From positions 1-41,077 of the forward strand of contig CAMHMN010000018.1 in the NCBI GenBank assembly GCA_946186245.1: 41,077 nucleotides of DNA. Reading direction: 5' to 3'. The notes under the pieces were generated by a model, which did no database searches, was not told the DNA's origin, and worked only from the letters and a program-made list of their open reading frames with translations. Source of the stretch: an uncultured Clostridia bacterium. GTDB lineage: Bacteria > Bacillota > Clostridia > Oscillospirales > Acutalibacteraceae. Below are positions 1 to 41,077 of this stretch, piece after piece (position 1 is the stretch's first letter; every line of letters begins with the position of its first letter). A program made the position numbers and the translations under genes.

Positions 1-110
1 AGAAGGCGGGGCTGATTCCGTGCAGGCTTTGGACTGCTTTTCCGGAGTCGGCTCCGTATTGCTTTTTACAGAAACAATTCAAATCAATCAATGAAAGGTA
101 TGACGAAAAA

Positions 111-878
111 ATGAACAAGACACTTCGCAAGGCTGTTATCGCCGGCAACTGGAAGATGAATAAGACTCCCGCAGAGACCACCGTCCTCATCAACGAGATC
201 GCTCCCCTGGTAAAGGACGCGGACTGTGACGTTCTCGTATGCGTTCCTTACGTTGACCTCCAGAACGCTCTGGAAGCCACCAAGGACACCAACATCAAGG
301 TTGGCGCTGAGAACTGCCACTGGGCCAAGAGCGGCGCCTTCACCGCTGAGGTCAGCGCGGAAATGCTCACTTCCATGGGCGTGCAGTACGTCATCATCGG
401 TCACAGTGAGCGCAGACAGTACTTCGGTGAAACCGACGCTACCGTCAACATGAGAACAAGAGCCGCTCTGGACGCCGGCATGACCGCCATCGTATGCGTC
501 GGCGAAACTCTCGATCAGCGTGAAGCCGGCGTAACCGAATCCCTTGTCCGTGAGCAGACCACCAAGGCTCTTGAAGGCGTTTCCGCTGAAGAGCTTGACA
601 GAATCATCATCGCCTACGAGCCTGTCTGGGCTATCGGCACAGGCAAGACCGCTACCGCAGAGCAGGCCAACGAAGTCTGCAAGATCATCCGCGACCTCAT
701 CGGTGAGCTTTACAGCGCAGAAGCTGCCGACAAGATCGTGATCCAGTACGGCGGCTCCATGAACGACGGCAACGCTGTCGAGCTTCTCGACCAGCCTGAC
801 GTTGACGGCGGTCTGATCGGCGGCGCTTCTCTCGTTGCCACCAAGTTCGCAGCCATTGTCGCAGCAGCCAGCAGATAA
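111..878 (+). CDS. tpiA: Triosephosphate isomerase
   Basis: Interconverts dihydroxyacetone phosphate and glyceraldehyde 3-phosphate in cytoplasmic glycolysis. The 255-residue product has the usual family length. Seen: the phosphate/substrate-binding GNWKMNKT near the start (catalytic Lys), the catalytic His in IIGHSERR (about residue 98), the catalytic Glu in AYEPVWAIGTGKT (about 170) and the late GGS phosphate loop (QYGGSMN). The ATG at 111 is chosen because the protein begins normally there; the only purine-rich ribosome site (AAAGG, 93-97) lies an unusually long 13 bases upstream, inside an 8-codon reading frame (91-114) whose stop overlaps the tpiA start. The 110 bases upstream hold a small hairpin (about 42-57) and no gene I recognise. 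gpmI follows in the same direction after a strong hairpin, as in a glycolytic operon. Confidence 0.98.
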   Translation: MNKTLRKAVIAGNWKMNKTPAETTVLINEIAPLVKDADCDVLVCVPYVDLQNALEATKDTNIKVGAENCHWAKSGAFTAEVSAEMLTSMGVQYVIIGHSERRQYFGETDATVNMRTRAALDAGMTAIVCVGETLDQREAGVTESLVREQTTKALEGVSAEELDRIIIAYEPVWAIGTGKTATAEQANEVCKIIRDLIGELYSAEAADKIVIQYGGSMNDGNAVELLDQPDVDGGLIGGASLVATKFAAIVAAASR

Positions 879-890
879 TTTTTTCCTATA

Positions 891-944
891 CGCAGGCGTT
901 TTCCGTCTATTGAAAAAACGATAAACGGGAAACGTCTGTTTGCG
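891..944 (+). other. Strong intercistronic hairpin between tpiA and gpmI
   Basis: Bases 893-906 (CAGGCGTTTTCCGT) pair along all 14 positions with 925-938 (ACGGGAAACGTCTG), counting two G-U pairs, around an 18-base loop. No long T-run follows, so it does not look like a simple terminator. A partial terminator, an RNase processing site or an mRNA-stabilising element that gives tpiA and gpmI different message levels are all possible. The structure is seen; the role is inferred. Confidence 0.6.
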
Positions 945-1013
945 CTTATTGCTGATCAGGCATAAATAATCGGACTCTAATTCCGAGTCAATGAAAGGAA
1001 CGCAAGTAAAAAT

Positions 1014-2549
1014 ATGAAAAAACCCCTTGTTCTTTGCATCATGGACGGCTACGGCATCAAGGACTCCTACGGCAACGCCATTGTTGCCGCTTCCAAGCCC
1101 AATCTCGATAAATTCTTCACGGAGAACGCCTATACCACCATCGGTGCCTCCGGCATGGCGGTCGGTCTTCCCGACGGTCAGATGGGCAACAGCGAAGTCG
1201 GTCACACCAATATGGGCGCCGGCAGAATCGTCTATCAGGAACTTACCAGAATCACCAAGTCCATCAAGGACGGCAACTTCTTTGACAATGAAGCCCTCAA
1301 GGGTGCGATGGAAAACTGCAAGGTAAACGGCAGCGCTCTGCACCTCATGGGTCTTATGAGCGACGGCGGCGTTCACAGCCACATCACGCACCTCTACGCT
1401 ATTGTGGAAATGGCCAAGAAATACGGTCTGACCGAAGTTTATGTGCATTGCTTCCTCGACGGTCGTGACGTTCCTCCCGCTTCCGGCGCGGATTACGTCG
1501 CACAGCTTCGCGACAAGCTGGCCGAAATCGGCGTGGGCAAAATTGCCACCGTCATGGGCAGATATTACGCCATGGACAGAGACAACCGCTGGGAGCGCGT
1601 CGTCAAGGCCTATTCCGCCATCGTTTACGGCGAGGGCATCCAGAATCCCGACCCGGTCGCCGCGATCAGGGATTCCTACCAGCAGATCGACGAGGAAGGC
1701 AAGAACATCACCGATGAATTCGTCATTCCGGTAGTCTGCACCGAAGGTGCCGGCATGAAGGCCAATGATTCGGTCATCTTCTTCAACTTCCGTCCCGACC
1801 GCGCAAGAGAAATCACCCGCACGCTGGTTGACCCCGATTTCAGCGGCTTCGAGCGCAGAAACGGCCTTTTCCCGCTCTATTACGTCTGCATGACTCAGTA
1901 CGACGCGACCATGCCGAATGTGCATGTGGCTTTCAAGCCTCAGTCATTGAAAAACACCCTCGGCGAGTACATTTCTTCCCTCGGCATGACGCAGCTCCGC
2001 ATTGCTGAAACCGAGAAGTACGCCCATGTGACCTTCTTCTTCAACGGCGGTGTGGAAAAGGTGTACGAAGGCGAGGACAGAGTGCTGGTCAAATCCCCTG
2101 CCGTTGCGACATACGATCTCCAGCCTGAAATGAGCGCCTATGAAGTGCGCGACAGACTGGTCGAGTGCGTGCTCTCCGGCAAGTACGACATCATCATTGT
2201 CAACTTCGCCAACTGCGACATGGTCGGTCACACCGGCATCTTCGACGCCGCCAAGGCAGCCGTGGAAGCGGTTGACACCTGCGTGGGCGATCTGGTAGAG
2301 GCTGCCGTCAACAAGATGGGCGGTGTGGTCATGATCACCGCCGACCACGGCAACGCCGATCAGATGCTCGACGAAAAGGGTGAACCCTTCACTGCTCACT
2401 CCACCAATCCCGTTCCGTTCTGTGTGGTCGGCTACGACTGCAAGCTGCGCGAAGGCGGTTGCCTGGCGGACATTGCCCCCACCATGCTGGAAGTGCTCGG
2501 CATCCCGCAGCCGGAAGAAATGACCGGCGTATCGCTGATAGCGAAATAA
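1014..2549 (+). CDS. gpmI: 2,3-bisphosphoglycerate-independent phosphoglycerate mutase
   Basis: Converts 3-phosphoglycerate to 2-phosphoglycerate without the bisphosphate cofactor, in the cytoplasm, using two Mn ions and a phosphoserine intermediate. The 511 residues match the family length. Seen: the metal-binding MDGYG near residue 10, the catalytic Ser in GNSEVGHTNMGAGR (about residue 62), the HCFLDGRDVPP substrate motif (about 145-155), and the C-terminal metal residues in NCDMVGHTG (about 400) and TADHGNAD (about 443). The ATG at 1014 is preceded by AAAGGA at 993-998, 15 bases away; a 9-codon frame (991-1017) contains that site and stops across the gpmI start, the same arrangement as at tpiA. 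Probably cotranscribed with tpiA through the hairpin at 891-944. Confidence 0.98.
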   Translation: MKKPLVLCIMDGYGIKDSYGNAIVAASKPNLDKFFTENAYTTIGASGMAVGLPDGQMGNSEVGHTNMGAGRIVYQELTRITKSIKDGNFFDNEALKGAMENCKVNGSALHLMGLMSDGGVHSHITHLYAIVEMAKKYGLTEVYVHCFLDGRDVPPASGADYVAQLRDKLAEIGVGKIATVMGRYYAMDRDNRWERVVKAYSAIVYGEGIQNPDPVAAIRDSYQQIDEEGKNITDEFVIPVVCTEGAGMKANDSVIFFNFRPDRAREITRTLVDPDFSGFERRNGLFPLYYVCMTQYDATMPNVHVAFKPQSLKNTLGEYISSLGMTQLRIAETEKYAHVTFFFNGGVEKVYEGEDRVLVKSPAVATYDLQPEMSAYEVRDRLVECVLSGKYDIIIVNFANCDMVGHTGIFDAAKAAVEAVDTCVGDLVEAAVNKMGGVVMITADHGNADQMLDEKGEPFTAHSTNPVPFCVVGYDCKLREGGCLADIAPTMLEVLGIPQPEEMTGVSLIAK

Positions 2550-2582
2550 AAAGAAAAAAGAAAGCGCGCAGCGCAATTATGG

Positions 2583-2650
2583 GGTCCAGGGCAGGGTCCT
2601 GGCAGGTCCAGGGCAGGGCCCTGGCGGGAGGTCGAGGGCAGCGCCTTCGA
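2583..2650. repeat. Cluster of three GC-rich palindromes
   Basis: Three near-identical units: TCCAGGGCAGGGTCCTGG (2585-2602), TCCAGGGCAGGGCCCTGG (2607-2624) and TCGAGGGCAGCGCCTTCGA (2632-2650). Each can fold on itself. Composition is far more GC-rich than the flanking intergenic DNA, and GC-rich sequence continues to about 2710. I read this as a dispersed, REP/MITE-like intergenic repeat; copies elsewhere in the genome cannot be seen from here. Confidence 0.6.
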
Positions 2651-2757
2651 GAGCGAGACGAAGTCGAGCGAGCAAGACCCGTTCGGATAGGACGCCAGCC
2701 CGGGCGAATTCCAAACCAGAACCCACCACCGAAAAAAATAGCAAACAACAACAAAAG

Positions 2758-2806
2758 CCGGACAGACACATTTTCAAGATGAAAAACATGCCTGTCCGGT
2801 TTTTTT
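2758..2806 (+). terminator. Intrinsic terminator after gpmI
   Basis: CCGGACAG (2758-2765) pairs with CTGTCCGG (2792-2799); the interior can extend the stem (TTTTC with GAAAA). A run of seven T follows (2800-2806). It ends the tpiA-gpmI message. Its T-run touches the AAGGAG ribosome site of the next gene (2807-2812), so that gene either needs readthrough or a promoter that I cannot see. Confidence 0.85.
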
Positions 2807-2814
2807 AAGGAGAA

Positions 2815-3558
2815 TTGAATCAATTGTACCAGAATTATATTTTTGACCTCTACGGCACGCTGGTGGATATCAACACCGACGAGAGCAAACCGTATCTCTG
2901 GAAGAAGGTCACGGAACTGTACGCCTACCACGGCGCATATTACACCCCAAAGGAATTCCGCGCGGGTTACCTTCGCCTTTGCGGAGAGCACACCCAGCGC
3001 CTTCGCGAAAAGAACGGAGCGAAATATCCCGAAATTCAACTGGAATACGTCTTTGAGGACCTTTTCAAAGAAAAAGGTGTGGAAGTTTCCATGGATATCA
3101 TCCGCACCATCGGGCAGACCTTCCGCGTGATTTCCACCAAATTCCTTTGCCTGTACGACGGCGTGACCGACCTGCTGGATTCCATTCACGCGGCCGGACG
3201 AAAGGTTTATCTGCTGTCCAACGCACAGGAAATGTTCACCAAGCACGAGATGATCGCGCTCGGAATATTCGACAAATTCGACGGGATTGTATTCTCTTCC
3301 GACGAAGGGCTCTGCAAGCCGGAGGAACGATTCTTCCGCACGGTGGTGGAACGCTACGGACTGGATATTTCGGAGTCCATCATGATCGGCAATGACGCCG
3401 GCACCGATATTCTCGGTGCGAATACCATCGGCATGGATTCGCTTTACATTCATTCCGACATTTCTCCCAACCTCACAGACCCGACCGGCGCGGATATTCC
3501 CGCGACATACCGGGTGATGGACGGCGATTTTACAAAAATCAAAGGATTAGTTCTATAA
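2815..3558 (+). CDS. HAD-superfamily hydrolase, probable phosphatase
   Basis: Predicted Mg-dependent phosphohydrolase of the haloacid dehalogenase superfamily with a helical cap inserted after motif I. Seen in the 247 residues: motif I FDLYGTLVD (nucleophile Asp near residue 10, with Tyr where DxDGT has the second Asp), motif II LLSNAQ (about 130), the motif III Lys in CKPEERFF (about 165) and motif IV MIGNDAGTDI (about 190). Tyr at the general acid/base position is common in some HAD subfamilies but leaves the substrate open. The start is uncertain: TTG at 2815 is only 2 bases from AAGGAG, while TTG at 2824 (244 residues) is 11 bases away; both are non-ATG. It lies directly behind the gpmI terminator and converges on the glycosidase gene. 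Confidence 0.88.
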   Translation: MNQLYQNYIFDLYGTLVDINTDESKPYLWKKVTELYAYHGAYYTPKEFRAGYLRLCGEHTQRLREKNGAKYPEIQLEYVFEDLFKEKGVEVSMDIIRTIGQTFRVISTKFLCLYDGVTDLLDSIHAAGRKVYLLSNAQEMFTKHEMIALGIFDKFDGIVFSSDEGLCKPEERFFRTVVERYGLDISESIMIGNDAGTDILGANTIGMDSLYIHSDISPNLTDPTGADIPATYRVMDGDFTKIKGLVL

Positions 3559-3565
3559 TTGTACG

Positions 3566-3605
3566 AAAAACGACGGGAATGCTTACTTCATCCCCGCCGT
3601 TTTTT
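3566..3605. terminator. Bidirectional terminator between HAD and GH3 genes
   Basis: ACGACGGG (3570-3577) pairs with CCCGCCGT (3593-3600) with one mismatch. An A-run precedes and a T-run (3600-3605) follows, so it can end transcripts arriving from both converging genes. Confidence 0.85.
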
Positions 3606-3622
3606 GCTTCCATTCTATTTTA

Positions 3623-5122
3623 TTAATCTCCATACATTCCGAGCCGAATCTTTAACTTTAGAATGCGTCGGACTGACTCGTCGAGACGTTCCTGCGATAT
3701 CTCTCCGTAATTGACCGCTTCCAGCACCGCATTGTAATCGTCAACAGGATTTTTTGGCGCACAGAGAATATCAATACCCGCCAGTACAGCCATGACACAA
3801 ACCTTCCCGCTGTCACCGCCGCTGTATTTGATGATGGCACCCATTTCCAGTCCGTCGGTGATGAGAACCCCTTGAAATCCCATATCATTGCGGATAATAT
3901 CCACAACGTCAGCCGACAACGAAGCAGGATGATCGGGATCGATATTCTCAATGACAGTGTGCGTCAGCATGATCGCATCCACACCTTCTCTGATAGCCGC
4001 ATCGAAGGGAACCAGATCTGTCTCTTTAAGCTCATAAAGGCTTTTTTCGTTGACGTCAAGGCCCTTGTGCGTGTCTGATTTGCTGTTGCCATAGCCCGGA
4101 AAATGCTTGACACAGGACGCCACCGGCGATGCTTTCATCGTACTGACCACCTGGGAGACATATTCCGCTGTTTCCTCCGCTCCCTTGCCGAATGAACGCT
4201 TGTACATGAAGCCGGAGGACGAAGTGCATACGTCGGCAACCGGCGCCAAATTCATATTCAATCCCAGAGAATTGAGCAATTCGCATTTTTCCTGCGTATC
4301 GGATACGATCAGTTCCAAGCCGCCTTTTTTGTAAAGTCTCTGGGGAGATAAAAACCGGCTGCTTCTCAGCCTGGGGTTGCTGCTGATACGTACGACATTT
4401 CCGCCTTCCTCATCGACGGCTATGATCATTTTACCGTCAGACGAAGATTGAATCTCCGCGATCATGTCGCGCACCTCATCGGCTGTTTTTCCCTTGAATT
4501 CATCGGCGAAAAGGATTGCTCCTCCGGCATAGGTCTGTGAAACGGTGTCCAAAAGCTTTCCTTTTCCGTTGTTTCTCACCATAAACAGCTGTCCAACCTT
4601 CTGCTCGTTGGACATGGAGCTGAGCTCTGTCTCAATGATCTGCGCAACCGGATCCACCTGTTCCGGTTCGGACGAAACCGGACTTTCCGACGATGAGGCA
4701 TACGCGGTTTCCATTTCGTCATTTGAAACAGGTGTATGACTGACAGCCGTTTTTCCCATAAGCACTGAAATGATCATAATACCAAAGAACACCGCCATCA
4801 ATGTATATATCAGACCGGAACTGACTTCCGGCTTTTCCTCTCCGAAGCCGCCCTGCCATTCCTTTCGGTGGGAATGCTCATTCAGCTTCCCTGAATGAGA
4901 CCGATAGCTCTGACTGCCGCGGTTTCTCGGGGGAACCGATTCTCTGTGAGGAGTTTGACGATTCCGGCCGCTGTGAACCCCTGTACCGCTCCGATAACCT
5001 TGTTGTTTGCCGCGATTTCTCTGAACATTGCGATTTCTGCTGCCGAAATAATCGTCGTAATCGCTGAAAGAATCATAATCGTCGTAATGATCGTCTTGAT
5101 GATCCCAATAATATCTGCTCAT
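3623..5122 (-). CDS. Membrane-anchored family 3 glycoside hydrolase (NagZ-like)
   Basis: Likely beta-N-acetylhexosaminidase or related beta-glycosidase acting outside the membrane on peptidoglycan fragments or other glycans. The 499-residue protein has an unusual N-terminus: residues 4-26 are rich in Tyr and Asp, residues 30-90 rich in Arg, Ser and Gly, then one membrane span (about 103-122) and a Ser/Glu linker. The GH3 domain fills 160-495: KHFPGYG (339-345), the Asp350/His352 pair typical of NagZ, and the nucleophile Asp423 in ITDGLEMGAI. There is no C-terminal GH3 second domain, again as in NagZ. By positive-inside logic the Arg-rich tail is cytoplasmic. It begins 17 bases after pyrF and is probably cotranscribed with pyrC-pyrF. 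Family call is firm; substrate is inferred. Confidence 0.9.
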   Translation of the reverse strand: MSRYYWDHQDDHYDDYDSFSDYDDYFGSRNRNVQRNRGKQQGYRSGTGVHSGRNRQTPHRESVPPRNRGSQSYRSHSGKLNEHSHRKEWQGGFGEEKPEVSSGLIYTLMAVFFGIMIISVLMGKTAVSHTPVSNDEMETAYASSSESPVSSEPEQVDPVAQIIETELSSMSNEQKVGQLFMVRNNGKGKLLDTVSQTYAGGAILFADEFKGKTADEVRDMIAEIQSSSDGKMIIAVDEEGGNVVRISSNPRLRSSRFLSPQRLYKKGGLELIVSDTQEKCELLNSLGLNMNLAPVADVCTSSSGFMYKRSFGKGAEETAEYVSQVVSTMKASPVASCVKHFPGYGNSKSDTHKGLDVNEKSLYELKETDLVPFDAAIREGVDAIMLTHTVIENIDPDHPASLSADVVDIIRNDMGFQGVLITDGLEMGAIIKYSGGDSGKVCVMAVLAGIDILCAPKNPVDDYNAVLEAVNYGEISQERLDESVRRILKLKIRLGMYGD

Positions 5123-5139
5123 AGATAATGATTCGTGAA

Positions 5140-6057
5140 TTAAAGAACACTGTTGATATCGTCCTTCATGCGAAGAGCCTCTCTTCTGGCTGCACCTGCA
5201 TAATCGGATTCGTCACAGCCTTCTTTTTTATATGCGCACATAATGGCACGGGAGGAATTCACCACCGCACCGAGTCCGTCCTGATTGAAAGCGCCTGCCA
5301 ATCCCTGTGCTCCGCCTCCTTGCGCACCGTAGCCCGGTACAAGGAAGAAGATGGATGGATGCTCCTTGCGCAGCTCGGTAAGCTGCTCAGGATAAGTCGC
5401 GCCGACAACCGCGCCAACGCCAGTGAAACCGTACTTTCCCGGAAGCTCTCTTCCCCATTCGTCGCACATACTGGCCATACGGGCATAAATGCTTTCGCCG
5501 CCTTCCAGCAGAAGGTTCTGAAGCTCACCGGACGATTTGTTGGAAGTCTTAACCAGCACAAAGATTCCTTTGTCCTGCGCCGCGCATACCTTCAGCAGCG
5601 GTTCAATGCCGTCAGATCCAAGGTATCCGTTGACCGTCAACGCATCCGCCCCGAATGCGGAAAACTGTTCACCGTCCACATCGGTCATTCCAAGATGCCC
5701 GGCGGCGTATGCCTCCATTGTGGCGCCGATATCGTTGCGCTTGCCGTCGGTGATGACATACATTCCTTTTGAATGGGCGTATTCCACCGTGCGTGTGAAG
5801 GCTCTTACTCCCTGCCAGCCGTACATCTCGTAATATGCCATCTGCGGCTTTACCGCCGGTACAACGTCGCACAGCGCGTCGATCAGTCCGGTGTTGAATT
5901 CATACAGCGCTTCGGCTGCGCCTTCCAGTGTTCTGCCGTACTGCGCAAAGCACTTTTCCCTGATATACTGCGGAACATAGTCGAGCTTAGGATCAAGACC
6001 GGCGACGGTGGGATTTTTCATTTCTATGATTTTTTCGATAAGAGGATTGAATGACAT
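5140..6057 (-). CDS. pyrF: Orotidine 5'-phosphate decarboxylase
   Basis: Catalyses the last step of UMP synthesis, OMP to UMP. The 305-residue product belongs to the longer bacterial OMPDC subfamily (PyrF type 2). Seen: TVAGLDPKLDY near the N-terminus, the catalytic charged network in ITDGKRNDIG (about residue 95, Asp-Lys-Asp), and the C-terminal phosphate-binding LVPGYGAQGG and VVNSSRAIM. I start at the ATG at 6057 because AAAGGA sits 9 bases upstream; an in-frame ATG at 6087 would add ten residues with no ribosome site. It lies 67 bases after pyrC and 17 before the GH3 gene. Confidence 0.97.
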   Translation of the reverse strand: MSFNPLIEKIIEMKNPTVAGLDPKLDYVPQYIREKCFAQYGRTLEGAAEALYEFNTGLIDALCDVVPAVKPQMAYYEMYGWQGVRAFTRTVEYAHSKGMYVITDGKRNDIGATMEAYAAGHLGMTDVDGEQFSAFGADALTVNGYLGSDGIEPLLKVCAAQDKGIFVLVKTSNKSSGELQNLLLEGGESIYARMASMCDEWGRELPGKYGFTGVGAVVGATYPEQLTELRKEHPSIFFLVPGYGAQGGGAQGLAGAFNQDGLGAVVNSSRAIMCAYKKEGCDESDYAGAARREALRMKDDINSVL

Positions 6058-6124
6058 TTTTTTGATTCCTTTCGTTATTGATTTCAACTATTATATATCA
6101 TCTGTCTGAAATATGCAATAGGAA

Positions 6125-7378
6125 TTAATAAACCTTTTTGCCGCCGCAGTAGGTGGCTTTGACCCTGCCGGTCAACGTTTCCCCCTTGAAAACCGCATTC
6201 TTCGACCTGCCGTGGAGCTTTTGCGGGTCAACTGTCCACTTTTCACTGAGGTCAACCAACGTCAGATCAGCCGGTGCGCCGACCTTGATTTCACCCCCGG
6301 CAATCCCCATAATTCTTGCGGGATTGTACGACATGAGCCTTGCAATGCCGCTCAGCGTCAGCTTATCGCGCATGAAAGTCAGCGTTGCCGCGAGAGAGGT
6401 TTCCATGCCGACAACGCCGTTGGGTGCTTTGACAAAATCGTCCTTTTCTTCCGGAGAATGAGGGGCGTGATCGGTGGCAATCGCATCGATGGTGCCGTCC
6501 AGCAGACCCTCGATCACCGCAAGTCTGTCTGCCTCCTCACGAAGGGGAGGATTCATGCGGTAATCCGCGTCGCGGCCCAATACCTTCTCAAAGGTGTAAA
6601 CAAAATAATGCGGCGCGGTTTCGCAGGTAACTTTCACCCCGCGGGCTTTTGCCTGTCGGATGATTTCAATGGACTCTTTTGTGCTGACATGGCAGATATG
6701 CACCGGAGCATCCACACTTTCCGCAAGTGCGATCGTGCGCTCAATGTCCCCGTATTCCGACGCGGACGACATTCCCTTGACGCCAAGCAATTCAGAAGCG
6801 CTGCCTTCATGAACCTTGCCGCCTGCCGCCTGCATTAAGTCCTCACAGTGACACAGCACCGGCATTCCCAGCCGTTTGCCTTCCTTCAGTGCGAAAAGCA
6901 GCATTTCGTCATTTTCCACAGGACGTCCGTCGTCCGAAATCGCAGCTGCCCCGGCTTGACGGAGAGAAGCGTAATCGCAGCATCCCTTGCCTGACAAGCC
7001 GTATGTGATCGCCGCCGCAGGATAAACATGCAGTCCTGTCGCCTTCGCCTGGTCAATGATATATTTCACTGTTTCTGGGCTGTCGACAGCAGGATTTGTA
7101 TTGGGCATACAAACCAGCGACGTAACCCCTCCGGCCGCTGCCGCCGCACAGCCCGAGAGAATATCCTCCTTGTGTGTCTGACCGGGATCGCGGAGATGCA
7201 CATGCATATCGACAAGCCCGGGAAAAGCACAAAGCCCTTCCGCTTCCATCACCTGATCGGAAGGAGAAATCTCTGCCTTTCCTCCGACCTGGGCAACCAC
7301 TCCGTCGATCATCACGATGTCTCCTTTTGTGATTCCGGTGTTATTTACAATTTCCGCATTTTTGATGATGATTGCCAT
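6125..7378 (-). CDS. pyrC: Dihydroorotase
   Basis: Zinc amidohydrolase that cyclises carbamoyl-aspartate to dihydroorotate, step 3 of UMP synthesis. The 417 residues fit the bacterial class I type. Seen: metal ligands in DMHVHLRDPGQTHKED (about 57-72), GGVTSLVCMPNTNP (about 88-101), HCED (about 176), HICHVST (about 227) and the metal Asp in ATDHAPHSPEEK (about 300). The ATG at 7378 follows AAAGGA by about 13 bases; a short frame (ATG GAA AGG to TAA) covers the ribosome site and stops immediately before the ATG. No promoter is visible between the terminator at 7412-7489 and the gene. Confidence 0.97.
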   Translation of the reverse strand: MAIIIKNAEIVNNTGITKGDIVMIDGVVAQVGGKAEISPSDQVMEAEGLCAFPGLVDMHVHLRDPGQTHKEDILSGCAAAAAGGVTSLVCMPNTNPAVDSPETVKYIIDQAKATGLHVYPAAAITYGLSGKGCCDYASLRQAGAAAISDDGRPVENDEMLLFALKEGKRLGMPVLCHCEDLMQAAGGKVHEGSASELLGVKGMSSASEYGDIERTIALAESVDAPVHICHVSTKESIEIIRQAKARGVKVTCETAPHYFVYTFEKVLGRDADYRMNPPLREEADRLAVIEGLLDGTIDAIATDHAPHSPEEKDDFVKAPNGVVGMETSLAATLTFMRDKLTLSGIARLMSYNPARIMGIAGGEIKVGAPADLTLVDLSEKWTVDPQKLHGRSKNAVFKGETLTGRVKATYCGGKKVY

Positions 7379-7411
7379 TTACAGAAAACACATCCTTTCC
7401 ATAAGAAAACA

Positions 7412-7489
7412 CAAAAACAGGCGGATAATCCAGTCACCCCGGCAAACGGTACATTCACCACTTGCCGGAATAACGTAATCCGCCGTTTT
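7412..7489 (-). terminator. Large terminator after the metallophosphoesterase-like gene
   Basis: On the minus strand an outer stem (AAACGGCGGAT with ATCCGCCTGTTT, one bulge) encloses an inner 7-bp stem (CCGGCAA with TTGCCGG), and GTTTTTG follows. It begins right at the stop codon of the upstream gene. Because I see no promoter before pyrC, readthrough control of the pyr genes is possible, but no PyrR-type site was recognised. Confidence 0.7.
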
Positions 7490-7491
7490 AA

Positions 7492-8781
7492 TCAGATTTT
7501 AATATCGCTGAATACCTGTATTTTGTCTATTTCCTCTGCCGACCTGAATTTATCATAGGAATGCACGGCTTCGGAATTACCCATTTCCGCCTGAAGTTCG
7601 CTTATGTACTCCGAACGGGTCTTGACCCTCGACACACGGCGAACGGAACTGCTTCCTTTCATGGCTCGGCGGGCATTTTCCTTTGCACGCTCCTGCGGGG
7701 ACATATAAATTGTTTTTTCCTTATTTTCTCTTCCCTTTCTGGAATAAACCGACTGCTCCTTGTGGGTGAGATTATCCCACCAGTCGCGGATCGCGTCAGT
7801 GCGTTCATTCAGCAGGTCACGAATTGCCCTTCCCTCTGATCTCGCCCAGTACATAAACACGTCGTAAGCGTTGTCGGTGCTGACCGGCATGGTATTCAGC
7901 AAGGGACTGTTGGGTCTGGCAATGCTGATCACCGAGATTTCCGGAGGATTGTTGAATCTGGTGCGGGAGGGGCTGCCAAGTCCGCGCGTCACATACATCT
8001 TGCTGCGACCAATGCGGTATTCTCCGGAAGTGTAAGCGATCTTATTGTTTCTGATCAGTCTGTCAACAAAAGGAATTCTGTAGTAACCCCCATGGGTTCC
8101 TCCGGCAAGCACCAGTGTCGCTCCCCAGCGGGAATAAGCCTCAAATCCCTTCGGAAAATGGGTGAGCAGTATGACAGTGGCATCCTGCGGACACTCGCCC
8201 AGAGCCTCAAAAACATCGTTGTTGCGAACCTTCTGATACTTCCAGTCCTTCACCGGCTTATTGGGATCCGCTTTAAGACCGGGGCAATAGCCGTAGATAT
8301 AAATCTTTTCACCGTCAACATTAATCTCCGCACGCGAATTATTGAGTATCACTCCGCCGGCTTCGTTGACCGACTTGACGAAATTCTTGTGCAGGGTGCC
8401 GTTGCCCAGACGGAGATCTTCTTTTCCGGGCACCATTACAACGGGAATGTCTCTCCCCACTGAATCGAGGAAGTCATAGAACGCGTCGACATCGGCTGCC
8501 TTCGCGTCGCCCATATTGCCCGCAAACAGAATGTAATCCGGATGTTCTCTCCTGACCTTTCGCGCCAGCTCGGAATTCTTGTTGCCGAAAGACATGCTGT
8601 GCAGGTCGCTGATCACAACAAACTTCATGCCGTCAAGCACGCGAGGCAAGCCGTTAATGGTAATAGCCTTGTGTGTGGTGGAAAGAACATATTTGCTTCT
8701 GATAAATTCCATATAGACCATACACACGACAAATGCCGAGAGTATGGTAATGATCCAAAGCCAGTTAGGCAGCAACATCAT
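7492..8781 (-). CDS. Membrane-anchored metallophosphoesterase-like protein with altered active site
   Basis: 429 residues: one N-terminal membrane span (about 5-24), a calcineurin-like phosphoesterase domain resembling YkuE (about 45-285), and a charged C-terminal tail rich in Arg, Lys and Glu. ISDLH (57-61) carries the first metal pair and HFPKG keeps the late His, but other hallmark positions differ: GD is GN (AGNMGDA), GNHD is GKED (MVPGKEDL), and GHTHGG is GGTHGG. The HGGYYRIPF end of the fold is intact, so the homology is clear. Catalysis is doubtful; a binding or scaffold role is possible. The ATG at 8781 is chosen because GGGGGA lies 4-9 bases upstream; a TTG at 8793 is the only longer option. 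It has its own promoter at 8820-8848. Confidence 0.85.
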   Translation of the reverse strand: MMLLPNWLWIITILSAFVVCMVYMEFIRSKYVLSTTHKAITINGLPRVLDGMKFVVISDLHSMSFGNKNSELARKVRREHPDYILFAGNMGDAKAADVDAFYDFLDSVGRDIPVVMVPGKEDLRLGNGTLHKNFVKSVNEAGGVILNNSRAEINVDGEKIYIYGYCPGLKADPNKPVKDWKYQKVRNNDVFEALGECPQDATVILLTHFPKGFEAYSRWGATLVLAGGTHGGYYRIPFVDRLIRNNKIAYTSGEYRIGRSKMYVTRGLGSPSRTRFNNPPEISVISIARPNSPLLNTMPVSTDNAYDVFMYWARSEGRAIRDLLNERTDAIRDWWDNLTHKEQSVYSRKGRENKEKTIYMSPQERAKENARRAMKGSSSVRRVSRVKTRSEYISELQAEMGNSEAVHSYDKFRSAEEIDKIQVFSDIKI

Positions 8782-8819
8782 TGATTCCCCCAATTATGGA
8801 AATATACTTTACCGTTCAT

Positions 8820-8848
8820 ATTATACATGATAAAAAGCGTTTAGTCTA
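8820..8848 (-). promoter_or_regulatory. Sigma-A promoter for the metallophosphoesterase-like gene
   Basis: Minus strand: -10 TATAAT (8820-8825), 17-base spacer, -35 TAGACT (8843-8848, four of six consensus bases). It lies between the noncoding-RNA terminator and the start codon, giving a leader of about 30 bases. Confidence 0.7.
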
Positions 8849-8904
8849 TACCCTTAATAATAAATTTACGAACTTTTTATCTTGTTATTTTTGTCACATG
8901 CGGC

Positions 8905-8940
8905 AAAAAACGGTACCGATATATTTCTACATCGGTACCG
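8905..8940 (-). terminator. Near-perfect terminator of the large noncoding RNA
   Basis: On the minus strand CGGTACCGATGTA, loop GAAA, TATATCGGTACCG (8911-8940), then six T (8905-8910). The 13-bp stem with a GNRA-type loop and U-run is about as strong as intrinsic terminators get. It faces left, matching the promoter at 10218-10246. Confidence 0.92.
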
Positions 8941-9121
8941 CACCGGCTTTATGCCGCCGAAGCTATTTTGTTTTTGCAATGTCCTGTTGCTTGCTTTTTT
9001 CGGACTCTTCTTTCCTTGTCCGTTCCCGGCGAATATCGCTTGGATTTCTTCGCCTCTCAAAGCTTAATTGTACTTTGGACTCACCCTTTACATTTCATTT
9101 CTTGTCAGCATGTAAAACGTT

Positions 9122-9163
9122 CTTTTCATCGAAGCTCACTTGCTTTCATCGAAACTCAACTTG
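9122..9163 (-). repeat. Tandem 21-base repeat inside the large noncoding RNA
   Basis: 9122-9142 and 9143-9163 are two adjacent copies sharing TTCATCGAA, then GCTCACTTG versus ACTCAACTTG. In the RNA both read as CAAGUxGAGxUUCGAUGAAA-type units. Adjacent near-copies suggest a duplicated structural module or protein-binding site. Confidence 0.7.
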
Positions 9164-10217
9164 GTGAAGCTTTAAGTTTTCATTGGACTCGACCCTTTGC
9201 TTTTTTACGATCTATAGTTGTATATCTCGTTCAGGTCTTATTTCATCTTTTTTACAGCTTACGCCTCTTTAAGATTGATTACATCGGATTTGCCGCTGCT
9301 TCATAAACCTGTCGGGTTCTTTCTATTTCAACATTGATGACTGTTTCTTTTGCTCAGCGTAAGGCGTTGTTCGCACGACGCTTCTTGCTTTTTTGCGGCT
9401 GTTGCTTTTTCTTCGCTTTTCCGCTTTTTGTATCAATGATCTGATCTTCTCCTGTATAATTTTTACTGCATGCGACTTATTACTTCATTTCTTTTTCATT
9501 CTTCTCGTAACTGACATCCCGCCTTTTTCACAACTGGCTGGGATCATCTTTCGTCGCTTTCTTTTCTTTCTTCTTTTCTTTCGTTACACTCTATGCATCT
9601 TTTTTCTTATCGGTTTCACTTTCTGATGCATTTTTTTATTGCAGTAATTTTTATACATTCTGCGCGGCTTTTATCTGCTTGATTTCTGTTTCGCGTTTCT
9701 GTTATGTTTCCCGTTTCCGTCAGCAGAAACTCTGATTTGTTTCAAGCGGTTTTCCGTTCCGCTTGCTTGCTTACATTATCGAAGCCTTTGGAATTTTCAT
9801 TGCTTTTGTAACTCCAAGGCGTACTGTTCATAAACATTGCACAGGCTTTTATCTTGCATCAATCGATCTGCTTTGATTTTCATCTCGGATCGCTTGCTAT
9901 AAAAGCTCTCGGTGCTCATTGCCTTTTTTGTTACGCAGCAATTTCATACTCGTGGGCTTCGATTCCGATGTGCTGTGAGGCTGTTACTGCATCCATCGGC
10001 GTCACCCCGTTTCTTTTGTATTGCCTATTTGAGCTCTGTTCTGAAAAGGAATTAATCATTTTCATTTCAGGTTTTTCCCATATGAATCCGATCTCAGGCA
10101 GCTTACTTTTTTCGGTCTCATTTTTTCGATCAATATTTTGATCTACATTTCTTTACGTAAGACTTACTTTTTCATCCTGTCTGTCCTTAACTTTGCCGCT
10201 CTCCTAAGCTCAACTAT

Positions 10218-10246
10218 AATATAACACATCTTTTTTAGTTTGTCAA
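10218..10246 (-). promoter_or_regulatory. Strong sigma-A promoter of the large noncoding RNA
   Basis: Minus strand: -35 TTGACA (10241-10246), exactly 17 bases, -10 TATATT (10218-10223), with an extended -10 TGT just before it. Predicted transcript start is near 10211. No ribosome site and start codon pair follows. Confidence 0.88.
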
Positions 10247-10305
10247 TAGTTTTTTTAAAAAAACTGAAAAAAATTTATTTATTTTGAAATAATCTAAAAT
10301 TCCTA

Positions 10306-10334
10306 TTGACACATCGAAAAAAAGCGTGTAAAAT
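10306..10334 (+). promoter_or_regulatory. Sigma-A promoter of the first DUF1292 gene
   Basis: TTGACA (10306-10311), 17 bases, TAAAAT (10329-10334). It is divergent from the noncoding-RNA promoter; the two -35 boxes are 59 bases apart across an A/T-tract-rich segment (about 10247-10305). The leader is about 100 bases and starts with a small hairpin (GGTTTT/AAAACC). Confidence 0.85.
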
Positions 10335-10440
10335 ACTAATGGTTTTGAAGAAAACCCTTGAATGATGTGTCTTGGACAGTTTTTTTGCCATTTGACATTC
10401 AATTATTTTCTATTTTGTACAGTGAGGACTAATCCGAAAT

Positions 10441-10809
10441 ATGAGTAACGAGATCAACACACGCGGCAGAGACTCCGCAGCTGAGCATGACGAAGAAGAT
10501 GACAGCATCATCTCCCTGATCGACGATGAAGGCCGTACATCCGAATATGAAATTCTTGACGCCATCGAGACCCAGGAAGGCAAGTTCGTTGCGCTTATGC
10601 CTCTTGCTTCCATCGACGACGATACCGGCGAAGCGGAGTACATGATCCTTCAGGTGGACGTTGTGGACGATGAGGAGGAACTTGCCGAGATTGAGGACGA
10701 GGAGCTCCTGATGGCGCTGGACGATCTCTTCCGCGAGCGGTTCAAGGAGCTTTACGGCGACGAAGACGAGATGCCTGCGGCTGAAGGCGATTCTCTGGCG
10801 GGTGCATAA
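10441..10809 (+). CDS. DUF1292 family protein (YrzB-like)
   Basis: 122-residue, strongly acidic cytoplasmic protein. The central region (DDSIISLIDDEGRTSEYEIL, about 20-39, then EGKFVALMPL and a DDEEELAEIEDEELL acidic stretch) fits DUF1292, a small Firmicutes family of unknown function often encoded near ruvX in other genomes. Both ends are acidic and probably disordered. ATG at 10441 follows GTGAGGA by about 13 bases. A paralogue is at 35393-35698. The downstream 340 bases hold a structured RNA rather than a gene. Confidence 0.85.
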   Translation: MSNEINTRGRDSAAEHDEEDDSIISLIDDEGRTSEYEILDAIETQEGKFVALMPLASIDDDTGEAEYMILQVDVVDDEEELAEIEDEELLMALDDLFRERFKELYGDEDEMPAAEGDSLAGA

Positions 10810-10869
10810 ATTCCCGCCCGCACGCACACAATAATATAAACATTGCTTAATATTCTGCCCGATACGCGA

Positions 10870-11057
10870 ACTGTGCTTTTATAACCCTACAAATTATTTT
10901 TAGGGAGCCAGGTCTCCGGCGGTGGATTGCAGACCTCCCGCAGTCTTGAACTGAGTTCGGAAGCAGGGAGCGAGAAGCCGTTGGGATGGCACCCACCTGT
11001 TACTTTTAGTAGCAGGTTATTTAAAGCACATTACGGTCGGGCGGGATTATTTTTTTC
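10870..11057 (+). ncRNA. Structured small RNA, candidate 6S RNA
   Basis: Between the DUF1292 stop and the convergent LRR gene is a GC-rich folded segment. Closing stem: ATAACCCTAC (10881-10890) with GTAG-ca-GGTTAT (11009-11020). Internal helices include AGGTCT/AGACCT, CTCCCGC with GCAGGGAG and the tip GAAC-TGA-GTTC. A 10-bp 3' hairpin (10995-11004 with 11008-11017) uses the same 3' strand as the closing stem, so two folds exclude each other. TCCCGCCCG right after the DUF1292 stop (10812-10820) also complements CGGGCGGGA (11038-11046), which a T-run (11050-11056) follows. Length, long imperfect helix and alternative 3' hairpin fit 6S RNA, the RNA polymerase-binding regulator, but I cannot confirm the class. 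No separate promoter is evident, so it may be made as the 3' end of the DUF1292 message. Confidence 0.55.
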
Positions 11058-11075
11058 TTTGTATACCCCAAATAC

Positions 11076-11118
11076 AAAACACACAGGAGCGAAAGATAAT
11101 CGCCGCCTGTGTGTTTTT
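11076..11118. terminator. Bidirectional terminator between candidate 6S RNA and LRR gene
   Basis: AAAACACACAGG (from 11077) pairs with CCTGTGTGTTTTT (to 11118), with an inner GCG/CGC. A-run on one side and T-run on the other serve both converging transcripts. Confidence 0.85.
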
Positions 11119-11148
11119 GTTCTGCTATGCTGTTACCGCATTCCGTTA

Positions 11149-12732
11149 TCAGTCAAAATCGTAACTGAAAGTTTCCGTTTCCTCATCGAATCCGGTCACA
11201 TTTTTCCACTTGCGGAATGAATTCTTGTATTTTTCCCTCAGAGGAGCCGCTCTCCAGGGGACATTGGTCGTTCTGCCCTCGCTCTCAACAGCGAAGAACG
11301 AATTGCAGTCAGGATTTGACTCGATAAAGCGCTGCTGCTCCGCCTTGGGAACATTCTTGTCAAAAAGAACAATCTCAAGATTGGGATGATTGTAAAGCGG
11401 AGAGAGGTCCTTGATTTCTGAGCTTCCGTAGAGATTGACCATTTTCAGGTTTTTCAGTCCCGAAAGCGGCTCAATGTTTTTCACGTAATTGCCGTTCATC
11501 TCGAGGAATTCCAGCTTGGTGAGTTCCGCGAAGGGGGAGATATCAATGACGTTATTATTCATGATGATCAGCGCGCGCAGCTGTTTCAGATTGGCCAGAG
11601 CGGAAATATCCCTGCAATGACAGTGTCCGATATCCAGCGACACCAGATCGGTGCAGTATTTAAAGAGAGGTTCCATCGTGTCTTCATTCAATTTGTCGGC
11701 TTCCTCGTGCAACGCGATCAGGGTTGAAAACGCTACGGCATCGGTTCTGACCTTGTAGTGTGCAAATCTCACATACCACACAAATTTGATATCAGGGTAT
11801 CTGGCCATCAGCTTTTCCATCTGAAGATTGGACAGATCACAGTCCATCATGTACACTTTTTTCAGGTTGCTGAAGCGGCTGAATGACTTGTCAAAAGCCT
11901 TCATAAATTCGTCAAGTGAATATTTCTTTTTGCTGAGGTCGATTTCGGCTGCGGCAGTATCAAATTTCTTGTCGAACATCCTGGTATACCATCTGACGGT
12001 ATACTGCGGAAAACGCTGTCTGAGGTCGAGCAGGACATCGCTGTCCTCGCACGCAAAAGCATCTATCTCGCTGAGCGAATCGAAATACCTGAGGCGAGCA
12101 AGCTCTGTTTCCGCGTTTTCTTTGTCAAAAAAATCAGCCGACAGCTTGACCGACGTATCGGTATTCAGGTATTGCGTTCCGTCAAATGAAACCTTCCTGA
12201 CAATCCGGCATCCGGGAAGCTTTTCTTTGAGGTAGTCATATGTTTCGTCGTTGACCTCCGAACCGCTGAGATCCAGTATTTCCACATTCTTCAACGCCGC
12301 CAACGATCGGATGTCCCCGTCGTTCATTCCATCCGAAAGCGTCACGCTTTCCGCAAGCGAACTGAAACGGGTGTCTCCGATCAGCACGCCGCATTCCAGT
12401 CTCGCGCCGGGATGCGCATCATAAAAATCCACGCATTCCTGTGCGGGGAAATCGCTGCCGCTGACCGAAAGCAGGCGCAGAGACGTGCAATTTTTCAGAG
12501 CAGGAAGCGACTTGATTTTATTGCCCGAAACATCTGCGCTTTCCAGCTTTGCAAACCTGTTCAGAACGGAAATGGAATCGATCCCCGTGTCCTTGAGATC
12601 CATGGTGCTGACGGAAAGGGAATAGAGATTCCCATTCACAACCGCGAAATTTGTAAAGAATACCAGCACGCCGCAAATGATCAAAAAAGCCATGGCAGAC
12701 AGCACAAAAATCCACGTCGTCTTTTTCTTCAT
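11149..12732 (-). CDS. Membrane-anchored leucine-rich-repeat protein
   Basis: 527 residues: a Lys-rich start and one membrane span (about 7-28), then an extracytoplasmic domain with leucine-rich repeats. The best repeats are in the C-terminal half, spaced about 22 residues (LVSLDIGHCHCRDISALANL, then LRALIIMNNNVIDISPFAEL, LEFLEMNGNYVKNIEPLSGL, LKMVNLYGSSEIKDLSPLYN), of the short SDS22/internalin type; weaker ones lie near residues 45-85 and 150-180. No enzyme domain or LPXTG was seen. LRR arrays bind proteins, so a surface adhesion or sensing role is possible. The start at 12732 is chosen for GGAGG 10 bases upstream and because the signal anchor begins there; the open frame continues to 12828 without support. 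It has its own promoter. Confidence 0.85.
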   Translation of the reverse strand: MKKKTTWIFVLSAMAFLIICGVLVFFTNFAVVNGNLYSLSVSTMDLKDTGIDSISVLNRFAKLESADVSGNKIKSLPALKNCTSLRLLSVSGSDFPAQECVDFYDAHPGARLECGVLIGDTRFSSLAESVTLSDGMNDGDIRSLAALKNVEILDLSGSEVNDETYDYLKEKLPGCRIVRKVSFDGTQYLNTDTSVKLSADFFDKENAETELARLRYFDSLSEIDAFACEDSDVLLDLRQRFPQYTVRWYTRMFDKKFDTAAAEIDLSKKKYSLDEFMKAFDKSFSRFSNLKKVYMMDCDLSNLQMEKLMARYPDIKFVWYVRFAHYKVRTDAVAFSTLIALHEEADKLNEDTMEPLFKYCTDLVSLDIGHCHCRDISALANLKQLRALIIMNNNVIDISPFAELTKLEFLEMNGNYVKNIEPLSGLKNLKMVNLYGSSEIKDLSPLYNHPNLEIVLFDKNVPKAEQQRFIESNPDCNSFFAVESEGRTTNVPWRAAPLREKYKNSFRKWKNVTGFDEETETFSYDFD

Positions 12733-12799
12733 AATTGAAAAACCTCCGATAATCCTGATAGTTTCACGCCTAAAGACCTTTTGGCAAATATGTTTTTTT

Positions 12800-12828
12800 A
12801 GTATAACATACAATAGCGTTTTTTGCAA
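12800..12828 (-). promoter_or_regulatory. Sigma-A promoter of the LRR gene
   Basis: Minus strand: -35 TTGCAA (12823-12828), 17 bases, -10 TATACT (12800-12805) with extended TGT. Leader of about 60 bases. Confidence 0.8.
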
Positions 12829-12869
12829 TAGCGAAGACAGGAGATTTTGAGAATAATTTGTAATTATGT

Positions 12870-12898
12870 TTGACTTAATCGGGCTGCGATGGTATTAT
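12870..12898 (+). promoter_or_regulatory. Sigma-A promoter of the pyrK-pyrD-ruvX-hemW operon
   Basis: TTGACT (12870-12875), 17 bases, TATTAT (12893-12898). The short leader contains GTAAT/ATTAC (about 12900-12914) just before AGAGGAGG. No PyrR-type binding loop or attenuator was recognised. Confidence 0.8.
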
Positions 12899-12933
12899 AG
12901 TAATCAGGAATTACCAGAGGAGGTAAATTAGAA

Positions 12934-13707
12934 ATGAAATACACCCAGGAGCTTTGTCCCATCATCAAGAAGGAACAGCTCAACCAAACAACCTTCAGCT
13001 TCACCGTGGCATCCCAATCCGCCGTGCAGAGCATGAAGCCCGGACAGTTCGCCAATATCCTGGTCGAAGGCAAGACATTGCGCCGTCCCATCTCGATATG
13101 CGGATTCAGCCGTGAAGCAGGCACCGTCCGCTTTGTCTTTGAGGTACGGGGAGAGGGTACGGAAATCATGTCGCAAATGAAGGAGGGGCAGAGCATGGAT
13201 CTTCTGGCTCCTCTCGGCAACGGATTCGACATCGACCCGGCCGAAAAGGCGGTGTTCGTCGGAGGCGGCATCGGCGTTCCTCCCCTGCTCGGCGCGTCTG
13301 CGCCCTACGCAGCAAACGCAACGGTGCTTCTCGGCTTCCGCAATAAGGACGCGGTGATTCTGGCCGACGAATTCAGAACCAATGGCGCGGATCTCCGCAT
13401 CGCTACCGACGACGGTTCGATGGGTCATCACGGATTTGTGACGCAGCTTCTGACACAGCGGCTGGACGAGGCGCCCTGTGACACAATCTATGCCTGCGGG
13501 CCGAAGCCAATGCTCCGGCTGACCGCCGCCGAAGCCGAAAAACGCGGCATTAAGTGCATGGTTTCGCTGGAAGAAAGAATGGGCTGCGGCATAGGCGCCT
13601 GTCTGGTCTGCGCATGCAAAACAAGAACGTCCGACGGCGGAGAAAAGTATCTCCACGTCTGTAAAAACGGTCCGGTATTTGACAGCAGGGAGGTAATCTG
13701 GGAATGA
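12934..13707 (+). CDS. pyrK: Dihydroorotate dehydrogenase electron transfer subunit
   Basis: FAD and 2Fe-2S subunit that passes electrons from dihydroorotate oxidation in PyrD to NAD+. 257 residues, typical length. Seen: the FAD-binding RRPISICGFSR (about residues 50-60), the NAD-binding VGGGIGVPPLL (about 110), and the C-terminal cluster cysteines in CGIGACLVCACK with a last Cys in HVCKNGPVF. Start ATG follows AGGAGGTAA. Its end overlaps pyrD by 4 bases (ATGA), so the two subunits are translationally coupled. Confidence 0.97.
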   Translation: MKYTQELCPIIKKEQLNQTTFSFTVASQSAVQSMKPGQFANILVEGKTLRRPISICGFSREAGTVRFVFEVRGEGTEIMSQMKEGQSMDLLAPLGNGFDIDPAEKAVFVGGGIGVPPLLGASAPYAANATVLLGFRNKDAVILADEFRTNGADLRIATDDGSMGHHGFVTQLLTQRLDEAPCDTIYACGPKPMLRLTAAEAEKRGIKCMVSLEERMGCGIGACLVCACKTRTSDGGEKYLHVCKNGPVFDSREVIWE

Positions 13708-14618
13708 GCAGACTTAATGTGAACATCTGCGGGGTGGAATTCAAGAACCCCGTCATAGCCGCTTCCGGCACCTACGGATTCGGCAGGGAATACAACGAAT
13801 TATATCCCATATCCAAGCTCGGCGGCATTTCTTCCAAAGGCATGACCATATGCGAGAAAGCCGGCAATCCTCCTCCGCGAATCGCCGAGACGCCCAGCGG
13901 CATACTGAATTCCGTCGGACTTCAGAACCCCGGAGTGGATCATTTTATCCGGGAAGACCTTCCCTGGCTGCGTCAGCAGGACACTGTGATCATCGCCAAT
14001 ATCGCCGGTGCCACGGAAGAGGATTACGCCGCGATCGCCGGAAAAGTAAATGATTCCGATGTGGACATGGTGGAACTGAACATCTCCTGTCCCAACGTCA
14101 AGGCAGGGGGCGCGGCATTCGGCACTTCCTGTTCGGGCGCGGAACGCATCACCTCGGTCGTCCGCAAACACTGCCCGGACAAGCCGCTGATCGTCAAGCT
14201 CTCGCCCAACGTCACCAGTATTGCCGAAATTGCCAAAGCAGTGGAAGCTGCGGGAGCCGACGCGGTTTCTCTCATCAACACACTGCTGGGCATGAGAATC
14301 GACATCCGCACCCGCAGACCCATCCTTCACAACAACAAGGGCGGAATGTCCGGCGCAGCCGTGTTTCCCATCGCCGTCCGGATGGTCAACGAGGTCTACA
14401 ACGCCGTCAAGGTTCCCGTCATCGGTCTGGGCGGCATATGCACCTGGAAGGACGCCATCGAAATGACGCTTGCCGGCGCATCGGCGATTCAGGTCGGCAC
14501 GGCCATGTTCACCGATCCCTACGCCCCACTGAAAATCATTGACGGCATGGAAGAATACCTCGCGCAAAACAAGATCGCCAACATCTCCGAACTGGTCGGA
14601 CAGGTGCAGCTATGGTAA
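13704..14618 (+). CDS. pyrD: Dihydroorotate dehydrogenase, class 1B catalytic subunit
   Basis: FMN subunit oxidising dihydroorotate to orotate, step 4 of UMP synthesis, partnered with PyrK. 304 residues. Seen: the FMN-contact AASGTYGFG (about residues 21-29), the active-site region ELNISCPNV with catalytic Cys (about 130), VKLSPNV, INTLLG, and the phosphate-binding GLGGI and QVGTAMF. Overlaps pyrK at the start and ruvX by 7 bases at the end. Confidence 0.97.
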   Translation: MSRLNVNICGVEFKNPVIAASGTYGFGREYNELYPISKLGGISSKGMTICEKAGNPPPRIAETPSGILNSVGLQNPGVDHFIREDLPWLRQQDTVIIANIAGATEEDYAAIAGKVNDSDVDMVELNISCPNVKAGGAAFGTSCSGAERITSVVRKHCPDKPLIVKLSPNVTSIAEIAKAVEAAGADAVSLINTLLGMRIDIRTRRPILHNNKGGMSGAAVFPIAVRMVNEVYNAVKVPVIGLGGICTWKDAIEMTLAGASAIQVGTAMFTDPYAPLKIIDGMEEYLAQNKIANISELVGQVQLW

Positions 14619-15037
14619 TCCTGTCGGTCGATTTCGGGCGTGCGAGAACCGGCATTGCCATATGCGATCCCGGAGAAATGCTCGCATCCCCTGTAACTGT
14701 GATCAATGAAAAATACGTGCCGAATCTCGTGCAGAAGGTTTCCTCCCTTGCCTCGGAGCGAAAGGCGGAACGGATCGTTGTCGGTCTGCCGGTGAATATG
14801 GACGGTTCGGAGGGAGAAAGCGCCCGGAACGCCCGACGTTTCGCCCAGGCATTGCAGGACGAATGCGGCATTCCCGTGGACATGTTCGACGAACGCTGCA
14901 CCACCATGGAAGCGCATGTGTTCCTCAACGCGACCAACACCCGCGGCAAAAAACGCAAGGAAGTGGTGGACGCGGTTTCGGCCGTCATCATTCTGGAAAA
15001 TTACCTTGCCAGACGCAGGGCATCAACGGGGAAGTGA
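14612..15037 (+). CDS. ruvX: Holliday junction resolvase-like protein RuvX (YqgF)
   Basis: RNase H-fold nuclease of the YqgF family, linked to pre-16S rRNA 5' processing and Holliday junction resolution. 141 residues. Seen: the first catalytic Asp in LSVDFGRARTGIA (residue 6), the central IVVGLPVNMDG with Glu/Ser (about 50-60) and the DERCTTMEA motif with catalytic acids (about 90-98). Overlaps the pyrD end by 7 bases, so it is translated from the same message; hemW follows 5 bases later. Confidence 0.95.
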   Translation: MVILSVDFGRARTGIAICDPGEMLASPVTVINEKYVPNLVQKVSSLASERKAERIVVGLPVNMDGSEGESARNARRFAQALQDECGIPVDMFDERCTTMEAHVFLNATNTRGKKRKEVVDAVSAVIILENYLARRRASTGK

Positions 15038-15042
15038 ATAGA

Positions 15043-16149
15043 ATGAAGCCTGTGGGGATCTACATCCACGTGCCGTTCTGCCGGTACAAATGCCCCTACT
15101 GCGATTTTTACTCGGTGACGGCAAAGGATGAACTGCTCGACAGATACACCGCAGAAACCCTGCGCCGGGTTTCATTGCTTTCGGACAGGGGAATCTCCGC
15201 GGATACGGTCTACTTCGGCGGAGGCACCCCTTCCCTTCTGGGCGGTCAGCGAATCGCACGCATTATGGATGCGCTGCGCAAGAGCGTGGAAATTACCGGC
15301 GATGCAGAAGTCACCGCGGAAGCCAATCCCGCGAACGACCTCGGCGATTTTCTGGAGGGATGCGCCGCTTCGGGAATCAACCGTCTGTCGCTGGGAATGC
15401 AGTCGGCTCTCAGAAAAGAGCTTTCGGCACTCGGCAGAAGGCACGCGCCGGACGACGTTCTGCGGGCAATGGAAACCGCTTACCGCTGCGGCATAGACAA
15501 TATTTCACTCGACCTCATGCTGGGAGTCCCCATGCAGACGGCAGCATCACTGGAGCAATCGCTGCGGTTCATAGAGGAATCCTCACCGGCGCATGTCTCG
15601 GCCTATATGCTCAAAATCGAGGAAAACACACCGTTCTACCGCATTCAGAATGCCCTGAATATCGCGGACGAAGACGGGCTTGCCGACATGTACGAGCTGA
15701 CATTCAACCGTCTGGAACAGGCGGGATACGTCCAGTACGAAATCTCCAATGCGTCAAAGCCCGGATTTGAAAGCCGTCACAATCTGAAATACTGGAACTG
15801 CGACCAATATATCGGAATCGGACCTTCCGCACACGGCTTTTATGACGGAAGACGCTATTATTCTGACCGCAGCCTGGACAGATTTCTTTCGGGTTCTGCG
15901 CCGAACGACGACGGAGAAGGCGGTACCCTGGAGGAATATGTCATGCTTCGTCTGCGGCTTTCCGAGGGGCTGACGCAAACGGGCATGAAAGAACGATTCG
16001 GGATTGACATTCCCAAAGGAATGCGTGACTGCGCATCATCTCCCGTAATGGTTCCCTATTGCATATGCGACGGACAAGGAATACGCCTCACCCGAAAGGG
16101 GATGCTGATTTCCAATGAGGTAATTTGCCGCCTTACGGAGCTTATGTGA
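15043..16149 (+). CDS. hemW: Radical SAM heme chaperone HemW
   Basis: 368 residues. Members of this family (formerly called HemN-like) bind and insert heme and do not make porphyrin. Seen: the 4Fe-4S radical SAM motif CRYKCPYCDFYS (about residues 13-24, CxxxCxxC), the SAM-binding FGGGTPSLL (about 60-68), RLSLGMQS (about 112), and LGRRHAP (about 128). The C-terminal HemW domain follows (SAHGFYDGRRYYSD, LEEYVMLRLRLSEGL). The ATG at 15043 is chosen because the family N-terminus MKPVGIYIHVPFC starts there, with GGGGAAG just upstream; the open frame back to 14863 is a shadow of ruvX. Confidence 0.95.
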   Translation: MKPVGIYIHVPFCRYKCPYCDFYSVTAKDELLDRYTAETLRRVSLLSDRGISADTVYFGGGTPSLLGGQRIARIMDALRKSVEITGDAEVTAEANPANDLGDFLEGCAASGINRLSLGMQSALRKELSALGRRHAPDDVLRAMETAYRCGIDNISLDLMLGVPMQTAASLEQSLRFIEESSPAHVSAYMLKIEENTPFYRIQNALNIADEDGLADMYELTFNRLEQAGYVQYEISNASKPGFESRHNLKYWNCDQYIGIGPSAHGFYDGRRYYSDRSLDRFLSGSAPNDDGEGGTLEEYVMLRLRLSEGLTQTGMKERFGIDIPKGMRDCASSPVMVPYCICDGQGIRLTRKGMLISNEVICRLTELM

Positions 16150-16206
16150 AAATAACAATTTTTTTCGTATTGTTTTCCGAATTTCTAGTGAATTCCATTA
16201 AAACTA

Positions 16207-16235
16207 TTTACTTTTTTTCTTTCATATGGTAGAAT
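16207..16235 (+). promoter_or_regulatory. Sigma-A promoter of the zinc-ribbon membrane protein pair
   Basis: TTTACT (16207-16212), 17 bases, TAGAAT (16230-16235); AAAGAGG ribosome site at 16256-16262. Confidence 0.75.
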
Positions 16236-16270
16236 GACTGTAGTCAAATGAATAGAAAGAGGTAATTTTC

Positions 16271-17002
16271 ATGAGTTATTGCTCAAACTGCGGCGGCAGA
16301 CTGAACGACAACGGCATATGCCCCAACTGCGGAGGCATGAGCGAGGCCAATGTAAAGCCCGCACAGATGGAGGATTCCGACGTTCTCGCCTGCGTCAAGG
16401 CGTTTTTCTCTGAATCCCCTCTCAAAGGCGTCGAAAAGGCAGCTCGCACACGTTCTGCTGCGGTATGGGTCACCTTCGGTTCCCTGTTTATCGTTTCCGC
16501 TTCCGCCATGTCACTCGGGGCGTTTGGCACACTGTCTTCCGGATTCTTCCGCGAAGTATGCGGCTCACGGATAGCGTCTGTCATAGAGAATGCATCAGGT
16601 TCTTCCGGGAAGACGATCCTGTCCTTCGGCACACTCACCGTCCATTCGGCAATCATGGCGATCATTGTCATGATTCTGCTCACGGTCATCACGGAGATCG
16701 CCTTCATTCACGCAACGGAAAAACCTTCGCCTAGTCAGGCGCTTAATATCTCTGCCTTTTCCCTGCTCCCTCTTTCGGTTGCCATGCTGCTTTCCATTCC
16801 TGTCGCGCTTATTTCCTCATCGCTCGGAATTATGCTCTGCATGATCGGCATCATCGCTTCCGCCGTATGCTATTATTTCGGAATCCAAAAAGCCTCCCCA
16901 TTCAAACGCAGTCCTTTTCTGACGCTGCTTTGCTCGACAGTGGTGGCAGCCGTGATTCTGGCACTCTGCTCGAATTGTCTGGCGATGCTCTTCTTCGGAT
17001 AA
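16271..17002 (+). CDS. Zinc-ribbon multi-spanning membrane protein, function unknown
   Basis: 243 residues. The N-terminus is a small zinc ribbon: Cys4-x2-Cys7 and Cys17-x2-Cys20, each followed by Gly. A soluble linker (about 25-60) leads to about five hydrophobic spans (roughly 66-90, 115-140, 155-178, 180-203, 220-242). Bacterial membrane proteins with this head often handle envelope or signalling tasks, but I recognise no specific family and assign no function. It is translated from its own promoter and followed 19 bases later by another membrane protein; the pair probably works together. Confidence 0.8.
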   Translation: MSYCSNCGGRLNDNGICPNCGGMSEANVKPAQMEDSDVLACVKAFFSESPLKGVEKAARTRSAAVWVTFGSLFIVSASAMSLGAFGTLSSGFFREVCGSRIASVIENASGSSGKTILSFGTLTVHSAIMAIIVMILLTVITEIAFIHATEKPSPSQALNISAFSLLPLSVAMLLSIPVALISSSLGIMLCMIGIIASAVCYYFGIQKASPFKRSPFLTLLCSTVVAAVILALCSNCLAMLFFG

Positions 17003-17021
17003 TGGAGGGGTGGTAAAGCAT

Positions 17022-17966
17022 ATGACAAAGAATTCCATCGATTACATTACCAAGAAACACTTCCGTTCGTTTTCGAGCTTCCTCGTAACGCTTATTACGG
17101 CAGCGATTGCCGCGCTGTCCGCTTATCTTTCGGTCATGAATGGCCTTAACGCAGCATTCGCGGTATTTGCCGGGTTTGCGATTCTCTCGGTTTTGTTCTC
17201 TGTCATCAGTCTTTTTTCGCCAGGAACAGGCTGTACACTGATGAGAATAACCATCTCGGTAAACGCATTCGCATGCTTTTTCGCCGGAATGGGAACATTC
17301 ACGCTCGGCTATCTCTTCATCCGTCATGGCGGATCCCAGGATCGGATAAACGATCTTCTCAGAGAATTCGGATACGGCACGATCGCAACAGCCCCCAAAA
17401 CCACCGGCGCCCTGTTGTTTGCCGCCTCGGTTATTCTGTATCTCGCTTCCGGATGTGCATTCTTCGGGCACAGATATCTCGGAGCTGCCCGAAGCTGCTG
17501 CGAGGGGACATTAAAGAGAAACGGATTCCGCGTATTTCCTCTGCTTTCGTTTCTTCTGTTCGCGGCAGTCGGTTGTGCCGTGGCAGTATTCTTCCTGCTG
17601 TCCGGACAATCATTTATCGATCAGATAACGGCGGGCTTATATCCGATGCTTGTTTTGCTGTTACTGGCGCTGCTTTTGCTTCACCTGCTCTTCTCAGGAA
17701 TCTGCGCAAGATCGCTTGCAAGAAAGACATTTGCCTTCAAGGTGTTTGAAAAGCAGATCATGAAGGTGGAAACAAATGCTGACGGCACGGTTTACGTTCC
17801 CATAAACGAGGACAAGGAACCGGACGCGGAAGAACCCCTCACCCCGTCGAAGAAAAAGGATGTCAGCAGTGAAAAACGCAGCGGAAAGCAGTACATTAAG
17901 GATTTTGCCCCTTCCTCCCCGGGCAATTCCGAGTACGTTGAATACGCGGAAGGCGATATTCTTTAA
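17022..17966 (+). CDS. Multi-spanning membrane protein, function unknown
   Basis: 314 residues with about six hydrophobic spans (roughly 17-39, 44-66, 74-98, 126-146, 168-190, 200-226) and a hydrophilic, Lys/Glu/Asp-rich cytoplasmic tail from about 235 on. No motif recognised. The ATG at 17022 is chosen because GGAGGGG (17004-17010) lies 11 bases upstream; a GTG at 17010 would overlap that site. It probably forms a two-gene operon with the zinc-ribbon gene and ends at a strong terminator. Confidence 0.8.
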   Translation: MTKNSIDYITKKHFRSFSSFLVTLITAAIAALSAYLSVMNGLNAAFAVFAGFAILSVLFSVISLFSPGTGCTLMRITISVNAFACFFAGMGTFTLGYLFIRHGGSQDRINDLLREFGYGTIATAPKTTGALLFAASVILYLASGCAFFGHRYLGAARSCCEGTLKRNGFRVFPLLSFLLFAAVGCAVAVFFLLSGQSFIDQITAGLYPMLVLLLLALLLLHLLFSGICARSLARKTFAFKVFEKQIMKVETNADGTVYVPINEDKEPDAEEPLTPSKKKDVSSEKRSGKQYIKDFAPSSPGNSEYVEYAEGDIL

Positions 17967-17976
17967 CCAATAAATG

Positions 17977-18025
17977 AATAACCCGGTCGGTATCTGGCTA
18001 CATCAGATGCCGACCGGGTTATTTT
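17977..18025. terminator. Bidirectional terminator
   Basis: AATAACCCGGTCGG (17977-17990) pairs with CCGACCGGGTTATT (18010-18023), and ATCTG with CAGAT extends the stem, followed by TTTT. It serves the membrane protein operon and the convergent gene at 18057. Confidence 0.9.
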
Positions 18026-18056
18026 GATAATTGAATCAACCGACTCGATTGAACTG

Positions 18057-19085
18057 TCAGTTTTCAGCGTACGAAACGGTGATGACGATTTCGTTGTCGA
18101 TGATGGTGACGTTCTTGAACTTCAGATCATGGATAATATCGCTGACCACACCGGCTGCCCAGTTCTTGAACCAGCCTGTTATGCCGTCTACGAGGTTGTT
18201 CCACCATTTTTCCACAGCGTTCTTGTCCTCGTCGTTGTTTTCCTTCTTCTCGTCGACCTCAAGATTGAGCTGTTTGATGGTGACTTCCGTAATCTTGTCG
18301 TTGAAATCAGTCGTATCGTAATAAATCATGCCATTATGAACTGAAATACTCTCATATTCTATGTTGTTTCCGACAAACTCAATAATCTTTTCCGACGGAA
18401 GATTGAGACTGCCGAGATAGGATTTCTCCATGGAAACAATGATGTACGGATCGTCGTAACTCAGTCTTGCCACCGCCCTTACCGGCCACGTGATGCCTTT
18501 ATACTTTATGCGGGCGTAAATCGTAGCCCTGTCGCTGGCGATGACCGAGAAAAGGTCGATGATCTCTATTCCGTGTTCGGCTGCCTTTTCGGCGGATTTT
18601 TCCTTTACGGTTGTGAGGAACATATTGACCTCATCGGAATTGAGTCTGATTTCACGATCTTTCAGCGCCTCAAGCGCGGAATCCACGGCGACCGTCTTCA
18701 TGTCGGTCTTGACCTCCGGCGCGGAAGGCATTTCGTCTCTTGTGGCAAAGAAGAACAGCACCACGCCGCCTATGACCGCCACCACCAGCAGGAAGATAAT
18801 CAGCGCGCCCAGCGCTTTGAAGATCCTGCCGACGACACCCGGCTTTTTGGGATTTCCGTTCTGGGGGTCTCCGCTCTCCGCAAGAATGCCGGTTTCTTCC
18901 CTCTTTACAACCGCCTTCGCGGACTTTTGCCTGTCAGCTTTTTTGTCAGGCTGGGATTTGCCGCTCTTCTGCCGGGTTGGTTCTCCTGTCGCCGCAGATT
19001 CTACCGGACCGGTTGTGGGCTGCACATGCTCACCGTCCGCAGTACTTCCGCCCAGAGGAATTGCCAAGGTTTTTTCTTCTTCCAT
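18057..19085 (-). CDS. Single-pass membrane protein with YpmS-like extracytoplasmic part
   Basis: 342 residues: a hydrophilic cytoplasmic N-terminus of about 85 residues rich in Lys, Gln, Pro and Ser, one span (about 90-113, GALIIFLLVVAVIGGVVLFF), then an extracytoplasmic domain. REIRLNSDEVNMFLTTVKEK (about 142-161) recalls the early motif of YpmS/DUF2140 proteins, but the match is loose. A hydrophilic Glu/Asp/Lys insert (about 283-300) precedes a short C-terminal beta-like segment. ATG at 19085 follows AAGGAG by 10 bases. It sits 67 bases after mutS2 and could be the last gene of that operon. Function unknown. Confidence 0.75.
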   Translation of the reverse strand: MEEEKTLAIPLGGSTADGEHVQPTTGPVESAATGEPTRQKSGKSQPDKKADRQKSAKAVVKREETGILAESGDPQNGNPKKPGVVGRIFKALGALIIFLLVVAVIGGVVLFFFATRDEMPSAPEVKTDMKTVAVDSALEALKDREIRLNSDEVNMFLTTVKEKSAEKAAEHGIEIIDLFSVIASDRATIYARIKYKGITWPVRAVARLSYDDPYIIVSMEKSYLGSLNLPSEKIIEFVGNNIEYESISVHNGMIYYDTTDFNDKITEVTIKQLNLEVDEKKENNDEDKNAVEKWWNNLVDGITGWFKNWAAGVVSDIIHDLKFKNVTIIDNEIVITVSYAEN

Positions 19086-19152
19086 TTTTCATTGCTCCTT
19101 CTTAGAATAAATAATAAAGATATAAAATTTGCATAAAGCAAAATAACGCGCC

Positions 19153-21546
19153 TTATTTTTTCAGTTCAAGTATGGTAACGCCTGTTTCTCCCTCACCGTA
19201 AACACCGAGTCGGAAGGATTTGACGCTGGGATGCTTTTTGAAATGCTGATGAAGTCCTGCCCGGAGGGCACCGGTGCCTTTGCCGTGAATCACCCTGACT
19301 TCCCCCAGCTTCATGACGATCGCGTGGTCGATGACCCGATCTACTTCCAGAATGCCTTCCTCAACGGTGCAGCCTCTGACGTCCACCTCGGTCTGCACCT
19401 TCTTGGTGTCTATGGAATGGGTGGTACCGCTCTTCTTCGGCTGCTTCTGACCGTTGAGCGTTACCTTGCTTTCCTCGATCAGACGCAGCTCGCTCAGCTT
19501 CACGCGGGATTTGATGATGCCCATCTGCACCTCGACATTGCCCGATTTGTCCGGCAGCCGCAGCACCGTTCCGCGTTCGTTGATGCCGAACACCTCCACG
19601 GTGTCCCCGATTTTCAGCGCGCGTGGAAGGACGTAGCCTTCATTGGAACGCGTTTCGACGGGGTTGACGGAATCCTCTATCCTGCGCAGTCTCGCGCGGA
19701 GACTGGCCTTGGCGTCGCCGTTGAGAGCCGCGATTTTCGCCGATTCGTAATCCTTGCGCAGACGGTCAATCTCCTTGAGAAGGTCGTCGGCTTCCGCCCT
19801 CGCCTGTGCCACGATGCGTTCCGCCTCGCGGCGTGCGTTCTGCACCTCGCGCTTTTTCTCTTCCTCCAGCCTGCGCTCCTTCTCCAGCATTTCCGCTTTC
19901 AGGGCTTCGGACTCCAGACGGATCTTCTCGGCCTCCTCCAGCCTGCGCTCCATCTCCTGACGCGAGCTGTCAAGCTGTGCCACTACGTCCTCAACACGGG
20001 TATTCTCGCCCGAAACGAGATTCTGCGCACGTTCCACCACTTCATCCGGCATACCCAGATGGGCGCAGATCGCAAAGGCGTTGGAACGTCCCGGCAGACC
20101 GATCAGCAGCTTGTAGGTGGGGCGAAGGGTTTCCACATCGAATTCACAGCTCCCGTTCTCCACACCCGAAGTGGTCAGCGCGTAGCTTTTCAGCTCGGCG
20201 TAGTGGGTAGTGGCCGCTATCCTCGCACCTTTTGAACGAAGCTGCTCAATGATCGACTCGGCCAGGGCAGCGCCTTCGATGGGATCGGTTCCCGCTCCCA
20301 GCTCGTCGAGCAGCACAAGCGAATGCTCCCCGGCCGCTTTGAGAATGCGGATGATATTGGTCATATGCGCCGAGAAAGTGGAAAGCGACTGCTCTATCGA
20401 CTGCTCGTCGCCGATGTCGGCGAGTACGTTTTCAAACACTGAAATCCGGCTGTTGGCGCCGGCAGGTATCATCAGACCGCACATGGTCATGACGGTGAGA
20501 AGGCCCAGCGTCTTCAGCGTGACCGTCTTGCCGCCCGTATTGGGGCCTGTGATCATCAATGTATCAAATTCTCCCCCCAGACGGATGTCCGAGGGAACGA
20601 CCTTCTTTTTGTGTATCAGCGGATGACGTGCCTTTTTGAGATCGATCACGCCGTCGGCGGTCACAACAGGCAGCGAACAATCCATGTCATAAGCCAGATT
20701 CGCCTTGGCAAAAAGAAGGTCAAGCGCGATCATGTTGTGATAGCTGGAAATGAGCATATCCGCGTTGTCACCGCATTCTCCCGAAAGGGCTGTGAGAATT
20801 CGCTCGATTTCCTCCTGCTCCCTGCCTTTGAGGAGCTTGATGTCATTGTTGGTTTCCACCACCGCCATCGGTTCGATGAAAACCGTCGCGCCTGACGACG
20901 ACGTATCATGCACCAGACCCGCCACCTGACTGCGGAATTCCGCCTTGACAGGCACCACGAAGCGTCCGTCACGCATGGTGACAAGCGCTTCCTGCAGGTA
21001 TTTCTGATAGGTGGCCGAACGGATCAGCTTGTCGAGCTGCTCGCGCACGCGGGCTTCGGCGCTCTTGATCTTGCGGCGTATGTTGTAAAGCTCCGCCGAA
21101 GCGCGGTCGTTTATCTCGTCGGGGCTGTCGATGGAGGTGACAATTTTTTCCTCCAGGCGGTTGTTGGTGGCCAGCGTCATAAACAGCCCGTCCAGTGAGG
21201 TGGAAACGCCCTCGCAATGGCTACGCCAGTCACGCAGCGTCCGTATGGTACGCATGACCGAGGCAATCCGCAGCAATTCCCCCATGGAAAGCACCGCGCC
21301 CGACTGCGCCCTTCTGAGGGCATTGGAAATATTCGGCGCGCCCGCAAATCCCGGGGTGCCGAACCTGCCCGCCAGCATATGCGCGTCGGCGGTCTGCTGC
21401 AGCATTTCGTGAACCTTGTTGAGGTCGGTCTGCGGCTGAATTCTGAGCGCTTCCTCGGCGGTATCGGCGCAGGAGCATTTTGCCGCAAGCATCTCCAGCA
21501 CCTTGCCGAGTTCCAGCACTCTGTAATCTCTGTTTGTAATATCCAT
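19153..21546 (-). CDS. mutS2: Endonuclease MutS2
   Basis: 797 residues. MutS2 proteins are MutS-like ATPases lacking the mismatch-recognition domain; known roles include suppressing recombination and, in Bacillus, rescuing collided ribosomes. Seen: N-terminal MDITNRDYRVLELGKVLEML, the ATPase Walker A TGPNTGGKT (about residue 335), Walker B LVLLDELGAGTDP (about 410), a long coiled coil rich in Glu, Arg and Ala (about 515-630), a KOW-like segment and the C-terminal Smr nuclease domain VDVRGCTVEEG with HGKGTGALR (last 85 residues). The start at 21546 matches the family; the frame open to 22011 is a shadow of the acetyltransferase gene, which ends 11 bases upstream. Confidence 0.96.
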   Translation of the reverse strand: MDITNRDYRVLELGKVLEMLAAKCSCADTAEEALRIQPQTDLNKVHEMLQQTADAHMLAGRFGTPGFAGAPNISNALRRAQSGAVLSMGELLRIASVMRTIRTLRDWRSHCEGVSTSLDGLFMTLATNNRLEEKIVTSIDSPDEINDRASAELYNIRRKIKSAEARVREQLDKLIRSATYQKYLQEALVTMRDGRFVVPVKAEFRSQVAGLVHDTSSSGATVFIEPMAVVETNNDIKLLKGREQEEIERILTALSGECGDNADMLISSYHNMIALDLLFAKANLAYDMDCSLPVVTADGVIDLKKARHPLIHKKKVVPSDIRLGGEFDTLMITGPNTGGKTVTLKTLGLLTVMTMCGLMIPAGANSRISVFENVLADIGDEQSIEQSLSTFSAHMTNIIRILKAAGEHSLVLLDELGAGTDPIEGAALAESIIEQLRSKGARIAATTHYAELKSYALTTSGVENGSCEFDVETLRPTYKLLIGLPGRSNAFAICAHLGMPDEVVERAQNLVSGENTRVEDVVAQLDSSRQEMERRLEEAEKIRLESEALKAEMLEKERRLEEEKKREVQNARREAERIVAQARAEADDLLKEIDRLRKDYESAKIAALNGDAKASLRARLRRIEDSVNPVETRSNEGYVLPRALKIGDTVEVFGINERGTVLRLPDKSGNVEVQMGIIKSRVKLSELRLIEESKVTLNGQKQPKKSGTTHSIDTKKVQTEVDVRGCTVEEGILEVDRVIDHAIVMKLGEVRVIHGKGTGALRAGLHQHFKKHPSVKSFRLGVYGEGETGVTILELKK

Positions 21547-21557
21547 TATGTCTCCGT

Positions 21558-22322
21558 TCAAATCATCTTGTTTACAAAATCTTCGCTTCTGGCCGTCAAT
21601 TCCATCCATGCCGGACGGAAGCCGCTTCTGATGGCATTCCGCGCCGACCTGACATTCGACCACGCGGCACAATAAAAAGGCACTTTGCCCAGAGCAAATA
21701 CCTCGAGGGCAAGCCTGGAAGTGACTGCCGAAGCAATGCCGTGCCTGCGGTATTCCGGAAGCACGTCCACCCCTATCTGCCACATGCTGTCGCAGTCGGA
21801 GGACGCCCCGGCCAGTCCGGCGAGCCGCTGGCCGTCGAACGCACCCACGGCAATCTCGTCCCTCTCGCTGTGCTCGGCGCAGATGGCGTTTCCGAACTGC
21901 GGAAGGTAGTACTTTTTGAATTCTTCCCTGCCCATCACCCTGAGTTCCAAGCCGCAATCCCTGGGAACAATCCGCTCGGGCACAGGGAGATAGTATTCCG
22001 CCATGAAGCAAACCTTATATCCGTATTTTTGCACCGCATCGTTCAGCGCAAGAAGGGCGGGCGTTTCAAAGCTGCGCACCGCGCCGTATTTTTCAATGTA
22101 TTTTTCCGCGAAGGGAGCAAATTCTTCACTTGCAGATGCCACCACATTATTTCCGTATGTAACCAGCTGACAGAAGAAGGGCAGCTCCAGATATTTGCGG
22201 GCGTTTTGATCGGGGTGCGAAATAACGACCTTATTCCTGTCCGAACAAAAATCTTCAGGCGCACAGCCCAGATCAACAGCCGACTGCTCCATCGCAATCT
22301 GCACTATTTTTTCATATGTCAT
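21558..22322 (-). CDS. GNAT family N-acetyltransferase
   Basis: 254 residues. The C-terminal half carries a GNAT fold: LAGLAGASSDCDSMWQIGVD, then the acetyl-CoA-binding loop VLPEYRRHGIASAVTSRLA (Q/RxxGxA form) and YCAAWSNVRSARNAIRSGF. The N-terminal half (about 1-120) has no motif I recognise. Substrate unknown. I start at the ATG at 22322, which has AGGAA 7 bases upstream; an ATG at 22340 lacks a ribosome site. It lies between recO and mutS2 with gaps of 28 and 11 bases. Confidence 0.88.
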   Translation of the reverse strand: MTYEKIVQIAMEQSAVDLGCAPEDFCSDRNKVVISHPDQNARKYLELPFFCQLVTYGNNVVASASEEFAPFAEKYIEKYGAVRSFETPALLALNDAVQKYGYKVCFMAEYYLPVPERIVPRDCGLELRVMGREEFKKYYLPQFGNAICAEHSERDEIAVGAFDGQRLAGLAGASSDCDSMWQIGVDVLPEYRRHGIASAVTSRLALEVFALGKVPFYCAAWSNVRSARNAIRSGFRPAWMELTARSEDFVNKMI

Positions 22323-22350
22323 GGTTCTGTTCCTGTTCATTAATTCTATA

Positions 22351-23094
22351 TTACATCATCGTTTTCAAAAATGCAAGGGTAGTAAGATTCTTTTCTATTT
22401 TGGATAACGCAAATGCTTCCGCCGCTTCCGAAAACTGCTTCAGGCTTTCGTCGCTCAATGTAAAAGCAAAAAGCTTTCTGAGGTCGGCATACACGGAATG
22501 ACGAAGAGCCGTCATCGCCCCCCTGCTGAGTCTTACGGCATATTCGCCGCCTTTGACGCCGCAATTTCCGCAGCGGATTCTTCCCGTCGCAGGCATGAAA
22601 TACATCAGGTCATGTTCATACGCGCCGCATTCACGGCACATCACAAGATCGGGCATATACCCTGCCATGCTGAGCATGCGCATTTCCGCAGCCGCCTTCA
22701 CCAGAAGCGGCGGGCGGCTGTTTTCGGAAAGGTACCACAGCGCCGTCCGCATCAGCTGCAGGTACTCGCCCGCCGGCTGTTCCTCCGGCACAAGCTCCAT
22801 CGTAAGCTGGCAGAGATACTGCGCCACAGACAGCCGGAAAATATCCTCCCGCAGTCCCGTGTATAATTCCTCGTACTGCGATTCGTCCATGATATAGGTA
22901 TCCCTGCGGCGAAAAAGCTCATAGCTGCCATAGACAAACTGCGCCGTGGCCGTGGAATTCTTGTTTTTCATGCTTTTGGCACCCTTGGCGAACGCGCTGA
23001 TCACACCGTGCGTATCGGTCAGAATGGTGCAGAACCGGTCGCTGTCACCCGATTGGCTCACCTTCAGCACTATTCCCGACACCGTCAGATTCAT
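22351..23094 (-). CDS. recO: DNA repair protein RecO
   Basis: Recombination mediator of the RecFOR pathway that helps load RecA on SSB-coated single-stranded DNA. 247 residues: an N-terminal OB fold (VSGIVLKVSQSGDSDRFCTI), a helical middle and a zinc finger (CRECGAYEHDLMYFMP then CGNCG). The ATG at 23094 has GGAGGTGA 5-6 bases upstream; the open frame to 23166 has no support. Its first 50 bases overlap the YqzL-like gene, so the two are translationally linked. Confidence 0.95.
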   Translation of the reverse strand: MNLTVSGIVLKVSQSGDSDRFCTILTDTHGVISAFAKGAKSMKNKNSTATAQFVYGSYELFRRRDTYIMDESQYEELYTGLREDIFRLSVAQYLCQLTMELVPEEQPAGEYLQLMRTALWYLSENSRPPLLVKAAAEMRMLSMAGYMPDLVMCRECGAYEHDLMYFMPATGRIRCGNCGVKGGEYAVRLSRGAMTALRHSVYADLRKLFAFTLSDESLKQFSEAAEAFALSKIEKNLTTLAFLKTMM

Positions 23095-23248
23095 GTTTCT
23101 CACCTCCGGCAGGTGTTTCCCCGACGGAATTCTCCGTTTGCGGACGCCTGACATATCCCTGCGCATAAATGTCGATTCCCCGGCTGAGCAGATAATAATC
23201 CACCCTGCCCGTCTCGATGAATTTTTCCCATGCTTCCCTGCTGTCCAT
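23045..23248 (-). CDS. YqzL-like small protein
   Basis: 67-residue protein. The first 25 residues (AWEKFIETGRVDYYLLSRG) match the small YqzL family known between era and recO in Firmicutes, which is exactly its position here. The remaining 40 residues are Gly/Glu/Ser-rich and probably disordered; YqzL proteins are usually shorter. ATG at 23248 is chosen with GGGTG about 9 bases upstream; a GTG at 23260 is possible. The end overlaps recO by 50 bases. Function unknown. Confidence 0.75.
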   Translation of the reverse strand: MDSREAWEKFIETGRVDYYLLSRGIDIYAQGYVRRPQTENSVGETPAGGEKHESDGVGNSAEGEPIG

Positions 23249-23366
23249 TTTTGTCGTCACCCGATATCTTTGTATTTATTACTATCATTGACAGAATATT
23301 AAAAATCATCAATACAGGTCGACAATATTTACAAAAAATTTTTGCATGAACCAAAATGTGACAGGC

Positions 23367-24311
23367 TTATTTTTCCTCCACATAGCCGAACCGTTTCAGA
23401 CCTCCCGCCTTGTTGCGCCAATCGGGAGTGACCTTGACCCACAGCTTGAGATTGATTTTGGTTTCGAGGAATTTCTCCAGGTCGGTCCGGGCAAAACTGC
23501 CGATCTTTTTGAGCATCGCGCCGCCCTTGCCGATGATGATGCCCTTGTGCGATTCCTTCTCGCAGTAGATGGTCGCTTCTATGTCCATGATAGAGCCGTC
23601 CGGACGCTCGCGCATTTTTTCAATCTCAACAGCCGTGCCGTGCGGCACCTCGTCGCTGAGCAGCCGCAGCATTTTTTCCCGGATGATCTCGGCGGCAATC
23701 ACCCTTTCCGGCTGGTCGGTGAGGGTGTCGTCGTCAAAGAAATGCGGGCCTTCCTCCGCCATTTCGCAGAGCTTATCGATAAGCTGCTCCATGCCGTCTC
23801 CGTCCTGCGCACTGACTGGAATGATTCCTGCAAAGTCGTACAGTTCCGCCAATTGAGAAATGCGTTCCAGCAGCTTGGACTTGTCGGTGAGCCTGTCGAT
23901 TTTGTTGATGGCAAGCAGAACAGGCATATCCAGCTTTTTGAATTTTTCAATCAGCTCCAGTTCGGCTTCGTGCAGCTTTCCGCTGTCCTCCACCACCATC
24001 AGGCACATGTCCACGTCGCCTATGCTGTCGACAATGGTCTTTACCATGTAATCGCCCAGCTTGTTCTTCGGCTTATGCATGCCGGGGGTATCGGTGAAGA
24101 CAAGCTGCGTTTCGCCGTATTCTCCCGCATTCATCACGCCCATGATCTTGCTGCGTGTGGTCTGCGGCTTGGCCGAAACAATGGCGATCTTTTCGCCGAG
24201 AAGCCGGTTGAGCAGCGAGGATTTGCCGACATTCGGCTTACCGACAATTGCCACAAACGCAGATTTTGTTGTCACTTCTTTATTCAAATGATTCAACTCC
24301 GTATGCTTCAT
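23367..24311 (-). CDS. era: GTPase Era
   Basis: Essential GTPase that binds the 3' end of 16S rRNA during 30S assembly. Seen: G1 GKPNVGKSS (about residues 24-32), G2 region PQTTRSKI, G3 DTPGMH (about 77), G4 NKID (about 131), SAQDGDG as G5, and the C-terminal KH domain with GKGGAMLKKIG. The start is ambiguous: ATG at 24311 has no ribosome site and sits about 8 bases from the predicted transcript start, while TTG at 24287 has GGAG 9 bases upstream and gives the usual Era N-terminus. The longer form is reported. era-yqzL-recO is a conserved Firmicutes order. Confidence 0.96.
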   Translation of the reverse strand: MKHTELNHLNKEVTTKSAFVAIVGKPNVGKSSLLNRLLGEKIAIVSAKPQTTRSKIMGVMNAGEYGETQLVFTDTPGMHKPKNKLGDYMVKTIVDSIGDVDMCLMVVEDSGKLHEAELELIEKFKKLDMPVLLAINKIDRLTDKSKLLERISQLAELYDFAGIIPVSAQDGDGMEQLIDKLCEMAEEGPHFFDDDTLTDQPERVIAAEIIREKMLRLLSDEVPHGTAVEIEKMRERPDGSIMDIEATIYCEKESHKGIIIGKGGAMLKKIGSFARTDLEKFLETKINLKLWVKVTPDWRNKAGGLKRFGYVEEK

Positions 24312-24325
24312 TTATTTATGTCCAT

Positions 24326-24331
24326 ATTATA
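24326..24331 (-). promoter_or_regulatory. Extended -10 promoter upstream of era
   Basis: Minus strand TGG-TATAAT (-10 at 24326-24331). A good -35 is absent at 17 bases, so it relies on the extended -10. The start predicted near 24319 gives a very short leader before the ATG at 24311, which favours the TTG start at 24287. Confidence 0.6.
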
Positions 24332-24430
24332 CCACATGAATAACAGGATGAAAACAGTTTTGAGATAATTTTATCATTTTTTAAGGAATTTGTTTTTACA
24401 TAAAATTAAAAATATTTTCCCCCGCCATCA

Positions 24431-24459
24431 TTGATATTTTGCGGATCATCGTTTATAAT
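24431..24459 (+). promoter_or_regulatory. Sigma-A promoter of the TSCPD gene
   Basis: TTGATA (24431-24436), 17 bases, TATAAT (24454-24459), about 30 bases before AAAGGAG. Confidence 0.82.
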
Positions 24460-24495
24460 GGATAGAAATAAATGAAAATAAAGGAGCTTGTTTCA

Positions 24496-24756
24496 ATGAA
24501 TTATTCCTACACACCCAAAGGCGTATGTCCCATAAAGATTGATTTCAATATTGACGGTGACATTATTACCGATATTAAATTTACAGGCGGCTGCAACGGC
24601 AACCTCAAGGCGGTGTCCAAGCTGGTCAACGGCTGGACGGTCGATCAGATCGAAAACGCCCTGAGCGGCAACACCTGCGGCAGAAAGCCTACTTCCTGCG
24701 CCGACCAGCTCGCCAAAGCCGTCCGTCAAGCCTACAACGACACCCACACGGCATAA
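24496..24756 (+). CDS. TSCPD domain protein (TIGR03905 type)
   Basis: 86 residues. It carries the small TSCPD-type fold found at the C-terminus of some class II ribonucleotide reductases and as a stand-alone protein: YTPKGVCPIKIDFNIDGD, FTGGCNGNLKAVSKLVNG, then CGRKPTSCADQLAKA. Cysteines in GVCP, GGCNGN, NTCG and TSCAD are conserved in the family. Role of the stand-alone form is unknown. ATG at 24496 is preceded by AAAGGAG at 9 bases; the ATG at 24472 would place that site inside the gene. Single-gene unit with own promoter and terminator. Confidence 0.9.
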   Translation: MNYSYTPKGVCPIKIDFNIDGDIITDIKFTGGCNGNLKAVSKLVNGWTVDQIENALSGNTCGRKPTSCADQLAKAVRQAYNDTHTA

Positions 24757-24769
24757 TCATTCCACACGC

Positions 24770-24810
24770 AAAAGGCACACAAAGCAAATCCGGCTTTATG
24801 TGCCTTTTTT
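24770..24810. terminator. Bidirectional terminator after the TSCPD gene
   Basis: AAAGGCACACAAAGC (24771-24785) pairs with GCTTTATGTGCCTTTTTT (24793-24810) with one unmatched base. It also ends the convergent SDR transcript. Confidence 0.88.
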
Positions 24811-24818
24811 ATCGGGAA

Positions 24819-25646
24819 TCAGAAAACATCTTGAAACAGTTCCAATCCGGAGACCCTGAAAACCCATTTGAAAAATTGCAGCGACCGGACCGGCGCGATC
24901 TTATATGCGGCGGACATGAAATGCGCGTCCATTCCAAACACAATACGGCTCCTGCCGGCATTGACACGGCGGAGAAGAATCCTCGCCGCCTTTTCGGACG
25001 GCATGCTGAAGAATCTGATCAGCGGACTGACGCTGCGCCCCTGTCCGTTCATGATATCGGTGCGGATGAAACCGGGGCAGACAGCCGGAATGTAGATCTT
25101 CCCGCGGTATTCCTCCCTGAGAGCTTCCGAAAACGCGCGCACCGCCGACTTCGCCGCGGAATAGAGCGATGTGCCCGCAAGGGGACACAACGCGTCTGCG
25201 CTGGCGATATTGATGATAGCCGTTCCCGCCTTCTCCTCGAAAAGAGGTACGAATTGCTCTGCCGAAGTGATGACGGAATTCTGGTCAAGCGACAGACATT
25301 TTTCGATTTCGTCCTGCGAGTACAAGCCGAATTTGGCAAACCTCGGCAGCATACCGGCGTTGTTGATCAGCACATCGGCGTCAAAACTCCCGGAAGTCAC
25401 CAGCTCCGCCAGCCGCTTCCAGCTTTCTCTCTGAGAAACGTCGAGGATCCTGTACGAAAACCGGTCCGAAAGCTCACCCAGCTCTGATTGCAGAGAAAGC
25501 AGCTTCTGCTCATTTCGAGCCACTCCCAGCACACGGCAGCCGTATTTGCGTATCAGCAAAAGCGTCATCGCCCTGCCGAGTCCTCCCGAGGCGCCGGTCA
25601 CTATCACATTTCTGCCGTTCAGACGGAATGTTTTCCTAAAGCACAT
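24819..25646 (-). CDS. Short-chain dehydrogenase/reductase
   Basis: 275-residue classical SDR: the NAD(P)-binding VTGASGGLG (16-24), NNAG (95-98), catalytic Ser149 (NIAS), Tyr162 and Lys166 (YSAAK), and CPGFIRTDI after the active site. The Arg following the second strand (VARNEQK) hints at NADP preference. The C-terminal extension (GMDAHFMSAAYKIAP and onward) is hydrophobic and may contact the membrane. Substrate unknown. ATG at 25646 has GGTGA 6 bases upstream. It diverges from the GH13 gene. Confidence 0.9.
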   Translation of the reverse strand: MCFRKTFRLNGRNVIVTGASGGLGRAMTLLLIRKYGCRVLGVARNEQKLLSLQSELGELSDRFSYRILDVSQRESWKRLAELVTSGSFDADVLINNAGMLPRFAKFGLYSQDEIEKCLSLDQNSVITSAEQFVPLFEEKAGTAIINIASADALCPLAGTSLYSAAKSAVRAFSEALREEYRGKIYIPAVCPGFIRTDIMNGQGRSVSPLIRFFSMPSEKAARILLRRVNAGRSRIVFGMDAHFMSAAYKIAPVRSLQFFKWVFRVSGLELFQDVF

Positions 25647-25702
25647 ATCAATTCACCCGAAAAAATTTACTCATACAATTTGTAAGAAGTTTAACTTTTT
25701 AA

Positions 25703-25731
25703 TTGACATTCTATTATAATAATTGTATAAT
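25703..25731 (+). promoter_or_regulatory. Perfect-consensus sigma-A promoter of the GH13 gene
   Basis: TTGACA (25703-25708), 17 bases, TATAAT (25726-25731), all twelve bases consensus, in a strongly A/T-rich setting. Confidence 0.92.
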
Positions 25732-25770
25732 AGTGTTAAATAAATATGAATATTTGGAGAGGTGTTTTTT

Positions 25771-27564
25771 GTGCTAAAAAAAACCATCGCGCTGCTTTTG
25801 GCAATCGGTATGCTGACGGCCATCATCACGTCATGCAACACCGAAACAAAAGAGGAAAAAAAGGTCTACGACGATAATTACAGGAATTTTTATGAGATAT
25901 ATGTGCGATCATTCAGTGATTCAAACGGGGACGGAATAGGCGATCTCCAGGGGGTTCTCTCCAAGCTGGATTACCTGAAGGCCGCAAAAGGCCAGGACGA
26001 TTCCCATTCTCTGGGAATCGACGCGGTGTGGTTCATGCCCATCAGCCCGTCTCCTTCCGACCACAAGTACGACGTGACCGATTACTGCGCCATCGACCCC
26101 AGCTACGGCACCATGGAAGATTTTGAAGAGCTTCTTCAGAAATTTCATGAGCGTGGAATACATGTCATCATTGATCTGGTGCTTAACCATTCGTCGCAGC
26201 TTCATCCCTGGTTTCTGCAGGCCTGCGAAGCGCTGAACAAGGGCGACATGGATAACAAATACGTTACCTACTACAATTTCACCACCGAGCCGGAAGACAT
26301 GGATGCCGACGGCAACCCCATCGGCTACAATCCCGTTCCCGGCAATGAGGAAGGGTATTACTACGAGTCGAGATTTTCTCCCGATATGCCCGACCTGAAT
26401 CTCGATAATCCCGACGTATGGGCCGAGATTAAGGATATCATGAAATTCTGGATCGAAAAGGGAGTTGACGGATTCCGTCTTGACGCCTGCAAAAGCTATT
26501 ATACCCATTCCATGAGCGACAGCATTGAGGCGCTCTCCAAGATCGTGGAATACGGCAAATCCGTCAAATCCGACTGCTATTTCGTTGCCGAGGTTTGGGA
26601 CAGCGCATGGACGATTGCGCAGTATTACAAAAGCGGCGTGGACAGCATATTCAATTTCGACTGCTGTTTCATGGGGCCATATGCCGGCCTTTTCAATAAC
26701 ATCGACACCGGATACGGCGCAAAAATCGGACGTGTGCTGGAAAATTTCAACGTCGGAATACGCAACAGCAACATCGACGCCATCGACGCGCCTTTCATTT
26801 CAAATCACGATACGCCCCGCAGCGGCACTTATTTCAAAGGATCCGCCAATAAAAAGCTCGCCGCCAGCCTTTATATGATGCTGCCGGGCAACCCCTTTAT
26901 TTACTACGGTGAAGAAATCGGCATGGTAGGCGGTTGGGAAAACGACCCGTACAAACGGCTTCCGATAAAATGGTCGGCAAGCGAAAGCGGCATCAACATT
27001 ATCCCCCCCAAGGGAGGACAGAACGTTAAGGCGCCTCAATACGGGGTTTATGACCAGCTTGACCATGAAACCTCACTTGTGAATCACTACAGGAAACTGA
27101 TTAAACTGAAGAATCAGAATCCGGAAATCCAACGTGCCCAGGTCGTTTCCGACTGCGATCTCCAAGCCCGTAATGTTTGTTCCTATACCTGTGCCTATGA
27201 CGAATCCTCCGTCATGGTCATCACCAATGTAACGGGCACAATCAAAACCATTGACGTCAGATCGGCCGGCTACGAAAATTACAGCGAACTCAACGGATTC
27301 GTAATAGGAGACGATTACATCGAACAGGAGCAATTCAGAGCGTACATGGAAGAGAGTGAATACGAGGTACCGGAATTGATGCCGAAAGCCTCCCCTGTCT
27401 TTTATGTCAACGGCGTGCTGACACTTCCTCCCAGGGCAACGGTCGTTCTTCGCAACCCGGGCAAGGTCAACTCAACATTCGTCACCACCACTACAACCGC
27501 GCCGCCTGAGGTTTCGCCCTCCGATTTGGTGACTCCCTCCGATACCGAATCTTCAGAAGATTAA
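25771..27564 (+). CDS. Alpha-amylase family (GH13) lipoprotein
   Basis: 597-residue secreted lipoprotein: signal KKTIALLLAIGML with lipobox ITSC (lipid Cys22). GH13 signatures: IYVRSFSDSNGDGIGDL (oligo-1,6-glucosidase/alpha-glucosidase style start), region I GIHVIIDLVLNHSS, region II GVDGFRLDACK with nucleophile Asp238, region III FVAEVWD with acid/base Glu274, region IV FISNHDTPR with Asp347. A C-terminal beta domain is followed by a Thr/Pro/Ser-rich tail. It likely cleaves alpha-glucan at the cell surface. GTG at 25771 is used because GGAGAGG (25756-25762) lies 8 bases upstream. Its signal peptide is nearly the same as that of the GH114-like protein at 29019. Confidence 0.93.
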   Translation: MLKKTIALLLAIGMLTAIITSCNTETKEEKKVYDDNYRNFYEIYVRSFSDSNGDGIGDLQGVLSKLDYLKAAKGQDDSHSLGIDAVWFMPISPSPSDHKYDVTDYCAIDPSYGTMEDFEELLQKFHERGIHVIIDLVLNHSSQLHPWFLQACEALNKGDMDNKYVTYYNFTTEPEDMDADGNPIGYNPVPGNEEGYYYESRFSPDMPDLNLDNPDVWAEIKDIMKFWIEKGVDGFRLDACKSYYTHSMSDSIEALSKIVEYGKSVKSDCYFVAEVWDSAWTIAQYYKSGVDSIFNFDCCFMGPYAGLFNNIDTGYGAKIGRVLENFNVGIRNSNIDAIDAPFISNHDTPRSGTYFKGSANKKLAASLYMMLPGNPFIYYGEEIGMVGGWENDPYKRLPIKWSASESGINIIPPKGGQNVKAPQYGVYDQLDHETSLVNHYRKLIKLKNQNPEIQRAQVVSDCDLQARNVCSYTCAYDESSVMVITNVTGTIKTIDVRSAGYENYSELNGFVIGDDYIEQEQFRAYMEESEYEVPELMPKASPVFYVNGVLTLPPRATVVLRNPGKVNSTFVTTTTTAPPEVSPSDLVTPSDTESSED

Positions 27565-27594
27565 GACCGCCCATTCTTTTCTCAAAAGTAACTC

Positions 27595-27634
27595 AAATCC
27601 CGCAGACTGACTGGATCTCGGTCTGCGGGATTTT
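27595..27634. terminator. Bidirectional terminator after the GH13 gene
   Basis: AAATCCCGCAGAC (27595-27607) pairs perfectly with GTCTGCGGGATTT (27621-27633). Flanking A/T runs are short, but the stem is strong. Confidence 0.85.
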
Positions 27635-27659
27635 CATTTATGTAATGCCGATACGGTTT

Positions 27660-27968
27660 TTATCTGGCTGAATACGCTCTGAGCGCTTTTCGTTCACTCA
27701 TGGCACTGTCTTTCCTTCTGAATGACGTCTGATTGGGTCTGTGTTTTTTCTTAACGGAGGGTCTGAAATCAAGGTACAGCAGTACGCCTGCGATGGTAAA
27801 GAGGACAAAAACAGCCGTACTTACGTTGACAAGTCCCTGGCACAACTCCGCCACAAATCCTATTGCATACAACACGCCGAAAACTGCCGCCCCGACAAGG
27901 ATCAATTCCGCCGCTCCGACAGCCAATTCCATCATCAATAGTCCCGTCATACTTCTCTCTTTTTTCAT
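27660..27968 (-). CDS. Small two-span membrane protein next to the LexA-like repressor
   Basis: 102 residues: spans at about 17-40 and 48-67, then a basic tail (KKKHRPNQTSFRRK). No family recognised. It has a good promoter (28103-28131), a matching inverted repeat just upstream of that promoter and another in its leader, and it is divergent from the self-cleaving repressor at 28321. That setting is like lexA-yneA in Bacillus, where the small membrane protein blocks division during DNA damage, but the sequence is not YneA (no LysM domain, two spans). The ATG at 27968 has only AAAGGCGG about 13-15 bases upstream as a ribosome site. Confidence 0.65.
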   Translation of the reverse strand: MKKERSMTGLLMMELAVGAAELILVGAAVFGVLYAIGFVAELCQGLVNVSTAVFVLFTIAGVLLYLDFRPSVKKKHRPNQTSFRRKDSAMSERKALRAYSAR

Positions 27969-27990
27969 AATTCAAATAACCGCCTTTCAC

Positions 27991-28004
27991 TCTCGTTTTT
28001 GAGA
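27991..28004. promoter_or_regulatory. Candidate operator 1
   Basis: TCTCGTTTTTGAGA, an inverted repeat (TCTC/GAGA) that differs by one base from the copy at 28140-28153. It sits in the leader of the small membrane protein gene. Confidence 0.5.
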
Positions 28005-28102
28005 CTCATTAGTTAAAAAAAATAATCCAATAAATTGCAATTTACCCAACAGTCAGCCTATAGCGCCTTGCTTCGGTCGCGTTTTTGCTAACCTCTGAAT
28101 AT

Positions 28103-28131
28103 AATATACCACGCGGCGAGGTAATTGTCAA
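28103..28131 (-). promoter_or_regulatory. Sigma-A promoter of the small membrane protein gene
   Basis: Minus strand: -35 TTGACA (28126-28131), 17 bases, -10 TATATT (28103-28108). Leader of about 130 bases. Confidence 0.82.
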
Positions 28132-28139
28132 GCATAAAA

Positions 28140-28153
28140 TCTCGTTTATGAGA
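28140..28153. promoter_or_regulatory. Candidate operator 2
   Basis: TCTCGTTTATGAGA, extended to a 5-base arm by flanking A and T. It lies 8 bases upstream of the minus -35 box and about 60 bases before the plus -35 box, between the two divergent promoters. A half-site (TCTCATTTTT) begins at 28190. Confidence 0.55.
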
Positions 28154-28213
28154 TAAATAATTGAATTTTTAGTTTTTTTACAAATTCAGTCTCATTTTTT
28201 TGTCAATTTAGGG

Positions 28214-28242
28214 TTGCATTTCTGAGAAGTATATGTTATAAT
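28214..28242 (+). promoter_or_regulatory. Sigma-A promoter of the LexA-like repressor gene
   Basis: TTGCAT (28214-28219), 17 bases, TATAAT (28237-28242) with TGT just upstream. Leader of about 70 bases ending in AAGGA. Confidence 0.85.
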
Positions 28243-28320
28243 CACTATGTAAGAAATAAATGTAACGCAACAAATCAGTCTATTTTATGCGACAATAATA
28301 CACTCCAGACAAGGACGGTA

Positions 28321-28920
28321 ATGACTATGAACGTGAATGAAAGAATTAAACAGCGCAGGCAGCAATTGGGGCTTAATGTAAACGACATTGCGGAAGCACT
28401 GGGGATTTCCCGCGCTACGCTCTACAGATACGAAAGTCATGAGATCGAAAAGCTGCCTATTTCGATTGTGGAGCCTCTGGCGGAAATCCTCGGCACCACC
28501 CCTTCAGAGCTGATGGGATGGGATGAAATAGGCTTTGACGGTCACAGGCGCATACCGCTGGTCGGCACGATTGCCTGCGGTTCGCCCATACTCGCGGAAG
28601 AAAACGTCGAGGATTACATCGCCGCACCCCTCGGCTGTGACGCTGATTTTGCCCTCCGCTGCCGTGGTGACAGCATGATAAGAGCACGCATCTGCAATGG
28701 CGACATCGTGTTCATTCATTCCCAGCCCGACTGCAACAACGGCGAGATTGCCGCTGTCCTTATCGGCGATGAAGCCACGCTCAAACGCATTTACAAACAG
28801 CCTGACGCCATAACGCTCATGCCGGAGAACAGCGAGTATTCTCCCCTGGTCTATCGCAAGGAACAGATGAATGAAATCAAAATTCTCGGCAAAGCTGTCG
28901 GATTTATAAGCTATTTTTAG
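28321..28920 (+). CDS. LexA/CI-like self-cleaving repressor (XRE HTH plus S24 peptidase)
   Basis: 199 residues. N-terminal XRE helix-turn-helix (about 5-60: IKQRRQQLGL, NDIAEALGISRATLYRYE). C-terminal S24 domain (about 76-199) with predicted cleavage site Cys86-Gly87 in IACGSP, nucleophile Ser118 in CRGDSMI and base Lys155 in ATLKRIY. Such proteins repress their targets until RecA filaments or another signal trigger self-cleavage. The HTH is of the phage CI type rather than the winged helix of LexA. No prophage genes surround it, so it looks like a chromosomal stress regulator. ATG at 28321 has AAGGA 5 bases upstream. Likely targets: itself and the divergent small membrane protein, through the 14-base repeats. 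Confidence 0.92.
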   Translation: MTMNVNERIKQRRQQLGLNVNDIAEALGISRATLYRYESHEIEKLPISIVEPLAEILGTTPSELMGWDEIGFDGHRRIPLVGTIACGSPILAEENVEDYIAAPLGCDADFALRCRGDSMIRARICNGDIVFIHSQPDCNNGEIAAVLIGDEATLKRIYKQPDAITLMPENSEYSPLVYRKEQMNEIKILGKAVGFISYF

Positions 28921-28930
28921 TTTTTTCCAT

Positions 28931-28987
28931 AAAAAAGCACAGTGGAGGCAAATCATACATGACATGCTCTCGCACTGTGCTTTTTTT
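28931..28987. terminator. Bidirectional terminator
   Basis: AAAAAAGCACAGTG (28931-28944) pairs with CACTGTGCTTTTTTT (28973-28987). It ends both the repressor and the convergent GH114-like gene. Confidence 0.9.
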
Positions 28988-29018
28988 ATGTGGATTTTTT
29001 CGGTAGAATGTGGATTTC

Positions 29019-30617
29019 TCAGTCCGGAATCACCGTCTGATAAACGGTGTTCTGCTCACGGTTGTGAGCTTCGGACTTATCCACAGCACGGATGACCATG
29101 TAATAGGTCTTGCCGCTCTCCAGGCCAGTTACCTCGGCCTGGTAGGGGAAGGCGTCATACTGCCCCTGCGCATACGCCTCGCTTATCGAGGGTTCAAGTA
29201 TCATCTTCCGGGCCTCGCAGAGTTCCGGATCAGCCGAAAAATCAAATGGCTTGTCACTGTAATACAGCACATACGTCACACCGGTCTGATCAAGAGCCAC
29301 ATCCCAATATACCACCGCGCCGCCTTTGGTGGGTTCCGCTGCGCCTATTCCCACTCTCGGTTCGGGTTCATGCGGCGGCCATTCGGTGGAATTGTTATAC
29401 ACGCTGCTCCAGATAGGCGGATAATCGTCTTCTTCTATGCGATTGTTCTTGACGAAATCGTTGAGCATCGTGACAGAACCGTCGGTAATATAATGGGAGA
29501 ATCCGGCGACGACTTCCGTCTCCTGGATTTCCATGCGAAGCACGCTGACTCCCTTTTCCGATTCACCCGAAAGCGTCTCCTTCAGGGCATACTTTTCGGG
29601 ACCTTCGGCATAGCCCAGCGAAAGCACCGTAAAGCCGTCGGCACAGCTTGCTTCGACTGCCAGCTTGGGCATCTGACTGTTCTTATTGTCGGCAAAAAAG
29701 CCCTCGTTGTAGAGCTGCGTGGGATTGGAATCCAGCATATAGCTCTCATAAAAGAGAAAATCCACACTGGCCCGTGGCGAAAACCTGTAATGCTCCAGCA
29801 GGTGATTGTAGAAGAACAATCCGCGGTTCTGGCATAGCAGCTTGTCAGGGTAATTCTGCTTTATTCTCGCCATGAAGTCCTTCACGCCGGGCGCTGTCCA
29901 TTCAAATCTGGTTCTTCCCGGATCGTCATCCGCCGTATAGGTATTGGGGGCGCAGGTGTCGACGGTGTCGAGGAACAGCCCGTCACACCCCAGACCTCTG
30001 CCGTAGTCGGTGGTAAGAATTTCTTTAATGCCCGGCACGTTGTCCTCACCGTCAAAGGTCATGTTGTCAAGCACCTCATACCATTTCGGGTCGCCGATAT
30101 TGGTGTAGGCACAGGTGAAATAGGGGTTGAAATCAGGTTTGCCGTCACGGTCATTGTCGTCGAGATAATACGAAGCGTAGCCCGAACCGCCCGGCGATGT
30201 GATGCCGTTGATGTCGGCTGCGGCCAGCGAAGTTTCGCCTTCGGCGCGCGCATCCACCTTCGGGCCGGTGCCGTCTCCGGTAAACCGTTCCTCCGCCAGC
30301 AGTTCTTCGGCAGTCTTGCCCGCGGTGCGAAGGTCTTCGCCCACGGCAATATATCCCAGCACCTTGGTGCCGGCCGACTGAATTTCCTTCACCTGCTTGC
30401 GTGTCATTTTCCCCATCCTGGGGTGCAGAATGGCAATGTCGTAGTTCTTCGCGTTTTTAATGACGGATTCATTGATCTCTCCGTAATAGATCATATAGGT
30501 CGGTTTTTTGACGAGGGGATAATCAAGACCGTCGCCGGTTTCTTTTTCCGAACCGCAGGAGGCAAAAACGGATGTCATCATCATCACCGCCAGAAGCAGA
30601 GCTATTGTTTTTTTCAT
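29019..30617 (-). CDS. GH114-like (endo-alpha-1,4-polygalactosaminidase type) lipoprotein with FN3-like end
   Basis: 532-residue secreted lipoprotein: signal MKKTIALLLAVMMM with lipobox FASC. The body is a TIM-barrel domain of the GH114/TM1410 type: PTYMIYYGEINES, YDIAILHP, VLGYIAVGEDL, then GCDGLFLDTVDTCAP with likely catalytic Asp residues, and LLCQNRGLFF. From about residue 415 on is a fibronectin III-like domain (VVYWDVALDQTGVTYVLYYS to TYYMVIRAVDKSEAH). GH114 enzymes cut galactosamine-containing exopolysaccharides; the substrate here is inferred. The ATG at 30617 is chosen with GGTGAGG about 6 bases upstream. It has its own promoter and a long 5' hairpin. Confidence 0.82.
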   Translation of the reverse strand: MKKTIALLLAVMMMTSVFASCGSEKETGDGLDYPLVKKPTYMIYYGEINESVIKNAKNYDIAILHPRMGKMTRKQVKEIQSAGTKVLGYIAVGEDLRTAGKTAEELLAEERFTGDGTGPKVDARAEGETSLAAADINGITSPGGSGYASYYLDDNDRDGKPDFNPYFTCAYTNIGDPKWYEVLDNMTFDGEDNVPGIKEILTTDYGRGLGCDGLFLDTVDTCAPNTYTADDDPGRTRFEWTAPGVKDFMARIKQNYPDKLLCQNRGLFFYNHLLEHYRFSPRASVDFLFYESYMLDSNPTQLYNEGFFADNKNSQMPKLAVEASCADGFTVLSLGYAEGPEKYALKETLSGESEKGVSVLRMEIQETEVVAGFSHYITDGSVTMLNDFVKNNRIEEDDYPPIWSSVYNNSTEWPPHEPEPRVGIGAAEPTKGGAVVYWDVALDQTGVTYVLYYSDKPFDFSADPELCEARKMILEPSISEAYAQGQYDAFPYQAEVTGLESGKTYYMVIRAVDKSEAHNREQNTVYQTVIPD

Positions 30618-30640
30618 CATAATCCTCACCTATTACTCAG

Positions 30641-30692
30641 AAAGCCCGATCAATCGTATGATTCTGTCAACGAATAACGAATGACGGGCTTT
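30641..30692 (-). other. Hairpin in the leader of the GH114-like gene
   Basis: AAAGCCCG (30641-30648) and CGGGCTTT (30685-30692) pair perfectly over a 36-base loop. It is downstream of the promoter at 30700-30728 and 24 bases before the start codon. No U-run follows on the minus strand, so it is either a weak terminator for the ABC operon or a 5' leader structure affecting translation. Confidence 0.6.
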
Positions 30693-30699
30693 TATTAAT

Positions 30700-30728
30700 A
30701 TTATAAGGTATTTTCAGAGCATAGTCAA
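30700..30728 (-). promoter_or_regulatory. Sigma-A promoter of the GH114-like gene
   Basis: Minus strand: -35 TTGACT (30723-30728), 17 bases, -10 TATAAT (30700-30705). The -35 box lies just past the stop codon of the upstream ATPase gene. Confidence 0.85.
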
Positions 30729-30731
30729 TGC

Positions 30732-31529
30732 TTAATTTGCAAGAAGTGCGCGGTCGTTGGCAAATTCGGAACCGCTGAGCTTGGCAAATTCTTCCAGGAG
30801 CTCTTCCACTGTGAGGTTCTTCTTCTCCTCGCCGCTGACGTCGAGAATAATCCTGCCCTCGTTCATCATAATGAGACGGTTGCCGTGGGCAATGGCGTCA
30901 CGCATATTATGGGTGACCATCAGCGCGGTAAGGTGATTTTCTTCGATGAATTTGTCCGAAAGCTCCAGCACGTTCTTGGCTGTTTTCGGATCAAGCGCCG
31001 CCGTGTGCTCGTCGAGCAGCAGGAGCTTGGGCTGATTCATGACCGCCATCAGCAGCGTGACGGCCTGACGCTGACCTCCGGAGAGCAGTCCCACCTTGGT
31101 GGTCAGGCGGTTTTCCAGGCCGAGATCCAGCTTGGCAAGCATTTCCTTGAATTCCTTGCGCTCCTTGCCGGTGATCGCCCATCTCAGCCCGCGGAATTTG
31201 CCGCGGCGGTTGGCGATGGCGAGATTTTCCTCCAGCCACATATCCGCAGCCGTTCCCATACGCGGATCCTGAAAGACACGGCCGATGTACTTGGCGCGTT
31301 TGTGCTCCGACAGCTTGGTGACGTTGATGCCGTCAATAGTGATGGTGCCGCTGTCCACGGGGTAAACGCCGGCAATCATATTCAGCATGGTCGATTTTCC
31401 GGCGCCGTTGCCACCGATCACAGTGACGAAATCGCCGTCGTTGAGGGTCAGATCAATGCCGCTCAGCGCCTTTTTTTCGTTGACAGAACCGGGATTGAAG
31501 GTCTTATAGAGTCCCTTGACTTCAAGCAT
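30732..31529 (-). CDS. ABC transporter ATP-binding protein (TrpZ-like)
   Basis: 265-residue ABC ATPase driving the importer made with the next two genes. Walker A GGNGAGKST (39-47), Q-loop GRVFQDPRMG (about 83-92), signature LSGGQRQ (149-155), Walker B LLLLDE (169-174) with HTAALD, switch His in VTHNMRDA. Overlaps the permease gene end by 8 bases, so it is translationally coupled. Confidence 0.95.
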   Translation of the reverse strand: MLEVKGLYKTFNPGSVNEKKALSGIDLTLNDGDFVTVIGGNGAGKSTMLNMIAGVYPVDSGTITIDGINVTKLSEHKRAKYIGRVFQDPRMGTAADMWLEENLAIANRRGKFRGLRWAITGKERKEFKEMLAKLDLGLENRLTTKVGLLSGGQRQAVTLLMAVMNQPKLLLLDEHTAALDPKTAKNVLELSDKFIEENHLTALMVTHNMRDAIAHGNRLIMMNEGRIILDVSGEEKKNLTVEELLEEFAKLSGSEFANDRALLAN

Positions 31530-32442
31530 TTTCGATTACCTCCTCTTTCTCGGAATAGGTCTTCTTGCTGAATTTCTGTGTAAGCTGGCCCTTCCAGTAG
31601 GGGATGCCGAGGAACAGACCGACGACAAGCGCGGTAAAGAGCTTGAGGTCGTTGGCCTTCATGCCGAAATTGAGCACCAGTGTGATGACGATGTAATACA
31701 CGATACCGCCGAATATAGTGGCAAGCAGTCGGAGAGCAAAATTGTGGAAGATCTTGCCGAAGATGACCTCACCGATAATGACGGCGGCAAGGCCGATGAC
31801 GATAGCGCCTCTGCCCATATTGACGTCGCAGAAGCCCTGGTACTGCGCAAGCATTCCACCCGAAAAAGCCACGATGCCATTGGAAAGAATAATGCCCAGA
31901 ATCTTGTTGTTGTCGGTGTTGATGCCGTTGGCGCGGGCCATATCGAGATTGCTTCCGGTCACGCGGAGAGAATGTCCTCTTTCGGTGCCGAAAAACCAGT
32001 AAAGGATGGCGATCAGAGCTACTGCAATCCCTGAGCAGATAATCAAAGACTGATTGATGTTGCGCAGGGTGATGGGATACTGATATTTCATGTAGGCAAG
32101 CGGCAGGTTTGCCATATCCGACTGTATTCTCAGATTGATGGAGTAGAGACCCAGCTGCGTGAGAATACCTGCGAGAATGGCGGGAATGCCGAACTTGGTG
32201 TGGAAAATGCCGGTTGCAAGACCCGCCGCACAACCCGCGAGAAACGCGCAGAACATGGCAAAATAGAGATTTTGTCCGCCAGTCACCATCGAAACCAGCA
32301 CAGCGCCGCCCGTGGCAAAGGAACCGTCCACCGACAGATCGGCGACATCGAGAATTTTAAAGGTGAGGTACACGCCTATTGCCATTATACCCCAGATAAT
32401 GCCCTGCGTCACTGCGCCGGGCATGGCGTTCAAGAATGGCAC
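31522..32442 (-). CDS. ABC transporter permease (TrpY-like)
   Basis: 306-residue integral membrane subunit with about eight to nine hydrophobic spans, of the family that includes branched-chain amino-acid/ribose type permeases; GIIWGIMAIGVYLTFKILDVADLS near the start and GMLAQYQGFCDVNMGRGAIV in the middle are typical of the permease paired with PF04392-type binding proteins. I start at GTG 32442, with AAAGGAAG about 10 bases upstream and the family N-terminus right after it; the frame is open to 32487. Solute unknown; tryptophan/tyrosine is known for the pneumococcal relatives. Confidence 0.93.
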   Translation of the reverse strand: MPFLNAMPGAVTQGIIWGIMAIGVYLTFKILDVADLSVDGSFATGGAVLVSMVTGGQNLYFAMFCAFLAGCAAGLATGIFHTKFGIPAILAGILTQLGLYSINLRIQSDMANLPLAYMKYQYPITLRNINQSLIICSGIAVALIAILYWFFGTERGHSLRVTGSNLDMARANGINTDNNKILGIILSNGIVAFSGGMLAQYQGFCDVNMGRGAIVIGLAAVIIGEVIFGKIFHNFALRLLATIFGGIVYYIVITLVLNFGMKANDLKLFTALVVGLFLGIPYWKGQLTQKFSKKTYSEKEEVIENA

Positions 32443-32568
32443 AGAAAACCAACTTCCTTTCGTTTTGTAGTCATCGATCAATACCAAAATCAGCGATAAG
32501 GCGTTTTTTGAACACCCTACCGCAGATTTTAGACAAAAATTTCTTATTATACTGTATTATCCCAACAA

Positions 32569-33561
32569 TCAGTCAGCGATTGCCTCATAGCTTTCGGGGA
32601 CTGTAACGCCAAGCGCTTCGCAGCGAGCGGCTACATACTTGAAGACAGGAGCATTGTCATACTGAATTTCCATCTCGGCAGGATTCTTGCCGTTGACGAG
32701 AATCTCATAGGCCATCAGACCGGTGTTGTAGCCGATCGTAGAATAGCTGATGGAAAGAGTAGCGATACCGCAGCCCTTGCAGATACCTTCTTCGCCGGCG
32801 ATGATCGGCTTCTTGGCAGGCTCTGCAATGCTGTTGATCAGCTCTGCGTTGTTGGCGCACTGGTTGTCAGTGGGAATATAGAGAGCATCCATCTCTTCAC
32901 AAGCCTTGGTAACAACCTGTGAAATATCATTGGAGTCGGCAAAGCTGTATTCAGTTACTTCTATACCGGCCTTCTCAAGCTCAGCCTTCACCACATTGAC
33001 CTGGTACTTGGAGTTGGCTTCGTTGGAGCAGTAAATAATACCGACCTTCTTTGCATCGGGAAGAAGCTCTGTGAACATGGCAGCCTGCTTGTCGAGAGGA
33101 GCAAGGTCAGATGTGCCGGAAACATTGATGCCGGTCTTGCCATTGAAGCCGTCGATGCCAAGAGCAACGCCATACTCGGTGATGGAAGTGGCAAGGATCG
33201 GAATATCCGGTGTTGCGGAAACAGCAGCCTGCAGGGCAGGAGTTGCGTTTGCCATGATCAGATCGACGTTGGAAGAAACAAACTGCGTGACAATGGTGGT
33301 ACAGGTGGCGGAATCGCCGGAAGCGTTCTGCTCGTCAAACTTGACCTTATCGCCCAGCTTCTCGGTGAGAGCCTTCTTAAAGCCTTCGGTAGCGGCATCA
33401 AGAGCCGGATGCTGCACCAGCTGGCAGATACCGACGGTGTAGGTGCCGTCTTCCTTCTTGTCAGCGCCGGAATTTGCGCTGTCACAGCTTGTCACAGCCA
33501 TGAGGGATGTTGCGATCAGTGCACAGGAAAGCACTGCCGCGAGGATTCTTTTGAATTTCAT
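32569..33561 (-). CDS. ABC transporter substrate-binding lipoprotein (TrpX-like)
   Basis: 330 residues: signal peptide with lipobox VTSC (lipid Cys about 26) and an ABC_sub_bind (PF04392-type) body: YTVGICQLVQHPALDAATEGF, IMANATPALQAA, IPILATSITEYGVALG, GTSDLAPLDKQ, VGIIYCSNEANSKYQV and IIAGEEGICKGCG. It captures the solute outside the membrane and delivers it to the permease. First gene of the three-gene operon, with AGGAGG before the ATG. No T-box or other riboswitch fits in the short leader (about 55 bases), which only has AGCGGA/TCCGCT. Confidence 0.94.
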   Translation of the reverse strand: MKFKRILAAVLSCALIATSLMAVTSCDSANSGADKKEDGTYTVGICQLVQHPALDAATEGFKKALTEKLGDKVKFDEQNASGDSATCTTIVTQFVSSNVDLIMANATPALQAAVSATPDIPILATSITEYGVALGIDGFNGKTGINVSGTSDLAPLDKQAAMFTELLPDAKKVGIIYCSNEANSKYQVNVVKAELEKAGIEVTEYSFADSNDISQVVTKACEEMDALYIPTDNQCANNAELINSIAEPAKKPIIAGEEGICKGCGIATLSISYSTIGYNTGLMAYEILVNGKNPAEMEIQYDNAPVFKYVAARCEALGVTVPESYEAIAD

Positions 33562-33618
33562 GTCTTTCTACCTCCTGAAAAATAACCAGCGGATTTATCC
33601 GCTAAGTAGCTGATAGTG

Positions 33619-33647
33619 AGTATAGCACTTTAAAGCGCTGATGTCAA
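33619..33647 (-). promoter_or_regulatory. Promoter of the ABC importer operon with a palindrome in its spacer
   Basis: Minus strand: -35 TTGACA (33642-33647), 17 bases, extended -10 TGC-TATACT (33619-33624). The spacer is almost all palindrome: AGCACTTTAAAGCGCT (33624-33639), symmetric except one pair. A repressor bound there would block RNA polymerase. Confidence 0.82.
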
Positions 33648-33768
33648 GTGCTTTTATTCATTTTGGTAAATAACTTCAAACATACCAAAAAAGAAGTATG
33701 CGGTTTTAGCATATTGAACATACATCTATGCAAAACGCTAAAAATTTATCACAATTTCACTTATGCCA

Positions 33769-33796
33769 TTGACATTATATTGAATTGTGATATAAT
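33769..33796 (+). promoter_or_regulatory. Promoter of the VTC-DUF4956 operon
   Basis: TTGACA (33769-33774), 16 bases, TATAAT (33791-33796). A 9-base inverted repeat, ATCACAATT (33748-33756) and AATTGTGAT (33783-33791), brackets the -35 box. Leader of about 80 bases. The rest of the 33562-33882 gap holds the two promoters and A/T-rich DNA with no gene. Confidence 0.8.
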
Positions 33797-33882
33797 TATT
33801 TTTATAAATACTTCTTATTTTATTCATAGTGTTAAGATTTTACATTTTCATTGACATTACAGCAAAGGCAGGTGACAGCTTT

Positions 33883-34638
33883 TTGCATTATAAAACACAC
33901 GGCCTGCGTCACGAACTGAAATACAGCATCTCCTATGCGCAATACATCGAACTGCGAAGCCGGGCGATGTGCTTCATGCGGCACGACGAGAACGGAACCG
34001 ACGGCAGATATTTCATCCGGAGCCTTTACCTTGACGACATCTGCATGGCGGATTTCCATCAGAAGGATGAAGGCCGCAGCAGGCGAAGAAAATACCGCAT
34101 CAGAATTTACGATTACAACGACTCCGTCATCAAATTCGAGATCAAGGATAAATTCGACAGCTATATTTCAAAAAAATCCTCTCTCATCACCCGTGAACAG
34201 TGCGAAAGCATCATCAGGGGAGATTTCGGATTCGTCAGCGACATGATCCTTTACGACCCGGAAACCGCCGGCACGCCGCAGAACCGCGCCCTTCGGATGG
34301 GCTGTATCGACAACGCGTGCAGAATACTCCGTCCGCAGGTGGTAGTGGATTACGACCGCGAGGTATTCATCTGTGATGAGGGAAACGTGCGCATGACCTT
34401 CGACATGAATCTTCGCGCCGGTCAGGGGACGGGCAGTATTTTTGACCCCCACCTTCCCACCGTTCCGGCTTATGAAAACGGCAGGATGATACTCGAAGTC
34501 AAATACGACGATTACCTGCCACAGTTTATCCGCCGCATGCTCCGCTCAAAGAAGCTGAGCCTCTGGCAGTCCGCCGAATCAAAATATTCCCTTTGCTGCA
34601 TTGCCCAAGCAAATTATTTCGGAAAGGTTGTAATTTAA
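33883..34638 (+). CDS. VTC domain protein (polyphosphate polymerase-like)
   Basis: 251 residues matching the VTC domain, the catalytic tunnel fold of yeast Vtc4 that makes polyphosphate from ATP. Basic and acidic tunnel residues are visible: RHELKYSIS, YFIRSLYLDD, RRRKYRIRIYD, IKFEIKDKF, VVDYDREVF and ILEVKYDDYLP. TTG at 33883 is chosen because AGGTGA lies 7 bases upstream and the family N-terminus (LRHELKY) follows; the frame open from 33829 has no ribosome site. In bacteria this family is often next to DUF4956, as here. Whether the bacterial form makes polyphosphate is not settled by sequence. Confidence 0.88.
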   Translation: MHYKTHGLRHELKYSISYAQYIELRSRAMCFMRHDENGTDGRYFIRSLYLDDICMADFHQKDEGRSRRRKYRIRIYDYNDSVIKFEIKDKFDSYISKKSSLITREQCESIIRGDFGFVSDMILYDPETAGTPQNRALRMGCIDNACRILRPQVVVDYDREVFICDEGNVRMTFDMNLRAGQGTGSIFDPHLPTVPAYENGRMILEVKYDDYLPQFIRRMLRSKKLSLWQSAESKYSLCCIAQANYFGKVVI

Positions 34639-34639
34639 T

Positions 34640-35302
34640 ATGAATTTCAGTGACGTATTTAAGAATAAGTTTCTCAGTCAGTTTGCCCTTACATCTCCTA
34701 TTGAATATGTCCTCGCGCTGGTCTTTTCCATTATGGTGGGACTCATCATCTACTACGTTTACAAAAAAACCTACAACGGCGTCGCCTACAGCCACAATTT
34801 CAATATGTCGCTGATTCTGATGACGCTTATCACCACCATCATCATTTTCACCATCACCGCCAACCCCGTTCTTTCACTCGGAATGGTAGGCGCGCTCTCC
34901 ATCATCCGTTTCCGCACGGTGGTCAAGGATCCCGTCGATCTGATGTATCTCTTCTGGGCCATTTCGATGGGCATTATCATCGGCGCCAAGCAATACGTCT
35001 TCGCGCTGATCTGCGTCGTCATCATCACCATCTTCTGCATCATCATGTGCAAAACCAGCGACAGTGAGAAGCTGTACCTGGTGATCGTGCGCTATGATGT
35101 GTCGGTCACGGATGAAATCGACAAGGCCATCGGGGAAATCAAGGGCAAGATCCGCAACCGCACGGTCAGCAAGTCCGGCGTGGAAACCATCATAGAGGTC
35201 AAGAACAACGCCATAGACGACCATTTCGTCGAAAAGATCACCAAGATCGAGGGCGTGGAAAGCGCCGCCCTGGTCAATTACAACGGCGACTATGCCGAAT
35301 GA
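34640..35302 (+). CDS. DUF4956 membrane protein
   Basis: 220 residues: spans at about 14-36, 50-70, and hydrophobic segments at about 72-90 and 97-140, then a soluble C-terminal domain (about 145-220). The signature LSLGMVGALSIIRFRTVVKDP is typical of DUF4956. It starts one base after the VTC gene stop, indicating translational coupling; the pair is a recurring bacterial partnership of unknown biology, perhaps making or moving an anionic polymer. Ends at a strong terminator. Confidence 0.9.
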   Translation: MNFSDVFKNKFLSQFALTSPIEYVLALVFSIMVGLIIYYVYKKTYNGVAYSHNFNMSLILMTLITTIIIFTITANPVLSLGMVGALSIIRFRTVVKDPVDLMYLFWAISMGIIIGAKQYVFALICVVIITIFCIIMCKTSDSEKLYLVIVRYDVSVTDEIDKAIGEIKGKIRNRTVSKSGVETIIEVKNNAIDDHFVEKITKIEGVESAALVNYNGDYAE

Positions 35303-35319
35303 ATCCTTCCCTGAAGCAT

Positions 35320-35366
35320 AAAAAATCCGCGCCGTCTGCCAAAAAGTGCAGAAGGCGCGGATTTTT
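35320..35366. terminator. Bidirectional terminator
   Basis: AAAAATCCGCGCC (from 35320) pairs with GGCGCGGATTTTT (to 35366), with inner TCTGC/GCAGA. Serves the VTC operon and the convergent DUF1292 gene. Confidence 0.92.
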
Positions 35367-35392
35367 GCCTGTTCGATGAATTCTGATGAAAA

Positions 35393-35698
35393 TCAGTCGG
35401 CAAAATTGAAGTAATCCTTGTTTCTCTCCTTGAAGATATCAAAGACCGCCTGCGCGACCTCTTCGCTCTCCACCGTGACAAAATCCTCTTCCTCTTCGTC
35501 ATCCGGGGTCGGCTCGACCTTGAGAATAACGACCTCGTCGTCGTCCTCGTCGGTAGAGATAAGCACCACATACTCGTCGCCCTTGTATTCCACAGAATCG
35601 AGATATTCAAAAGCCACCTCGTTGCCGTCCTCGTCGCTGAGATACACCAGATTGTCCATTTCTTCCTCGTCAAAAATATCGAAATTTTCCTCGCTCAT
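35393..35698 (-). CDS. DUF1292 family protein, second copy
   Basis: 101-residue, very acidic protein: LVYLSDEDGNEVAFEYLDSV, EYVVLISTDEDDDEVVILKV, then an acidic PTPDDEEEEDF stretch and the C-terminal VAQAVFDIFKERNKDYFNF. It matches the DUF1292 layout and is a paralogue of 10441-10809. ATG at 35698 has AAGGA about 8 bases upstream; a GTG at 35704 is less likely. It is 120 bases downstream of alr. Function unknown. Confidence 0.85.
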   Translation of the reverse strand: MSEENFDIFDEEEMDNLVYLSDEDGNEVAFEYLDSVEYKGDEYVVLISTDEDDDEVVILKVEPTPDDEEEEDFVTVESEEVAQAVFDIFKERNKDYFNFAD

Positions 35699-35817
35699 TT
35701 CCACATTCCTTCCTTTCGGCGCAACTGGGCGCAGATAACACGCTCGTCATATAGAGAAATCCCGCGCGTTTCAATGATGATTCTAACATAAGTGCGGTGC
35801 ATTGTCAACAGGAAAAT

Positions 35818-36936
35818 TCAATACACCCGTGTGACGCGCCTGCTCAGGCTGCACACAAATTCATAATTGAATGAAGCCGCCATATCGGCTGGTTCTTCGA
35901 CAGGGATAAAATTGTCCCCGTCGCGGCCGAACAGCGTCACGACATCCTCGATCTGCACATTGTCAATGTGCGACACATCCACCATGATCTGATCCATGCA
36001 CACCCTGCCCAGCACCGGCGCGAACTGTCCGTGAATCAGCACCCGTCCCTTGTTGGAAAGCGCTCTGGGATAGCCGTCGGCATACCCAACCGAAACGGTG
36101 GCAATGCGGGTAGGCTCCTTGGTAACGTATGTCGCGCCGTAGCTGACGCCGATTCCGGCAGGCGCGGTGTGCACATTCACCACATGGCTGCGGAAGCTCA
36201 TGGCCGGGCGCAGGTCGAGGGCATTCTTGTCAACCTCCTCCGAGGGATAAAGGCCGTATGTAATGATGCCCGACCGCACCATCTGGAACCGGTGGCTGTC
36301 AAATTCCATGATTCCCGCACTGTTGCAGATATGCTTGATGGGAATGACAACATTCCGTTGCTCCAGCATATCGCACATGCGGTCATACTGCTCCATCTGC
36401 ATTTTACTGTAGGCCTTGTCATACATGTCGGCGCAGGAGAAATGGGTGAACATTCCTTCCAGCTCCACATGCGGCAGAAGGCTGATTGCCTTGATGACAT
36501 CGGCATTCTCTTCATTCACCGCAAAACCGATGCGGGACATACCGGTGTCCAGCGCAACGTGCGCCTTGGCGGTCTTTCCCTGCGCCTGGGCTGCCTTGCT
36601 GAGCAGCAGGGCGGTTTCCAGCGAATAGACCGTCTGTGTGACGTCGTACCTGACCACCTCGTCATACCGGCTGGGCGATACATACGAGAGAATGATGATC
36701 GGCAGTCTGATTCCCGCTTCGCGCAGTTCAATTGCCTCATCCACCGTGGCGACAGCGAAATACTCCACCGCGCTTTCCAGATAGCGTCCGACGGCAACTG
36801 CTCCGTGGCCGTAGGCGTCCGCCTTGATAACGGCGCAGATCTTCACTTCGCTGCCGACGTTTCTTCTGACCTCGGCAATATTGTGTCCTATGGCTTCAAG
36901 GTCTACCTCGGCATAGGCTCTGAGATATTTTTCCAA
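35818..36936 (-). CDS. alr: Alanine racemase
   Basis: PLP enzyme making D-alanine for peptidoglycan. 372 residues: PLP Lys in AVIKADAYGHG (about residue 39), the N-terminal AYAEVDLEAIGHN, FTHFSCAD (about 170), and the second catalytic Tyr in GVSYGATY (about 267), followed by VGYADGYPR. The start is a TTG at 36936; the ribosome site is weak (AAGAAG). It follows the lipid kinase by 40 bases. Confidence 0.96.
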   Translation of the reverse strand: MEKYLRAYAEVDLEAIGHNIAEVRRNVGSEVKICAVIKADAYGHGAVAVGRYLESAVEYFAVATVDEAIELREAGIRLPIIILSYVSPSRYDEVVRYDVTQTVYSLETALLLSKAAQAQGKTAKAHVALDTGMSRIGFAVNEENADVIKAISLLPHVELEGMFTHFSCADMYDKAYSKMQMEQYDRMCDMLEQRNVVIPIKHICNSAGIMEFDSHRFQMVRSGIITYGLYPSEEVDKNALDLRPAMSFRSHVVNVHTAPAGIGVSYGATYVTKEPTRIATVSVGYADGYPRALSNKGRVLIHGQFAPVLGRVCMDQIMVDVSHIDNVQIEDVVTLFGRDGDNFIPVEEPADMAASFNYEFVCSLSRRVTRVY

Positions 36937-36976
36937 AGTTACATCTTCTTTGCTTGTTTATTTATGTAATAATCCA

Positions 36977-37888
36977 TTATTGCATTCCATCGTTTACGAT
37001 GAGCCGCAGAGCCTTGGGAATGACCTCAAAGGTCACCTCGCGCAGCTTCAGACATTCACCGTCAATATTGACGATCGCGGGCTTTGCTGACTCAATCTTC
37101 ATCTTTTTGCCGCGTTTTACGGTGAGCAGTCCCTCAAATTTTCTGGATTCCGGATACCTGCCGCTCTTGTATTCCCCCAATAGGGAAGCCATTTTCAGCT
37201 TGGAAACCCGCTTGATCATGACGAAATCCAGCAGCCCATCGCTTGGATCCGCCATAGGCGCTCCGCGGTAACCGCCTCCGTAATACTGACCGCAGGCAGC
37301 CAGCGAGAACATGAATTCTCCCTCATACACCTCTTTGTCATCAATGGTCACTTTCAGAGAATTGTACACCTTTCCCAGCATGGAAATCAAGACCGCCAGG
37401 GTATAAGCTCCTGAACCCAGCAGTTTTTTCGCACGGGCCATGCGGTTGGTACGGTCGCAGATGATGGCGTCAATGCCCATGGAGCAGATATTCACCGAGG
37501 CGAAATGTCCCGTGTCGATCGCGTCCACATACCGCGACGGTGCGGTGAGGTAATGCTCGATATCCTCAAATCCCTTTGCGCCGCCGAAGGTCTTGACGTA
37601 GTCGTTGCCCGAACCGCAGGGGATGATGCCGAATTCCACATTGTCCATACCGATCACGCCGTTGGCGGCGCCGCATATGCCGCCGTCGCCGCCCAGCACG
37701 ATGATTCTGACCTCGTCGCCCTTCTCCCCTTCGGCACGCGCGAAGTCGGTGAGATCGGAGCCGGAGCGGGTCAGCATGAATTTGTACTCCGCACCGAGCT
37801 TTTCGCAGACGGCGGTGATTCTGTCCTTATATTTTTCAAGACCGTTTTTGGCGCCTGCTTTCGGATTGGCAATAAAAACATACCTCAC
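36977..37888 (-). CDS. Diacylglycerol kinase family lipid kinase (YegS/BmrU-like)
   Basis: 303 residues of the diacylglycerol kinase catalytic fold. Seen: FIANPKAGAKNG at the N-terminus, the nucleotide loop VLGGDGGICGAANGV (Gly where most have GGDGT), IPCGSGNDYVKTFG, and the second-domain DG motif DPSDGLLDFVMI. It likely phosphorylates a membrane lipid. GTG at 37888 is chosen with GGGAGGA 6 bases upstream; the frame from 37906 starts right at the upstream stop. It lies between the AI-2E family transporter and alr and is probably cotranscribed with them. Confidence 0.92.
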   Translation of the reverse strand: MRYVFIANPKAGAKNGLEKYKDRITAVCEKLGAEYKFMLTRSGSDLTDFARAEGEKGDEVRIIVLGGDGGICGAANGVIGMDNVEFGIIPCGSGNDYVKTFGGAKGFEDIEHYLTAPSRYVDAIDTGHFASVNICSMGIDAIICDRTNRMARAKKLLGSGAYTLAVLISMLGKVYNSLKVTIDDKEVYEGEFMFSLAACGQYYGGGYRGAPMADPSDGLLDFVMIKRVSKLKMASLLGEYKSGRYPESRKFEGLLTVKRGKKMKIESAKPAIVNIDGECLKLREVTFEVIPKALRLIVNDGMQ

Positions 37889-37906
37889 AGCGTTTCCTCC
37901 CGTCAA

Positions 37907-39100
37907 TTATTCGTCGTCACTTTCTTCCGTGTCGGGATCCGATTTAAGGGAAGCATGGAAGTCGGGACCGTAGGCGGACGTATCAGTGGGAAGCCCTCGC
38001 TTCCTCAGAAAATATTCCGAAACACGCTTGACAACATAATAAAGCGTTGCAAAGGTCGGCACGCCTATTATCATTCCGATGAAGCCGAAAAGCGAGCCGA
38101 ACATCAGTATCGCAATGGTGATATACAGCGCCGGCAGTCCGATGGAATCGCCCATAATGCGCGGTCCGATGACATTGCCGTCCACCTGCTGGAGAACAAT
38201 AATGAAGATAAGGAAAATTACGCACTGCTTGGGATCGACCAGCAGCAGCAGGAAGGCGCTGGGAATCGCTCCGATAAAGGGGCCGAACATGGGAATGATA
38301 TTGGTGACGCCCACAATCACACTGATGATCAGCGGATACTCAAAGCGGAAAATCAGCATGAACACAAAGCAGATGACACCCACAATAAACGAATCAATCA
38401 GCTTGCCTGTAATAAACCCGCCGAACATTTTGTTTGCCTGACGAAGCGTATCGTAAACGGCGTCATTCACGCGCTCGTTCCGGCTGACTGTATGGAAGAT
38501 CTTGCGGCACTGGTTCAGGTATCTCTCGCGGTCAAGCAGCAGATAGATCATGATGATAAAGGCGAGCAGCACATTGACAATGGCAGAGCCCACTGACATC
38601 AGGCTGCTGGCAAGATTATAGACCGTGCTGAGAAGATTGGTCTTGATCCATGTGACCAGCATATTTTCAGTCGATTCGACAAGCTCGGCAGCCGTGGAAG
38701 CAAACTGATTGTTGGAAATGAGAAACCTCTGTGCCCGGGCCAGCTGGGTTTCAAGCATGCCCGGCAGCTTGGGAACGAGGTCGGAAATGCTGGAAATCAA
38801 TTGCGGAAGCAGCACCGCGAGAAGCAGCGAAAAAGCCGCAAGCACAGCAATACTGGTGATGAGGACCGATAACGGTCTTGCTAAGCGGTCAATTTTTTTC
38901 AGCTTCTTCAGTTTTTCCTCAAAAAAAGCCGCAACGGGACAAAGCAGGTAGGCAAAGGCAATGCCGACCCACAAAGGCTGCAGACCCGATATGAACATCA
39001 TGATGACATTCTTGATATCCTGAATGTGAAAGAGGGCAAAGAGAAGGAGAATGGCGGCAGCCAGGCTGAAAAAATTGGTCAGAAACTTCGTTTTATTCAT
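37907..39100 (-). CDS. AI-2E family transporter (PF01594 type)
   Basis: 397 residues with about eight hydrophobic spans and the family pattern: two N-terminal spans (IQDIKNVIMMFISGLQPLWVGIAFAYLLCP), a soluble central segment (about 85-150), LLAFIIMIYLLLDRE, then FGGFITGKLIDSFIVG, TNIIPMFGPFIGAIP and the closing MIIGVPTFATLYY. Members export varied solutes or ions; the name does not prove autoinducer transport. ATG at 39100 follows GGGAGG. First gene of the unit with own promoter; the tail is acidic. Confidence 0.93.
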   Translation of the reverse strand: MNKTKFLTNFFSLAAAILLLFALFHIQDIKNVIMMFISGLQPLWVGIAFAYLLCPVAAFFEEKLKKLKKIDRLARPLSVLITSIAVLAAFSLLLAVLLPQLISSISDLVPKLPGMLETQLARAQRFLISNNQFASTAAELVESTENMLVTWIKTNLLSTVYNLASSLMSVGSAIVNVLLAFIIMIYLLLDRERYLNQCRKIFHTVSRNERVNDAVYDTLRQANKMFGGFITGKLIDSFIVGVICFVFMLIFRFEYPLIISVIVGVTNIIPMFGPFIGAIPSAFLLLLVDPKQCVIFLIFIIVLQQVDGNVIGPRIMGDSIGLPALYITIAILMFGSLFGFIGMIIGVPTFATLYYVVKRVSEYFLRKRGLPTDTSAYGPDFHASLKSDPDTEESDDE

Positions 39101-39174
39101 ACTACGACCTCCCAGAACCTTGCTGATAATGGCAACGCCTATCCGGCAAAAGTATGCCGCATATGGTTAAATCA

Positions 39175-39203
39175 ATTATATCACACAGCGCATGTCAAGT
39201 CAA
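39175..39203 (-). promoter_or_regulatory. Sigma-A promoter of the transporter-lipid kinase-alr unit
   Basis: Minus strand: -35 TTGACT (39198-39203), 17 bases, -10 TATAAT (39175-39180). A second TTGACA overlaps the spacer. Leader of about 70 bases. Confidence 0.82.
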
Positions 39204-39263
39204 GTAAAAGCAAAAACGCAGTTTCTAATCCCTCTGCATAAAGATGCAAATCCGTTAGCCGGT

Positions 39264-40088
39264 TCAGACCGAGGCCGACCTGCTTGAAATATCCAGCCGG
39301 ATACGGTCAGCCAGCATGGCGATGAATTCACCGTTGGACGGCTTTCCGCGCATATTGTCTACCGTATAGCCGAAGTACGCCGCAAGTACTGCCGAATGCT
39401 CTGAACGCCATGCCTTTTCTATTGCGCAGCGTATCCTGCGTTCCACGGAAGACGGCGTGGTACCGAATTCTCCCGCCACCGTCGGATAGATGGCCTTGGT
39501 TATCTGACACGTTCCCTCTTCCCCACAGGCGGCAAGCATCACAGCTCGCCTGAGATATTTCCCGCCCGCGTCACATTCGTTTAGCCCCAATGCTTCCAGG
39601 ACTTCATCTATAGCGGCGACCAGCTCATTCACATCGTCGGAATGCGTCAATTTCACTCTGTGGTGCAGTCTGTGAACCGCATGTGTTCCGGTGCTTCTTG
39701 CCGAAGCAAGCGGCGTTGTCTTGAGCTGGGACACCTCGGCAAGCATTGAGCGCAGTTCGCGATTGCAATCTCCGTGACAGATCAGCCGCCGCACACCGCA
39801 TTCTTCCAGCTCATGCTGTAACCTGCCCGTCACGAAGGGACAGATCACTGCAAAATATGTAAATGAATCCGAATAAAGCGTTTTATATGCTTTTATCACT
39901 TCTATGGCGTCCTGATGGGGTGTAAACAGGTTCATTACCACCACATCGGGCTGTATACAGGCTATCTTCTCCACCAAATTCATGTCACTGTCATCAAAAC
40001 AATCCAGTTCTATCTGATAATTTTTTCCCGCGCTTTCCAGTGTGGTTTTCAGCGCATCTGTCGCAAGTATTCTGATGGTATTCTTCAT
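39264..40088 (-). CDS. Spo0A-like response regulator with degenerate receiver domain
   Basis: 274 residues. The C-terminal Spo0A DNA-binding domain is clear (about 150-265): TKAIYPTVAGEFGTTPSSVERR, IRCAIEKAW, YFGYTVDNMRGKPSNGEFIAML. The N-terminal receiver-like domain (1-120) has lost the phosphorylation residues: the phosphoacceptor Asp is Asn53 (VVVMNLFTPHQD, where Spo0A has MDIIMP), the acidic pair is Thr10-Asp11, and the conserved Lys is missing (RLICHG). It therefore cannot work by the normal phosphorelay and may be constitutive, ligand-controlled or a partner for true Spo0A. The linker (120-150) is Thr/His-rich. It stands alone with spaced neighbours. ATG at 40088 has AAAGGAATG upstream. 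Confidence 0.9.
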   Translation of the reverse strand: MKNTIRILATDALKTTLESAGKNYQIELDCFDDSDMNLVEKIACIQPDVVVMNLFTPHQDAIEVIKAYKTLYSDSFTYFAVICPFVTGRLQHELEECGVRRLICHGDCNRELRSMLAEVSQLKTTPLASARSTGTHAVHRLHHRVKLTHSDDVNELVAAIDEVLEALGLNECDAGGKYLRRAVMLAACGEEGTCQITKAIYPTVAGEFGTTPSSVERRIRCAIEKAWRSEHSAVLAAYFGYTVDNMRGKPSNGEFIAMLADRIRLDISSRSASV

Positions 40089-40200
40089 AATTCACATTCC
40101 TTTTCATTCATCTATAATGATATACTCCCATAATTATAAACGCAATGAAAATGAAAAATGTTGTTTCCTGTCGAATGGGTCTGGGGGGGATACCGGTTGT

Positions 40201-40872
40201 TTATTTGTCCCCATTTTTCTTTTCGTGACTAAGAGCGTCCAAATAGCCTGCGGTAATAATGCCTGCCGGCAATGCTACAATGGCAATACCGAAAATGGAT
40301 GATATCATTGTTATGATCCTACCGGCAGTTGTAACAGGGTATATATCGCCATATCCAACCGTCGTCAAAGATATGGTAGCCCAATAGATTGCATCAAAGA
40401 ATGTGGCAAATGAATGACTCTCAACATTAATGATGATAAGTGCAGATACAAATATATAGCCTATTGCAAGAGTACAAACCGCTAAAAGAGCATCTTTGGA
40501 ATTTTTCATAACATTAATAATGATAACAATGCTCTTTGAATACCTTAATGCCTTAAACACTCTGAATACTCTGAATGTCCTGAAGATTCTAAAGAGCCTG
40601 AACAACTTGAAACCACTGCTCAGTAAAGTCAATGCCGGAAGAATGGAAACCAAGTCAATGATCGCCCACGGAGTGAATGGGTATCTGAAAAAAGAATTGG
40701 CTCCTTTATGTCCCAGTTTAAAATCGGTCGTCATCAGTCTTAATAGGTAGTCAATGATAAAAATAATGGCCGTTACGATATCTATTATGTGAAAGAATGT
40801 ATTTGAATTCTTAAATGCAAGAGGCAAAATACTAATGAAAATGCTGCACATCATCAATATGTCATAAGCCAT
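40201..40872 (-). CDS. Voltage-gated potassium channel
   Basis: 223 residues with the six-span Kv plan: S1 (about 5-20), S2 (27-46), S3 (68-85), S4 (88-112) with Lys/Arg at every third position (89, 92, 95, 98, 101, 104, 107, 110), S5 (126-150), pore helix and filter TVGYGD (171-176), S6 (186-210). The cytoplasmic tail is very short and no C-terminal gating domain is present. Full-length S1 starts almost at the first residue, and an in-frame TAA lies two codons before the ATG, so no longer start exists. The promoter places transcription start at the ATG. Confidence 0.93.
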   Translation of the reverse strand: MAYDILMMCSIFISILPLAFKNSNTFFHIIDIVTAIIFIIDYLLRLMTTDFKLGHKGANSFFRYPFTPWAIIDLVSILPALTLLSSGFKLFRLFRIFRTFRVFRVFKALRYSKSIVIIINVMKNSKDALLAVCTLAIGYIFVSALIIINVESHSFATFFDAIYWATISLTTVGYGDIYPVTTAGRIITMISSIFGIAIVALPAGIITAGYLDALSHEKKNGDK

Positions 40873-40877
40873 ACTGA

Positions 40878-40906
40878 ATTATACCCTTTTAATTATGTTC
40901 TGTCAA
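40878..40906 (-). promoter_or_regulatory. Perfect-consensus promoter abutting the potassium channel start
   Basis: Minus strand: -35 TTGACA (40901-40906), 17 bases, -10 TATAAT (40878-40883). Only 5 bases separate the -10 box from the ATG at 40872, so the message would be leaderless. The remaining 170 bases to the window end show no gene. Confidence 0.85.
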
Positions 40907-41077
40907 TCAAATATATTAAGAAAAAGGCAACCTTTTGAGATGTTTTCTTTCATAGAATCAGTCCTGTTTTATGAGATGGAAGTGCGGTTTACGATCAAAA
41001 ATTATTAATTCTTCAGTCTTCCGTTTTCAGTCTTCAGTTAGAAAATCCTGTCGTGTTACTGAAACCGCTGACGCTCG

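Follow-up and report, generated by a model that had tools for sequence, protein, structure and literature searches.

A terminated RNA gene beside DUF1292 and 6S RNA in Clostridia carries reiterated start-stop cassettes suggestive of ribosome engagement

6S RNA exerts decoy control over transcription, and no bacterial RNA is known to us that would act as a decoy of the ribosome and so control translation globally. Sponge RNAs of the CsrB/RsmY type repeat one short motif, in the form of GGA loops, along the molecule. Translation of hardly anything is encountered in minigenes, two-codon mini-ORFs such as the lambda bar minigenes. According to passages of PMC8708949 that cite earlier work, minigenes of two codons with a strong Shine-Dalgarno sequence (SD) and a UAA stop can trap ribosomes or shed peptidyl-tRNA; a strong SD lets the ribosome re-initiate in place and the UAA forms shed peptidyl-tRNA faster. 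The same passages report that the paper's own minigene, the only one tested there, did not slow growth on induction.

The RNA gene described here lies in a stretch of 41,077 nucleotides from an uncultured Clostridia bacterium (Acutalibacteraceae), which was analysed as a whole and is referred to as the window (features in Table 1). Comparison of sequences establishes that this locus has a transcription unit which is conserved and has covarying helices, and that a cassette is repeated in it. With minigenes and two-codon mini-ORFs (for instance mg2 in axe-txe, in the passages of PMC8708949 that deal with it) the cassettes share the SD distance, the AUG, the one or two codons and a stop that is often UAA; they differ in being reiterated on a dedicated terminated RNA instead of standing in the leader of a gene, and in their fixed GAGUCC spacer, their AAG/AAA variants and, in this genus, the accompanying large folded domains. 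The likeness to 6S RNA (RF00013) is that of an RNA gene and possible decoy of a central machine, which is moreover a physical neighbour; there is, however, no match in sequence or structure, and the presumed target would be the ribosome rather than RNA polymerase. Unlike the sponges of the CsrB/RsmY type, the motif repeated here is an SD-start-stop cassette that contains GUGAGUCC and has a conserved frame, not a GGA loop. OLE, ROOL and GOLLD, finally, are also long, structured and standalone-looking bacterial RNAs, whereas the present RNA has no Rfam match, genus-specific domains and repeated, putatively ribosome-binding cassettes.

The preliminary description had the unit framed on the minus strand by an extended promoter and a terminator, and both were located (Table 1). 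The promoter is kept in congeners, and in an alignment of 12 genomes the terminator has 12 consensus pairs, four of them with two-sided changes, and 0 of 132 cells unpaired; the RNAs of other genera, by eye, have a strong -35/-10 in front. We infer that the RNA is made as a discrete transcript. A strong promoter-like site also occurs at 10306-10334 on the plus strand, where it faces DUF1292 and 6S at about 60 nt from the divergent promoter of the RNA. On the minus strand no ORF of at least 80 aa was found between 8905 and 10211, nor one long conserved reading frame, which, together with promoter, terminator and relatives, upholds the earlier claim of a separate transcription unit that contains no protein gene. 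Equally upheld is the claim of an unrecognised class. At the gathering cut-off, Rfam gives only 6S at 10849-11051 in the window and no family for this RNA; up to E 5, five matches between 8700 and 10450 are all below the cut-offs, at chance level, and none is credible. No RF00013 match was found within 8905-10213, i.e. the RNA itself is not 6S. The Rfam 15 library, we assume, includes OLE, ROOL, GOLLD and HEARO. In the open-access literature (subscription papers lay mostly outside the search) we found neither a description of such an RNA nor DUF1292 and 6S RNA mentioned together, and the passages of PMC8040213 that were covered hold nothing on this RNA.

Table 1. Positions of the predicted RNA gene, its elements and its neighbours in the window
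Feature	Position	Strand	Details
Metallophosphoesterase gene, downstream, outside the unit	7492..8793	-	PF00149
Intrinsic terminator	8905..8941	-	14-pair stem at 8941-8910, 4-nt loop, T run
Predicted RNA gene, 1.3 kb	8905..10213	-	start placed from promoter
Cassette g: GUAAAGGGUGAGUCCAAAG-UAC-AAU-UAA, AAG replacing AUG	9064..9091	-	score 27.4; 26.1 bits
Tandem 20-base unit, two cassette-like copies (UUCGAUG)	9124..9163	-	period 20, 2 copies; by eye
Cassette d: AAAGGGUCGAGUCCA-AUG-AAA-ACU-UAA	9172..9201	-	stop is codon 4 in 12/12 genomes
Start-stop element UCCG-AUG-UAA	9279..9288	-	AUG in 12/12 genomes
Structured domain 2, closed by long-range 15-bp helix	9453..9657	-	30 pairs, 96.6% of 357 cells paired
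Structured domain 1	9743..9942	-	55 pairs, 94.1% of 639 cells paired
sORF MDAVTASQHIGIEAHEYEIAA*	9931..9996	-	20-22 codons in 12/12 genomes
Cassette a: SD GGGGUGA, CGCCG, AUG of sORF	9994..10014	-	score 14.3; aligned in 12 genomes
5' hairpin GAUCAA/UUGAUC	10128..10143	-	6 bp, 3 two-sided, 3/72 cells unpaired, 12 genomes
Promoter TTGACA, 17 nt, TG-T-TATATT	10218..10246	-	11/12 consensus, extended
DUF1292 gene, divergent neighbour	10441..10809	+	PF06949, E 1.2e-10
6S RNA behind DUF1292	10849..11051	+	RF00013, 66.4 bits

The cassette reads AAAGRGUGAGUCC-R-AUG, with AAG or AAA as alternatives to the AUG, and is mostly followed by one to three codons and an in-frame stop. A profile built from 22 RNAs, namely the window and 21 loci picked by eye for showing cassettes, gives 90 elements; 17 of the 90 were dropped for low score or redundancy, which left 73 non-redundant cassettes with a score of at least 15. 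An in-frame stop within four codons is present in 56 of these 73, as compared to 24 in the +1 and 14 in the +2 frame. Split by start, a near stop follows in 27 of 39 AUG and 29 of 34 AAG/AAA cassettes, against 21-25% for the same codons elsewhere in these RNAs (AUG 71/279, AAG 134/647, AAA 301/1266); the figures are 45/73 and 28/55 when a looser, masked profile is applied to all loci, which also admits chance matches. A near stop is missing from 12 AUG cassettes, each of which is the first listed of its RNA and opens an sORF of 8-30 codons. What is conserved is the stop as such and not its sequence (UAA, UAG or UGA at index 2, 3 or 4), and the codon after the start favours C at the third base (NNC 33 versus NNU 10 in the AUG set, 29 versus 4 in the AAR set). 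A properly spaced SD precedes 43 of 45 AUG and 28 of 28 AAG/AAA short cassettes against 21% of random places, a test that is partly circular as the SD belongs to the profile. The AUG cassettes have the complete build of a minigene, i.e. SD, AUG, one to three codons and a stop; the AAG/AAA forms do not. The pattern AGAAAGG..GUGA.UCC presumably resembles a sequence complementary to the 3' end of 16S rRNA, for which the exact pattern was found in 0 of 12 genomes, where rRNA may be missing or masked. GAGUCC before the AUG was absent from all 291 long-ORF starts (TCCN occurs in one). These were ATG starts with an SD-like word, in ORFs of 150 codons or more, called by a crude six-frame script and not taken from curated genes. 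GAGUCC would therefore not seem to be the ordinary ribosome site.

The RNA in the window contains three elements with a score of at least 12, two of which reach 21.0 and 27.4, and in 1000 dinucleotide shuffles a mean of 0.02 elements reaches 12 and none ever reaches 21. When the window is left out of the profile, the RNA has three elements at 12 or above and two at 14 or above, and at 12 the whole window has four, all of them on the minus strand and one of them outside the RNA. The tandem unit of the preliminary description is real, with a period of 20 instead of 21 bases and two copies that, by eye, are cassette-like. Cassette d consists in all 12 congeners of AUG, AAA or AGA, any codon and a UAA or UGA stop, its codon 3 occurring in six forms (ACU, GUA, AUG, AUC, AGU and GGG); the fixed length of three codons, the free codon 3 and the switching of the stop would point to selection on the act of translation. 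In cassette g, AAG is present in all 12 genomes and codon 4 is a stop in ten of them; the start-stop element has an immediate UAA in nine. The remaining cases count against a decoy: the near stop of cassette g is lost in L041 and L042 (2/12), and the start-stop element opens a longer ORF in L040, L041 and L044 (3/12).

Our favoured, still tentative reading is that of a structured RNA which stands alone, has a strong promoter and a terminator, and would work through reiterated translation-initiation cassettes. Ribosomes would bind the cassettes, initiate or, on the AAG forms, stall, and terminate almost at once; as they would initiate and terminate at once, they would be engaged without protein being made, and the RNA would be a site for such engagement. 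The cassettes, in other words, speak for real translation of almost nothing. We favour ribosome engagement as the function because the stops are conserved, the codons are free, the second codons tend to end on C and minigenes offer precedents; a decoy or sink would then be the likeliest purpose. If, instead, GGRGUGAGUCCRAWG is a binding site for a protein or another RNA, the RNA could act as a sponge in the manner of CsrB and the start and stop codons would look the way they do only incidentally. This would agree with AAG and AAA not being good starts, with GAGUCC lying outside the normal SD and with DUF1292 as the constant neighbour in ten genera, and a weak GGR/YCC mini-hairpin of 3 bp is found in 41 of 72 cassettes (mean of the shuffles 35.9; 61 of 2000 shuffles reach 41). 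Against a sponge stand the stop, which is kept as a stop rather than as a sequence, and cassette d, whose length is fixed and whose codon 3 is free, and we consider it unlikely.

Initiation at AAG or AAA codons is very inefficient. They are at the same time the most sharply conserved forms and the main puzzle, in that a decoy needs binding without efficient initiation; because the stop behind them is conserved, they would nevertheless seem to be read. The AAR cassettes could possibly be started from another codon 9 nt upstream, for instance GUG, because AUG or GUG is common there (49 of 55 AAR versus 47 of 73 AUG cassettes, p 0.0017); a properly spaced SD for that upstream codon is found in only 2 of 28 AAR cassettes. 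In L152 (1480-1900) AUG and AAG cassettes alternate, and each AUG ORF, of 30-32 codons, traverses the next AAG cassette in another frame.

Cassette a opens an sORF that contradicts, together with the micro-ORFs, the earlier statement that the strand has no coding potential. The sORF has 21 codons in eight of the 12 genomes, 22 in L040, L041 and L044 and 20 in L042, and its amino acids vary. Its start codon is part of a CCGAUG that pairs with CAUCGG over a 23-nt loop (9999-9965), and because this helix is paired in 72 of 72 cells and invariant in 12 genomes (and hence devoid of covariation evidence), it may gate the start of the sORF. Read as a polycistronic mRNA, the RNA would encode several micropeptides, an sORF of 15-30 aa first and others after it. 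Many of the RNAs do have a 5' sORF (MDAVTASQHIGTEAHESEIAE, MDTQCEQFHSEVCWAFTMK, MVSEIEQQFRTARLAGAH), and in two other genomes there is, by eye, a second one with PADYAPME; most cassettes, however, encode one to three residues without a fixed sequence, and a messenger needs neither covarying folds nor 1.3 kb in which indels are mostly out of phase, which makes this reading distinctly improbable. In other families (L155, L160, L167, L150, L156, L161 and L163) the first cassette carries an sORF of 16-18 aa (MVSEIEQQFRTARLAGAH, MVTEETSYSFAGLAAAL and similar), which in L155 and L160 is followed, by eye, by a second sORF with PADYAPME.

The folding of the RNA was evaluated by sliding RNAalifold over 12 genomes (ten stretches, 20 column shuffles per stretch). 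The fold z-score is -5.4 to -9.4 in nine of the ten stretches, and covarying pairs exceed every shuffle in six; the region of the cassette array (9303-9044) is the least structured, with z -2.0. Two-sided changes occur in 21 pairs of domain 1 against a shuffled mean of 7.0 and in 13 pairs of domain 2 against 3.9, a number attained in 0 of 500 shuffles in either case, and slid controls are 32-39% and 24-46% paired, respectively, a comparison that favours the domain structures as they were derived from the same sequences. One of five measures, further pair types, is within the shuffled range, being equalled or exceeded in 99 and 61 of the 500 shuffles. The helices covary in related species, so that the structured RNA of the preliminary description stands; three of the five helices named there (10128-10143, 9743-9765 and 9516-9544) belong to the consensus of the 12 genomes and show two-sided changes, whereas those at 9593-9631 and 9001-9022 are present in the window and, by eye, in some close relatives and absent from the consensus. 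An expanded tandem repeat of the AAAAAGCCAAAAGGCAAG type occupies the counterpart of window 9640-9560 in domain 2 of L035 and L036, and in L041 the 5' part of the RNA contains a GAAATC repeat.

The domain models R2 and R3 recover congeners outside the training set at 111-194 bits (both models in L037, L039 and L043, R2 in L045). In the loci of other genera (50 sources) neither finds anything below E 0.4, and among 98 genomes R2 is present in 16 of the 18 of the genus and in 0 of 80 others. By this comparison the fold is genus-specific and not shared across genera, and it is the cassette that persists between them. Two strongly covarying domains and a length of 1.3 kb would suit a large structured RNA in the style of OLE, ROOL and GOLLD, in which the cassettes are a minor matter. 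That style, which had been suggested earlier, was not supported, given that there is no Rfam match, that the one large domain searched in whole genomes (R2) is confined to the genus and that the part reaching beyond it is the cassette and not an ornate fold; we give such an identity little chance.

A DNA search of 148 genomes retrieved the RNA in 16 of the 18 genomes of the genus, its own included. Homologues were found in 15 of the 17 other genomes of the genus with a best match of 71-88% identity per genome, and with the same upstream neighbours; the matches in G001 and G006 span only 85 bases, and the domain-2 model recovers both. In all 14 relatives whose contig permits the test, the RNA has DUF1292 and 6S upstream of it in divergent orientation; the contig of a fifteenth begins within the RNA. 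The metallophosphoesterase, by contrast, is downstream in only 10 of 15 genus relatives. In other genera the nearest downstream long ORF is mostly unrelated between genera (15 loci, 13 of them with a long ORF, L119 and L125 having no ORF of 100 aa before the stretch ends); in L047, L107 and L127 it has the reverse orientation, and in L050 it is the amidohydrolase, which comes second downstream of the RNA in the window. Because the genes downstream change and DUF1292 and 6S upstream stay, the RNA is best seen as a gene of its own. Its place upstream of, and on the same strand as, the metallophosphoesterase gene, with a terminator at the end, could have meant a cis-acting leader that governs this gene by translation-coupled attenuation; with no constant same-strand gene downstream, and with the constancy all on the upstream side, control of this kind is very improbable and was rejected. 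A decayed protein gene, or mere chance, found nothing in its favour, has next to no probability and was likewise rejected: promoter, terminator and covarying helices are conserved, indels are out of phase, i.e. not multiples of three, in 82-92% of cases in ten of the comparisons with 11 congeners (29 of 45, 64%, in that with L042), and the region has three plus-strand ORFs, of which two are interrupted in all 11 relatives, either by a stop or by a change of length, and the third (8781-9167) contains stops in 10 of 11 and is open in L056 over the part tested.

Beyond the genus, DUF1292 and 6S are found beside cassette RNAs in 13 loci of nine other genera, which makes ten genera with its own (L047, L048, L050, L107, L108, L110, L113-L115, L127, L129-L131). 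These RNAs carry up to eight cassettes and have no recognisable share of the window's fold; L047, L048 and L050, which adjoin DUF1292 and 6S, have a stretch like ATGTAAAGGGTGAGTCCAAA. The DNA search matched eight genomes outside the genus: G052, G053 and G079 have the RNA by DUF1292 and 6S, G146 has a second type of short RNA (see below), and the others were set aside, as G027, G133 and G082 (C2, C4) match the promoter end only and G019 42 bases, with no adjoining DUF1292. A 17-mer of the cassette, with at most one mismatch, is present in 32 of the 300 family genomes and 23 of 135 genera, and the reversed pattern in four genomes. These matches define 27 extra family loci. Ten have DUF1292 in the locus, eight show cassettes away from DUF1292 (L111, L112, L118, L119, L121, L122, L124 and L125), and of the other nine (L109, L116, L117, L120, L123, L126, L128, L132 and L133) several may be chance; L109 has two cassettes with sORFs.

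At higher taxonomic levels, the cassette model finds 99 of 295 genomes of the order at E 0.1, against about 30 expected from the E-value, and 18 of 245 genomes of the class at E 0.01, against two or three expected, six of the 18 belonging to the own order. Among 30 6S loci sampled across the order, four, the window included, have a divergent-strand cassette with a score of at least 14, and the other three are from one other genus of the family and from two other families (one each); 6S linkage as a general rule is ruled out by this count. The 22-base pattern occurs in 20 named records, 18 of which have Ruminococcus, Clostridia, Clostridiales or Bacillota in their titles, and the exact-match hits in Fontibacillus and Saccharibacteria records have a single model match each. 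A phage origin was discarded: viral_contigs gave four stretches with one exact 17-mer and one model match each, judged near chance, and no cassette arrays in viral records that would mark a phage- or plasmid-borne element.

A second type of short RNA was observed in L052 (the same place as L138), L112, L139, L140, L142, L165 and L208, i.e. in several families and, in the case of L208, outside the order. Its promoter is shortly followed by a cassette whose ORF has three codons (AUG-UAC-ARG-UAA and similar); 226-550 nt further on come AGAGAGGU and an sORF of 9-10 residues that ends at the terminator (MLDIKSEQK, MLDIKTENK and MKLDLKSEQK, by eye).

Because the other genera keep the signals while the rest of the RNA changes, the comparison points to a type of RNA not described so far, one whose role would be to engage ribosomes and not to encode protein. 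Such an RNA might titrate 30S subunits, initiator tRNA or peptidyl-tRNA, and as a decoy or sink of ribosomes it might tune translation in the way 6S RNA does for RNA polymerase; the large domains in the window's genus are unaccounted for by a decoy. The furthest-reaching form of this proposal, which we regard as possible and rather unlikely, is a class of RNA genes across one order of Clostridia whose start-stop arrays capture ribosomes, a translational counterpart of 6S RNA and adjoining it in at least ten genera, with the AAG forms as 30S traps that rarely initiate. It raises the question why AAG or AAA should take the place of the start codon with a conserved stop behind it. RNAs of this kind are easily missed by gene callers, their ORFs being too short, and by structure-based discovery, their fold differing between genera, and therefore further classes may await discovery. 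If ribosomes are engaged in vivo, these RNAs would provide a genetic handle on translation control in a large bacterial group of the gut and rumen.
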